The position numbers and the translations under genes are program-made. From a virus, in the IMG/VR virus record IMGVR_UViG_3300010371_000066, positions 1 through 40,026 of that record: a stretch of DNA of 40,026 nucleotides. One strand, 5' to 3'. The notes under the pieces are model-generated. The model saw only the letters and a program-made list of their open reading frames with translations, did not search any database and had not been told where the DNA came from. Shown in pieces: positions 1 to 40,026 of this stretch; within the stretch, counting starts at the first letter, position 1, and the number at the start of each line of letters is the position of its first letter.

Positions 1-65
1 CGTCCCTCTCCGCCGCCAGCCTGCCCGTCGCCTCGCTCTCCTGCGCCTACCTCCCCTCCGCCTAG

Positions 66-485
66 GACCTCTCCGGCGCGAACCCCTCCGGCGCGAACCT
101 CTCCGGCGCGAACCTCTCCGGCGCGAACCTCTCCGGCGCGAACCTCTCCGGCGCGAAGAACCTCGATCCGAAGGCGCTGGTGCGCCGCCAGATCGTGCCC
201 GAGTCTGGCGCATTCGAGGGCTTCAAGCGCGTGGTCGGCGGCGGAATCGTTCACCTGCGCATTCCGGCAGAAGCCAAGCGCCTCGGCGGGGCTGTCGGCC
301 GCAAGTGTCGCGCCGAATTCGTCGAGGTGATTTCCGGCTCCGGCGTGTCGATTCACGACAGTGAGACGAAGTACGGGCCGGGCGCGGTCGTGCGCTGCCA
401 CAAATGGAATCCCGATCCGACCATCGAATGCGGCGGCGGAATCCATTTCTTCCTCACGAAGCTGGAAGCGGAGGAATACCGATGA
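66..485 (+). CDS. Pentapeptide-repeat protein, C-terminal part
   Basis: This is the C-terminal part of the gene that starts at 39510 and runs off the window end. Codons from 66 read about six A-N-L-S-G units, then a non-repeat domain of roughly 105 residues. That domain ends in a segment with IECGGGIHFFLT, which resembles the DUF5758-type domain I associate with phage pentapeptide proteins (recalled from memory, moderate confidence). Joining base 40026 to base 1 keeps the frame, but a TAG at 63-65 and a poor-quality repeat before it interrupt the reading. Joining 40026 to 99, using the 32-base match, gives an uninterrupted frame. The stop at 483-485 overlaps the next start. Pentapeptide repeats fold as a right-handed square beta helix, and some mimic DNA and bind gyrase. 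The function here is unknown. Confidence 0.8.
   Translation, partial: DLSGANPSGANLSGANLSGANLSGANLSGAKNLDPKALVRRQIVPESGAFEGFKRVVGGGIVHLRIPAEAKRLGGAVGRKCRAEFVEVISGSGVSIHDSETKYGPGAVVRCHKWNPDPTIECGGGIHFFLTKLEAEEYR
72..161 (+). repeat. 15-bp tandem repeat (pentapeptide coding), left end
   Basis: Six near-identical units of CTCTCCGGCGCGAAC phase. Bases 68-99 are identical to the last 32 bases of the window (39995-40026), as expected for overlapping ends of a circular assembly. Confidence 0.9.
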
Positions 486-730
486 CCTACCAAGAGATCG
501 ACGCAGCCGACAAAGCACTCGTCGACCTGCTGAAGCGCAAGTCACGGCCTACGCCGGAAGAAGCGCTGAGGGTCGTGGCGTGGGCCGCGCAGAAGATGGC
601 GCGGGCAGAGCACCTGTATCTGACCACGGAAGACGCGGATGCCCATCGGGACTACAAGAAGGCTCTCGAAGATTATGAAGCGGCCGGGATCATCTACGCG
701 CAGTCGTGCGCAAAGGTGTTTCACCCGTGA
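482..730 (+). CDS. Hypothetical protein, 82 aa
   Basis: ATG at 482 overlaps the stop of the pentapeptide gene (ATGA), implying translational coupling. The longer reading from 404 overlaps the upstream domain and is less likely. The protein is mostly predicted helix, has no cysteines in a metal-binding pattern apart from one near the C terminus, and ends AKVFHP. No family is recognised. It is the second gene of the rightward early operon. The overlap style shared with its neighbours and the conserved frame are the evidence that it is real. Confidence 0.7.
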   Translation: MTYQEIDAADKALVDLLKRKSRPTPEEALRVVAWAAQKMARAEHLYLTTEDADAHRDYKKALEDYEAAGIIYAQSCAKVFHP

Positions 731-1011
731 GCGCCGCCAAGCACACGCTGGAGCCGATGCCGCTCGCTGGATGGATCGGCGGATTCGACTTCGACCACAA
801 GCCGCATGGCACGCTGGAGGTCGTTGTCGATGAGCCGTTCCGCACGGCCCTCGGCAAAAACGCGCGAGTCCTCTTGGTCCCCGACGAGCTGGTCTATCGG
901 GCCGCGCCGATGCTGGCGGATGCGTTGGAGGCGCTGCTTGCGGCGAATCCATTCATCCGTGGAGCCGACGATGCGATCAAGGCCCTCCGTGCTGCCGGGA
1001 GGCTGCCGTGA
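727..1011 (+). CDS. Hypothetical protein, 94 aa
   Basis: GTG at 727 overlaps the preceding TGA (GTGA). The alternative ATG at 706 would overlap the upstream gene more. The protein has a beta-rich first half containing GGFDFDHKPHGTLEVVVDE and a helical C terminus rich in Ala. I do not recognise a family. It is flanked on both sides by 4-base overlaps in the early operon. Confidence 0.65.
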   Translation: MSAAKHTLEPMPLAGWIGGFDFDHKPHGTLEVVVDEPFRTALGKNARVLLVPDELVYRAAPMLADALEALLAANPFIRGADDAIKALRAAGRLP

Positions 1012-1289
1012 ATTGGCCTACGCCTGCAGGGTTGAAAGCAGGAGGTCCGCGCCCGTGCCTCTGGTGCGAGCAAGACCTCGCGCTTGTCGGAAAAGGGCTC
1101 CCGTATTGCGCGGGCTGCTGGGCCGCCCGGAATCCGCGCAAGTACGAGCCCACAGCGCAGGAGCAGGCAGATCACGAGCTCGAAGAAGAGCGGATGTTCG
1201 CGGAAGACCACTCTTGGGAGTCGGACAACGGCGATCTGAATGAAGGTCGCGCGGTCGGGCCGGTGCCCGGCTACTTCGACAAATGGTGA
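1008..1289 (+). CDS. Small zinc-ribbon-like protein, 93 aa
   Basis: GTG at 1008 overlaps the previous stop. Residues about 17-38 hold CLWC and CAGC pairs spaced like a zinc ribbon, followed by an acidic C-terminal half rich in Glu and Asp. It directly precedes the Erf-like recombinase, so a DNA-metabolism role is possible, but nothing in the sequence proves it. Confidence 0.65.
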   Translation: MNWPTPAGLKAGGPRPCLWCEQDLALVGKGLPYCAGCWAARNPRKYEPTAQEQADHELEEERMFAEDHSWESDNGDLNEGRAVGPVPGYFDKW

Positions 1290-1293
1290 GCCA

Positions 1294-2016
1294 ATGACCA
1301 CGGCGCTAAAGGCCGCAGAGCCGCCCAGGCAGGAAGAGAAGAAGCCCGAGTTGTTGTCGATTGCGAAGGCGATCCCGCTCATCATCGGCGCGATCCCGCC
1401 CATCACGAAGAACCGGAAGAACGAACAGCAGCACTACAACTTCCGTGGCATCGACGACGTGTACGCCGCGCTCAATCTGCTGCTGGCGAAGTATGGCGTC
1501 TCGATCCTGCCCGAAGTGCTCGAATCGAAGCACGAGGCGGCGGGCACGACCAAGAGTGGGACCACGATGTGGCGGCACTACATCCGCGTCCGATACCACC
1601 TGATCGCCTCGGATGGCTCCACGCTCAAGGCCGACAGCGAAGGCGAGGGAATGGATACCGGAGACAAGGCCACGCCCAAGGCCTTCTCGACGGCATTCAA
1701 GACGATGGCCTTCCAGGTGTTCTGCATTCCGACCGGCGAGAAGGTGGACTCGGAAGAGGACTCGCCCGAGGTGGTTGCGCCAAAACAGGAGCGCAACAAG
1801 GACGAGCCGATCTGGAAGCAGGTCGTGGTCGTGGCGAAAGAGTACGGCTTCGATTGCGGCGAAGGAAACAAGGCCCTGTGGGCTCTCGCCGCCACCGTCA
1901 CCAAGACGCCCGCGCCGAAGTGGACTGAAGAGGACTTCAAGCTGATCGAGCAGGCGCTGGCCTCTGCCGTGTCGGGCCGGAAGCCCGGCGAGCCCGAGTC
2001 GGACATCCCGTTCTAG
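1294..2016 (+). CDS. erf: Erf-family single-strand annealing protein
   Basis: A 240-aa protein starting at ATG 1294, just after the preceding stop at 1287-1289; the ORF is also open from an upstream ATG at 1240, which would overlap that gene. The core HYNFRGIDDVYAALNLLLAK and the later GDKATPKAFSTAFKTM are typical of the ERF superfamily of phage annealing proteins. These bind single-stranded DNA and pair complementary strands, often to circularise or recombine phage genomes. The length fits the family. After a variable linker the protein ends in an acidic stretch closing with ESDIPF, very like the C-terminal tip of bacterial SSB (DDDIPF). No partner exonuclease or phage SSB was seen nearby. 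The position in the rightward operon matches the recombination genes of lambda PL or P22. Confidence 0.88.
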   Translation: MTTALKAAEPPRQEEKKPELLSIAKAIPLIIGAIPPITKNRKNEQQHYNFRGIDDVYAALNLLLAKYGVSILPEVLESKHEAAGTTKSGTTMWRHYIRVRYHLIASDGSTLKADSEGEGMDTGDKATPKAFSTAFKTMAFQVFCIPTGEKVDSEEDSPEVVAPKQERNKDEPIWKQVVVVAKEYGFDCGEGNKALWALAATVTKTPAPKWTEEDFKLIEQALASAVSGRKPGEPESDIPF

Positions 2017-2019
2017 GCC

Positions 2020-2205
2020 ATGCCGACCCCCAAAGACATGGCCGCTCAACTCATCGCGGAATGCGAGCGCGGTTTCCGCGATGAATTTCACTGGCAAGGC
2101 TGGCTCAAGAAGAACGGGAGGCTGATTGCATCGCTGCCCATCCCTCTTGCAAAGCAAGTGTCCCGGGCTTGGTCGAATGCGACGGCTATCGTGGAGGAAA
2201 AGTGA
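2020..2205 (+). CDS. Hypothetical protein, 61 aa
   Basis: ATG at 2020, three bases after the erf stop. The small helical protein MPTPKDMAAQLIAECERGF... has no recognised domain. Its stop overlaps the GTG start of the HNH-like gene downstream. Position between two DNA-metabolism genes is the only hint to its role. Confidence 0.65.
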   Translation: MPTPKDMAAQLIAECERGFRDEFHWQGWLKKNGRLIASLPIPLAKQVSRAWSNATAIVEEK

Positions 2206-2714
2206 CCAAGGCTGAAGCTCGCCAGCTCTGGCAAATCCAGGGGAAGGGCTCCGCATGCGCTACGGCCCTTGCTCTCTTCTTGAAAAGCAAGGCCAAGCGC
2301 AAGCCGATCTCTTCTCGGAGGATTGAGAAGAAAGAGCGGCTTACCAAGAAGGGGCTGGCGCGCAAGGCGGTGCGGTTGGCGTGTGAACTGCGGGCGGCCG
2401 GCAAGTGCGAATGCTGCGGCACTCCGTTTGTTCCGGCAAGCGATCACGAAGCGGAAATGGACCATTTCCATGGCCGCGCTTTCTCGGAATCGGTGGAGAC
2501 GTGCTGGATGCTGACGCGCGCCTGTCACCGCAGCAAGACGCAGAACTGGCCCGACAGAGCAGTCTGGGATCTCGCCTTCGCAATGCATTGCAAAAGGCAC
2601 GGCTACTCATTCTCGCCGCGCCTCACCAAAGACTTAGGCCGCCGTGGCAGTCGGGCAATCCCGCCCGCTGCGCTGAAGAACACGGCGGCCGTTTCTGATT
2701 CGGAGAGCAAATGA
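2202..2714 (+). CDS. HNH-type nuclease-like protein
   Basis: GTG at 2202 overlaps the upstream TGA, giving 170 aa. The N-terminal third is very basic (Lys/Arg-rich). Around residues 65-110 there is a CECC pair, then EMDHFHGR, then TRACHRSKTQNWPDR, the order of an HNH fold with metal-binding Cys/His residues and a catalytic DH. The family is inferred from this motif order. Phage proteins of this kind can nick DNA during recombination or packaging, or be free-standing mobile endonucleases. The partner genes are Erf upstream and a hypothetical gene overlapping at 2711. Confidence 0.65.
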   Translation: MTKAEARQLWQIQGKGSACATALALFLKSKAKRKPISSRRIEKKERLTKKGLARKAVRLACELRAAGKCECCGTPFVPASDHEAEMDHFHGRAFSESVETCWMLTRACHRSKTQNWPDRAVWDLAFAMHCKRHGYSFSPRLTKDLGRRGSRAIPPAALKNTAAVSDSESK

Positions 2715-3166
2715 GCTTCATCGTGCGCTACGCGGACGGCTCTTGGCAAGACGACGTGATTGAGGACGAGGCGGAAGCCCTCTGCCGCGTTGTTGAGCTT
2801 TTCGAGAAGGGGATCGCGGTCACGCTCTGGCGGCAATTGCCCGTCAAACTGACCGCGAAGGCCCGCATCATCAAGCGTAAGTCCCCGGCCCCGGAGCCCG
2901 TGGCGAATCCCCCCTCGCCCACTCCGGAGGCCGGTGAGTCTCCGAAGAAGCGCGAATACTCGATCGGGCTGGACCCTTCGCAGCCGGGCGGTATCTCGAT
3001 CGCGCCGGTCGATCCTCCCGGCAATGTCTGCCTCGCTCCGGATTGCGATGAGCCACCCACGGAGAGCGGCTTTTGCAAAGCGCACCACATCAACGGAGTG
3101 AGCCCGGCGACAGTGGAAGCGCTTCGCAAGAAGAGGGCTGCCAGCCCTACAGGAGGAAGACGATGA
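2711..3166 (+). CDS. Hypothetical protein with Cys/His knuckle, 151 aa
   Basis: Starts with ATGA overlap. The N-terminal ~55 residues form a compact, beta-rich domain. Then comes a Pro-rich linker (PAPEPVANPPSPTPE), followed by CLAPDCDEPPTESGFCKAHH, a C-x4-C...C-x2-HH knuckle resembling small zinc-binding elements seen in phage proteins. The C terminus is basic. Function unknown. Confidence 0.65.
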   Translation: MSFIVRYADGSWQDDVIEDEAEALCRVVELFEKGIAVTLWRQLPVKLTAKARIIKRKSPAPEPVANPPSPTPEAGESPKKREYSIGLDPSQPGGISIAPVDPPGNVCLAPDCDEPPTESGFCKAHHINGVSPATVEALRKKRAASPTGGRR

Positions 3167-3459
3167 GCGCGGACTATCCAGATCACGACTGGCGCACAGA
3201 GCAGTACGGCACCATTCGCGGCAAATTTTACGCCGTCGTCAATTTTGCGTGGTGCGAGCCGACGGGTGCGCCGAGTTGGCGCTGGTACGTCGGTCGCGTC
3301 GAGGACTGCGAGATGGTTGCCGATGGCTATAACTACGCGACCGCCGCCGAGGCGCGCGCCGCCGCCGACAAGTGGGTGGCCGAATATGCGGACGGCAACC
3401 CCTTCGACTTCTCTTGGCTGCCGACGACGAAAAACGAAGAACGGGTCGGCACGCCATGA
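3163..3459 (+). CDS. Hypothetical protein, 98 aa
   Basis: ATG at 3163 overlaps the previous stop (ATGA) and follows an AGGAGG-like site inside the upstream gene, ACAGGAGGAAG. The protein is rich in aromatic residues (WRWYVGRVEDCEM) and ends acidic. It may be a small alpha/beta domain, and no family is recognised. Confidence 0.65.
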   Translation: MSADYPDHDWRTEQYGTIRGKFYAVVNFAWCEPTGAPSWRWYVGRVEDCEMVADGYNYATAAEARAAADKWVAEYADGNPFDFSWLPTTKNEERVGTP

Positions 3460-4052
3460 CCACCCCCATCCCTTCCAGAGAGGAGCGGGAACTGCCGCTT
3501 TCCGAGGAGGAATTGAAGCACGCCGCGGAGGTGGCGGGTTGCCTTGGTGCCTCCGGTGATGGCGGAGGCTGGTACGGAGGCAAAGAAATCATTCGCCTTA
3601 TCGCCCAGGCCCGCGAAGCCCTTTCCCTGAAAGCTGCTCTTGAAGAGGTGCGCGCTGAAGTGGAACGCCTGACGACGCTCAACACGCTGGAGCGCAAGCA
3701 CGCAGGCATCGCCATCGAGGCGAGACAGCGCGCCGAAGAAGAGATCCGCGTCCGCGATGCCATTGAGGCAGAGCGACCAAAGGTGCAGGCCGACGCGTCG
3801 CAACTGGCGATGCGGCTGCGCAAAGAGAACACCCGCGTGGTTGCGCTGGCGTCCGCCGCCCTCGTGGATCTCATGCCCATCGAACGTCACGAGCACGAAT
3901 ACCAGCGGCGCTGCCCTGTGTGCCGCTACGTCTGGCCAGCGAACGCCGGATTTCGAGGACAGAAGCACGATCTGGCATGCCCGGTTGGAATGGCCGTCGA
4001 TGCGGTGGTCGAGGCGTCCGATAACGTCAACCGGAGCCCTCCAAATGAATGA
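3456..4052 (+). CDS. Coiled-coil protein with C-terminal Cys cluster, 198 aa
   Basis: ATG at 3456 overlaps the upstream stop. Residues about 45-125 are a strongly charged heptad-like helix rich in Glu, Ala and Arg. After that comes a HEHEYQRRCPVCRYVW segment with a further Cys near KHDLACPV, a possible zinc site. Function unknown. The next gene also begins with a long coiled coil, and the two may be related or interacting products. Confidence 0.65.
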   Translation: MTTPIPSREERELPLSEEELKHAAEVAGCLGASGDGGGWYGGKEIIRLIAQAREALSLKAALEEVRAEVERLTTLNTLERKHAGIAIEARQRAEEEIRVRDAIEAERPKVQADASQLAMRLRKENTRVVALASAALVDLMPIERHEHEYQRRCPVCRYVWPANAGFRGQKHDLACPVGMAVDAVVEASDNVNRSPPNE

Positions 4053-4983
4053 CCTTGTTGATCAGGCAATCGCCGCCACGGTGGCGGACCTCAAGGCCCA
4101 GCGCGACGCCTCCCGTGCCGAGGCCGAAGGACTGCGGAGGGAGCGGGACGACCTGAAGGCGCTGGCCGACAAGGTGATGAACGAGCGCGACGCCGCCGAG
4201 GCCAAGGCGAAGTTTGAGCGCGAGCGCGCGAACGAGTGGCTGGCCCAAAAGCACGACGCCGAGAAGCGGCTCGCAGCGACAGCAGCCGTCGAAATCGCAC
4301 GCGACCCGCGCGCCGCCCTCGCTGCGCCAGCTCCACAGCAAGAGCAGGCCTGCTCGCGGTGCAAGACACTAGAGGTGGCGCTGCGGGAGGCGCGCGGGCT
4401 GACCGACGCCGAGTTGGCTGAGATGAAGACGCTGGCCGCAGGCGGTCCGGCAACGGCCCTCGAATGGCGCGCCGCCGCGCTGGCCGCGCATCCATTCCTG
4501 CTGCTGGAGGTCACCGCCGCCCGCGCCGCCCTCGCTGCGCTCGTATCATCGCCGCGCCCCGAGGTGCTGTCGCCCAGCGCATTGATCTGCCGGAAGGGCG
4601 GCGACATCAAACATATTCACGTCAACGACTGCTTCGGGCCTGTCACCGCGCCGCGCCCCGCGCCGCTCTCCGCAGAAGCGCAAGAGGCCCGCCGTCCTCC
4701 CTCGCCGGAAAGCCTTGTCGGTGCGCCAGCGCCGCGCCCCGAGTGGGAAGAGGGCATCGAGGCATCGAAAGACCTCGCGCCGCTCGATGAAGCGCTGGCG
4801 CTTCTGGAGGGCTGCGCGGAATGGGTGGACCGTCCCGGCCTCGACTCAATCACGCGCTCGTGGGTTGAGGCGGCGGCGGAATTCCTCAAGAGGCCGCGCA
4901 CCGCGCCCACGCCAGGGCCGGAATGCGGCATGCCCGCGCCGCGCCCCGAGCAGGAAAAACAGCAGGGCGAGGAGGAGAAATAA
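4045..4983 (+). CDS. Coiled-coil protein with repetitive Ala/Pro linkers, 312 aa
   Basis: ATG at 4045 lies inside the end of the previous gene. Residues 1-90 form a charged coiled coil, followed by ACSRCKTLEVAL and then low-complexity stretches in which AAPRPE-like linkers recur (DNA CGCCGCGCCCCGAG or close variants near 4550, 4650, 4730 and 4936). The C terminus is Glu-rich. The stop TAA overlaps the MazG-like start. A 516-codon ORF on the opposite strand here is a GC-bias shadow. No enzymatic domain is visible. Confidence 0.65.
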   Translation: MNDLVDQAIAATVADLKAQRDASRAEAEGLRRERDDLKALADKVMNERDAAEAKAKFERERANEWLAQKHDAEKRLAATAAVEIARDPRAALAAPAPQQEQACSRCKTLEVALREARGLTDAELAEMKTLAAGGPATALEWRAAALAAHPFLLLEVTAARAALAALVSSPRPEVLSPSALICRKGGDIKHIHVNDCFGPVTAPRPAPLSAEAQEARRPPSPESLVGAPAPRPEWEEGIEASKDLAPLDEALALLEGCAEWVDRPGLDSITRSWVEAAAEFLKRPRTAPTPGPECGMPAPRPEQEKQQGEEEK

Positions 4984-5972
4984 TGGGCTACCCGACCGAT
5001 CAGGACTTTGAAGAGGCGCGACGGCACCGGACGCCACCGGCCCAGCGTTCGCCGGAGCCGCTGACGCTGGCGGCGCTCCGAGCAGCGAACGCCGTTCGGC
5101 AGAAGGAGTGGGATCGCGGTGACGTGATCACGCTGGAGTATCGCGGCAACGAGCTTGCCGGAGAGGTGGGCGAGGCATGCAACGTCGTGAAGAAGCTCGC
5201 GCGCGAACGCCTCGGTATCCGTGGCTCGCGGGCCACGGCGCAGCAACTCGCGGAGGAATTGGCCGACGTGATGATCTGCGTCGATCTGGTGGCGATGCAT
5301 GCGGGCATCGACCTCGCCGCCGCCGTGGTCGCCAAGTTCAACCTGACCTCCGAAAAGAACGGGCTCGCCACGCGGCTCCCCTTCCTCGAAAAGCAGCCCT
5401 CTCCCTCTCCTCACCCTGAGGTGCCGACGCGGTGCCCGTACTGCGAAGCCAGGCCGTTCGAGGTGATCGACGGCTCCGAAGAGGTGGCCTTCATGCAGTG
5501 TCAGAACTGCAAGGCCAAGTGGCCAGTGCCCGCCCGCCCCGAGGTGCAGAGCGAGGACAGCGCATTCAAGGAGGGGGCGGAGGCGATGCGCGAGGCGGCG
5601 GTGAAGGCCGCGAGGGCGCACGGTGCGCTGCACGCCATCGACGATAAGGTGTGGGCGCGCGACTGCTCGACGCAAATCGAGTCGGACATCCGCTCGCTCC
5701 CCCTTCCTGAAAAGCCCTCTCCCGCGAGCGAGGACAGCAAGAGCGCGAGGTGGGGCCGCTCTGCTGACACGACGGTCTGGCATCGCTGGCTTCCGGGGAA
5801 GGTGGGCGACCGCGTGCGCTACACGGTCTGCGACGGCGAGGCGAGCGGATATTTCCCGGGTGAGCGTCCGCCGGGGAGCCCTCCGTTGGGAAGCAAGATT
5901 TGCGATGGCTGTCTCGCGTCGGAATTGGCACCGCGGGACAGCAAGAGCGCGGGCAGGGAAGGTGGGAAATGA
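4983..5972 (+). CDS. MazG-like nucleotide pyrophosphohydrolase with zinc ribbon
   Basis: A 329-aa protein from ATG 4983. Residues 35-120 match the MazG/all-alpha NTP pyrophosphatase pattern: NELAGEVGEACNVVKK supplies the E-x2-E pair (E61, E64) and EELADVMICVDLVA the second acidic pair (E92, D95). Such enzymes hydrolyse nucleoside triphosphates, including damaged ones or alarmone-linked pools. About residues 147-175 hold CPYC and CQNC, a zinc ribbon. A second Cys pair lies near the C terminus (CDGC). The long tail contains the dispersed EVQSEDSA linker. The MazG part alone is normally ~100 aa, so this is a fusion with extra unknown domains. Confidence 0.75.
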   Translation: MGYPTDQDFEEARRHRTPPAQRSPEPLTLAALRAANAVRQKEWDRGDVITLEYRGNELAGEVGEACNVVKKLARERLGIRGSRATAQQLAEELADVMICVDLVAMHAGIDLAAAVVAKFNLTSEKNGLATRLPFLEKQPSPSPHPEVPTRCPYCEARPFEVIDGSEEVAFMQCQNCKAKWPVPARPEVQSEDSAFKEGAEAMREAAVKAARAHGALHAIDDKVWARDCSTQIESDIRSLPLPEKPSPASEDSKSARWGRSADTTVWHRWLPGKVGDRVRYTVCDGEASGYFPGERPPGSPPLGSKICDGCLASELAPRDSKSAGREGGK

Positions 5973-6229
5973 GCGAGCGCATCGGATTCGCGGTTTTTTC
6001 GCCAACAACCGGCAAGTACGTTCAGCACCCCACCGGAAGCGGCATCGGCTGGTCGCGGAGCCGCGAAGAAGCCGAAGAAGTCGCGCGGACGTGGGGGTTC
6101 GATGGCGCGGTCGTGGACGCCGAGGACTTCGCTGCGCATTGGTACACCTACGTCCAGACGGCAGCACTCGGCGGCGTCATGCCGATGGAGACGGCGCGCA
6201 AGTTTCTGCCGCCCGAGGCGCTGCAATGA
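5969..6229 (+). CDS. Hypothetical protein, 86 aa
   Basis: ATG at 5969 overlaps the previous stop, with GGAAGGTGGG just upstream as ribosome-binding site. The protein MSERIGFAVFSPTTGKYVQ... looks like a small alpha/beta domain. It is not assigned to a family. The stop overlaps the next ATG. Confidence 0.65.
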   Translation: MSERIGFAVFSPTTGKYVQHPTGSGIGWSRSREEAEEVARTWGFDGAVVDAEDFAAHWYTYVQTAALGGVMPMETARKFLPPEALQ

Positions 6230-6561
6230 GGGCCAAAAAAAAGCTTTCGAGGGTGGACCAACTCGAACGAGCGCTGAGCGTGTTTTGCTGCTTTCACGTC
6301 GCCGTCTCGCGCGCTCTGGACGAGGGCACGGGCGACGGCGACTGCCACCTTGACAAGTGGATTTGTTCGCTTGGCGCGGCGGCGGACCGATCTCTGCGCG
6401 GCCTCTCGCCCATCCGCCCGAAGAACATCTCCAAGCACTGGAAGCAACTGCACCGCCGAGAAAAGGAAATGTTCGAGCCGAGCGCGGATGAGCCGCGCGC
6501 AGCGCCCGCCGCCCCCGAGGTGCAGAGCGAGGACAGCGCAGGCAAGGAAGGTGAAAAATGA
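6226..6561 (+). CDS. Hypothetical protein, 111 aa
   Basis: ATG at 6226 (ATGA overlap). The N terminus is basic (MRAKKKLSRV), then comes a helical region with three Cys residues, and a C-terminal tail carrying the peptide APEVQSEDSAGKEGEK. The DNA for that tail shares 28 identical bases (6513-6540) with the MazG-like gene (5537-5564). Function unknown. Confidence 0.6.
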   Translation: MRAKKKLSRVDQLERALSVFCCFHVAVSRALDEGTGDGDCHLDKWICSLGAAADRSLRGLSPIRPKNISKHWKQLHRREKEMFEPSADEPRAAPAAPEVQSEDSAGKEGEK

Positions 6562-6794
6562 AGGCCAAGGGTTTTCTGGTGAAGTTCACGATTCTCCTGC
6601 CCGTTCGGTCAGCCTGGGAGGAGCGGATCCCGCGGCCCGTGAGCGACGAAGCCATCGCCGCGGCGGTGAAGAGGCGCAAGGTCCTCGCCGGTAAGCGGCC
6701 CCGCGCCGCGAGCACCACCGACTACGGAGGCACCATCAGCGCTGGCCATGACGTGGTTGGCAGCTACTTCATCGTGCCGGACAGCGAGACATGA
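6558..6794 (+). CDS. Hypothetical protein, 78 aa
   Basis: ATG at 6558 overlaps the upstream stop, with GGAAGG as ribosome-binding site. The small basic protein contains VKFTILLPVRSAWEERI and ends GSYFIVPDSET. No family is recognised. It is followed by a 79-base gap that holds a C-rich run. Confidence 0.6.
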   Translation: MKAKGFLVKFTILLPVRSAWEERIPRPVSDEAIAAAVKRRKVLAGKRPRAASTTDYGGTISAGHDVVGSYFIVPDSET

Positions 6795-6873
6795 CTTCCT
6801 CGGACTGCCCTGCTGAAATTCAGGACAGGCCCCCCGCCCCCCCCCGCGCTGCGCCCTGACATGAAGGAGCCGA

Positions 6874-7224
6874 ATGGAAAATAAATCAGAAGGCGGGGCT
6901 CCACCCCGCGCCCCGCGCGTGTCTCGGACCGGAGATTTCGACGGATGCGGCAGCATGCTCTACGTCGTGGGGACCACGCAATACGTGCTGCGCATGGAGA
7001 GCGATTTCATGCTCGTCAACGCGCCCGAATGGATGGACCTGAAGATTGCGCGCCGCGTGCTGGCCGCGCTGAAGGAGGCCATCCGAGACGCCGAGAGGGA
7101 AGAGGCCGAAGGCCGCGAGCGGAGCGAGCCCCCTGAACCCACCCCCGCCCCCACCAGCAGCAGCGACAGCAAGGGAGGCGACAGCCCCGCCCCTCGCTCA
7201 CCTACACCGAGGGAGGGCGAGTAG
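6874..7224 (+). CDS. Hypothetical protein, 116 aa
   Basis: ATG at 6874 has AAGGAG eight bases upstream. The middle (SMLYVVGTTQYVLRMESDFMLVN...IARRVLAALKEAI) looks like a small folded domain. The C-terminal third is a Pro/Ser/Glu linker (TPAPTSSSDSKGGDSPAP) of the type repeated in neighbouring genes. The stop abuts the next ATG directly. Function unknown. Confidence 0.6.
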   Translation: MENKSEGGAPPRAPRVSRTGDFDGCGSMLYVVGTTQYVLRMESDFMLVNAPEWMDLKIARRVLAALKEAIRDAEREEAEGRERSEPPEPTPAPTSSSDSKGGDSPAPRSPTPREGE

Positions 7225-7860
7225 ATGATCGCTGCGCTCTACGTCCAGAAAAACGGCTGCTATTCAGGGATGGCAGACGTTGACACATGGGACCAGGAGC
7301 GCGATGCGCGGCTCTACGATGGGCCTTGGCCGGTCGTGGCTCACCCCCCATGCCAGCGGTGGAGCAAGTTCTACTTCGGAAGCCCCGCGAAGGTGGCGGC
7401 GGGGCACGCCAGGCTTGCGAAGGGCGACGACGGCGGGTGCTTTGCTGCGGCCCTGGCTGCCGTGCGGAAGTGGGGCGGTGTCCTTGAGCATCCCGCGCGC
7501 TCGCACGCGTGGCGGCACTTCGGGCTGATTGCGCCGCCGTCGAGTGGCGGATGGGTGGCGGCGGGCGACGGCATCGGCTGGACGTGCCGTGTTGACCAGA
7601 GCTGCTACGGCCACCGCGCGCAGAAGCCGACGTGGCTCTATGCCGTGCGCTGCAAGCTGCCTTCGTTGAACTGGAAGCGGGAGAAGCGACCGGACCCCGA
7701 TGGGCGCAGCCGGCGCGGCATCCTGGCTTTGATGGACCACCGCGAACGGGACGCAACCCCGCCAGCGTTTCGGGATTTGCTCTTGTCTTTGGCGAGCACA
7801 GCGAGCGCGCCGAAGGCGCGCACTGAATTCCCTGCACCGAGGGAGGAACACGACACATGA
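7225..7860 (+). CDS. PPC-motif DNA methylase-like protein, 211 aa
   Basis: ATG at 7225 directly follows the previous stop. The protein has VVAHPPCQRW (residues 37-46) and GGVLEHPARS (84-93), spaced like motifs IV (PPC) and VI (ENV) of cytosine-5 methyltransferases. It lacks an obvious N-terminal SAM-binding FxGxG motif and has EHP instead of ENV. Similar phage proteins are usually annotated as hypothetical or Dcm-like (recalled). It could be a minimal or inactive methylase, or another enzyme that reuses the PPC loop on a pyrimidine base. It lies in the early operon, so an effect on DNA base modification is plausible but unproven. Confidence 0.55.
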   Translation: MIAALYVQKNGCYSGMADVDTWDQERDARLYDGPWPVVAHPPCQRWSKFYFGSPAKVAAGHARLAKGDDGGCFAAALAAVRKWGGVLEHPARSHAWRHFGLIAPPSSGGWVAAGDGIGWTCRVDQSCYGHRAQKPTWLYAVRCKLPSLNWKREKRPDPDGRSRRGILALMDHRERDATPPAFRDLLLSLASTASAPKARTEFPAPREEHDT

Positions 7861-8120
7861 AAAAGAATAGGAAGGCGCTCGCCGCGCGGGCTGGCCGAGA
7901 ACTGTTGAACCTGATCGTCAAGATGGGCTGCCCGACGTGCGGTGCCACCTCGGACGTGACGGGCATCGACGAAAATGTGAGGCTGTGGCCGCACAACATC
8001 GGAGGCGCGGAGGACGGCAAGCCGTGCCCCACTGGCGAGCAAAAGGTGCGAGTCCTCGACGCGCTAGCCGCGCGCAGCGCCCCCGCCAGCCCTCGCCCTC
8101 ATTCTCGGAGGGCGAGATGA
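7857..8120 (+). CDS. Small Cys-containing protein, 87 aa
   Basis: ATGA overlap with the previous gene. There is a basic helical N terminus, then MGCPTCGATSDVTGID and later GGAEDGKPCPT, with Cys and His positions that could bind zinc. The C terminus is low-complexity. Function unknown. Confidence 0.6.
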   Translation: MKKNRKALAARAGRELLNLIVKMGCPTCGATSDVTGIDENVRLWPHNIGGAEDGKPCPTGEQKVRVLDALAARSAPASPRPHSRRAR

Positions 8121-8344
8121 GCACGCCACGCGAGCAAATCAAAGACCTGAAGGCGGAGGTGGAGCGTCTCCGCTCGCGGCTCACCGCCGCAGAGAACGCC
8201 ATCGCGTGGGCCACCGGGACAATTCCCGTGCCGCCGTTCGGGTGGTTCCACGAAGAGATGGCAGCGGCGGAAGCGGCCGGACGTGGCAGGTACTGGTGGC
8301 GCAGCCCCATGCGCTCCATCGCCGCCACGAAGGGGGAGAAGTAA
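8117..8344 (+). CDS. Hypothetical protein with N-terminal coiled coil, 75 aa
   Basis: ATG at 8117 overlaps the preceding stop after GGAGGGCGAG. Residues 5-30 form a short coiled coil (IKDLKAEVERLRSRLTAAEN), followed by an aromatic segment (FGWFHEEM...RYWWRSPM). Similar small proteins occur in many phages. Role unknown. This is the last clear gene before the integrase region. Confidence 0.6.
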   Translation: MSTPREQIKDLKAEVERLRSRLTAAENAIAWATGTIPVPPFGWFHEEMAAAEAAGRGRYWWRSPMRSIAATKGEK

Positions 8345-8350
8345 GCCACC

Positions 8351-8782
8351 GTGTCCTCTCCTGCTGCTGCTAGAGAGCATTGCGCTGGCCCCTGGTTCTG
8401 TGAGGGCTGTGCGGCACGCTACTGCGGCGGCGTTTCCGTGAAGAGCTTCAGGAGGCATTTGCGCCCACTGACAGATCCGTCGTATGTGGGCGATCTCCCG
8501 CGCTGGCACAAATCCGACCTCGACAGCGCCATGCGGCAGAGCAGGAGGGGATCTTGGGGGGCAAACGAGCAGCGTTCCACGTCAAGGCCCGCGCCGGAAG
8601 TCCCTTCTGGCAGTTCCACTGCACAATCGACGGACAGCCCATCCGCGAAGCCCTCAACGTCACGATCGCGGAAGACCCGAACAAAAGAAAGGCTGGCCGA
8701 GAAGCTGCGGCGCGCTACCTCCACCACTGTGCCCGCCTCGGCTCAAAGCCTGCGCCTGTTGCCGTCGAACAAGACACCATGA
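8351..8782 (+). CDS. Doubtful ORF upstream of and overlapping integrase
   Basis: GTG at 8351 opens a 143-codon frame. Its first ~65 codons (Cys pattern CAGPWFCEGCAARYCGG, then PLTDPSYVGDLPRW) look protein-like. The rest overlaps the integrase by 229 bases in another frame and reads as low-complexity Ser/Arg. Either the true gene was truncated by a frameshift near 8550 or only the upstream part once coded. An excisionase would be expected near here, but no excisionase motif is visible. Confidence 0.3.
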   Translation: MSSPAAAREHCAGPWFCEGCAARYCGGVSVKSFRRHLRPLTDPSYVGDLPRWHKSDLDSAMRQSRRGSWGANEQRSTSRPAPEVPSGSSTAQSTDSPSAKPSTSRSRKTRTKERLAEKLRRATSTTVPASAQSLRLLPSNKTP

Positions 8783-9627
8783 CGCTGCTCGAGCAGTACG
8801 TGGATACAGATCTTGCCGCCCGAGCGCGCAAGCGGGGCCCGCGCTACGCCGAGATCGAGGAAACGCGGCTGGTCAAGTACGTGGTGCCGAGATTCCCGCT
8901 GATCAGCATGATCACCCGTCAGACATGGGAAGAGGCGCAAGGGACCATGCGCGGCGTAAAGTTGAGCACAATTCAGCGCGTCACGGTCAGCCTGCGGCTG
9001 TTCCTGCGCTATTGCGTGCGCATTGGGGCGATTCTGGCCCTGCCCATGCTCACCGCACCGTCAGGGACGGAGGCCGCAGCGGATGCGAGCCAAAGGCGGG
9101 CTTTCACGGAAGGGGAGCGGGATCGGTTTCTGCGGGAGGTCCGCAAGTTGAATGCCCGAGCTGGCCGAGTCTACACCGCCCTGCTCTACACCGCATTGCG
9201 CAAGGGGGCGCTGGAGAAGATGCTGCCGGGGTGGATCGACTGGCGCGCCAACCGCGTTACCTTCCCGCCCGGCACCCTCAAGAGCCGCAAGGCCCGCTCG
9301 TTCTGGCTGCACCCGCTGGCGCGCAAGGCCATCAAGGCAGAGATGGGGTTTCGGCGAAACAACTTGCCCGTGTTTGGACGATTCGACTACGACTCCCACA
9401 ACGAGCGCTCAGGCCTCTTCTGGACAGCCTGCAGGCGTGCGCGCATCCCCTTCGATGGCCTGACAGCCCACCACGTCACGCGGCACACAGCCTGCACCAT
9501 CGCAGGCAACAACGGGGCCACCCTGGCCGAATTGATGGCGCTCGGAGGATGGGATACACCGGCAATGGCTATGCGTTATTTGCACTTGGACGCACAGCAA
9601 GGAAGGAAGGCGGTCGAACGGCTTTGA
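8554..9627 (+). CDS. int: Tyrosine integrase
   Basis: A 357-aa site-specific recombinase that would integrate and excise the prophage. The start is TTG at 8554, five bases after AGGAGG (8543-8548), and no in-frame ATG is as well placed. The catalytic set is visible: R216 in TALRKGAL, K243 in TLKSRKAR, H307-x2-R310 in HHVTRHT, W333 in LGGW, and nucleophile Y342 in MRYLHL. Residues ~75-165 form the core-binding domain. A basic N-terminal region of about 60 residues would bind arm sites. It lies at the end of the rightward operon, directly upstream of the candidate attP, as in lambda-type phages. No serine-recombinase features are present. Confidence 0.93.
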   Translation: MGGKRAAFHVKARAGSPFWQFHCTIDGQPIREALNVTIAEDPNKRKAGREAAARYLHHCARLGSKPAPVAVEQDTMTLLEQYVDTDLAARARKRGPRYAEIEETRLVKYVVPRFPLISMITRQTWEEAQGTMRGVKLSTIQRVTVSLRLFLRYCVRIGAILALPMLTAPSGTEAAADASQRRAFTEGERDRFLREVRKLNARAGRVYTALLYTALRKGALEKMLPGWIDWRANRVTFPPGTLKSRKARSFWLHPLARKAIKAEMGFRRNNLPVFGRFDYDSHNERSGLFWTACRRARIPFDGLTAHHVTRHTACTIAGNNGATLAELMALGGWDTPAMAMRYLHLDAQQGRKAVERL

Positions 9628-9646
9628 GCGTTTTGTGCGTTACGGA

Positions 9647-9660
9647 GCCCCGCAAGGGGC
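9647..9660 (+). terminator. Short hairpin after integrase
   Basis: GCCCC-GCAA-GGGGC, a 5-bp stem with a GNRA-type loop, 20 bases after the integrase stop. No T-run follows, so it is a weak terminator candidate or simply a structured element within attP. Confidence 0.35.
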
Positions 9661-9694
9661 ATTCAAGGGGTAGTCACTGACCCCGCTTCACTCT

Positions 9695-9738
9695 GGCCCC
9701 CTGGCGGAACAGGCAGACGCAGTGGACTCAAAATGCAC
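9695..9738 (+). other. attP: Partial tRNA-Leu(CAA)-like sequence, candidate attP core
   Basis: The sequence reads as the 5' part of a leucine tRNA: 7-base acceptor strand (9695-9701), TG, D arm GCG...CGC with the usual 11-base loop (9704-9720), and anticodon arm GTGGA-CTCAAAA-TGCAC with one mismatch and anticodon CAA. It stops there; no T arm, 3' acceptor strand or CCA follows. A truncated tRNA beside an integrase gene is the classic signature of an attachment site. Here the retained part is the 5' half, whereas tRNA-matching attP cores more often cover the 3' half. Confidence 0.6.
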
Positions 9739-9797
9739 TGCGTTACAGAGTGAAAACGTGGTGTTTTTGTGCGTTTGTTGTGCGTTACGGAGGCGAA

Positions 9798-10037
9798 ATG
9801 GTCTGCACGCCTGAGTGCCTTGCGCCCGGCAACACTCCGGTTCCGGACGTGGTGTTGAAGGGGTGGAAGCCGACCGACCAGCGCGCGCCCAACTACGCGC
9901 CCGGCTGGCTGATCACGGCGTTCGACTACGACCACACCGAATACGGGCGCAGAGCAACGATCGAGGAATGGCGCGAGGCCATCGCTTCCATTTGCGCAGG
10001 CCAAGGAAGCGCTGCGCGCAGCCATCGCCTTTGCTGA
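9798..10037 (+). CDS. Hypothetical protein, 79 aa
   Basis: ATG at 9798, five bases after GGAGG. The reading from 9750 would begin inside the attP region and is less likely. The protein contains PGWLITAFDYDHTEYGRRATIEEWREAI, a folded-looking segment. It is a small unknown at the end of the rightward operon, convergent with the leftward lysis genes nine bases away. Confidence 0.55.
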   Translation: MVCTPECLAPGNTPVPDVVLKGWKPTDQRAPNYAPGWLITAFDYDHTEYGRRATIEEWREAIASICAGQGSAARSHRLC

Positions 10038-10046
10038 AGAGGACGC

Positions 10047-10241
10047 CTAGGCCCTCCCCGCCTTCTGCGTCGGCACGTCATCCCCGGCTACATAGGCGTA
10101 TTCGCCCTTGGCGATGCCGCCGTGCTCTTTCCAGATGACCGTGCGCCGCCAGACCAGCCCGCAGTGCGCACAACGAGCCTCGGTAGACGTAGGCTCGGGG
10201 CTGCCTGGCTCGCACTCGGAGCAGTGGGGGATCACTTCCAC
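10047..10241 (-). CDS. Small zinc-finger-like protein, 64 aa
   Basis: Last gene of the leftward late operon. The GTG at 10241 has GAAGGGGG seven bases upstream. GTG 10235 (overlapping the spanin-like stop) and GTG 10268 are alternatives. HCSECE and ARCAHCGLVW give two C-x2-C pairs, a likely zinc knuckle. Function unknown. Confidence 0.6.
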   Translation of the reverse strand: MEVIPHCSECEPGSPEPTSTEARCAHCGLVWRRTVIWKEHGGIAKGEYAYVAGDDVPTQKAGRA

Positions 10242-10747
10242 GGCAGCACCCCCTTCAGGTACAGCCACGCCCCCGCGCCGAGAACGCCGAGCGCGACGAG
10301 GCCCCAGACGCCAAGGCCGAAGGTGCAGCCGGCGCTGGTGGCGCTCTTGCTGCTGGCCTGAGTGTCGGAGTCCTTCGTCTTCAGCCGCTGCGTGTCAGCA
10401 TCCCTGTTGCCCTGCAGCGTGGTCTGCTGGAGGGCGGGGCCGCGCTGGTCTACGGTGACGGTGCGCTTGACGAGGACGACCGACGCGGGCTCGGACCCCG
10501 GCAGTGCCGAGGCTGCCCGCACGCTCCCCGCGTCGGCCGTGCCCGACGCAAACTCCTCCACTGTGGTCGTAATCGTTTCCGGCCCCGTCTGGATCGTCTC
10601 GGTCTTCAACTCGACGGAGTGCACGGCGGAGTCGACCGCCGTCACCGACCCTACCCTCTGTTCAGCAGAGCGGGAGGTGGTGCAGCAGCAGACGAGGAAC
10701 ACAAGGGCGATGAACTTCGCCCACCATGGAGCACGGAAGGGGTTCAC
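10232..10747 (-). CDS. Spanin-like protein (N-terminal lipobox, C-terminal TM)
   Basis: 171 aa from GTG 10747, which overlaps the endolysin stop (GTGA). A positively charged N terminus is followed by KFIALVFLVCC, a signal peptide ending in Cys residues that could be lipidated. The middle is polar, beta-prone and Thr-rich (ETIQTGPETITTTVEEF). The C terminus has a hydrophobic helix (FGLGVWGLVALGVLGAGAWLYL). An outer-membrane lipoprotein anchor plus an inner-membrane TM in one chain is the topology of unimolecular spanins, which fuse the membranes at lysis in Gram-negative hosts. Assignment rests on topology and the position next to the endolysin. Confidence 0.55.
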   Translation of the reverse strand: MNPFRAPWWAKFIALVFLVCCCTTSRSAEQRVGSVTAVDSAVHSVELKTETIQTGPETITTTVEEFASGTADAGSVRAASALPGSEPASVVLVKRTVTVDQRGPALQQTTLQGNRDADTQRLKTKDSDTQASSKSATSAGCTFGLGVWGLVALGVLGAGAWLYLKGVLPWK

Positions 10748-11193
10748 TTCGGGCAGTCCGCAAGGTTCAATTGCATGTACTTCCCGCCCGTCCACGCCCC
10801 GATCATCAGCGCCTCACGTCGCGCCAGCTTGCCGAGCGCGGGGTGCGAGACGTGAATCCATGACCCGAATTCGTAGATCAGTTGGTCGAACTGCACTTGA
10901 GCGTCGAGGATGCGCCGAACGCACTCCTGCAGCGAATAGCGCGGCGCGATGAAGTCCGCCGCCAACCCTTCGCAATGCTGGCTCGTCGGCTGGCCACCCA
11001 CCGCCGCATTCAATTCGGGCGAGCGATACCCGCTGTTGATGTGCATCGGCCCGAGGGCGAAGCGGCAGTCTTCCAGCACGCCGCGCGCGAGCAACTGCAG
11101 GTTGTTGATGATGTCCTGCGAAGGCGTGTTGTCGATCTCGCGGTGCTGAGTGGCGATCAGTTCTTCCAGCGTGAAGTGCGCGGACAGGTACAT
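10744..11193 (-). CDS. Endolysin, M15-type peptidase
   Basis: 149 aa, ATG at 11193 overlapping the upstream stop. It contains SGYRSPELNAAVGGQPTSQH (residues 54-73), with ligands H73 and D80 in SQHCEGLAADF, and H114/H117 in WIHVSH. This is the zinc-binding arrangement of peptidase M15/D-Ala-D-Ala carboxypeptidase-type endolysins that cut peptidoglycan cross-links. There is no signal peptide, so it needs a holin. Typical length for the family. Confidence 0.85.
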   Translation of the reverse strand: MYLSAHFTLEELIATQHREIDNTPSQDIINNLQLLARGVLEDCRFALGPMHINSGYRSPELNAAVGGQPTSQHCEGLAADFIAPRYSLQECVRRILDAQVQFDQLIYEFGSWIHVSHPALGKLARREALMIGAWTGGKYMQLNLADCPK

Positions 11194-11396
11194 CACATCG
11201 CCTCGCGTTTCTTGAAGGCGCACACGCACCCGCGCGCATGCTCGTCTTCAACCACTGTCGGATCGTCTCCACCTTCGGCAGCACAATGGGCCGCGCATGC
11301 CCTCCACATCTCTGAATGGCCCATCTGAGCATGGCTGCAGCACGTCAATGCCTCGATGATCCCGAGCAGGAGGACAATGCGCAGCCAGTCTTTCAT
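11193..11396 (-). CDS. Small lipoprotein-like lysis-cassette protein, 67 aa
   Basis: Hydrophobic N terminus LRIVLLLGIIEALTCC with a lipobox-like end, then a Cys-rich mature part (ACAAHCAAEGG...GCVCAFKK). It overlaps its neighbours on both sides. It could be an outer-membrane spanin subunit partnering the single-TM protein upstream, or an unrelated envelope protein. Confidence 0.6.
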   Translation of the reverse strand: MKDWLRIVLLLGIIEALTCCSHAQMGHSEMWRACAAHCAAEGGDDPTVVEDEHARGCVCAFKKREAM

Positions 11397-11686
11397 TCGG
11401 GCTCTCGGTCTGAAGCCTGCACCGCTGCAGCCGCTCGAAGGTGAATCCCGGCGCTTTGGAATGCCCGGCGCTGTTCTGCTACTTCTGCCTTCACGCCGCG
11501 CATCTCCACGACCATGCTCTCGAAGACCTTGATCTGCGCGTCCGCCCGCACTTCGTCTCGATAGACCAGCAGGGCCGCGCCAGCCAGAACACCCACCAGC
11601 AGGACGGAGACGAGCACGTTCGGGCGGCCGAGCATTTCGGCTGCCCTGGTGGCCTTGTCGATGGTTTCGGGAACTGCTTCAGCCAT
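11393..11686 (-). CDS. Single-TM protein, candidate holin or inner-membrane spanin
   Basis: 97 aa. Residues ~22-42 (NVLVSVLLVGVLAGAALLVY) form one transmembrane helix. A charged coiled coil follows (RDEVRADAQIKVFES...VKAEVAEQRRAF). No other membrane protein with multiple TMs is seen, so this is the best holin candidate. The coiled-coil periplasmic side would equally suit an inner-membrane spanin. It is located two genes upstream of the endolysin. Confidence 0.6.
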   Translation of the reverse strand: MAEAVPETIDKATRAAEMLGRPNVLVSVLLVGVLAGAALLVYRDEVRADAQIKVFESMVVEMRGVKAEVAEQRRAFQSAGIHLRAAAAVQASDREPE

Positions 11687-11900
11687 GCACTCCCCCTTTG
11701 CGCGTGATCACGCCAGTCTGGAGGTTGATCGACTCGCCTTGCTTGATTCCGTAGGTCCGTGCGATCTCGAGCTGCTTCACCCGGAAGAGGGCTTCTGATG
11801 TCTTGGCTTTCTCTTGGGCGATGGCGCATTCCAGGTCAGCGATACGCAATGCGTCGAGGTCTACCGGGGAGATGGTTTCTGTGGTAGTGGGGTCAGCCAT
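11679..11900 (-). CDS. Hypothetical protein, 73 aa
   Basis: ATG at 11900 has AGGA about eight bases upstream on the minus strand; ATG 11906 is too close to that site. The first half is helical and Glu/Ala-rich. The C terminus (ARTYGIKQGESINLQTGVITRK) resembles small proteins often found near phage lysis genes. Role unknown. Its start region overlaps the divergent lipoprotein start at 11899. Confidence 0.6.
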   Translation of the reverse strand: MADPTTTETISPVDLDALRIADLECAIAQEKAKTSEALFRVKQLEIARTYGIKQGESINLQTGVITRKGGVHG

Positions 11901-12165
11901 GCGCATCTTCCTGTTGGTTCTGGCGCTCGGGTGCGGTGGCAAAGACAAGCTTGCGCGGGACAAGTCCGCAGACATTGGTCAGTCCTGCGATCCGACCGGC
12001 TACAGCGATGGGAGCCCGCCGCCATGCAGCACCCCCGACCTTGTTTGCACCGACGCCTACGCAAACGGATCGGATGTGTGTGTCAGACCAGCCAACCTCG
12101 GATGCGAAGCAAGTCAGACCATGCAGAGCACGCCGTCTGGTTTGGAGATCTGCGCTCCGCATTAG
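11899..12165 (+). CDS. Lipoprotein on opposite strand, probable moron
   Basis: 88 aa, ATG at 11899. MRIFLLVLALGC is a short, strong lipoprotein signal with the lipobox Cys at 12, followed by GGKDK. The mature part is Cys-rich (CDPTGYSDG, CSTPDLVC, CVRPANLGC), compatible with disulfides outside the cytoplasm. It is the only rightward gene inside the leftward late operon. It fits the space exactly, overlapping the fibre stop by four bases and the start of the 73-aa gene. That is the pattern of an inserted, separately expressed gene (lysogenic conversion or superinfection exclusion). No clear promoter was identified. Confidence 0.6.
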   Translation: MRIFLLVLALGCGGKDKLARDKSADIGQSCDPTGYSDGSPPPCSTPDLVCTDAYANGSDVCVRPANLGCEASQTMQSTPSGLEICAPH

Positions 12166-13079
12166 GCTTCCGCGAGGAAAGAAATGCAGTCGAGGTAGAC
12201 AGCATCGCCAACGGCGATGGCCTGGGAGCCATTGCAGACAATCGTGCCGGTCGTAGTGACCGTGATGGAATAGGTCAGCGCACTTCCTCCGGTTGCGCCG
12301 TTATTGGCCGTGAAGACACGAGTGGCCGCAGGACGAAATCCAGCAGGAAGCGGATTGGTAGTCAGAATGTTTCCGGTAGCCCCGCCCGTGCCGTTGGTCA
12401 GCGCTCCCTTGAGCCGGACAATGTTGCATGGGTCTTTCCAGTAGGCGGGGGTGCCCGTTGATGTCCAGCTTGTGTTCGGGGTGAGCGCAGTCACCGCGCT
12501 CGGCGCTGGTGTGCTGCTCGTGCTGCTTGGTCCGCTCGGCCATTTGATCTGCCCCGCGAAGTCCACGCTCAGTTTGGTGGTTGCGTTGTTCACCACGTCG
12601 AGAAGGTTGCCCGCCGTGCGCGTGGCGGTGCTGCGGAGCTGCACATCGGCATTGCCCGTGCTCGATGCGCTGCGATTGCCGGTTACAATCAAGGCGGTGT
12701 CTGCCATGGTCTGAGTAAGGCTGGACCCCGCGACGGTCGTCGAGATGGCCGCAGTCGCGGTGAAGGCACCAAACCCCGAGGCATTGATTGCACAGACGGT
12801 CGTGCCGCCTGCGATGATGTCGATGATGTTCGCGCCAGAATGCCCGAGGCCAGTGTCCGTGTCCCCGCTCCAAGTCAGGTCGGGGACGGTCGCGCTGGTG
12901 CCGTCGTGAAGCTGGAGAATGCCAAGCATGGCACCCTTGGCTGACCTTGAAAGCGAGTCAGTCAACTCCGTGGCGATGTCGGAGGTCAGCGTATTGAACG
13001 TAGACGAGGAGATCGTGGTGCCCGTTACGACGGGCTGGCCAGCAGGCAGGGAATAGGTGCCGGACGAGTTACGGGCCAT
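12162..13079 (-). CDS. Tail fibre-like protein, 305 aa
   Basis: ATG at 13079. The N-terminal ~45 residues (TYSLPAGQPVVTGTTISSSTFNTL) resemble virion-binding ends of phage fibres. The rest is Thr/Ser/Gly-rich, beta-prone sequence with a repetitive character, typical of trimeric fibres. It ends in a folded-looking domain (NIVRLKGALTNG...VYLDCISFLAEA) that could contact a receptor. It lies between internal virion proteins and lysis genes. Confidence 0.75.
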   Translation of the reverse strand: MARNSSGTYSLPAGQPVVTGTTISSSTFNTLTSDIATELTDSLSRSAKGAMLGILQLHDGTSATVPDLTWSGDTDTGLGHSGANIIDIIAGGTTVCAINASGFGAFTATAAISTTVAGSSLTQTMADTALIVTGNRSASSTGNADVQLRSTATRTAGNLLDVVNNATTKLSVDFAGQIKWPSGPSSTSSTPAPSAVTALTPNTSWTSTGTPAYWKDPCNIVRLKGALTNGTGGATGNILTTNPLPAGFRPAATRVFTANNGATGGSALTYSITVTTTGTIVCNGSQAIAVGDAVYLDCISFLAEA

Positions 13080-13133
13080 GCGCCCTCACTTGAAATGCAT
13101 TCGGGTTGGCGGCGGGACTGGAGTCAAGAGGGG

Positions 13134-14276
13134 TCACGGTTCCACCAGGGATTGAGTTGCGGCGGCCGGAGCGCCACGTGCCAGCAGTTGCCGAAGGAGC
13201 GCGCCGGGAGTGCTTTCTGCGGCGGCAGCCAACTTGTCATAAGCGGCTTTCTGGACGGCCGGGTTTTGCAGCATACGGAGAGTGCTGCGCACCATCGGCC
13301 GCGACCCTGCGCCGGCCAGAGCGCCGACCGCGCTTCCAACGGGGCCGCCGATGGCTGTCCCGATCAGCGTCCCTGCTGCGACAGGGCCATAGCGCAATGC
13401 TCTCGCTGAGAGCTGGCGTTTTGCCTCGGCCGTCGATAGAAGTTCTGCCGTGCGTGATTTGAGGGCATCCGAAGCGCCGGTCTTCAATGCCTGCAGTTCG
13501 GCGTCCTTGGCTCCAATGGTCGCGGCTTGGCCGGGAAGGGATTGAAGATTGCTCGCCTCGACTCTCTGTGCGAGGGCAGCGGCGGCGGCTTGCTCTTCTG
13601 GGCCGAGTTTGGTCCCGAAGCGGCCGAGATTTTCTACGAGGCGAGAGCCCTTCTGGACTTCGCCGCCGAGAGAGCCTTTTGCGGAGGCGATCTCTGCTGC
13701 TATTTCGTTGGCGGCCTTTTCGGTGGCTCTGGCGGCCGCGACGGTAGACCCAGCACGTGCAAATCGAGCCAATCCGCGACCCGCTGCAGCCAAGCCTTGC
13801 CCAAGGCCGTATCCAGCAACCCCAACACCAGCCCCGAGAGCAGTATCACGAGCAAGTGATCGCGCATTTTTGCCTTCGGAGTACCCTGCCCCCTGTAATG
13901 CCCCCTGTCCAGCCGCTACGCCAAGCGCAGTTCGACCGGCCAACAGCGGAGACGCAGCCCCGCCCGTAAGCGCCGCACCAGCCAGAGACGGGACCGCACC
14001 GCCCACCGCTTCCGCCGCGCCGTATGCAATCGGATGCTGACTGCGGGCGTTCGCCTCATCGGCTCTCAGTTGGTCGCGCGTCTTTGTGTAGTCTGCCCCG
14101 CCGACAAGATGCTTCCACCCGGCCTCCAGCTCGTCACCGAAGCCTAGGGTTGCGCCTTGAGCGGCACCACGCAGGAGTGCTTCACCAGTGCCGACAGGCT
14201 TCTGCTGAGACACCTCTGGCGCACTCGCCCAGGCAGGCTGCGTCTGTTGCACTTCCGGAGCGTCTTGCCAACCCAT
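13134..14276 (-). CDS. Internal virion / DNA-ejection protein, 380 aa
   Basis: ATG at 14276, adjacent to the stop of the next upstream gene. The pattern GEALLRGAAQGATLGFGDELEA and long Ala/Gly-rich hydrophobic helices (AAEAVGGAVPSLAGAALTGG; PVAAGTLIGTAIGGPVG) are characteristic of podovirus internal proteins that are ejected and form a channel across the envelope. No lytic transglycosylase motif is visible. Position after the tail genes agrees with this role. Confidence 0.7.
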   Translation of the reverse strand: MGWQDAPEVQQTQPAWASAPEVSQQKPVGTGEALLRGAAQGATLGFGDELEAGWKHLVGGADYTKTRDQLRADEANARSQHPIAYGAAEAVGGAVPSLAGAALTGGAASPLLAGRTALGVAAGQGALQGAGYSEGKNARSLARDTALGAGVGVAGYGLGQGLAAAGRGLARFARAGSTVAAARATEKAANEIAAEIASAKGSLGGEVQKGSRLVENLGRFGTKLGPEEQAAAAALAQRVEASNLQSLPGQAATIGAKDAELQALKTGASDALKSRTAELLSTAEAKRQLSARALRYGPVAAGTLIGTAIGGPVGSAVGALAGAGSRPMVRSTLRMLQNPAVQKAAYDKLAAAAESTPGALLRQLLARGAPAAATQSLVEP

Positions 14277-15448
14277 TAAGGCTTTCTCCGGTGCTTGCCG
14301 TCTGGCCCAATGAATTCCGTGCCCGAGGGGAGCGCGTTGTAGTCGGCATCAGACCCGATTTGGACCGGGCCTTGCCGATTGCTAGAGGGGGGCGGTGGCG
14401 GCGCAGTTTTCGGAGTGTACTTGCCGGTCTTGAAGTCAATGGTTGACGGGTCGATGCCGAAGCCGCTCAGGATGGCTTTCGCATTCTCCGGATAGCTCTG
14501 CAGCACTCTCAGGTGAGCGGGAATTCTGGACACTTGGGCCTTGAGGATCTGATCCGAAACGACCCCCTTTTCGCGGTTGGCCGTGTCGATCATCTGCTTG
14601 ACGAACGCCTGCTGTTCTGCTCCCTGCGGCTCATCTGTCAGCCACTGCATGATCTGGGCAAAAGACCGGCCCTTCGTGTGCGGGGTCAACTCCATGCGCT
14701 GGCCTTCCGACCCAGCGCCGCCGCCAGAGAGAAGCGAGGCGAGAGAAGATGACAGTTCGGTCATCTGCTGCGGGTTCAGGTTGGCCGGGCCTCCGGTGAT
14801 CGGATCGACAGCCAGTTTGAGAAGTCGGTCGGCTGCATTTGCCCGCTCCTGATTGCCCTTCAGCACGCCGGATCGGAAAGCGTTCGGGTCAAGGTCGGCC
14901 TTGAACTTGTCGATGAATGCCTGTCCTAGTTTGCCGACGCGCTCCAGACTGCCGGGCTGTTGCTGGCCCCCACTGCCGCCGAGCAGGCGGGCCTCGCCGG
15001 TCTTTCGGTTGACGACCCACACGTCTCCGGTGTCCGGGTTCACGACATGATCCCAATTCGTGAGTGCGGCCTGCGACGTATTCAGCTTGGCCTTTGCCTC
15101 GGCGACGTTGGGACTCATTCCACCGAGCGCGGCCTGCGGGCCTGACTGCTGGATCTCCTGCGCGATCTTTTGGTTCTGAAGGCCGCCGGCCTGCAGGCCC
15201 TGCTGTGCTTGCGGGATCCCAAACGCCGCCGCCTGTCCACTCTGCTCCAGCCCCTTATTCCCCGAGAGCATTGCGTACAGCGCCGCTCCTCTTTGTGGAT
15301 CTCCTTGCACTTGCTGCGGGGCCTGCGGAGGCTGTTCAGGAGCGAGGGGGATTGGGGGCTGATTGACCATGCCGAGCCGCTTCAGGGTGGCGGCCAAGGC
15401 CGCCTGCTGGTCTTGCTGCGAGGGCTCTGCATAGAGGGTCGGGTCCAT
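14276..15448 (-). CDS. Internal virion protein, 390 aa
   Basis: ATG at 15448 (ATGA overlap). A Gln/Ala/Pro-rich N terminus is followed by helical repeats and a small segment VNPDTGDVWVVNRKTGEARLL. There is no enzyme motif. Composition, size and position between two other Gln/Ala-rich proteins suggest an ejection protein or tail-associated structural component. Confidence 0.65.
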   Translation of the reverse strand: MDPTLYAEPSQQDQQAALAATLKRLGMVNQPPIPLAPEQPPQAPQQVQGDPQRGAALYAMLSGNKGLEQSGQAAAFGIPQAQQGLQAGGLQNQKIAQEIQQSGPQAALGGMSPNVAEAKAKLNTSQAALTNWDHVVNPDTGDVWVVNRKTGEARLLGGSGGQQQPGSLERVGKLGQAFIDKFKADLDPNAFRSGVLKGNQERANAADRLLKLAVDPITGGPANLNPQQMTELSSSLASLLSGGGAGSEGQRMELTPHTKGRSFAQIMQWLTDEPQGAEQQAFVKQMIDTANREKGVVSDQILKAQVSRIPAHLRVLQSYPENAKAILSGFGIDPSTIDFKTGKYTPKTAPPPPPSSNRQGPVQIGSDADYNALPSGTEFIGPDGKHRRKP

Positions 15449-15765
15449 CAGTAGGGCACCTGCGCGTCAGGCTGGCCACCCATCAAGAGTCGCGCCTGCG
15501 CCGCCTGCCGCGCCTTGATGTTGTCGGCCTGCTGGCCTTCAAGCTGGTTTTCGTGAATCGCTCCGAAGATCGAGGCGAGGCCGTTGCCTGCCCCTGCAAG
15601 CGCCCCATAGGATTGCCGCTGCTGCATCCGCATCGCGTGAGCGCGGGCAAGTTGCTGCTGGAGCATTTCGGCCTGCGGGTCCAGTCCTGCCTCTGAACCG
15701 ACATGTGCATTCGGACCGAGGCTCTTGATGTAGGCTTGAATGTCGGCCATGTCCTGCGGGTTCAT
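15448..15765 (-). CDS. Small virion-associated protein, 105 aa
   Basis: ATG at 15765 overlaps the upstream stop by four bases; a longer frame from 15945 overlaps the S74 gene and is rejected. Helical, Gln/Ala-rich (EMLQQQLARAHAMRMQQRQS) with GNGLASIFGAIHENQLE in the C-terminal half. Probably part of the internal protein set. Confidence 0.65.
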   Translation of the reverse strand: MNPQDMADIQAYIKSLGPNAHVGSEAGLDPQAEMLQQQLARAHAMRMQQRQSYGALAGAGNGLASIFGAIHENQLEGQQADNIKARQAAQARLLMGGQPDAQVPY

Positions 15766-16832
15766 TGGAGCCCTCCATAGTTCACGCAGTACAGCCCATC
15801 GGCCCGCTTCTTCACGAGATGCGGGAGAACCCTCAAAACGTCCTGCGCGATGACTCCGAGATGTTTCTTGCCGGGCTGCAGCCTGTATTCGAAGACCGCG
15901 TAGGGGATACCATCGTGGACTTCGAGCGGGAGGCGTTCGATGCATTGCTTGGCGCGCTCGTCGGAGAGCTTGTAGGCGGCTCCCGCTGCATTGCCGAGGG
16001 CATTGAGGCCGCCGCCCATGAGCTGGTTTTGCATATCTGCATTGCTCAAGTTGAACCCAGCCTGTCCTTCCATGGCTCCGAGATAGTTCGGCCCTTGCGC
16101 CTGTCCGACGCCCTGCGCGCCGCCCATCATCCCCAAGAGCTGCTGAAGCTGCTGGGCGGGCATCCCTCGCTGAGTGAGCAGGTTCGATAGCGCCTGCTGC
16201 TGCGCCATTGCGCTCTGGCCGAAGGCCTGCTGTTGGGCCTGCAGCCCCTGCCCCACCGCGTAGTTCTGGGCGGACGAATAGGCGTCATTCTTCGCGCGGT
16301 CGAAATTCCCCTGCGCATTGTTCGCCGCTTCGGTGCCGGGGTCCAATCCCTGCGCGGCGAGCTGGCTCTGAAGCTGCTCGCCCTGCTGGGCGAACTGTGG
16401 ATCGAGGCGGGACTTGGCCTGATTGTAAGCCGCGTCTTCCGCCGTCTTCATCTGACCGGAGCCATAGTTGAGTTGCGGCAGGCCGCTCAGGTCGAGAGGC
16501 TTCTGGTCGGCGATCTGCTGCTCGTAACCCGTCGCCGCCCCAGCCAGTGGCCCATTGAACTGCTGGCTCTGGGTCCACTGGCCTGTATTCGGGTCCATGG
16601 TCCAGCCCGAAGATCCGACCGGACCATTCAGGCCGACATGCGTCGCGCCCGACTGTCCTTCGGCTGCGTTCTGCCAGTCGGAGACGGAGCCTCGATTGAC
16701 GTTCTGCGCCCACGCCTGAAGCTGAAACGGATCGGACGGCGGAGGACCGTAGGCGTTTTGCACTCCCTGCTGTCCGCGAGGTGCGCCAGAACCGGGGGCC
16801 TGATAAGTCGGGGCCTGTGCCGAAGTGCTCAT
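15762..16832 (-). CDS. Gln-rich virion protein with C-terminal S74 chaperone domain
   Basis: 356 aa, ATG at 16832. Residues 1-280 are Gln/Gly/Ala-rich with helical segments, like an internal or tail-tip protein. From residue ~288 the chain reads KLSDERAKQCIERL, YAVFEYRLQPGKKHLGVIAQD and YCVNYGGL, the peptidase S74 intramolecular chaperone motifs. These include the self-cleavage Ser (S290 before D291) and a conserved Lys (K295). S74 domains usually sit on tail spikes and fibres, trimerise the substrate, then cut themselves off. The domain here is compact at ~65 residues, shorter than usual. Confidence 0.75.
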   Translation of the reverse strand: MSTSAQAPTYQAPGSGAPRGQQGVQNAYGPPPSDPFQLQAWAQNVNRGSVSDWQNAAEGQSGATHVGLNGPVGSSGWTMDPNTGQWTQSQQFNGPLAGAATGYEQQIADQKPLDLSGLPQLNYGSGQMKTAEDAAYNQAKSRLDPQFAQQGEQLQSQLAAQGLDPGTEAANNAQGNFDRAKNDAYSSAQNYAVGQGLQAQQQAFGQSAMAQQQALSNLLTQRGMPAQQLQQLLGMMGGAQGVGQAQGPNYLGAMEGQAGFNLSNADMQNQLMGGGLNALGNAAGAAYKLSDERAKQCIERLPLEVHDGIPYAVFEYRLQPGKKHLGVIAQDVLRVLPHLVKKRADGLYCVNYGGLQ

Positions 16833-17255
16833 CTAATTGCCTCCCAGCCATTTGCAGTCTTCTTTGCGCATCTCGAGCAGCACAACGTCGTCTTGCGGTG
16901 CCCATCCATCCTTGAACCGATGCACAACCTTGAACCCCAGCACCCGCGTTGCCAGACGAAGCGAACGCTCGTTGTGGGCCGGGATCACTCCGATGGCGAT
17001 TTCTTTCCAGCACGGAGCGCCAAACAGAAACGCGCACGCCGCAGGAGCCAGTGACCGAACCACCAGAGGGTTGTCCAGCGCAATATGAACGTGCGCGGCG
17101 TTGCCGAGCCACCGATCGAAGCCGACCGCGCCGTGGATCTTGCCCTTGCCGTCTACCGCCATGATCCCGCGAAGGCCCGATGTCAGTTCAAGGCCGGTCC
17201 GCTCGGTCAGCCAAGGCAATGCCGCTTCCGGCATGCTGACGATCTGGAGGCTCAC
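16833..17255 (-). CDS. GNAT-like acetyltransferase, 140 aa
   Basis: GTG at 17255 overlaps the nozzle stop (GTGA). GIMAVDGKGKIHGAVGFDRW and IPAHNERSLRLATRVLGFKVVHRF follow GNAT strand/helix order, with N-x-R-S-x-R-L-A... in the acetyl-CoA-binding region near motif A/B. Such proteins lie among tail genes of several podoviruses (recalled). The substrate is unknown; it may modify a virion or host protein. Confidence 0.65.
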   Translation of the reverse strand: MSLQIVSMPEAALPWLTERTGLELTSGLRGIMAVDGKGKIHGAVGFDRWLGNAAHVHIALDNPLVVRSLAPAACAFLFGAPCWKEIAIGVIPAHNERSLRLATRVLGFKVVHRFKDGWAPQDDVVLLEMRKEDCKWLGGN

Positions 17256-19063
17256 AGCGCGCCTCCTTCATCGAAGAAGAGATCAATGCCAGTCAGGCTG
17301 GTGCGGCTCGTGGCGGTGCCTCTGGCGATGAGGGCCATCTTGACCCCACAGCCGGCGAGCCCGCGCGTAATGACGGCAGGAGCGTAAGCCCCGCCCCAGG
17401 CCGCAGTATCCCATTTGCCTGTATCCCAAACGTTGGTGTTATTGCCGGGGTTCGTGCTCACCGTGGCCAGCTCGGTGAAGTCGTAATCAAAGCGAGCCGC
17501 GACCGAGACTCCGGGAATGCCGCCCTGCGAGACAAAGGAAAGCCGCGCGCTCAGAGCCCGCTTGAAGTTCTGCGAGCCGCCATCCTGAAACGACGTGAGG
17601 ACTTCCCACTGAATCGGCGTGTACGCGGTCGGAGACGCCAGCGTTACCCCGTCGAGATAGCCCGTGTTGATGCAGAGACGTCCGTCGGTAGTCCCGAAGT
17701 ACAAATCCCCGCCCCAACTTTCCATGGAGAGCATGGCCGGCAGATCGGGGTACTGACTCCAGCTCCGCTGCGGAGTCGCCATGCTCATCACGAGTTGGCT
17801 TGTGGTTCCGTCGGCAGCCGGAACATTGACGAGCAGCGTATTGTCCTTCTGATTGATCCGGATCTGCCAGCCCTTCTGCGTGCGGGCTCCAGTCATGTAC
17901 TGGTTGAACAGGTTGGAAATCTTCGCGGTGAGATAGGAGCTCCGCTCAAATACGGTATTCCCGACCACCAGCGTAGAGAGCGGCAGCACGCCGAGCGTAG
18001 TCAGGACGAGCAGGTCGCCGCCGAAGTCCGATGCGAGTCGCCGCCCCACGGGCACGCCGCCGCCGCCCAGCGACCACGCCCCCTTCAATCCGAAGGAAGC
18101 AGCCGAGGCCGGGTCGGTGCCCTCATAGACCACGACATCCCCGCCACCCGAGATGCCGACAAGAGAATTGATCGACGACTGGCTGCCGTCGCGGGTCCAG
18201 TTGAACAGGCCGCGCAGATCGCCACCAGAACGGAAGCGAGCACCAAACGGAAATTGTGTAACTGTCCCGAACAGCGAGCCGATGCCGGTGTACCAGGCGT
18301 TCCCGGTGTCGCGCTCCACGAACCATACGCGATTACCCCAGACCGTCACGAAAACAAATTTGGTCGGATCTCCGGTGCCGATCGCGGGGGTGTAATCCCA
18401 AGTGCAAGTGCCGTCCGAAATGCCGGTGCCGGTGCCGCTCGGACCTGTGCCTGTGGCCGCGCTCGTGCCGGTCGTCTTGCAGAGATAGGACGCACCATTG
18501 GCAAAGACGTAAGAGACGTTGATGGTGTAGCCAGTGCTCTGCGCCCATGCTGTCGTGCTCTGCTGGCTGACGTGCGTCCATGCCGCAGTGCTCTCGGTGT
18601 AGACGTAGTAGCCGTTGACCTCATCGCAGACCAAAAGGAAGTGCTGGCCGTTCGCATTGACGAACACGGTCGAGATGCAATAGCCCGCAAGCCCTGTCTT
18701 GGTGCCGAAAGTAACGCTCTTGCTCGGACTCGCCGTGCTGCTCGTGCAGTCCCAAATGCCGTCGGTGGTCGTCGCGAAAAGCTTGTCGTTGGTGCCGTCG
18801 GCCTTGGAGCCGGTGAAAGGCAGGACGGAGCGCACCTCGTTGTTGCTGGTCCCGGTCATGCCGGTGACCCACTCTTTACAGCCGAGGCGAGTGCGCAAGC
18901 CATACTCAGCAGCCACCATATTGTTCAGGATGATGGCGTCAGAGATGGGCATATCCGCGCCCGCATCGATGGTGTTCAAGCCACCAATCGGCGCAGGGAC
19001 GCTGATCGATCTCGCGGTTGGCATGACCGGAGGCTTTCGCTGGGCAGGAATCAGGCCGGTCAC
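17252..19063 (-). CDS. Tail nozzle / tubular protein B-like, 603 aa
   Basis: GTG at 19063 overlaps the adaptor stop. ATG 19024 (MPTARSISVPAPIGGLN) is an alternative start. PAPIGGLNTIDAGADMPISDAIILNNMVAAEYGLRTRLGC is the typical N terminus of podovirus tail nozzle proteins. WD/beta-propeller-like repeats follow. Residues ~172-225 carry an inserted module (NGASYLCKTTGTS...ISDGTCTWDY) similar to modules in the adaptor gene. It would form the distal tail tube below the adaptor ring. Confidence 0.75.
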   Translation of the reverse strand: MTGLIPAQRKPPVMPTARSISVPAPIGGLNTIDAGADMPISDAIILNNMVAAEYGLRTRLGCKEWVTGMTGTSNNEVRSVLPFTGSKADGTNDKLFATTTDGIWDCTSSTASPSKSVTFGTKTGLAGYCISTVFVNANGQHFLLVCDEVNGYYVYTESTAAWTHVSQQSTTAWAQSTGYTINVSYVFANGASYLCKTTGTSAATGTGPSGTGTGISDGTCTWDYTPAIGTGDPTKFVFVTVWGNRVWFVERDTGNAWYTGIGSLFGTVTQFPFGARFRSGGDLRGLFNWTRDGSQSSINSLVGISGGGDVVVYEGTDPASAASFGLKGAWSLGGGGVPVGRRLASDFGGDLLVLTTLGVLPLSTLVVGNTVFERSSYLTAKISNLFNQYMTGARTQKGWQIRINQKDNTLLVNVPAADGTTSQLVMSMATPQRSWSQYPDLPAMLSMESWGGDLYFGTTDGRLCINTGYLDGVTLASPTAYTPIQWEVLTSFQDGGSQNFKRALSARLSFVSQGGIPGVSVAARFDYDFTELATVSTNPGNNTNVWDTGKWDTAAWGGAYAPAVITRGLAGCGVKMALIARGTATSRTSLTGIDLFFDEGGAL

Positions 19064-20145
19064 GAGCCGAACCCGGTAATGGGTACGTTCTGCAGGCCGA
19101 TCAGAGGGTCATACGGCCCGCGTCCGCGCAGGTTGAGGACTTCCGCCGACCCGTCCGCGTTCATGGCTTCTTCTTCGCACTCATCGTACTGACGCTGTGC
19201 GTGCTCGGTCGGGAAGCCCTTTGCCTTCAGCCATGCGAGCTTCAGCCCTCGCATGACGAGAAGCTGATCGAAGTAGATGATGTCAGTGTTTGCGGTGGGC
19301 TGATCGGTGGTCGGCGTCGTGCCGCCAGTGGCGCTCACCCATGAGTTGCTGACGTACTCAAAGACGATGTTGTAGCCGCCCGGAGTGTCCGTGTCGGGGT
19401 AGAGCCGAAGGACGTTTGCCACGGGCCGGAATAGGACGTTGAAGACGACGCCCTGCTGGCGGCCTTTGAGGTATTGCCATACCTGACCGTCAACGGGTCC
19501 GCCAACAGGGAGGCGGTTGGTCCGGTTCCAGCCGGTCTGATCGATCATGTTGTTGAAGTCAGACGGCAGCGAGTAGTCGGCGGCGTTGCCACCAAACGTC
19601 CACTGCACGAACGGCGAACCGCTGCCGTCGTATTCGACTCCAGCGGAGGCCCCATATGGTCCAACCGCACCGGAAGTGCCGCTCTGGGTGCACGTATAGT
19701 AATAGAGCCCGTGCGTAACGATGTTGGCAGAGCCAGCGTTCAGGTACTTCCAGACACAGCTCCCGTCAGGAATGGACGAGGATGTTGTATTGGGTCCGGG
19801 CTGCGCCCCGCTCTGCACGTCCGATGTGCCTGCCGTGACGCATTGGTACAGGTTTCCGGCGTTGGTGACGTAATTACCGACAGAGTACGTGTTCCCGGAA
19901 ATCCATGCATCTGCGTTTCTGGTGTAGGCGGTTGCCTTCGCCCAATTCGGACGCGTGACAAACGAGTACTCCTTGATCAGGTGCGTCCAGTCCCTGTCTC
20001 GGACCAGATCTCGCCCCATCGACTTCAGCATTCCGCGAAGCTGGATGATGTTCGGGTCTGTGGACCCGTAAGCATCGGCAACCGTGCCGAGTCCTAGCTC
20101 GGCAGCGGCATCGGAGATGATGTTCAAGGCGGTATCGTACGCCAA
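19060..20145 (-). CDS. Head-to-tail adaptor / tubular protein A-like, 361 aa
   Basis: TTG at 20145, preceded by AGGAGG with four to five bases spacing, a strong site that fixes the start. ALNIISDAAAELGLG...DPNIIQLRGMLKSMGRDLVRDRDW is typical of podovirus adaptor proteins that attach under the portal. Residues ~70-165 contain two tandem copies of a beta module (NAGNLYQCVTAGTS...IPDGSCVWKY and YYYTCTQSGTSG...), an insertion relative to a basic adaptor. The rest returns to adaptor-like sequence. Confidence 0.75.
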   Translation of the reverse strand: MAYDTALNIISDAAAELGLGTVADAYGSTDPNIIQLRGMLKSMGRDLVRDRDWTHLIKEYSFVTRPNWAKATAYTRNADAWISGNTYSVGNYVTNAGNLYQCVTAGTSDVQSGAQPGPNTTSSSIPDGSCVWKYLNAGSANIVTHGLYYYTCTQSGTSGAVGPYGASAGVEYDGSGSPFVQWTFGGNAADYSLPSDFNNMIDQTGWNRTNRLPVGGPVDGQVWQYLKGRQQGVVFNVLFRPVANVLRLYPDTDTPGGYNIVFEYVSNSWVSATGGTTPTTDQPTANTDIIYFDQLLVMRGLKLAWLKAKGFPTEHAQRQYDECEEEAMNADGSAEVLNLRGRGPYDPLIGLQNVPITGFGS

Positions 20146-20154
20146 CCGGCCTCC

Positions 20155-20784
20155 TTACTTCTTCTTGGCCTGCGCTTCTGCGATGGCCTTCATCTGCTCC
20201 TGCAATGCAGCCATCTGCGCCTTCAGTGACTCGTTCTCGGAACGAATCGCCTCCAGTGGAGCATTGCCCGCCGCCGCCGCGATGAAATCCTTGGTGCGCT
20301 GCCGCACTCGGTGGAAGTCCATGAACTTCTGTCCGTTGGAGTCGCTAACTGCCGCAAGCTGCTCGGCAGTCTTCACCCCGACAGCCTGAAACTCAGCGAC
20401 CTGAGCAGGAGTCAGGAACGGAAGAACGGAGAGCGGAGTCCCGTCCGCGCCCTCGACGCCCTTCTCTGACTCCTCAAAGCGCTTCCATTCTTTTTCATAG
20501 ACGAGCTTGTCCATCTCGCGCATTTCGCGCTCGCGGATCTCGTCCTTCTCGCCCGGTGCCCGAATGCGAATCCAGATCGCATTGCGGAAGAAGCGGCCAC
20601 CCTCTCCGGCATGCTTGATGATGGGGCCGGGCGCTCCGGTGTTCGGGTCGAACTTCTGATCAACCCAACCAAAAGTGCGCTTCTCGTCGATGCTGGGATG
20701 GCGGTAGAACTCCGCGATGTTGGTGTTTTCCTTGCCGCCATTCAGCTCGCGGATGCGCTGCCACGTCTCGGGCGAAACGTCCAT
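20155..20784 (-). CDS. Hypothetical virion or morphogenesis protein, 209 aa
   Basis: ATG at 20784 with AAGGAAGG upstream. It has a charged N-terminal domain (FYRHPSIDEKRTFGWVDQKF). A PFLTPAQVAEFQAVGVKTAEQLAAV segment resembles a helix-hairpin-helix style 'feet' motif, and the C-terminal coiled coil ends KKK. It lies between capsid and tail genes. No family name is assigned. Confidence 0.65.
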   Translation of the reverse strand: MDVSPETWQRIRELNGGKENTNIAEFYRHPSIDEKRTFGWVDQKFDPNTGAPGPIIKHAGEGGRFFRNAIWIRIRAPGEKDEIREREMREMDKLVYEKEWKRFEESEKGVEGADGTPLSVLPFLTPAQVAEFQAVGVKTAEQLAAVSDSNGQKFMDFHRVRQRTKDFIAAAAGNAPLEAIRSENESLKAQMAALQEQMKAIAEAQAKKK

Positions 20785-20805
20785 ATGCCTTCCTTCGGGT
20801 TAGAA

Positions 20806-20829
20806 GGGGGCGGGAGTGACCCCGCCCCC
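20806..20829 (-). terminator. Perfect 9-bp hairpin between decoration gene and 209-aa gene
   Basis: GGGGGCGGG at 20806-20814 pairs perfectly with CCCGCCCCC at 20821-20829 around a 6-base loop, eight bases after the decoration gene stop on the minus strand. Only a weak T-run follows (TTCTAA). It is likely an attenuator or mRNA 3'-end stabiliser lowering expression after the abundant capsid genes. Confidence 0.6.
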
Positions 20830-20836
20830 GAGGGAA

Positions 20837-21382
20837 CTAGTTGCTGGCGGTGATGCCGATGATCATCGGGCGGTTGAGCAGAACCGTGAGGCTGGTCTGG
20901 CTCGACGTGAACGACACCGGCACCGCGATTCCCGCGATGCGGGAGCCGAGTGCCGTCACGCTGCCCACCTGACCCGCAGTCGAGGCAAGCGCGATGTAGG
21001 CGTTCGCGGCCACGCTGGTATTGCTCACCAGGGCGTAGTCACAGACGCCGACGACCTGCACCCAGCCAAAGACGTTGGTGGCAGACAAGTTGCCTGCCGC
21101 CACGCCGATGGGCCAGAAGCAGGTGCTGTTCGCGCTCGCCAGAAGGACCGCCGACTGCCCACCTCCGCCGATGCTCTGGCTGAGATGGACGAACTGGCCA
21201 GCCGCCGTGACGTTGGAGCCGCGCGCGTAGACGAACACGCCAGCGCCAACGTTGACGGACGACTTGCCGGTCTGGCGGTCCACGCCGCGAGCCTCGATGC
21301 CGAGGTCGAAGCGCTGCACGGTATCGGTCTGCGACACGGGGGTCGCGCCGACGGGAGTATCGATGACGTAGGAAGATGCCAT
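20837..21382 (-). CDS. Capsid decoration / head-stabilising protein, 181 aa
   Basis: ATG at 21382 with AAGGAG upstream, directly after the major capsid gene. Beta-rich, Ser/Ala/Val/Gly-rich sequence with DLGIEARGVDRQTGKSS and RIAGIAVPVSF, resembling small capsid-associated proteins encoded next to coat genes. The assignment is by position and composition. Confidence 0.6.
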   Translation of the reverse strand: MASSYVIDTPVGATPVSQTDTVQRFDLGIEARGVDRQTGKSSVNVGAGVFVYARGSNVTAAGQFVHLSQSIGGGGQSAVLLASANSTCFWPIGVAAGNLSATNVFGWVQVVGVCDYALVSNTSVAANAYIALASTAGQVGSVTALGSRIAGIAVPVSFTSSQTSLTVLLNRPMIIGITASN

Positions 21383-21394
21383 TGGTTTGTCTCC

Positions 21395-22396
21395 TTAAAC
21401 CGTGGTGGCGAGAACGCGGCCGTTAAACTGCGCGCCGCTGACAGTGAGGGCACCCGCCCATGCCAAAATGGCGACTTCCGCATCCTGATTCACCGCGTAC
21501 CGGCGGTCCGGGCTGAGCGGCACGAAGTTGCGGTCCTTGTGAGGACGGAACTTCAGATACTTGCTGTTCAGCAGATAGAACGTGCCATGAGTGCTCGACG
21601 CGTCACCGGCAAAGCCGCCGATGCCTCCGTCGAGGTACACGTCAGCATTCATGTATTGGATGGTCTGGAATCCGAGGTCGGCCTTCTTGGCATCGGTGAA
21701 CCGCTGGATGTTCTGGAGCGAGGCCATGAAGTCCGCCCAGAAGTTGTTGTCCATGATGCCGAAGTCCGGCCGGTCACTTCCTCGGATGGTGGTCGCCCAC
21801 AGCGCGTTCATGACCGCCTGACACTTCGCGGAAGTCGAGATGTCAGCCGTGGTGCTGGTGCACTGAGAGCGCCAGAAGGGGAACGTGGTGCGCGAGATGC
21901 CGCCGTAGGTGCTCGACTGGCTGGAGGTCACCGTCGCCTCAACAGCCGCATCGAGGCCTACGATGGCCTTGCCGTTGAAGATGGTGCCGTCGGAGTAGCA
22001 ACCCTGAGTGATGATGTTCGCCAGCGTGGCTTCCGCCACACCGAGGCGCGCATCCATCAGGTCAAGGATCTTCTCCTTGCCGTCGTTCTGCAGCTTTTCG
22101 AGCCCGCTGATCGTGACCGGCACGGCAGCCTGCTTGAGGCTGTACTGCGCAGCGGAGATCACGTCCTGCGCCGCGACGGGCAACAGGTCGTATCCGCTGT
22201 AATAGCTCGCGTTGCCGTTCTGGGCGAACGACAGCTCTTCGAGGATGGTGTTACCGCCCGAGATGGGCAGCACCCGACCCTTTTCTTTCAGGTGGGTGAG
22301 CAGCGCATTGTTCTTGGTGACGTTATCGGCAATCTTGCGCCGACGAGACTCGATTGCGCCGACGATGACGTCGGTCGTACTGGTAGGGAAAGCCAA
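21395..22396 (-). CDS. Major capsid protein
   Basis: 333 aa. TTG at 22396 follows CGGAGG by six bases; the frame is open a little further upstream but without a better start. N terminus MAFPTSTTDVIVGAIESRRRKIADNVTKNNALLTHLKEKG, then EELSFAQNGNASYYSGYDLLPV. Size, position after scaffold and before decoration protein, and the closing FVPLSPDRRYAVNQDAEVAI support an HK97-fold-type coat protein of the podovirus kind. Confidence 0.85.
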   Translation of the reverse strand: MAFPTSTTDVIVGAIESRRRKIADNVTKNNALLTHLKEKGRVLPISGGNTILEELSFAQNGNASYYSGYDLLPVAAQDVISAAQYSLKQAAVPVTISGLEKLQNDGKEKILDLMDARLGVAEATLANIITQGCYSDGTIFNGKAIVGLDAAVEATVTSSQSSTYGGISRTTFPFWRSQCTSTTADISTSAKCQAVMNALWATTIRGSDRPDFGIMDNNFWADFMASLQNIQRFTDAKKADLGFQTIQYMNADVYLDGGIGGFAGDASSTHGTFYLLNSKYLKFRPHKDRNFVPLSPDRRYAVNQDAEVAILAWAGALTVSGAQFNGRVLATTV

Positions 22397-22414
22397 GGCA
22401 TACCTCCGCTCCAA

Positions 22415-22517
22415 AAAGCGCCGATTGCGTCGCCTTCTGCGCGTGGAGGCTTTCGCCTTCGCTCACGCCCCGCGACGTTTGGGGCCTTCCTGGGCGGATG
22501 GGCCTTGCGGCTTCCGC
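22415..22517 (-). promoter_or_regulatory. Structured leader between scaffold and capsid genes
   Basis: 103-base gap upstream of the capsid start. On the minus strand it can form GCCCC...GGGGC and an AGGC-GAAA-GCCT hairpin with GNRA loop inside an outer GCGTG...CACGC stem. It could be a processing site, mRNA stabiliser or weak terminator with a downstream promoter. No clear -35/-10 pair was found. Confidence 0.35.
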
Positions 22518-23672
22518 TTACTGACCTGCTGCCTTACTCCATGCATGCTCAAGATGAGCACGCCATGAATCATCTTCCGGTCCCGGTGGGGCTGTTGGGC
22601 CTCCGGGCTGTGACTTTACGGAGCTTGCTGCTGCATGAGCGCGCTGCGTGGCCTGTACATTGGTCGCAGCCTTCTTGCTCGCTTCACGCTGCTGAAACAC
22701 ACCCCTAATCTCGGGGTCTGCCCAGCAAGCTTGTTCATACGCCTGCTCGAGACTCATTGCAATACCTCGGTCCGTAGCCGCCTGCAAAATGACTCCGGTG
22801 GAGTATTGAATGTCCTCAGTCCAGAACTCAGGAGACTTTGAAGACACGAATGATTCAATGTCCGCGCTGGCATTCTGGGTGGCCGCCTGCCAGCGGGTCT
22901 GCTCCAGTTCCCGCCTGATTTCCTCTTTGGCTTGAGCAATGATCTGCTGCGGGTCAATCGATTGCGATGGTTGGCCTTGAACCGGCGCGGGCGTGGCGTC
23001 CAATGCCTGCGCCAACAGGTCCACCGGGACGCGGTAGGTCGTAATAGCCTGAGCCAAGACCTGTGCTCTCGTGCGCGGATCGGGGCTGGAGAGGGCCTGC
23101 TCGGTGCGCAGGAAGTTGCCGATCACTTCCTCGACTCGCGCGCCTCGCTGCAATAACCCCTGCTGGTAGGGCTGAACAGCGCGCAGGATCGGATCGATCT
23201 GCCGCTGCATCTCGACGGTCTTCTGGTGATTGATCAGAAAGTCCCGCTCGCGCCGGTTGGCTTCCTCGAGGAGCGGAGCGAACTCGGGCGGAAGCTTTGT
23301 AGCGAGCTCGCGGACACCAGGCTTCCATGACTGAGGTGGTTTGAGAACTGACGCAGGCGGGGTGGACTGCGTTTCGGGAGGTTTGGCCGGCTGCTGCCCG
23401 ATTGCAACAGGCGGTGCAGCCACACCCGCTTGCGCCTCCGGTTTGGCCTGCTTGGCGGCCTCGCCGGACACAAAGCGCCCCTTGTCGTCGCGCGTGCGGC
23501 CCGCAGACTCGACGGCAGGAGCGGGCTCCACTTCCGGTGCGGCCTCGGCCACCGGGGATGTGGCTGGCGCTTCAGCGGATGGAGCCTCGGCGGATTGCTC
23601 CGCCTTCTCGAATGCAGCCGCCAGATCGGCGCGGCGGTCATCTACTTCCGGTTCAACGGTTTCTGCGGCCAC
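22518..23672 (-). CDS. Scaffolding protein, 384 aa
   Basis: GTG at 23672, overlapping the preceding gene by 20 bases. Acidic, Ala/Pro/Glu-rich N-terminal third, long charged helices in the middle, and a polar, basic C terminus (HLEHAWSKAAGQ). Located between portal and capsid genes in the classical scaffold position. Scaffold proteins guide capsid assembly and bind coat through their helical C terminus. Confidence 0.8.
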   Translation of the reverse strand: MAAETVEPEVDDRRADLAAAFEKAEQSAEAPSAEAPATSPVAEAAPEVEPAPAVESAGRTRDDKGRFVSGEAAKQAKPEAQAGVAAPPVAIGQQPAKPPETQSTPPASVLKPPQSWKPGVRELATKLPPEFAPLLEEANRRERDFLINHQKTVEMQRQIDPILRAVQPYQQGLLQRGARVEEVIGNFLRTEQALSSPDPRTRAQVLAQAITTYRVPVDLLAQALDATPAPVQGQPSQSIDPQQIIAQAKEEIRRELEQTRWQAATQNASADIESFVSSKSPEFWTEDIQYSTGVILQAATDRGIAMSLEQAYEQACWADPEIRGVFQQREASKKAATNVQATQRAHAAASSVKSQPGGPTAPPGPEDDSWRAHLEHAWSKAAGQ

Positions 23673-24090
23673 GTTTCTCTACCTCGTAGGCAATCTTTCC
23701 GATTTCGCGGCGACGTTCCGGGTCCATAATCGGCGCGCCGTTCCTGATTGCTTTGCGGGCTTCTTCCTGCTTGGCCCATGTCTCTTTGAAGTCTGACGGA
23801 TTGGTTAAGCCGCGCTCTTTCATGTACTCTTGATGCTTCCTTCGACTACCGATGTCCGTCTTTTCTGCGTCTGGAGCGCATGTGTTTTCGTAAAAGCGGC
23901 CAGCCATGACAGGGGCGTCAATCGCTCGCTCCGGGGCTTTGTATTCAGCGATGGGAACGAAGGTCATTTTCTCGCTGTCCCAGATGAAGGTGCCGCGCGT
24001 CGGCTTGTGGTCCTTGCCAAAGATGCGCTCGTAACCGTCTTCGTATTCCTTGGTGATCGGCAGGGTCTTTGGATCTGCGCCAGTGCTCAT
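23653..24090 (-). CDS. Hypothetical virion-module protein, 145 aa
   Basis: ATG at 24090 overlaps the upstream gene by four bases; the longer frame from 24231 is not supported. Contains YEDGYERIFGKDHKPTRGTF and YKAPERAIDAPVMAGRFYEN, which has recurring relatives near portal genes of podoviruses (recalled, moderate). Basic C-terminal helix. Unknown function in head assembly. Confidence 0.65.
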   Translation of the reverse strand: MSTGADPKTLPITKEYEDGYERIFGKDHKPTRGTFIWDSEKMTFVPIAEYKAPERAIDAPVMAGRFYENTCAPDAEKTDIGSRRKHQEYMKERGLTNPSDFKETWAKQEEARKAIRNGAPIMDPERRREIGKIAYEVEKRGRRNR

Positions 24091-24296
24091 TGTGCGAACC
24101 CAATCGCGAGCGTGGTTCGACCACACCCGGAGCAGTCCCACGCGGAACCGGAGACCGCGCGCGTGAGCGCGCCACAGCCGTAGTAGCCATCGCAGCGCTG
24201 AAAGCCTTCCGGTGGCGGTTCGCGCTTCCACCGCTCCATGAGTTTCCTGCGCTCGTCGTCGTAGCGGAGGAGCGCCGCCATCGTCTCATCGCTCAC
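24087..24296 (-). CDS. Small zinc-ribbon-like protein, 69 aa
   Basis: GTG at 24296 overlaps the portal stop (GTGA). Helical N terminus, then RCDGYYGCGAL and WDCSGCGRTTL, Cys pairs compatible with a zinc site. Unknown function. Confidence 0.6.
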   Translation of the reverse strand: MSDETMAALLRYDDERRKLMERWKREPPPEGFQRCDGYYGCGALTRAVSGSAWDCSGCGRTTLAIGFAQ

Positions 24297-26323
24297 GTCG
24301 GCCCCTCCTGCGTCACCGAATTAACCCCTTGAATAGCTGCTGTTCGGGCTTTTGCCTCTTCGCTCTGAATGCCTGCGACGTGCTGGGCCTGCTGCTGGCG
24401 CATCTCCATCGCCATCTTCTGCATGTCCATGGCGTGCTGCTCCTGCTTTACCTTCAAATCCATGGCCGTCCCCATCATGTCGGCCTTCGCCTTGAACTGC
24501 TCTGACTGGCCTTTGATCTGCGCCGCCTGCACCTTTGGATCCGGCGGGGGCGGCGGGGGCGGCTGCGATGCTGCGGTCTTCAACTCGGCCACGAACTGAT
24601 CGAAGATGCCTTCCAGTTCCGCTGCGCCCTTCAATCCTGCGCACAATGACTGCGCCATACTCAGAATGAAGGAGACACCTGCTTGAGTGGCCTGCGGGCC
24701 TGCGGTGCCGAGCATTTGCAGCATCGGCATCATCCCCTGGAAGTATTGGCTCAAGGCTCCAACAAACTCCGTCCGCTCCTGCTTGATGGCTGCGAAGTCC
24801 TGCAGGGACACGCTGTCGGGATTGACGGAGATGCGGAACTGAAAGTCAGGCTGCTTGATCAGCGCGACTGCGCTTTCGGCGAGCTGCGCGTCGGGAGTCT
24901 GCTCGATGTTGCTGCGCTTTATAATGGTCTGCGGGTCGAACAGTTTGGAGATGATCTCCGCCTTGATCTTCTGTGTGTCGGAGGCAAAGCGCGCGAACTC
25001 GTCCTGAAGGGTCTGCACCCGGACGGAGGCGAAGCGCGCCTTGATGGCCTGTTCGGTGGCGGTAGTCTGCTCGCTGGCCTGCCCGCGCATGATGTCGCTC
25101 ATGCCGGTGATCTGAAAGAGCAACCCGATTTGCTCGGTACGCACGTCGCGCAACTTGTCGAGGGCCGCAACGATCTGCTCGATGGGCAGCCAGTCTGTAT
25201 TGCCCTTGATGCCGCCCTTTTCGGCAAAGAGCGCCCATGAGTCCACGCCGATCATTTCGTTCTGGCCGGTCTGGCTGACGAGCCGCTTCAATTCCTCGCT
25301 GTTCTTGTCGTAGACGCCCGCCACCCTGACGCACTCCTGCAGCATGTCGATGCGTGTGGTGAGTTGGTCAATCGAGTTGTAGAGGTCCTGCGCCAGAGTG
25401 AAGTCAGGAGTCGGCAGGAGCTTGCTGGTCGTGAGGTTGGCGAACATCGGGCGTGGGAACGGCCAGAAGTTCTCCAGCTCGAGCGGGTCGGGCTTCTGGT
25501 CTAGGATTTCCTCAGCGCCGACGACGTACCAATAGACCGCCTTCTTTTCCTTGCTCCAGATCTCCCAGACGATGCACCGATCCAGCGGGTCTTTGACCTT
25601 GGTCGCGTCGTCATTGCCGGCAGGGTTCTTCCGGTTGGCGGTCCAGACTTCTTTCTTGTTCGGGAAGCGCTTTTCAAACTGCGCCTCGCTCATCTCTGCC
25701 GAGAACGCCCACCAGCGCAATTCAGAGAAGACGCGGCAAGGGCTCCAAAGCTGGTCCTTCCAGTACACGTAATTGACGCAGACATACTCGTCAGGCCGCG
25801 TCTCTTGTGCGGGGATGGCCGTGGTCGGGTCTGGCTCTCCGGTGACTGGATGGGGCTGTGCGGGCTGTTCCTCTGTCATCTGCGGCTCGCCCGGCTCGTA
25901 GGTCACCCGCACATTTCCAAGGCCCGAGCGCAGGCGGTCTGACAGCGCGTTCTTGAGCGCTTCTTGCTGCGTGTCGTCGTCGCGCTCGATGTCCGTATTG
26001 AGGATGCGCTCCAACATCTCCGCGGCCACGCGCGCCACGTCATCCGCCGAGTCCGCAAACCTGCGCTCGACGCCCACTTCCGGAGTCCTTCCGAAAAGCA
26101 GGGCTTCCATGGTCTGCGTGTTTGCGGTGAAGAGGTTCAGCCGCGATTCGTTGGTGTTGTTGCCGCGATCATCGACGTACCGCTTGATGATCTTTTCCGC
26201 CCGTTCCCACCATGTCTTCTGTGCTTCTCGCGCAGCGGACAACTCCTTGCCCCAAAGAGCCGCAAGGCCCTTGGGGCTGTCGTCCTGCTGATCGACGGTG
26301 GAGATAGGGGCGGTGTCGGCCAT
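24293..26323 (-). CDS. Portal protein, 676 aa
   Basis: ATG at 26323, adjacent to the methyltransferase stop. Large protein with W..YVDDRGNNTNESRLNLFTANTQTMEALLFGRTPEV in the N-terminal part and ITGMSDIMRGQASEQTTATEQAIKARFAS in the middle, hallmarks of podovirus portal proteins that form the dodecameric DNA gate. The C terminus is a long Gln/Met/Lys-rich coiled coil preceded by a Pro run. Length fits the family. Confidence 0.85.
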   Translation of the reverse strand: MADTAPISTVDQQDDSPKGLAALWGKELSAAREAQKTWWERAEKIIKRYVDDRGNNTNESRLNLFTANTQTMEALLFGRTPEVGVERRFADSADDVARVAAEMLERILNTDIERDDDTQQEALKNALSDRLRSGLGNVRVTYEPGEPQMTEEQPAQPHPVTGEPDPTTAIPAQETRPDEYVCVNYVYWKDQLWSPCRVFSELRWWAFSAEMSEAQFEKRFPNKKEVWTANRKNPAGNDDATKVKDPLDRCIVWEIWSKEKKAVYWYVVGAEEILDQKPDPLELENFWPFPRPMFANLTTSKLLPTPDFTLAQDLYNSIDQLTTRIDMLQECVRVAGVYDKNSEELKRLVSQTGQNEMIGVDSWALFAEKGGIKGNTDWLPIEQIVAALDKLRDVRTEQIGLLFQITGMSDIMRGQASEQTTATEQAIKARFASVRVQTLQDEFARFASDTQKIKAEIISKLFDPQTIIKRSNIEQTPDAQLAESAVALIKQPDFQFRISVNPDSVSLQDFAAIKQERTEFVGALSQYFQGMMPMLQMLGTAGPQATQAGVSFILSMAQSLCAGLKGAAELEGIFDQFVAELKTAASQPPPPPPPDPKVQAAQIKGQSEQFKAKADMMGTAMDLKVKQEQHAMDMQKMAMEMRQQQAQHVAGIQSEEAKARTAAIQGVNSVTQEGPT

Positions 26324-27220
26324 TTACTTGCGGCAAGTGAGCGTGACCATCATGTCGCCCGCCCCTTCCTTGTGGTCCCTGATTGCTTCCTGCACGAATT
26401 CCTGCGTGCGTCCGACAAGGTGCGGAGCGGGCATGTAGCCGCAGCCGCCAATCGGGAAGTCGCAGGTATAGAAGTCGTCGTGCGGTGCCTGAGTCTTGCG
26501 CCATTCCTTGTCGAGGTAGTGATAGGACATCTCACCGACCGGAGGCCATTCGTGGGTGATGTCTCCGATGGACCGGCAAGAGGCCCAATAGGGCGTAACG
26601 AATTGCGCCTTGCCGCCCGGCTTGAGGACGCGCCAAAGCTCATTGAAGAAGTGCGCGCGCGGGTAGGTGATAACCTTCTTGAGTTTGACGACGGTCGGCC
26701 CCCCTACTCCATCGGCATTGTCTGGAGCGACCATGACTGCTTCAAACGGGCCCGTGTATCCGGTCAATTCATAGTCCACAGACTTGCCCGGAATGTGTTC
26801 CAGCATGTGATGGCAGTTCACCTCATCCACGCTGCTGTCCGCGAAGGGCCATTTGCCGACCGAGAGGTCGCACACCACATCCGCGCCGTCCGAGGCTTGG
26901 ATATCGACGCCAGTCCAACCGAGTTCGCGGGTCCAGTTCTTCATTTCGGTGCGGCGGGCGAGGTTGCCGCAGCCGAGGTCCAGTTTGACCGGCTTGCCCG
27001 GCTCGACGGCAGCAGGAGGCACAGCGCCTTCGGGAAGGTGCTTCACGCCGAGGAAGCGCTCCATGGCGGCAAGCTTCTCTTCAATCTCTGCGATCTTCTT
27101 CTGCTCGGCAGAGACCGGCTTTGGATCTCTCGCCTTGCACTCGCCGCATCGCAAGAGCGAATGCTCGCAGGATGAAAAATCAGCGGCTCCGGAGGCCGGA
27201 ACAATGCCATTTCCTACCAT
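26324..27220 (-). CDS. SAM-dependent methyltransferase, 298 aa
   Basis: ATG at 27220 overlaps the glycosyltransferase stop; a frame open to 27541 is out of context and rejected. It has an N-terminal Cys cluster (CEHSLLRCGECKARD), then a class I fold: KLDLGCGN (residues 79-86, SAM-binding motif I), VDIQASD (motif II acidic) and HHMLEHIP (138-144). LWRVLKPGGKAQFVTPYW is typical of family-11-type methyltransferases. Paired with the glycosyltransferase in the structural operon, it may methylate a sugar or a capsid component. Confidence 0.75.
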   Translation of the reverse strand: MVGNGIVPASGAADFSSCEHSLLRCGECKARDPKPVSAEQKKIAEIEEKLAAMERFLGVKHLPEGAVPPAAVEPGKPVKLDLGCGNLARRTEMKNWTRELGWTGVDIQASDGADVVCDLSVGKWPFADSSVDEVNCHHMLEHIPGKSVDYELTGYTGPFEAVMVAPDNADGVGGPTVVKLKKVITYPRAHFFNELWRVLKPGGKAQFVTPYWASCRSIGDITHEWPPVGEMSYHYLDKEWRKTQAPHDDFYTCDFPIGGCGYMPAPHLVGRTQEFVQEAIRDHKEGAGDMMVTLTCRK

Positions 27221-27948
27221 GTCTTGTCCTCGTTCACGTCGTAATGTCCAACCAGCACATCGCAGGCGATTGCACAGCGATAGCCGAGCTTCTTTGCCTC
27301 GCTCCAGAACGTCAGGTCTTGCGTCCCCACCCCTTCGTCCTTGCTGCATTTCGTCTTGAACAGCGGGCGGGGAAAGCGGGGGTCCTTGAACATATCCAGC
27401 CGCCAGAGATTGAAACCCATCCCCGTCCCCCAGCACTCGACCAATCCACCCCTGGGGTCCGGTGGTTGAGGCCGCCAGTTGGGCATGGGGTCTTTGATGT
27501 CTCCCCAAATCTGCGGTACGCCGCCCGGCCCCTTGGTCCAATACAGCCCGCCAATGCAGGCGAACTCCGGGTGCGCTTCCATGTGCTTGATCAGCGTCAG
27601 CAGGCCGTCGGATGGCGGGGTGTTGTCGTGCTCGATGGTCAGGACGTACTTGAAGTCCTTGAACTGCGGGTCTCGAGCGAACTGCTCGAAGGCGTTGGAA
27701 TAGGCCTCACCTACCTCCATCCCGATGAGCGGGATTTTTGGGCAGGACTGATTGGGCGGGGAGAGCAGGTTCATTAAAGCGAAGACGGGCTTGGTGGGCG
27801 TGGTGCGCCCGCAGGGCATGACGATGATGGTGTTGGTCTTGGCCCAGCTCTTACCCTCCATGATGCGGAGGGTGGATGTGTCGAGGTTGGCGTTGTGAGC
27901 ACCAACCAAGGACCAATCCGCAAAGGCGGGAACCGGGGTTTGATTCAA
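27214..27948 (-). CDS. GT-A-type glycosyltransferase, 244 aa
   Basis: TTG at 27948 overlaps the tailspike stop (TTGA). YVLTIEHDNTPPSDGLLTLI (101-120) carries an acidic D-x-D-like site for a nucleotide sugar and metal. ACIGGLYWTKGPGGVPQIWG is a typical acceptor-loop segment, and GVGTQDLTFWSEAKKLGYR closes the fold. Such enzymes sit between tail spike and portal in some phages and may glycosylate virion proteins or the host envelope. Substrate unknown. Confidence 0.7.
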   Translation of the reverse strand: MNQTPVPAFADWSLVGAHNANLDTSTLRIMEGKSWAKTNTIIVMPCGRTTPTKPVFALMNLLSPPNQSCPKIPLIGMEVGEAYSNAFEQFARDPQFKDFKYVLTIEHDNTPPSDGLLTLIKHMEAHPEFACIGGLYWTKGPGGVPQIWGDIKDPMPNWRPQPPDPRGGLVECWGTGMGFNLWRLDMFKDPRFPRPLFKTKCSKDEGVGTQDLTFWSEAKKLGYRCAIACDVLVGHYDVNEDKTW

Positions 27949-29879
27949 TTGATCTTCTCCGCGCTGGCGCTGACCGCGTAAGCCGACGTACCAAAGGTGC
28001 CAGCCACCGAGACCTGAATGTTCTGGCTCGCGGCCGAGTGCAGGAACACCACGCCGTTGACCTGGCCGGTCACATCCACGGCGTTCAATGCGAAGGTTGC
28101 ACTCGTGTAGGTCTTTGCTCCGCCCTCGTCGGTCCAGATGATGGAGACGGTGGCCGTCGTGCCGGTGCCGCTGGTGGTCGTTCGGGCATTGAAGCTGACG
28201 CGGTACTCGCCGGCCGCTGCCGATGCGACGATGTTCGTCGCACCAAGCGCAGATCCGCGCCCAGTGAGCAGGACTTGCGAGCCGTAGAACGGGACGGTGC
28301 CAACCGATACGGACGGGGCCGGGCCAAGCAGGTAATCAGCACTCCCGCTGCCGGTGAACGTATTGGGACCGAGCGTGATTGCGCTGGCGTTAGTGAAGGT
28401 CCGAATCCCATCCCAAAAGTTCTTGACGATGTTGTGCGAGAGAAAGACACGCTGGGTATAAGCGTCCGCCCCGATACCAAGGTGCGTGGTCGTGCTCGCA
28501 GCCCCGCCTACGCAGTCGAGGATGTTGCCTTCGATTCTTACGTCGGTGACCGGCGCGGTGGAGTTGGCCGCCGTGCCGATGAGAGCCACGACCGGAGAGG
28601 AGGAATCAGGAAAGCCGGTGCAGACGTTATCGACGATCTGCAGGTTCTTCCACCCGCCCTGCTGCCCATGAACGATGATCGCGTGCTGCCAGTAGTTGCT
28701 GGAGTCCACGCTGATGATCTTGTTGCCACGACAGACCAGCGTGTCTGAGTAGGCCAGCGTCCCCGAGCCATTGTCCTGCGCGTCGGCGTAGATGCCGATG
28801 CACTGGACGCCGTTGGCGATCATCAGGTTGTCGCTGATGTCGATGTGATCGTTAGGCCCTTCATTGGTGCTTCCCGACGCGGGCCGCACGTAGGGCCGCA
28901 CGTAGTCGGGTGGTGTCGGGTTGGCGTAGAAATCAGACGGTTGGGTGAGCGAGATCCCCCACATCGTGTTGTGGTGGAAGCTGATCTCGCTTGAGCTTTC
29001 GATGTGGACTGCTGCCGTGTACGAGTGCGAGCCGGTGATGAAGTTGTGGCAGATCTCGACGCGCTTGATGGTCGCGTTGCCGGTGCCCAAGGCGGCCCCG
29101 GTAGAGCCATTGGACATGAGGTTGATGGAGCCGCCCCAGAGGCGGCACTTGCTCATCGTGCCGCCGATCCAGTTGCCTCGCACGAGGGCCTGATCGCACC
29201 CGTCGTTGAACTGGATGGAGTACCACTGCGTATTGTTGATGGTGTTGTCGATGATCTTGGCGTTCGTGACTACCGACATGAAGATGGCCGCGCCGCCGAT
29301 GGTCTCGAAGTAATTGTCACGCACCGTCAGCGCATCGACGTACTGCGCGTAGACCGCATGCGTAGCGAATGGGGTTCCGACGCCGCCAACCGGATAGAGT
29401 GTCCATGGCAGATTGTTGAACCGGCAATTGCTGACGCTGATGTTGGTCAGGTGCGTGCCGCTCGTGCCGAGGGCCTGAATGATGTAGTGATTGACCGATG
29501 CGCTGCCGGTGGTCGCCCCGGTCGCATCAAAGACCACGCCATCAAACGAGACATTGCTTGCCGACACGCTGAACAGCGTTCCGCCGGTGCCGTCCTTGAA
29601 GCCCACGAAGATCTTGCCACCCGTGCCGATGACCCTCGTACCTGCTACCTTGATGTTGACCGTGCTGTTCAGCCGGAACGTGCCCTTGGGGATGATGACC
29701 GTTCCACCGGCAAGCAGGGCAGCATTGAAGGCAGCCGTATCGTCGGTAGAGCCGTCTCCGGTCGCGCCGTAGGCGTAGACGTTCTTCTCTGCGCCGCCCA
29801 AGAGCGCATTGACGGCATTCTGCGCGTCAACGATTTCCGGATCGTTGGCGTGACTGCCGGTCACTACGCTGGTGGGCAT
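27945..29879 (-). CDS. Tail spike with pectate-lyase-like beta helix, 644 aa
   Basis: ATG at 29879; TTG 29888, overlapping the upstream stop, is an alternative start. The N-terminal NVYAYGATGDGSTDDTAAFNAA...GGTVIIPKGTFRL is the standard start of a right-handed parallel beta-helix spike. It is followed by many repeats of the form VSNCRFNNL, IDNTINNT, ISDNLMIANG, as in polysaccharide-degrading or receptor-binding spikes. The C terminus is a compact beta domain (AEYRVSFNARTTTS...). Likely host receptor recognition or depolymerase. No catalytic residues are assigned. Confidence 0.85.
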   Translation of the reverse strand: MPTSVVTGSHANDPEIVDAQNAVNALLGGAEKNVYAYGATGDGSTDDTAAFNAALLAGGTVIIPKGTFRLNSTVNIKVAGTRVIGTGGKIFVGFKDGTGGTLFSVSASNVSFDGVVFDATGATTGSASVNHYIIQALGTSGTHLTNISVSNCRFNNLPWTLYPVGGVGTPFATHAVYAQYVDALTVRDNYFETIGGAAIFMSVVTNAKIIDNTINNTQWYSIQFNDGCDQALVRGNWIGGTMSKCRLWGGSINLMSNGSTGAALGTGNATIKRVEICHNFITGSHSYTAAVHIESSSEISFHHNTMWGISLTQPSDFYANPTPPDYVRPYVRPASGSTNEGPNDHIDISDNLMIANGVQCIGIYADAQDNGSGTLAYSDTLVCRGNKIISVDSSNYWQHAIIVHGQQGGWKNLQIVDNVCTGFPDSSSPVVALIGTAANSTAPVTDVRIEGNILDCVGGAASTTTHLGIGADAYTQRVFLSHNIVKNFWDGIRTFTNASAITLGPNTFTGSGSADYLLGPAPSVSVGTVPFYGSQVLLTGRGSALGATNIVASAAAGEYRVSFNARTTTSGTGTTATVSIIWTDEGGAKTYTSATFALNAVDVTGQVNGVVFLHSAASQNIQVSVAGTFGTSAYAVSASAEKIN

Positions 29880-29884
29880 TGCGG

Positions 29885-30661
29885 TCAAGCGTTGCTCATC
29901 TGGAACCAGACGGGGCGGCCAGCAATGCTCAGGCTCGAAATTGGCATCGTGGTCGAGAAGGTAGGTGAGGCATTCAGGACAGCGACGTCATAGAAGAGGC
30001 TGTTCGTCGTAGCGTTCGCCCCCAGCACGCCGGCAGAGATGCTCGCCTGCTGGCCCACCACCTGAAGCTGACTAAACGACAGCAGAGTCACGTTGCTATT
30101 GCTGGTAGCCGTGCTCGACGAGTGCTGAAAGCCGATGAAGTACTCACCGGCCGGAAGTGTGGTCACCAGGGGAATACTCAGTTGCTTGACGCCGCTGGCG
30201 AATGCAGACCAGCCGCCGTCTCCGCTGGTCGTGGTGAACGCAGAGGTCCCTCCGGTCGTATCAGTCACCCACGACAAGCCGAAAGACTGCGAGCCGGACG
30301 AGTAGCTGATGGTGCCGGTAACGCCCAGCGAGCCGGAAACCATCGGGGCGAGCTGGGTGCTGTTGGCCGCGTAGTCGGAGCGGCTGTAGATGAACGCACT
30401 GTAGGCGTAAGAGAAAGCCTCGCTGCCGCTCGAGTTGGCAGAGGTAGCTTGCGGTACGCTGGCGTTCAGTGTGTTCTGAACGATGATGTTCTTCACCGCT
30501 ACCGGAGCGGGCTGATTCCAGTGAATGAAAGCCGCCGAGGCAGGCGGGATGCTGGAGAACTGCGAGGCCGTGAGCACCGGATACGGCTCATACGCCGACA
30601 GCATCGGCTTGCCGACGAAGAAGTCCGGATAAAGCCATGCGGTAGGGGTTGAATTGCCCAT
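29885..30661 (-). CDS. Virion surface protein / fibre, 258 aa
   Basis: ATG at 30661, adjacent to the terminase stop. N terminus MGNSTPTAWLYPDFFVGKPM, then a Ser/Thr/Ala-rich beta-sandwich-like sequence (FGLSWVTDTTGG, AGEYFIGFQHSSS). Possibly a head or tail fibre. It lies next to the tail spike, suggesting a host-recognition role. Confidence 0.6.
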   Translation of the reverse strand: MGNSTPTAWLYPDFFVGKPMLSAYEPYPVLTASQFSSIPPASAAFIHWNQPAPVAVKNIIVQNTLNASVPQATSANSSGSEAFSYAYSAFIYSRSDYAANSTQLAPMVSGSLGVTGTISYSSGSQSFGLSWVTDTTGGTSAFTTTSGDGGWSAFASGVKQLSIPLVTTLPAGEYFIGFQHSSSTATSNSNVTLLSFSQLQVVGQQASISAGVLGANATTNSLFYDVAVLNASPTFSTTMPISSLSIAGRPVWFQMSNA

Positions 30662-32074
30662 TTAGATTCGCTCCCCTCTGCTGCGCTGGTTCTCCCGCAT
30701 GCGGTCTGCCCAAAGCTGCTCAAGGCTCCATGCCTTGTTCATGGGCGGGATTACAGGCTCAGCCGGAGGCGGCTTGGCCTTGCTGATCTTCATGATGTGC
30801 TTGGCGACTATCGCCGCGTACCGGAAGGCGTCCGCAGTGTGCGACGACCAGTCGTGCTCTGGCTTGCGCGAGTACGTCTTGGTGTCTTCATCCCACTCAT
30901 AGTGATAGGAGCGCAGCGCTTCCACCCCGTCGGCGCACTTGCTGGTGAAGCGACAAGGCTGCTCAAGGAGCCATCTGGCGGCCTGAATGCCGTCCAGAAG
31001 GCTAAGGGCGGGACCAATCCGAACACGCCCAGCGTATCGGGATCTGAATTGATCTTCGACCGAACTCCCTGTGGCCAGAGTGTGCGCCGCTGCGTCGTGC
31101 GGGAGCCAGTGCATTTTGACTTCGTACCCACGCTTTTCTATCTCATCGAAGTAGTGCGAAAGCGGCTGGCCGTGAGCCTCGTGATGGTCGATAAAATCCA
31201 GGCCGCCTGAAGCGTTAATCCGCCAGAACCAGATCGCTGTCGCATCAGTGAAGCCAAGATCGTAGGAAGCAAATACCCCGTCCCTCGGGTGCTCAAACTC
31301 GCCGTATCCGCCACGCTTCTCGAGCTTTTCAATCAGGTCGCCGTAGACCGCGCCGACGTTTGCCGCCGTCCAGTCGCACAGATACTCCTGACGGATCAGC
31401 GCCTCGGGCTTGCCCTCGGCTCGCTCCTCGTCGATGGTCCTGTCTGGGTCGTAGGCGCGGGTGTCGTAGAGCGTCAGCATCTCCGCGAAGTAGGCGTTAT
31501 TGCCTTCGGCCTGCAGTCGTCTGAATGTGTCGAACTTTTTGCGGCCGTGGTTATTGCCGCGAGGCGTGTAGACGTAGGCCTCCCATCCATCGTTCTCTCG
31601 CAGCATCGGGGAGATGAGGTCGGCAGCCTTGGGCCGAGCAATGCTGTACTCTGAATGCAGAACGCCAACCGGACCGGCTCCAACCGTCTCGATCTTGTCG
31701 GTGCCGATGACGCGGTAAAGCGAGCCATTCCGCAGCTCAATCGCCATCTGCTGGTTGTCCCGGCGCTTGACTAGTTCGGCCGGGAATACGTTGTCGATGA
31801 TGCGCTTGCCGTCGCGCGTAAAGCCGTCCCAGATGGCCTTACGGCCCTGCTCAAACGTGGGGAATGTGTGCCAGTAAGCCCCGATGCGGCGATGGGCGCA
31901 CATGTTCAACATGTGCATCCCCGTGAGGTCTTTGCCGCCTCGACGATGAACCACCCAGGCGGCCTTCTTGCCTCTTCCGTCAAGCCGCTGGCCTCCCGGC
32001 TTGCCGAGGAAGTGACGCATGAACGGCCGCTGGTAGTCGCGTGGCTCAAAGTCGTGTGGTAGCTCTATGCTCAA
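30662..32074 (-). CDS. terL: Terminase large subunit
   Basis: 470 aa. The start is TTG at 32074, overlapping the preceding stop (TTGA). ATPase motifs: Walker A VVHRRGGKD (41-49) and a Walker-B-like GVLHSEYS (137-144; S-E instead of D-E, known in this branch as I recall). C-terminal nuclease motifs: ASYDLGFTDATAIWFW and DWSSHTADAFRYAA supply the catalytic Asp residues. It drives DNA packaging into proheads. The partner small subunit is two genes upstream. Confidence 0.92.
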   Translation of the reverse strand: MSIELPHDFEPRDYQRPFMRHFLGKPGGQRLDGRGKKAAWVVHRRGGKDLTGMHMLNMCAHRRIGAYWHTFPTFEQGRKAIWDGFTRDGKRIIDNVFPAELVKRRDNQQMAIELRNGSLYRVIGTDKIETVGAGPVGVLHSEYSIARPKAADLISPMLRENDGWEAYVYTPRGNNHGRKKFDTFRRLQAEGNNAYFAEMLTLYDTRAYDPDRTIDEERAEGKPEALIRQEYLCDWTAANVGAVYGDLIEKLEKRGGYGEFEHPRDGVFASYDLGFTDATAIWFWRINASGGLDFIDHHEAHGQPLSHYFDEIEKRGYEVKMHWLPHDAAAHTLATGSSVEDQFRSRYAGRVRIGPALSLLDGIQAARWLLEQPCRFTSKCADGVEALRSYHYEWDEDTKTYSRKPEHDWSSHTADAFRYAAIVAKHIMKISKAKPPPAEPVIPPMNKAWSLEQLWADRMRENQRSRGERI

Positions 32075-32211
32075 TCAACGGTGTTGGCCGGGGGCGGGAT
32101 GGGGCTCGGCTTGTGCTGACTCTTGTCTTCGCCTTGCCCGCGCTTGCGCTTCAGCGCAGCCGCGAGAGCGCGCTGCTTGAGCATCTTGCTTCCCTTGTCT
32201 GGCGGACCCAT
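32071..32211 (-). CDS. Small basic protein between terminase genes, 46 aa
   Basis: ATG at 32211 with GGAGG ten bases upstream; the stop overlaps the terL TTG. Very basic (LKQRALAAALKRKRGQGEDK), then a Pro-rich end. The open frame exactly fills the gap between terS and terL, supporting reality. Its basic charge suggests nucleic-acid contact. Function unknown. Confidence 0.5.
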   Translation of the reverse strand: MGPPDKGSKMLKQRALAAALKRKRGQGEDKSQHKPSPIPPPANTVD

Positions 32212-32230
32212 CGCGGGCACGCCTCCGTAT

Positions 32231-32542
32231 TCAGATTTCACGGATGATCACCTCCAGCGGCTTGTCGCCGCCCTCGATCTTCTTCGGGATTGGACCGCAT
32301 ACCTCTTCGCGGATGGCCCGCGCGGCGGTCAGCACGGCAAACTCCCTGAACGGAGCCACCGTCTCTTCCATCACGTCCGCAATGCGCTCAAGCGCGCGAT
32401 TCGCCAGCTCGCGCTCTGCCTCTGATGCCGTCTCTGGAATGCGCAGGCCTGCCGCTTTGATTGCAGCCACCGCGCCGCGAGGGAGCACGTCCTTCGCACC
32501 CTTCGGCCGCCCCGCCCCTTCTCGCTTGCCGCCACGTGGCAC
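32231..32542 (-). CDS. terS: Terminase small subunit-like protein, 103 aa
   Basis: GTG at 32542 (MPRGGKREGAGRPKGAKDVL) follows GGTGG by seven bases; TTG 32563 is an alternative. The N-terminal GGKREGAGRPKG basic motif is common at the start of small terminase and related packaging proteins. The remainder is helical. Position two genes before terL supports the call. It would recognise the packaging site and stimulate TerL. Confidence 0.65.
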   Translation of the reverse strand: MPRGGKREGAGRPKGAKDVLPRGAVAAIKAAGLRIPETASEAERELANRALERIADVMEETVAPFREFAVLTAARAIREEVCGPIPKKIEGGDKPLEVIIREI

Positions 32543-32621
32543 GTTAGCGCCACCCGCCGACAATCAAAAATTCAATCGCAGGCTCCATTGAAGAGCATAC
32601 GGGTTCTGCATGGGTTTGCTG

Positions 32622-33023
32622 TCAAGTGCCGCGAGGCCTCAGCAGCGCTTTTGTATCCTCGCCGCGCTTCAGTGCCTTGAATCTTTGGTGCATCCGCTGC
32701 CTGCTAATTCCCACAAGTCTCGCCAAGTCGGCGAGCGTAGCGCGTCTACCATCCACGGTTACGTACACATTCCTGCTTGTGTTTGAGTTCTGCTCCTGCC
32801 GCGTCGCCCATCTGCAATTCGACGGCTCATAGTTCCCGTCGTTGTTGATTCTGTCGATGCTCATGCCCTGCGGAGGCTCACCCATGTCGGCAAGGAAGGT
32901 TTGAAAGTCCATCCATCTGTCACAAACCCTGATGCCTCTTCCGCCATAATGTTGATAGCCGGTGCTCTTGGGGTTGTTGCATCTCAGCAACATGCGTCGC
33001 CATGTTCCTTTGGCCTTATCCAT
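32622..33023 (-). CDS. HNH homing endonuclease-like protein, 133 aa
   Basis: ATG at 33023 overlaps the upstream stop. The pattern RCNNPKSTGYQHYGGRGIRVCDRW...MSIDRINNDGNYEPSNCRWAT is typical of AP2/HNH-type phage endonucleases. A C-terminal HTH follows (TLADLARLVGISRQRMHQRF). The surrounding ~1.1 kb looks lower in GC than the rest, suggesting a mobile insertion. It would cut a specific DNA site to promote its own spread or aid packaging. Confidence 0.75.
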   Translation of the reverse strand: MDKAKGTWRRMLLRCNNPKSTGYQHYGGRGIRVCDRWMDFQTFLADMGEPPQGMSIDRINNDGNYEPSNCRWATRQEQNSNTSRNVYVTVDGRRATLADLARLVGISRQRMHQRFKALKRGEDTKALLRPRGT

Positions 33024-33231
33024 GATTTAGTGCCACCCTCGCCATCTGAATCATTGCCGGACCACACCGGAACTCCCTGCAAATCTCTCTTTGTGTAAGC
33101 TCTCCTGCTTCTACTGCTCTCATGATTGCTTCTTTTCTGAAGGAGGGGAGGCGGAGCCATTGAGCCCACGCGCTGATTCTTTGGGTTGGGCACGGGAGGT
33201 CGTCATAGGCGTAGCCTCCGGCGCTCTTCAC
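33016..33231 (-). CDS. Small HTH protein, 71 aa
   Basis: GTG at 33231 overlaps the preceding stop. RKEAIMRAVEAGELTQREICREFRCGPAMIQMAR is a helix-turn-helix of transposase/regulator type. It overlaps the HNH gene downstream by eight bases and may be its DNA-binding partner or a remnant. Confidence 0.55.
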   Translation of the reverse strand: MKSAGGYAYDDLPCPTQRISAWAQWLRLPSFRKEAIMRAVEAGELTQREICREFRCGPAMIQMARVALNHG

Positions 33232-33725
33232 GCGGAAACCTGCTTTTTGGCAATCCAGTCGCGCCCGTTGTGATCTGCCACCTTGCGCAAGTCACGATTC
33301 AGTTTCTGGCGGCCGGCGTCACCTGCGGGCCAGAGGCACGGGTGGGCCTCGCGAATGTCGAGGGCCGTGCATGGCAGGAGGCGACCTATGATGCGCAGGC
33401 GCGTCTCCTCGTTGTGGAAAAGCCCGCACTCGAGGCACGGGAGTGACAGGATCAGCAGTTTTGCTTGATTTGCCTGCTTTCGCCACCACTCGCGGCCAGT
33501 CTTGCGGACCAGTGCGCGATGTGTTTCACGATAGCGAGCCTCCCATGCATTGCGCTTGTCCTTGTTCTTCGATCGCCACTCCCTCCTGTAGGCCTTTCTC
33601 TCCTCTTTATTGTCCGCATATAACTGCCGCATATACGCTCGCTTGCAGTCTTTGCACTGGTTGGTAGGCCGATCGCGGTGCCGCATCATCCTGTTTGGAC
33701 AGGTCGAACACTGGACCTCTTTCAT
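33228..33725 (-). CDS. Zinc-finger endonuclease VII-like protein, 165 aa
   Basis: ATG at 33725; the frame opens further up but without support. CSTCPNRMMRHRDRPTNQCKDC forms a four-Cys zinc site, followed by a basic helix with R..R....N repeats as found before phage HNH/endonuclease VII domains. CLECGLFHNEETRLR is a second Cys pair, but the expected DH motif is missing. First gene of the late operon. A nuclease role is unproven. Confidence 0.5.
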   Translation of the reverse strand: MKEVQCSTCPNRMMRHRDRPTNQCKDCKRAYMRQLYADNKEERKAYRREWRSKNKDKRNAWEARYRETHRALVRKTGREWWRKQANQAKLLILSLPCLECGLFHNEETRLRIIGRLLPCTALDIREAHPCLWPAGDAGRQKLNRDLRKVADHNGRDWIAKKQVSA

Positions 33726-33788
33726 TCGTCCGCCTCCTCGGCTTGACACGGTGCCGCACCGCGTCGGTCGATTTTTGTGTTTCCACAC

Positions 33789-33817
33789 TTGACGGGTGTG
33801 TATCGGGTGTGTATAGT
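33789..33817 (+). promoter_or_regulatory. Sigma70-type promoter with tandem 11-bp operator-like repeats
   Basis: TTGACG (33789-33794), 17-base spacer, TATAGT (33812-33817). The spacer contains GGGTGTGTAT at 33794-33803 and 33805-33814, one helical turn apart. CACAC-N7-GTGTG overlaps the -35. A GCTCG-ATTGA-CGAGC hairpin lies just downstream. It drives the two rightward genes 33854-34366. Confidence 0.75.
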
Positions 33818-33853
33818 CTGCTCATGCTCGATTGACGAGCAAGGGAGACGAAG

Positions 33854-34177
33854 ATGGCGACCACTATGCGGTGCTGCTGGTACGAGCAGGTCGATGCGGA
33901 GGGCCACGATGCCGTGACGAGCCTCTTTGAGCAGCGCCGACACGACGGCGTGCTGTCGGTCGAGCATCCCGCCTCGTCGCGCGGGCTGCCGGTCTACGTC
34001 GAGGACGGCGTGCCGCGCGGTCCGGCCGACCTGCCGCGCGCGACCCACCTCCACTACGACCGCGCCGATGAGGACTTGGGCATGATCCGAGCTGCGCAGC
34101 TCGCGGGCTACCGCATCGAGGTGGATCGCGAAGATGAGCGCATCGATGAGGCTGACTCCGTGAGCGAGAGGATCTGA
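33854..34177 (+). CDS. Hypothetical protein of divergent unit, 107 aa
   Basis: ATG at 33854 with AAGGGAG as ribosome-binding site, behind a strong promoter. Acidic protein (LHYDRADEDLGM, EVDREDERIDEAD), N terminus with two adjacent Cys. No family. It sits between late and replication operons on the opposite strand and is followed by an RHH-like gene, so a regulatory or host-takeover role is possible. Confidence 0.65.
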   Translation: MATTMRCCWYEQVDAEGHDAVTSLFEQRRHDGVLSVEHPASSRGLPVYVEDGVPRGPADLPRATHLHYDRADEDLGMIRAAQLAGYRIEVDREDERIDEADSVSERI

Positions 34178-34180
34178 CCG

Positions 34181-34366
34181 GTGCCATCCCCCCTCGACCA
34201 CCGCTTGCAGCTCGTCCTGTCCCAAGAGGAGCGCGAGGCGTTCGCCAGTGCGGCAGAGCGATCCGGTGAATCGCTCTCCGCGTGGCTCCGGCGTGCTGGA
34301 CGGGAGCGGCTTGCGCGAGATCGGACCCGCGACCTCGGTCTGCTGCCAAAGAGGCAAGGCGGTTAA
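34181..34366 (+). CDS. Ribbon-helix-helix-like DNA-binding protein, 61 aa
   Basis: GTG at 34181. RLQLVLSQEEREAFASAAERSGESLSAWLRRAGRERLAR matches the strand-helix-helix layout of CopG/Arc-type repressors: short beta strand, then E-A-x2-x2-A repeats and S-L-S-A-W-L. It could autoregulate the promoter at 33789 through the tandem repeats, or act as antitoxin-like partner to the preceding acidic protein. Confidence 0.55.
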   Translation: MPSPLDHRLQLVLSQEEREAFASAAERSGESLSAWLRRAGRERLARDRTRDLGLLPKRQGG

Positions 34367-34377
34367 GTTGGCCCCGA

Positions 34378-34995
34378 TCACTCGTCGGCCTTCTCGGCTT
34401 TGTCTTGCCAGTGAGTGACGCGGAGGTCTTCGCCTGAGATGTGCTGCCACCCGACCGGATCTCCGTTAAGTCTGGACGCGATGCGCTGGCCGTATTTGGC
34501 TTTGAATTCCTCGCCGGTGAGATTGGTTGTCACGATGCTGGGCCGCCGATTCGCTTCGCGGTGTTCGAGCACGTCCGTGATGCGCGACGCCGCGTAGCCT
34601 CCGGGGCTGTGCTCAATCCCCACGTCGTCCAGCACCAGGAGTCCAGCGGCTCGCATGCGCTCGTCCAGCGTGGTCTTGCGGACGCCGTATTCATCGGGGT
34701 CCGTGAAGTCTGGCTTGGCGAGGTCGGGGGCGTGAACCCACAGCCCCGCCTGCTTCGACAACGCGTGAGCACATGCCGTGCTTTTGCCGCAGCCAGTGCC
34801 GCCCGACAGCACCGCCAGCACACCATCGCCAGCGAGAATTTTCTGCACGACCCCAAGCGCCAATGTCGGCCGCGCCTCGATGGCGATCCGGTGAAACTTG
34901 CTCGGCACGCCAGCCCAGCGCATCGAGTCTTCCGGGGTCACGATACGCCGTACCCACTCCACTCCCTTTGCATCCGTAAATCGCTCGTATTTCAT
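34378..34995 (-). CDS. DnaC-like helicase loader, AAA+ ATPase
   Basis: 205 aa, ATG 34995. Walker A GGTGCGKST (65-73), Walker B LLVLDDVG (119-126), sensor I TTN (156-158) and Arg residues in GQRIASRLNG. The family loads the host replicative helicase (DnaB) at the origin. Directly downstream of the replication initiator, as with lambda O and P. Confidence 0.8.
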   Translation of the reverse strand: MKYERFTDAKGVEWVRRIVTPEDSMRWAGVPSKFHRIAIEARPTLALGVVQKILAGDGVLAVLSGGTGCGKSTACAHALSKQAGLWVHAPDLAKPDFTDPDEYGVRKTTLDERMRAAGLLVLDDVGIEHSPGGYAASRITDVLEHREANRRPSIVTTNLTGEEFKAKYGQRIASRLNGDPVGWQHISGEDLRVTHWQDKAEKADE

Positions 34996-34998
34996 GGC

Positions 34999-35817
34999 TT
35001 AAAGCACCTTCCTTCCAGGTGTCTCGGACTGCAATTTGTCGCTGACTTGCAGGTGCGCGGTCGGGCGCCGCACGAGCTGCGAGCGCGCGTTTTCCCCTCG
35101 CATCATGCCGATCAAGTACGCCTCGCCCTTCTTCTCGGCGGCGCAGGCGCGGTCCAAATATTCGTTCGCGGCCCGAACGCGTATCTCTGGCGTAAACTGC
35201 CTTGCCCGCATGAGAAAGCCGCGCCATGGGCCTTCCGCCATGGCCCCGCTGGTCCGCGTTGACGCGATGGCTTGATGCACGCGTTCGAGTAGATCCGAAG
35301 GCCAGCCATCTGAAAGCTCCGCCAGTGAAGGCAGCGGCTGAGCCGAAGGCGAAGACGCAGGGAGATCTTTTTCTTCTTTCTGATCTTCTTCTACTTCTGC
35401 TCTAGACGCGTGACGCCCCTGCGTGACATTTGAAGTTGTCACTGGTGACAGTGGTGTCTTGTCACGCGTGACAAGCCCCCTTTTTCGATCTTGCCTGTCA
35501 CGCCACATTGCGCGCTGCTCTTCCAGTGTGACTTCGCCTTGACGCTTGGTGAAGTTGAGCAGGCGAATGGTGCCGTCGGGGTCCAGTTCGACCATTCGCG
35601 CGGCCTGAAAGTGAGTGAGCCCGGTCGCAACCGACTTGCGGGGGATGTTGAAAGCCCCCGACAGTAGCGCCACGTCGTATCCGTGGATTGCGCCGTGGTC
35701 GTCCACCTTCTTTGCCAGGCAAATCAGGCAGGTCCACAGGTGACGAACGGCGATGGGCTGACCGAGGATCTTTCCGTCGGTCGGCATGTCCACATCAACC
35801 TTCGCCCAGATTGGCAT
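34999..35817 (-). CDS. Replication initiator (O-like)
   Basis: 272 aa, ATG 35817. The N-terminal half (IAVRHLWTCLICLAKK...GAFNIPRKSVATGLTHFQAARMVEL) is a winged-helix DNA-binding domain of phage replisome organisers, closing with IRLLNFTKRQ. Residues ~110-165 are a low-complexity linker whose DNA holds GTCAC/GTGAC iterons and an AT/pyrimidine-rich run. The C-terminal domain (WPSDLLERVHQAIAS) likely contacts the loader. The arrangement matches lambda O, whose gene also contains the origin. Confidence 0.8.
   Translation of the reverse strand: MPIWAKVDVDMPTDGKILGQPIAVRHLWTCLICLAKKVDDHGAIHGYDVALLSGAFNIPRKSVATGLTHFQAARMVELDPDGTIRLLNFTKRQGEVTLEEQRAMWRDRQDRKRGLVTRDKTPLSPVTTSNVTQGRHASRAEVEEDQKEEKDLPASSPSAQPLPSLAELSDGWPSDLLERVHQAIASTRTSGAMAEGPWRGFLMRARQFTPEIRVRAANEYLDRACAAEKKGEAYLIGMMRGENARSQLVRRPTAHLQVSDKLQSETPGRKVL
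35369..35503. other. ori: Candidate origin of replication (iterons plus AT-rich run)
   Basis: Within the initiator gene linker: GTGAC/GTCAC cores at about 35410, 35423, 35438, 35445, 35461, 35468 and 35496. These include the perfect 18-bp palindrome CTTGTCACGCGTGACAAG (35458-35475) and TGTCAC-TG-GTGACA (35437-35450). Next to them is an A/T- and pyrimidine-rich stretch 35369-35404, a possible unwinding element. The layout parallels lambda ori inside gene O. Confidence 0.65.
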
Positions 35818-36141
35818 CTATCCGAGCCCCAATCCAGCCAGCACCATGCGTTCCAGGTGGGCCTTGAGATAGGCAGTGACCCGCTCTGATTTGGCGATGG
35901 TGATTGATCTGCCTACGTAATTCGCATTGCAAAACCAGCAGAGCAGGCCACGAACAAACTGCTTTCGCTTTTCAGGGGGGAGCGTCTTCCACCCGCGAAC
36001 GTGTTCGTGGTCGATGTGCAGGAAGCGCTTTGGCGGCTTGCGGCAGACTGCGCACTTGCCTTCCTGCCGCTCCAGGATGTCCAGCCAGTCACCTGCCGAG
36101 AGGCCGTATTTGCGAAGCGTGGCTGCAGTCGGTGGCTTCAC
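35818..36141 (-). CDS. Endonuclease VII-like Holliday-junction resolvase
   Basis: 107 aa, GTG 36141 overlapping the methyltransferase stop. The sequence LERQEGKCAVCRKPPKRF, then LHIDHEHVRGW, then RGLLCWFCNANYVGRS gives the zinc-binding Cys pairs and catalytic DH of recombination endonuclease VII (T4 gp49 type). It resolves branched DNA before or during packaging. Typical length. Confidence 0.85.
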   Translation of the reverse strand: MKPPTAATLRKYGLSAGDWLDILERQEGKCAVCRKPPKRFLHIDHEHVRGWKTLPPEKRKQFVRGLLCWFCNANYVGRSITIAKSERVTAYLKAHLERMVLAGLGLG

Positions 36142-36986
36142 ATGCCCCCCAACTTGTGTTGCTTGGGCTTGGGCGGGCGCAGGCCCAACGTGTACTGCTC
36201 GCGGGCTGCTTCAATGCGCTTGCGTGCCTTCTCGAAGTTTTCGAGCTTTCGCTTTTCGAGGATGGTGGCTTGCTGCTCGGCGGGCAGTTCCTTCTCTTCG
36301 TCGGTGAGCGTGGCCCACCCGCGCTCCCATCCGACCACGCGTCGACCGAGCCGCTTGCACTGCACCAGCACTTCGCCGCTACCCGCGAAGGCGTCCAGCA
36401 CGAGATCGCCAAAATCGGTGAAGTCCGAGATCAGCGCCGCGATCAGGCCAGGCGGCTTCTGCGCCGAGTGGATGCGCGCGCCGTTGCCAGCGCGGTCCAG
36501 CATGATCGGCTCGTCGTACCAGCCTTGCCGCCCGCCGCCGTTCCAGCGCTTCGCGCCGGGCGGGTGTGCCGCCGTGATCGCCTCACAGGCGATGCCGGGC
36601 CGGTCCCCCGTGAATTGCGGCGTGCCGCCGACCTTGCGCCAGAACAGCGTGCGCACGTACTCGAGCCCGTGACGCTCCAACGATTCACGCCACAGGTGCG
36701 AACTTTCCGTGTCGGAAAACACCAGCACCCAGCGCCGCACGAGCCGTGCGAACTGCGCCGCCGCGTTCTCTCGGGTGGTATCGTCAAGGGGCTCAAAGCC
36801 AAGCTCGCGGTTGCGATTGAACGCCGCGCGCCCAGTCCCTTCTTCGACTTCGATGCAGCCGCGCCGTGACCGCGTGTGAACGTGCTCCGAGTACGCAGGA
36901 TCGGTCAGCACCACGTCCACACTCTTCTCTGGCAGCGCTCGCATCCCTTCGATGCAATCTCCGAGATGTAAAACGTGGTCGCTCAC
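36138..36986 (-). CDS. DNA methyltransferase, N4/N6 beta class
   Basis: 282 aa, GTG 36986 overlapping the upstream stop. HLGDCIEGMRALPEKSVDVVLTDPAYS places the catalytic DPAY (28-33) before the SAM-binding LDAFAGSGEVLVQCKRLGRRVVGWE (198-222), the motif order of beta-class amino-methyltransferases. N6-adenine or N4-cytosine cannot be told apart. The C terminus is a charged helix. Likely protects phage DNA from restriction; no matching nuclease gene is adjacent. Confidence 0.85.
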   Translation of the reverse strand: MSDHVLHLGDCIEGMRALPEKSVDVVLTDPAYSEHVHTRSRRGCIEVEEGTGRAAFNRNRELGFEPLDDTTRENAAAQFARLVRRWVLVFSDTESSHLWRESLERHGLEYVRTLFWRKVGGTPQFTGDRPGIACEAITAAHPPGAKRWNGGGRQGWYDEPIMLDRAGNGARIHSAQKPPGLIAALISDFTDFGDLVLDAFAGSGEVLVQCKRLGRRVVGWERGWATLTDEEKELPAEQQATILEKRKLENFEKARKRIEAAREQYTLGLRPPKPKQHKLGGM

Positions 36987-37141
36987 GCCAGAGCCTCTTC
37001 AGCAATGCGTCGGACCTTGGCTACTGTGCCGCCCTCAGACTTCTTGACGGTCTGAAGGATGGCCCGGAGAGCTGCAAAGTATTTAGCCTCGTTGGAGATA
37101 GGGGAATTGAGGGCGCTGCGCGCGGCTGCCTCGGTGGTCAT
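36983..37141 (-). CDS. Small hypothetical protein, 52 aa
   Basis: ATG at 37141, stop overlapping the methyltransferase GTG. The frame reads MTTEAAARSALNSPISNEAK... ending VRRIAEEALA. It overlaps its upstream neighbour by four bases, the rule in this operon. No domain is recognised. Confidence 0.55.
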   Translation of the reverse strand: MTTEAAARSALNSPISNEAKYFAALRAILQTVKKSEGGTVAKVRRIAEEALA

Positions 37142-37296
37142 GCGTCACCGAACTTTCTGTTTGCTGCCTTGAGCCCTTTGCTTTTCGTAGAAGGAATCGT
37201 GAAGGCCTTGAAGCACCCCCACCACGCAGCCAGCCCAATCACCACCAGGGCTCCGCAAAATCCCAACTGGTCAGCCCACGTCAGCGGCTCGGTCAT
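37138..37296 (-). CDS. Small membrane protein, 52 aa
   Basis: ATG at 37296, stop overlapping the next ATG. MTEPLTWADQLGFCGALVVI continues into GLAAWWGCFKAFTI, one transmembrane helix, with a basic C terminus (STKSKGLKAANRKF). A small inner-membrane protein in the replication operon. Role unknown. Confidence 0.55.
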   Translation of the reverse strand: MTEPLTWADQLGFCGALVVIGLAAWWGCFKAFTIPSTKSKGLKAANRKFGDA

Positions 37297-37487
37297 TGCC
37301 CACCCCGCTTAATTCGCTCGGTCAACAGTTCCCACGACACATGAAATCTCCTGGCTGTCGGCAGCAGGCCTACTGACGGATTGGCCTTGAAGTACGCCAG
37401 CGCCCGGGTCAGCTTGATCTCCCGCTGCTCTCGCCGGAAAGCCTTCTCGTCCCGAAGGGCGCTTTGCTGTGAAATGGGCTTGGTCAA
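37293..37487 (-). CDS. Small HTH-like protein, 64 aa
   Basis: TTG at 37487 overlaps the preceding stop (TTGA). Basic helices (RREQREIKLTRALAYFKANP) are followed by VGLLPTARRFHVSWELLTERIKR, which reads as a helix-turn-helix. Possibly an accessory regulator. Confidence 0.55.
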   Translation of the reverse strand: MTKPISQQSALRDEKAFRREQREIKLTRALAYFKANPSVGLLPTARRFHVSWELLTERIKRGGQ

Positions 37488-37891
37488 GGCTCGTCTCCGT
37501 CCGCGAAAACATCGTCCGGGAGAGCTGCAGCCTCTTGCTGGATGGCCGTGCCGATCGCGTTGTGCTGCGCGAGCGCGTACTTGAGCCGCCGCAGTTCTTC
37601 GGCCTTGCTCATCAAGCGCGGCGGCCGAACCTCCAGCCCTCGCTTCTCCGCGAAGTGCTGCGCGACCTCGCCCTCGAAGTCGTAGTGCTCTGCCACGTAA
37701 TCAAGCCAGTCGTCAGGCCAGTGCTTCTTCCCCGCCAGCACTTCCGAGACGTGCGCATCGCTCGCGCCCACCTGCGCCGCAAACACCGACTGCTTGGGGC
37801 AGTACTTCTTCAGGATGTCCCGTACGGTTTCCGACAGCGAACGGGTTTTCCGTTGGGCGGGCGGGACCTTGATTGCGAGTTGTCGGCCCAT
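37484..37891 (-). CDS. HTH regulator in CII-like position, 135 aa
   Basis: ATG at 37891 with GAGGGG upstream. SVFAAQVGASDAHVSEVLAGKKHWPDDWLDYVAEHYDFEGE is a helix-turn-helix of XRE/Cro-CII type, followed by helices and an acidic tail. It lies directly behind the terminator downstream of cro, the place of cII in lambdoid phages. A role in activating lysogeny promoters is inferred from position. Confidence 0.6.
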   Translation of the reverse strand: MGRQLAIKVPPAQRKTRSLSETVRDILKKYCPKQSVFAAQVGASDAHVSEVLAGKKHWPDDWLDYVAEHYDFEGEVAQHFAEKRGLEVRPPRLMSKAEELRRLKYALAQHNAIGTAIQQEAAALPDDVFADGDEP

Positions 37892-37930
37892 TTCCCCTCA
37901 CCGCGAACCGTTTGGACTGCCTGTTCAGTT

Positions 37931-37960
37931 CCGTTTCGCCGTGCTTCGCTGTGCTTCTGC
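37931..37960 (-). repeat. 10-bp direct repeats upstream of the CII-like gene
   Basis: Plus-strand units CCGTTTCGCC, GTGCTTCGCT, GTGCTTCTGC lie exactly 10 bases apart, one helical face, 40-70 bases before the regulator start. A candidate binding site for the CII-like or another HTH protein. Confidence 0.45.
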
Positions 37961-37967
37961 GAACATG

Positions 37968-37994
37968 AAAAAGGCCCGAACCGAAGTCCGAGCC
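37968..37994 (-). terminator. Rho-independent terminator after cro
   Basis: Minus strand: GGCTCGGAC-TTCG-GTTCGGGCC (two G-U pairs) followed by TTTTT, with the very stable UUCG tetraloop. Six bases after the cro-like stop, analogous to lambda tR1, so downstream replication genes may need antitermination or a second promoter. Confidence 0.8.
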
Positions 37995-38000
37995 CGTGAG

Positions 38001-38234
38001 CTACCGCTTGCTATGTCGCTTGATCTTCACCAGCCCCCACGACTCAGCCGGAACAGCGCCGCCGCTTCCAACATGGACCTTGCGCGCCCGATACACGTCG
38101 AGGTTGCGCACCCTACGCATGGCCCGCGTGAGGCATGTGCCATCAACACCGATGCGCCCGGCAAACGCCGTCGCGGACAGTCCGTTCTGATGCAGGTAAT
38201 TGGCGAGGAGCGTCGCGCCATCGATCTCACCCAT
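38001..38234 (-). CDS. Cro-like repressor, 77 aa
   Basis: ATG at 38234 (MGEIDGATLLANYLHQNG). LSATAFAGRIGVDGTCLTRAMRR is a helix-turn-helix of Cro/CI type. If the TTGACA-N18-TACCCT pair on the minus strand (38272-38243) is used, transcription starts within two bases of the ATG, giving a leaderless message. A start at 38279 is open but would lie upstream of that promoter. Divergent from the CI-like gene, first gene of the replication operon. Confidence 0.65.
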   Translation of the reverse strand: MGEIDGATLLANYLHQNGLSATAFAGRIGVDGTCLTRAMRRVRNLDVYRARKVHVGSGGAVPAESWGLVKIKRHSKR

Positions 38235-38247
38235 GGAAGCTAAGGGT

Positions 38248-38280
38248 ACTATGGCATTAGCCACAGTGTCAAGCGCCATA
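38248..38280 (-). promoter_or_regulatory. OR-like operator and leftward promoter
   Basis: An imperfect palindrome between ATGGC and GCCAT (38251-38279), with TTGACA on the minus strand at 38272-38267. It shares ACTATGGCAT, GCCACAG, TGTCAA and GCCATA with the site at 39353-39391 (which is reversed and carries a 4-base insertion). Likely bound by both repressors. Confidence 0.65.
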
Positions 38281-38676
38281 CGTGAGCCCACCGCCACACT
38301 GGACCCCGGATACAAGGCCTACGTGGCGGCTAAACCATATCTTCCCAACGAAATAGACAGGCGCGTCGTGGCCCACCTGAGACGACTCATCGCGGACGGC
38401 AGGTTCTCCAGCCCATACGCGCTAGCCGTGACGGCCAAGTTGGATTCCTCTACGATCTACAAGATGTTCAGCGGCGAGCGCGGGGTCGGAACGGACACGC
38501 TGGTCAAACTGCGCGACAACCTGAAGGTGCAGGCCGACTGGCTATTGGACCCGGTCCCGCAGGAGGAGATGGACGCCGCGATCCGCCCAACAGGGCCGGT
38601 CGAGAGAATTGTTAAGGCCGCCGTGCGGGCACATGCGTCGAAGGGCAGGGCGCGGCCCGCAAAAACAGGGGGTTGA
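38251..38676 (+). CDS. CI-like repressor, 141 aa
   Basis: ATG at 38251 preceded by TAAGGG; ATG 38236 in the same frame is an alternative. FSSPYALAVTAKLDSSTIYKMFSGERGVGTDTLVKLRDNL is an XRE helix-turn-helix. The protein lacks the S24/LexA-type autocleavage domain of lambda CI, so induction is not by RecA-stimulated self-cleavage. The C terminus is basic. It lies between two related operators, as cI does in lambda. Confidence 0.65.
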   Translation: MALATVSSAIREPTATLDPGYKAYVAAKPYLPNEIDRRVVAHLRRLIADGRFSSPYALAVTAKLDSSTIYKMFSGERGVGTDTLVKLRDNLKVQADWLLDPVPQEEMDAAIRPTGPVERIVKAAVRAHASKGRARPAKTGG

Positions 38677-38700
38677 GAGCCGCTGTCGGGGGGATGGTTT

Positions 38701-38731
38701 AGATCCGCTCGCAGTCAACAGGAGCGGATCT
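38701..38731 (+). promoter_or_regulatory. Inverted repeat covering the ribosome-binding site
   Basis: AGATCCGCTC (38701-38710) pairs perfectly with GAGCGGATCT (38722-38731) across an 11-base loop. The 3' arm contains the GGAG of the next gene, so the RNA hairpin would hide its ribosome-binding site. As DNA it could instead be an operator. Confidence 0.6.
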
Positions 38732-38733
38732 CG

Positions 38734-38925
38734 ATGACCCCGGAGAGCAGGCAAGTGGTCGAAATGATCGACAGACAGCCGGTGGAGCTGCGCCAGACGG
38801 TGCGCGACGCCGTGGAGCGGATCGTAAAGGCATGCAGTAAGCCGCCACGCCCAAAGCCGCAGCGCCAGCTTGCTCTTCTCCCGCCAGACAGCAATCTGAT
38901 CGTTGGTCCGTGGGGCAAGACCTAG
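38734..38925 (+). CDS. Hypothetical protein behind repressor, 63 aa
   Basis: ATG at 38734. MTPESRQVVEMIDRQPVELRQTVRDAVERIVK is helical and charged, followed by a basic Pro-rich tail. Located downstream of the CI-like gene in the rex position, so possibly expressed in the lysogen. Function unknown. Confidence 0.55.
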   Translation: MTPESRQVVEMIDRQPVELRQTVRDAVERIVKACSKPPRPKPQRQLALLPPDSNLIVGPWGKT

Positions 38926-39305
38926 CCGCGCGAGCCAGTGAACGTCTCGTGGATTTGGCAACTCGGATAGCCGATCACGGCTGACCCAGAGACGCCCGAT
39001 CCCGAGAACGACGCCGAGATCTGCAGTGTGCCCGTCCCGTTTGAACCGCTAACCTGGCAGGCCCACGTTGCACTGTTGCCGCTGGTGGTGCCGGGGCATG
39101 TCCCGTTTAGACTCGCGATGGCGAGCGTTGCCGACGTGCCCGAAGTCGTTACGGTGAACGAATCCGTGTAGGTCGTTCCGGCCGTCACCCCAGAGCAGCT
39201 GCTCGATGTGACGCTCTCGTGGGCCGCGTAGAGCCCGTCGATCGAGACAGGACCGACACCCCCACCACAGGCGAGCGCCAACGCCAGCAAAACCATTCGT
39301 CGCAT
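38922..39305 (-). CDS. Lipoprotein in the immunity region, 127 aa
   Basis: ATG at 39305 with GGAGGG four bases upstream. MRRMVLLALALACGGG is a lipoprotein signal with lipobox Cys, followed by Ser/Thr/Gly-rich beta sequence with Cys residues (SSSCSG, GTCPGT, WACQVSG, YPSCQIH). The gene runs toward the repressor unit and overlaps the 63-aa gene tail to tail. Its location between repressor and OL-like site suggests prophage expression, e.g. superinfection exclusion at the cell surface. Confidence 0.65.
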   Translation of the reverse strand: MRRMVLLALALACGGGVGPVSIDGLYAAHESVTSSSCSGVTAGTTYTDSFTVTTSGTSATLAIASLNGTCPGTTSGNSATWACQVSGSNGTGTLQISASFSGSGVSGSAVIGYPSCQIHETFTGSRG

Positions 39306-39352
39306 AAGCCCTCCGCGACATAGACGAAATCACTACCCGCGCCACCGCCGCA

Positions 39353-39391
39353 ACTATGGCAGTTGACACATGCTGTGGCGTATGCCATAGT
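39353..39391 (+). promoter_or_regulatory. OL-like operator and rightward early promoter
   Basis: ACTATGGCA (39353-39361) and TGCCATAGT (39383-39391) form perfect 9-bp inverted arms. Between them lie TTGACA (39363-39368) and, after 17 bases, CATAGT as -10 (39386-39391). The sequence is homologous to 38248-38280 in reverse. It drives the pentapeptide-repeat gene at 39510 and the long early operon. Confidence 0.75.
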
Positions 39392-39509
39392 CTCCCTTGT
39401 CAGGCGGTGGCTAGGTGGGGCGTCGGGCGGGACATGGTGCAAGCGGACCGGGCTGGAAGTTAAGGGCGGGGCCACCAAGAAGGCTTTTCAAAGAAGGGGG
39501 CGGAAAACC

Positions 39510-40026
39510 GTGACGCGGGAGAGCTATACGAAAGACCAGATCGCAGAGATCCTTGCGTTGCACGGCAAGTGGATGCGCGGTGAGAACGGAGGATCCCGCG
39601 CGAACCTCTCCCGCGCGAACCTCTCCCGCGCGGACCTCTCCCGCGCGGACCTCTCCCGCGCGTACCTCTCCTGCGCGGACCTCTCCCGCGCGTACCTCTC
39701 CCGCGCGAACCTCTCCCGCGCGAACCTCTCCGGCGCGGACCTCTCCTGCGCGAACCTCTCCCGCGCGGACCTCTCCCGCGCGGACCTCTACGGCGCGGAC
39801 CTCTACGGCGCGGACCTCTCCGACGCGAACCTCTCCCGCGCGGACCTCTACGGCGCGGACCTCTCCGACGCGAACCTCTCCTGCGCGAACCTCTCCGGCG
39901 CGAACCTCTCCGGCGCGGACCTCTCCGGCGCGGACCTCTCCGGCGCGAACCTCTCCGACGCGTACCTCTCCGGCGCGGACCTCTCCGGCGCGAACCTCTC
40001 CGGCGCGAACCCCTCCGGCGCGAACC
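39510..40026 (+). CDS. Pentapeptide-repeat protein, N-terminal part
   Basis: GTG at 39510, ten bases after AGAAGGGGG. The first ~28 residues ([20 protein letters not shown]...) match the usual N-terminal lead of phage pentapeptide-repeat proteins. From 39594 about 29 units of A-[NDY]-L-[SY]-[RGCD] follow to the window end and continue at base 66. First gene of the OL-controlled operon. The folded solenoid may mimic DNA, as in Qnr/MfpA proteins that act on gyrase; that function is inference. Confidence 0.85.
39594..40026 (+). repeat. 15-bp tandem repeat array (pentapeptide coding), right end
   Basis: About 29 near-identical 15-base units. Variation is mainly at the codons for the first, fourth and fifth residues (R, G, C or D; S or Y). 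The homogeneity at DNA level suggests recent expansion or frequent recombination, and explains why the assembly was cut here. Confidence 0.9.

Follow-up and report, generated by a model that had tools for sequence, protein, structure and literature searches.

In the Islander database, 159 of 3919 islands are reported with a 5' tDNA fragment and 3760 with a 3' one (PMC4383910). The attP of the T7-like cyanophages P-SSP7 and S-TIP37 is described as using the first half of a tRNA-Leu gene, with int and attP being needed for integration (PMC8776855), and the Thermococcus plasmid pTN3 is described as having 41 bp in common with a tRNA-Leu gene, in its 5' half, the rebuilt tRNA losing its native promoter and being, by that account, expressed from that of the integrase (PMC5495485, PMC8371274). 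The tRNA-Leu-CAA gene is reported as the target of the mycobacteriophages Omega and Gaia (PMC10865867). The initial annotation of the locus studied here set its 5' half of a tRNA-Leu(CAA) gene against the 3' half carried by most tRNA-targeting phages; the contrast is real, but the 5' half is less rare than was implied, as indicated by the Islander figures, the cyanophages and pTN3. In the open-licence literature, no account of the integrase or the attP of this phage was found.

The window is the entire virus record of 40,026 bases, in which positions 9633-9792 very probably constitute the phage attachment site (Table 1). The large terminase was closest to that of Myxococcus phage Mx9 (52.7% identity, with the other listed records at 31-39%) and the portal to those of Mx9 (46.2%) and Mx8 (43.0%); judged from sequence, a myxobacterial host is likely. 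We consider it highly probable that the locus is the attP of a temperate phage related to Mx8 and Mx9, whose integrase would direct it to a tRNA-Leu(CAA) gene of the host, with the 5' half being supplied by the phage and the 3' half by the host. Ordinary replication and recombination genes were found elsewhere in the window, i.e. those for an ERF-type recombinase (1240-2016), a replisome organiser (34999-35817), a DnaC-like loader (34378-34995) and endonuclease VII (35818-36141). Both ends of the window (1-160 and about 39590-40026) lie in one 15-bp minisatellite with pentapeptide-repeat coding, in which the assembly probably broke. A circular or permuted genome is possible; circularity was approached by joining the two ends, and a single open pentapeptide-repeat gene was not obtained.

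Table 1. Positions of int and of the observed and proposed attP elements in the window.
Feature	Position	Strand	Evidence or remark
int, tyrosine recombinase (integrase), 357 aa	8554..9627	+	PF00589, phrog_1, relative L002
P-side arm-type repeat TTGTGCGTTACGGAG	9633..9647	+	exact copy of 9778-9792; different exact pair in L002
tRNA-Leu(CAA) 5' half, nucleotide 1 to anticodon-loop end; identity block with expected attB	9695..9733	+	L002 conservation; other contigs
Left core-type site CGCAGTGGA (inferred)	9718..9726	+	8/9 inverted match to 9734-9742
CTCAAAA, anticodon loop, inferred 7-bp overlap (crossover) region	9727..9733	+	L002 identity ends there; analogy
Right core-type site TGCACTGCG (inferred)	9734..9742	+	inverted match to left site; phage-specific, unlike the tRNA's own 3' stem
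Partial arm-like repeat TGCGTTACAGAG	9739..9750	+	11/12 match; 4 mismatches over full 15
9-base partial arm-like repeat TTGTGCGTT	9767..9775	+	11 bp before P' copy
P'-side arm-type repeat TTGTGCGTTACGGAG	9778..9792	+	exact copy of 9633-9647

The PF00589 catalytic domain was recognized in int with 37.4 bits against a curated cut-off of 27.1 (E 2.8e-9), int matched the phrog_1 integrases with an E of 2.6e-28, and HxxR and the C-terminal Y were spotted by eye in alignment A2. With its PF00589 domain, int is a predicted tyrosine recombinase, for which the catalytic tyrosine and strand exchange are putative; a solved-structure search with int gave no match. The scan of viral contigs for integrase relatives yielded a single one, L002, whose integrase is 63% identical (alignment A2) and in which the neighbourhood of int is likewise shared. 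The best integrase match within the phage collection was S-SRP02 (30% identity). The scan of genome contigs gave only the integrase of L028 from Motiliproteus (24% identical, alignment A2), and neither a lysogen nor an attB, attL or attR of the phage or of L002 emerged from it.

The + strand at 9695-9733 reads GGCCCCCTGGCGGAACAGGCAGACGCAGTGGACTCAAAA, i.e. the first 39 nt of tRNA-Leu(CAA), and is composed of the 7-nt acceptor strand GGCCCCC, the D arm, the 5' anticodon stem and the whole loop CTCAAAA, with the end of which its final base coincides; it begins 67 nt after the int stop (9627). No tRNA was detected by ARAGORN in the window and the 3' half of tRNA-Leu(CAA) is therefore absent: the bases of the 3' anticodon stem already differ from those of the tRNA, beyond the loop the sequence is no longer that of a tRNA, and the tRNA 3' half of classical 3'-half integration is lacking from the attP of the window. 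The 5' half was not recognized as a tRNA by Rfam, which is expected of half a molecule.

Four arm-type repeats had been proposed around the half, of which two stood as exact 15-bp copies of TTGTGCGTTACGGAG; the third was reduced to a partial match (11/12, or 11/15 over the full repeat length) that abuts the core, and the fourth to 9 shared bases. TTGTGCGTTACGGAG has only these 2 exact copies in 40 kb, and the nearest copies outside the attP carry 4 mismatches. Within-arm shuffles gave a shared repeat this long in 0/200 for each of the phage and L002, the window half being 1 base off in that run. A T-rich stretch between the core and the P' arm (9764-9773, TTTTTGTGCG) keeps 8/10 bases in L002 and is a possible extra arm or host-factor site.

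In a classical attP core, a 7-bp overlap is flanked by two core sites. In the window, the inverted 9-mers CGCAGTGGA and TGCACTGCG around the loop match at 8/9 positions, which was equalled by 4 of 20,000 random right flanks, and in the pTN3 literature an anticodon loop with its stem is described as fitting the classical core plan (PMC5495485). By analogy, the 7-bp crossover would be placed in the anticodon loop.

The tRNA half is identical between the phage and L002 at 36/39 bases, with the identity starting at tRNA nucleotide 1 and stopping right after the loop, whereas the preceding 67 nt, equal in length in both, agree at only 22/67. The flanking pair of L002 is GTGACGTAACTA, also exact, with a spacing of 146 versus 145 for the TTGTGCGTTACGGAG pair, and the palindromy of the right core is weaker in L002 (5/9). 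Both repeat copies have thus changed together while the tRNA half stayed, as is expected of arm sites tracking their integrase. The pair of the phage and L002 represents a clean natural experiment, in which the tRNA half was held base for base and the surroundings all changed, and it supports the proposal that the 5' half of tRNA-Leu(CAA) forms the basis of the attP.

Because the conservation reaches tRNA nucleotide 1 and recombination needs about 16 bp of the half, selection for a working rebuilt tRNA is suggested; by this sequence pattern, the rebuilt tRNA would have to work and hence to be transcribed from phage DNA. Another arrangement is on record for tRNA-Leu-CAA in Gaia, where an 8-bp core is shared and tRNA rebuilding is not part of the described integration (PMC10865867): in such tRNA-dependent lysogeny, the short shared core leads to destruction of the host tRNA, for which a complete phage tRNA substitutes. 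For the present phage this is very improbable, since the full 39-nt half is conserved though about 16 bp suffices for recombination, and since no tRNA gene was detected by ARAGORN in the window, the record ends of which may be slightly incomplete.

In the integration through the 5' half that we favour, the integrase would bind the arm-type repeats on both sides and the two inverted 9-bp core sites flanking the 7-bp loop, and strand exchange would take place within the 7-bp anticodon loop. The int-side junction would be composed of the phage P arm, the phage 5' half and the host 3' half, gaining a complete tRNA-Leu(CAA) because the 5' half of the gene is common to phage and host, and the opposite junction would be composed of the host promoter, the stranded host 5' half and the phage P' arm. 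Since the host promoter would stay at the other end, the tRNA would have to be transcribed from the phage side, i.e. the host tRNA promoter would be swapped for phage sequence. Neither a sigma-70-like promoter nor a terminator-like site was found in the scan of 8300-10100, including the interval from int to the half, which leaves read-through from int as the simplest route. Read-through transcription from the int/phage side, followed by RNase P trimming, is the most likely, if more speculative, source of the rebuilt tRNA; the like has been proposed for pTN3 (PMC5495485).

The lack of a promoter-like site before the half (8300-10100) would also suit a reading in which the 5' half provides nothing but homology for recombination and the restored tRNA is unexpressed and unneeded, with UUG being read also by tRNA-Leu(UAA). 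Among the viral-contig matches listed, 15 half and 63 complete genes were counted for CAA against 3 and 75, respectively, for UAA, so that halves were commoner for CAA, a contrast confounded by the complete tRNAs that phages carry. We regard this reading as rather unlikely, because tRNA nucleotides 1-23 lie outside any core site and were seemingly kept by selection, as judged from the overall identity given above.

The expected tRNA-Leu(CAA) of the host would start with GGCCCCCTGGCGGAAC-GGCAGACGCAGTGGACTCAAAA. A relaxed tRNA-Leu(CAA) 5' pattern matched 131/299 Pseudomonadota genomes; none of the matches listed from the 299 genomes reads GGAACNGGCAGACGC, as the phage and L002 do, and no host was found there. 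G261, the only Pseudomonadota genome with two nearby copies among the matches listed, was considered as a candidate island and rejected, both copies being complete tRNA genes. In the BLAST searches with 51 bases around the half, 0/26 plasmid records covered 80%, and the sole phage record covering 80% was an annotated tRNA-Leu with 81% identity.

An integrated state was seen in G337 (the record of L133, with an isolate-type IMG/VR name), in which the half occurs twice on one strand, 73 kb apart. At 15489 it belongs to a complete tRNA-Leu(CAA), and the preceding DNA matches the P side of the attPs of L104 (E 4e-8) and L171 (E 7e-12); at 88715 a stranded half directly follows tRNA-Leu(UAA), and the following DNA matches the P' side of the same attPs (E 2e-11 and 5e-43, respectively), with no match to either of them in the DNA before the stranded half. 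As far as can be read from the sequence, G337 shows the predicted geometry at both prophage ends, i.e. a phage 5' half joined to a host 3' half and a host 5' half left behind. Together with the L002 conservation, this geometry supports a crossover in the anticodon loop and the earlier suggestion that the gene would be restored by the 5' half of the phage. G337 differs from the phage in carrying another integrase family and in having the half before int, and it supports the principle, not the phage directly. The rebuilt tRNA of G337 is immediately followed by a further integrase gene (47% identical). The stranded host half lies shortly before int in G337, so that in the lysogen int may be expressed from the promoter of the host tRNA.

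The viral contigs, with the window and L002 included, were scanned with a tRNA-Leu(CAA) 5'-half pattern and at least 103 matches were obtained, of which, among those listed, 80 were complete tRNAs, 22 were without the 3' half and 1 was at an edge. L161 was recognized as a complete gene clipped by the contig start, giving a half-only count of 21 among the matches listed; L135 was kept as a half (a loose test hinted that it is possibly complete), and L102 was left out as too near the contig end. PF00589 was over the cut-off in 17 of the 21 half-only records listed, weak in 1 and not found in 3. Several integrase families are represented, which resemble the int of the phage little or not at all. 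In 9/21 records (window, L002, L010, L012, L014, L022, L135, L154 and L174), int is followed at 9-217 nt by the half on the same strand; the half precedes or overlaps the int start in L003-L005, L104, L133, L155, L163 and L171 (L080 and L081 being the stand-ins for L004 and L003, measured together with L079), and in L101, int points toward the half from the other side. That phages often carry tRNA-Leu(CAA), with 80 complete genes among the 103 matches listed, would be in keeping with a phage tRNA gene that has decayed and plays no part in integration. Such an origin of the half is extremely unlikely, since decay would not end at the identical base in the diverged relative L002, would not leave 17/21 of the half-only cases listed with an integrase, and would not set paired repeats around the half.

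Complete tRNA-Leu(CAA) genes were seen 6-123 nt after int, on the same strand, in L008, L011 and L015 (integrase loci L095, L094 and L093, respectively), those of L008 and L011 lying near contig ends; the three are probably the ends of prophages at which a phage 5' half has restored the tRNA. L096 and L092, relatives of these integrases, are turned toward the tRNA from its 3' side, and the side may thus switch within an integrase family.

With the other leucine patterns, 3 halves in 80 loci listed were obtained for UAA, and 14 for CAG plus 5 for UAG in 80 loci listed; an integrase domain was present in 21/22 records of these listed halves. One identical tRNA-Leu(CAG) 5' half was shared by 12 contigs (L380, L384, L391, L396, L398, L402, L413, L416, L421, L440, L447 and L451), 11 of which, with L402 as the exception, carry an integrase domain, and it looks like the published cyanophage attP class. 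The UAG halves L386, L395, L404, L385 and L436 and the UAA halves L309 and L326 also have integrases in the record, and 5'-half capture is thus not confined to the CAA isoacceptor. The number of unrelated integrases with tRNA-Leu 5' halves in viral contigs was unexpected and is the part new to report.

Among the matches listed, the half/complete counts were 14/4 for CAG, 5/56 for UAG, 15/63 for CAA and 3/75 for UAA. A preference for C34 tRNAs seemed pronounced in these raw counts but is weak, since 12/14 CAG halves are one sequence and the denominators represent which complete tRNAs phages carry; an isoacceptor preference is only a lead. It is doubtful, and in our estimate improbable, that the tRNA-Leu genes, above all those with C at anticodon position 1 (CAA, CAG), are a convergent hot spot of 5'-half capture because a sister tRNA likewise reads their codons, in which case the promoter swap would be exploited by many unrelated integrases. 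If this were true, UUG or CUG decoding in lysogens would come under phage (int) transcription, as a lysogeny-linked translational switch.

Compared with the described systems, the phage would resemble the Islander 5' class in that the displaced fragment is the 5' end, and differs from it in that the latter is a class of mixed elements drawn from a database (PMC4383910). Omega carries the 3' half (44 bp), unlike the phage (PMC10865867). The attP of Mx8 is reported to lie inside its int gene (PMC6070905), whereas that of the phage lies 3' of int, and the integrase reading frame of Mx9 is longer (549 aa versus 357 aa). pTN3 is archaeal and its integrase gene is described as containing the attP and being split on integration (PMC5495485, PMC8371274), whereas the int of the phage ends before the half. 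The int-then-first-half layout is common to the phage and the cyanophages (PMC8776855), the virion genes of the phage being nearest to those of Mx8/Mx9; the cyanophages differ further in their marine cyanobacterial hosts and in that no stable lysogens are reported as found in that account. With so similar an attP, transient integration without stable lysogeny might be expected of the phage as well. It is improbable in view of an HTH gene of repressor-like type (38200-38676; phrog_8 E 1.8e-4; PF01381 below the cut-off) and of the relatives Mx8 and Mx9, which are reported as temperate (PMC6070905). Docking at the 5' half of a tRNA gene is an already known and less common route for viruses, and the counts in viral contigs hint that, for tRNA-Leu, such docking is commoner than would be expected from the approximately 4% of Islander islands. 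With the phage, a Myxococcus-phage-like lineage probably joins the few well-described elements in which a tRNA is rebuilt from the 5' half and thereby loses its own promoter.

Follow-up and report, generated by a model that had tools for sequence, protein, structure and literature searches.

A predicted lambda-like immunity region with two mirrored operator sites in an uncultivated phage

Known switches and the gene order of the region

In phage lambda, the repressor gene is located between two operator clusters and is transcribed divergently from cro, and the operators overlap the opposite early promoters. The cro side leads into CII and the replication genes, the other side into the recombination genes and int. 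The number of operators per cluster varies among lambda-type switches. The type of lysis/lysogeny switch described here is thus already known from phage lambda; the phage carrying it is new.

The analysed stretch (the window) comprised the complete record of the uncultivated virus IMGVR_UViG_3300010371_000066 from IMG/VR, with a length of 40,026 nt. Its nearest named relative by terminase is Myxococcus phage Mx9. Since the final 33 nt of the record reappear at position 67, the record is very probably circular. Its ends split a pentapeptide-repeat gene (39510-40026 plus 1-485), which consists of near-identical 15-bp units followed by a DUF5758 domain; an in-frame stop codon within bases 1-66 suggests that the assembly is wrong there. 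Relatives for comparison were gathered via the terminase and the Cro family. One of them, IMG/VR 3300012922_000004 (G001), has a 65% identical terminase and a 123-nt terminal repeat.

Positions 38248-39391 very likely represent the immunity region of a temperate phage with a lambda-like build (probability about 0.88), the roles of repressor and operators being predicted. This explanation is supported by the uniqueness of the two sites, their 6-N4-6 geometry, the promoter at the left site, the Cro profile, the gene order and the recurrence of the layout in other phages. A gene for a small helix-turn-helix (HTH) protein, termed CI-like here, lies between replication genes on the cro side and recombination and integration genes on the other side. 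In the cro-side operon, the gene next after cro occupies the CII position and encodes an HTH-like protein without family name (37484-37891, minus strand), which is conserved in G001 (35% identity, 2e-11; 1.7e-13 in a second search). It is followed by genes for a methylase, a replisome organiser (34999-35817, minus strand; PF09681, 5.5e-7) and a DnaC-like helicase loader (34378-34995, minus strand; phrog_50, 1.4e-24). The left operon starts with the pentapeptide-repeat gene (39510-40026, plus strand), which continues at 1-485 with the DUF5758 C-terminus, and includes genes for an ERF single-strand annealing protein (1240-2016, plus strand; PF04404, 2.3e-16) and a tyrosine integrase (8554-9627, plus strand; PF00589, 2.8e-9, above the cut-off).

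Both the OL-cI-OR-cro layout and the operon contents agree with those of lambda. The differences concern the details. Lambda has three operators of 17-18 bp per cluster, whereas two clear operators of 16 bp, with a weak third at 38283-38298, were found here in much tighter packing (centres 15 or 19 bp apart). The lambda repressor is RecA-cleavable and carries a peptidase domain, whereas the repressor candidate of this phage is small and consists of the HTH only. The position of rex is taken by a lipoprotein gene. No homologues of the lambda proteins were found.

In CP-933P, PaaR2 (the analogue of CI) and YdaS (the analogue of Cro) were shown with reporters to repress both PL and PR, so the lambda-like repression logic has a tested precedent (PMC8630535). 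CP-933P resembles the phage studied here in having a Cro of the YdaS/P22 Cro group, a CI analogue without similarity to lambda, and operators at both PR and PL, but it differs in the sequence and number of the operators, in the toxin-antitoxin genes between CI and PL, and in its leaderless gene, which is the repressor gene and not, as predicted here, cro (PMC8630535). The telomere phage PY54 shares with this phage the divergent cI and cro genes of its immB region and a leaderless cro mRNA, which was demonstrated experimentally in PY54 and is predicted here; a single operator was found in PY54 (PMC4488713).

The lipoprotein gene is small and predicted (38922-39305, minus strand; MRRMVLLALALAC...). 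It is located between the CI-like gene and OL, convergent with the former, and family searches with its product gave no match. Small lipoprotein or membrane-protein genes convergent with CI occupy the same interval in two other phages, L057 (2690-3274, plus strand) and L060 (2009-2272, plus strand), and the proteins of the three phages are mutually unrelated. The interval is a candidate slot for superinfection exclusion or lysogenic conversion.

Mirrored sites and their division into operators

Site 1 (38248-38283) precedes cro and reads ACTATGGCATTAGCCACAGTGTCAAGCGCCATA on the plus strand. Site 2 (39353-39391) precedes the pentapeptide/erf/int operon and reads ACTATGGCATACGCCACAGCATGTGTCAACTGCCATAGT on the minus strand. 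The first-pass annotation of this DNA had described the two as homologous sites in opposite orientation that share four short words and differ by an insertion of 4 bases. All four words were recovered in both sites, and the insertion was present; apart from it, the sites are inverted copies of each other. The alignment of site 1 with the reverse complement of site 2 extended over 37-44 columns with a single 4-bp gap.

Plain inverted-repeat scans of whole genomes were too noisy in GC-rich DNA, and composition-weighted scoring was used instead. The pattern TATGGC-N15..27-GCCATA matched twice in the 40 kb, once at each of these sites, compared to 0.00 expected matches (100 dinucleotide shuffles). 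The word TGCCATAGT occurs exactly three times in the record, always within the two sites (0.14 expected). Comparison of the pre-cro segment with the upstream 1.2 kb yielded a gapped score of 38 against a maximum of 29 in 300 shuffles; the second-best real location scored 15. It is therefore extremely improbable that the likeness arose by chance or by a recent, functionless duplication. This GC-rich genome does contain many simple inverted repeats of 13-16 nt, but this score exceeds that of every shuffle, the words are unique to the two sites, and the layout recurs in other phages. Moreover, the homologous sites precede both early operons and overlap their promoters.

Each site was resolved into two 16-bp quasi-dyad operators of the form TATGGC-N4-GMCACA. 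Thus, of the single shared operator per site proposed earlier, the shared words are real, but they are better read as parts of two operators each. At OR, operator 1 (38250-38265, plus strand; TATGGCATTAGCCACA) is a 16-mer quasi-dyad with 6-N4-6 spacing that lies nearer to cro, and operator 2 (38265-38280, minus strand; TATGGCGCTTGACACT) contains the -35 box TTGACA of cro. At OL, operator 2 (39355-39370, plus strand; TATGGCAGTTGACACA) contains the -35 box, and operator 1 (39374-39389, minus strand; TATGGCATACGCCACA) overlaps the -10 box. The centres of the two operators are 15 bp apart at OR versus 19 bp at OL. Around the common centre, 5-6 of 8 dyad positions pair in three of the four 16-mers and 3 of 8 in the fourth. 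A tentative third OR operator (38283-38298, minus strand; TGTGGCGGTGGGCTCA) has 3 mismatches and, at a chance rate of about 0.01 per 60 bp, is only suggestive.

Alternatively, each site could form one large operator with an outer palindrome of 31 or 35 bp (TATGGC...GCCATA), in which a repressor tetramer contacts the TATGGC half-sites at both ends and accepts different distances between them. The outer words TATGGC and GCCATA are perfectly conserved in both sites and the inner halves are variable, which fits such an arrangement. However, a rigid protein would not accommodate the 4-bp shift in the outer distance, and the 16-mer of G001 (CTTGCATGGTTGCAAG) is itself palindromic with the same 6-N4-6 geometry. 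A single large operator is therefore considered unlikely, and four dimer sites are favoured over two long palindromes because the 6-N4-6 spacing is constant in all four 16-mers. Outside the immunity region, CGTGGCTTCCGCCACA at 22025-22040 in the structural region is a palindrome similar to the operator consensus, probably by chance. The outer operator pattern also has a match in another genome, G008.

Regulatory proteins and promoters

The Cro-like protein (77 aa; 38001-38234, minus strand) was modelled with AF2 with good confidence (pLDDT 82.6). A profile built from this protein and six relatives matched the phage Cro structures 8co2, 8c7k, 3bd1 and 1rzs first, and the AF2 model matched HTH folds of the controller-protein/lambda-repressor type with a probability of 1.00 but weak E-values. 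By sequence and fold, the protein belongs to the phage Cro (P22 Cro/YdaS) group. Its weak matches in phage records include proteins annotated as Cro-like, among them a homologue in the Paracoccus phage Pthi1 (MK291444; 32% identity, E 0.03). The relatives match PF15943 and PF14549 weakly; the protein alone gave no match against Pfam and NCBIfam. A single-sequence search of viral contigs recovered no homologues; a search with an alignment of three family members recovered L057 and L058.

The CI-like HTH protein has 117 aa if translation starts at GTG 38323 (38323-38676, plus strand) and 141 aa if it starts at ATG 38251. It matches HTH_3 below the Pfam cut-off (E 0.008) and the transcriptional regulator family phrog_8 (1.4e-4), and at either length comprises an HTH without a peptidase domain. 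Its AF2 model was poor (pLDDT 47.6). In viral contigs, GTDB genomes and phage records, no close or detectable homologues were found, so the predicted role as repressor rests on genomic context and the HTH. The start at GTG 38323, which is preceded by AAGG, is more likely, since the N-terminus then aligns with that of the CI-like protein of G001 and the operators stay outside the coding region. GTG 38323 lies outside site 1, ATG 38251 inside it. With either start, the gene diverges from cro, which begins at ATG 38234 on the minus strand.

The plus-strand HTH gene might not encode the repressor, the sites being recognised only by the Cro-like protein or by the HTH protein encoded at 37484-37891. 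The weak family support and the lack of detectable homologues of the CI-like protein speak for such an assignment. It is nevertheless judged improbable: in Pthi1 and Mae-JY04, annotated CI genes beside a related cro gene have the position and divergent orientation of this gene, and the N-terminal length and HTH position of the product agree with the G001 protein. Control of both the cro/replication and the pentapeptide/erf/int operons by one repressor, as predicted by the first-pass annotation, is supported by the gene order and the overlap of promoters and operators. Membership of the Cro-like protein in the Cro family and the mirrored sites of independent phages, in some of which CI and Cro are annotated, point in the same direction.

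The promoter TTGACA-N17-CATAGT proposed for site 2 was confirmed at 39363-39391 on the plus strand. It is PL-like, has TGC directly in front of the -10 box, and would start transcription near 39398. Its -35 box lies within one operator and CATAGT within the other, and it was the only sigma70-like promoter found between 37.0 and 40.0 kb. OL also holds an extended -10 box in reverse orientation (TGCCATAGT, 39361-39353), which could drive the lipoprotein gene.

In site 1, the spacer between TTGACA and CATAGT is 13, as described before. The further claim that another -10 box must be used there is probably right, given a distance of 29-33 nt from the -35 box to cro in ten phages, but it is not strictly forced because the extended -10 sequence TGC-CATAGT is also present in site 1 (38256-38248). 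The distance, counted from the end of the -35 box to the cro start, was within this range in all 10 phages with a recognisable TTGAC or TTGAA box: 32 nt in this phage, 31 in G001, 30 in G005, 29 in L057, 30 in L058, 30 in Pthi1, 29 in Mae-JY35, 30 in G003, 31 in Sc-Yong805-1 and 33 in Mae-JY02. L058 has two possible ATGs, of which the second was taken; the values for this phage and G005 were derived directly from the sequence. Since a spacer of 17-18, a -10 box and 6-8 nt add up to about 30, the cro mRNA should begin at or very near its AUG, and leaderless or near-leaderless cro mRNAs are predicted from the sequences of all ten phages. The spacing in this phage thus leads to TACCCT as the putative -10 box, and PR (38243-38272, minus strand) would consist of TTGACA (38272-38267), N18 and TACCCT (38248-38243), followed by 8 nt to the cro ATG. 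Use of TGC-CATAGT instead would result in a very short cro leader. TACCCT is a weak box, and for the repressor gene no convincing promoter was recognised. Both points count against the lambda-like explanation, as do the sub-cut-off HTH match, the poor model and the missing close homologues of the CI-like protein and the lack of significant mirrored sites in G005 and G003 (see below).

From the observations above we infer binding by the repressor and Cro, repression, an order of occupancy and the transcript starts at OR and OL as follows. The HTH protein encoded at 38323-38676 would act as prophage repressor and bind as dimers to one pair of 16-bp operators at OR (38250-38280) and to a second pair at OL (39355-39389). 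At OL, the repressor would cover the -35 and -10 boxes of PL and switch off the pentapeptide-erf-int operon; at OR, it would cover the -35 box and spacer of PR and switch off cro and the replication genes. During lytic growth, the Cro-like protein may occupy the same sites and lower transcription of the repressor gene and from the early promoters. As OR is 4 bp shorter, CATAGT would be at a non-functional spacing there, and cro would therefore be transcribed from the weaker -10 box just downstream, with an mRNA starting at, or a few nucleotides before, the start codon. A temperate lifestyle of this uncultivated phage is supported in this way, and its switch can be assigned probable promoters and operators.

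Recurrence of the layout and operator spacing

For each relative, the pre-cro segment was compared with 300 shuffles. Mirrored sites in front of cro and of the left operon were significant (0/300 shuffles each) in G001, L058, Pthi1, Mae-JY35, Sc-Yong805-1 (counted together with the near-identical Nsp-JY21) and Mae-JY02. They were weaker in Mae-JY04 (11/300 shuffles as good) and L057 (45/300), and not significant in G005 and G003. In Mx9, for which an immunity protein is annotated, the scanned part of the record showed no conspicuous mirrored sites. The operator sequences of the relatives with mirrored layout are unrelated to those of this phage. A search of viral contigs for the exact operator pattern gave no match.

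G001 carries cro on the plus strand, the CI-like gene on the minus strand and mirrored CTTGCA-N4-TGCAAG operators, whose centres are 15 bp (OR) and 19 bp (OL) apart, exactly as in this phage. L058 has GCATGCCTATTGACATGC at both ends, and its operator centres, read from the sequence, are 16 and 19 bp apart. Pthi1 resembles this phage in its related Cro-like protein and small CI-like repressor, with CI and Cro annotated, and in 26-nt mirrored operator sites with TTGAC boxes, but its operator (TCAGGAATATTCCTGA) differs and its two sites are equally spaced. The difference between OR and OL spacing hence amounts to 4 bp in this phage and G001 and to 3 bp in L058, and is recurrent but not universal, since it is absent in Pthi1, L057 and Mae-JY02.

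This asymmetry, which recurs in distantly related phages with unrelated operator sequences, is the less usual part of the switch and possibly meaningful. It is conceivable, if doubtful, that the 4-bp difference has been selected, with the spacing setting the cooperativity or the order of repressor binding at each promoter. Abutting operators with centres 15-16 bp (OR) or 19 bp (OL) apart would place neighbouring dimers at different helix angles. The conserved code would then be the spacing (15/19 in this phage and G001, 16/19 in L058) and not the sequence. Phages with a common layout and unrelated operators provide a comparison set for the effects of operator spacing and of leaderless cro.

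In G005 (L050), divergent TTGACA promoters are located about 50 bp apart at about 5100-5240, with no CI gene between them. Its first right-hand genes (5229-7600) are repeat-rich, with the repeats ADAAA and AWAARDA.
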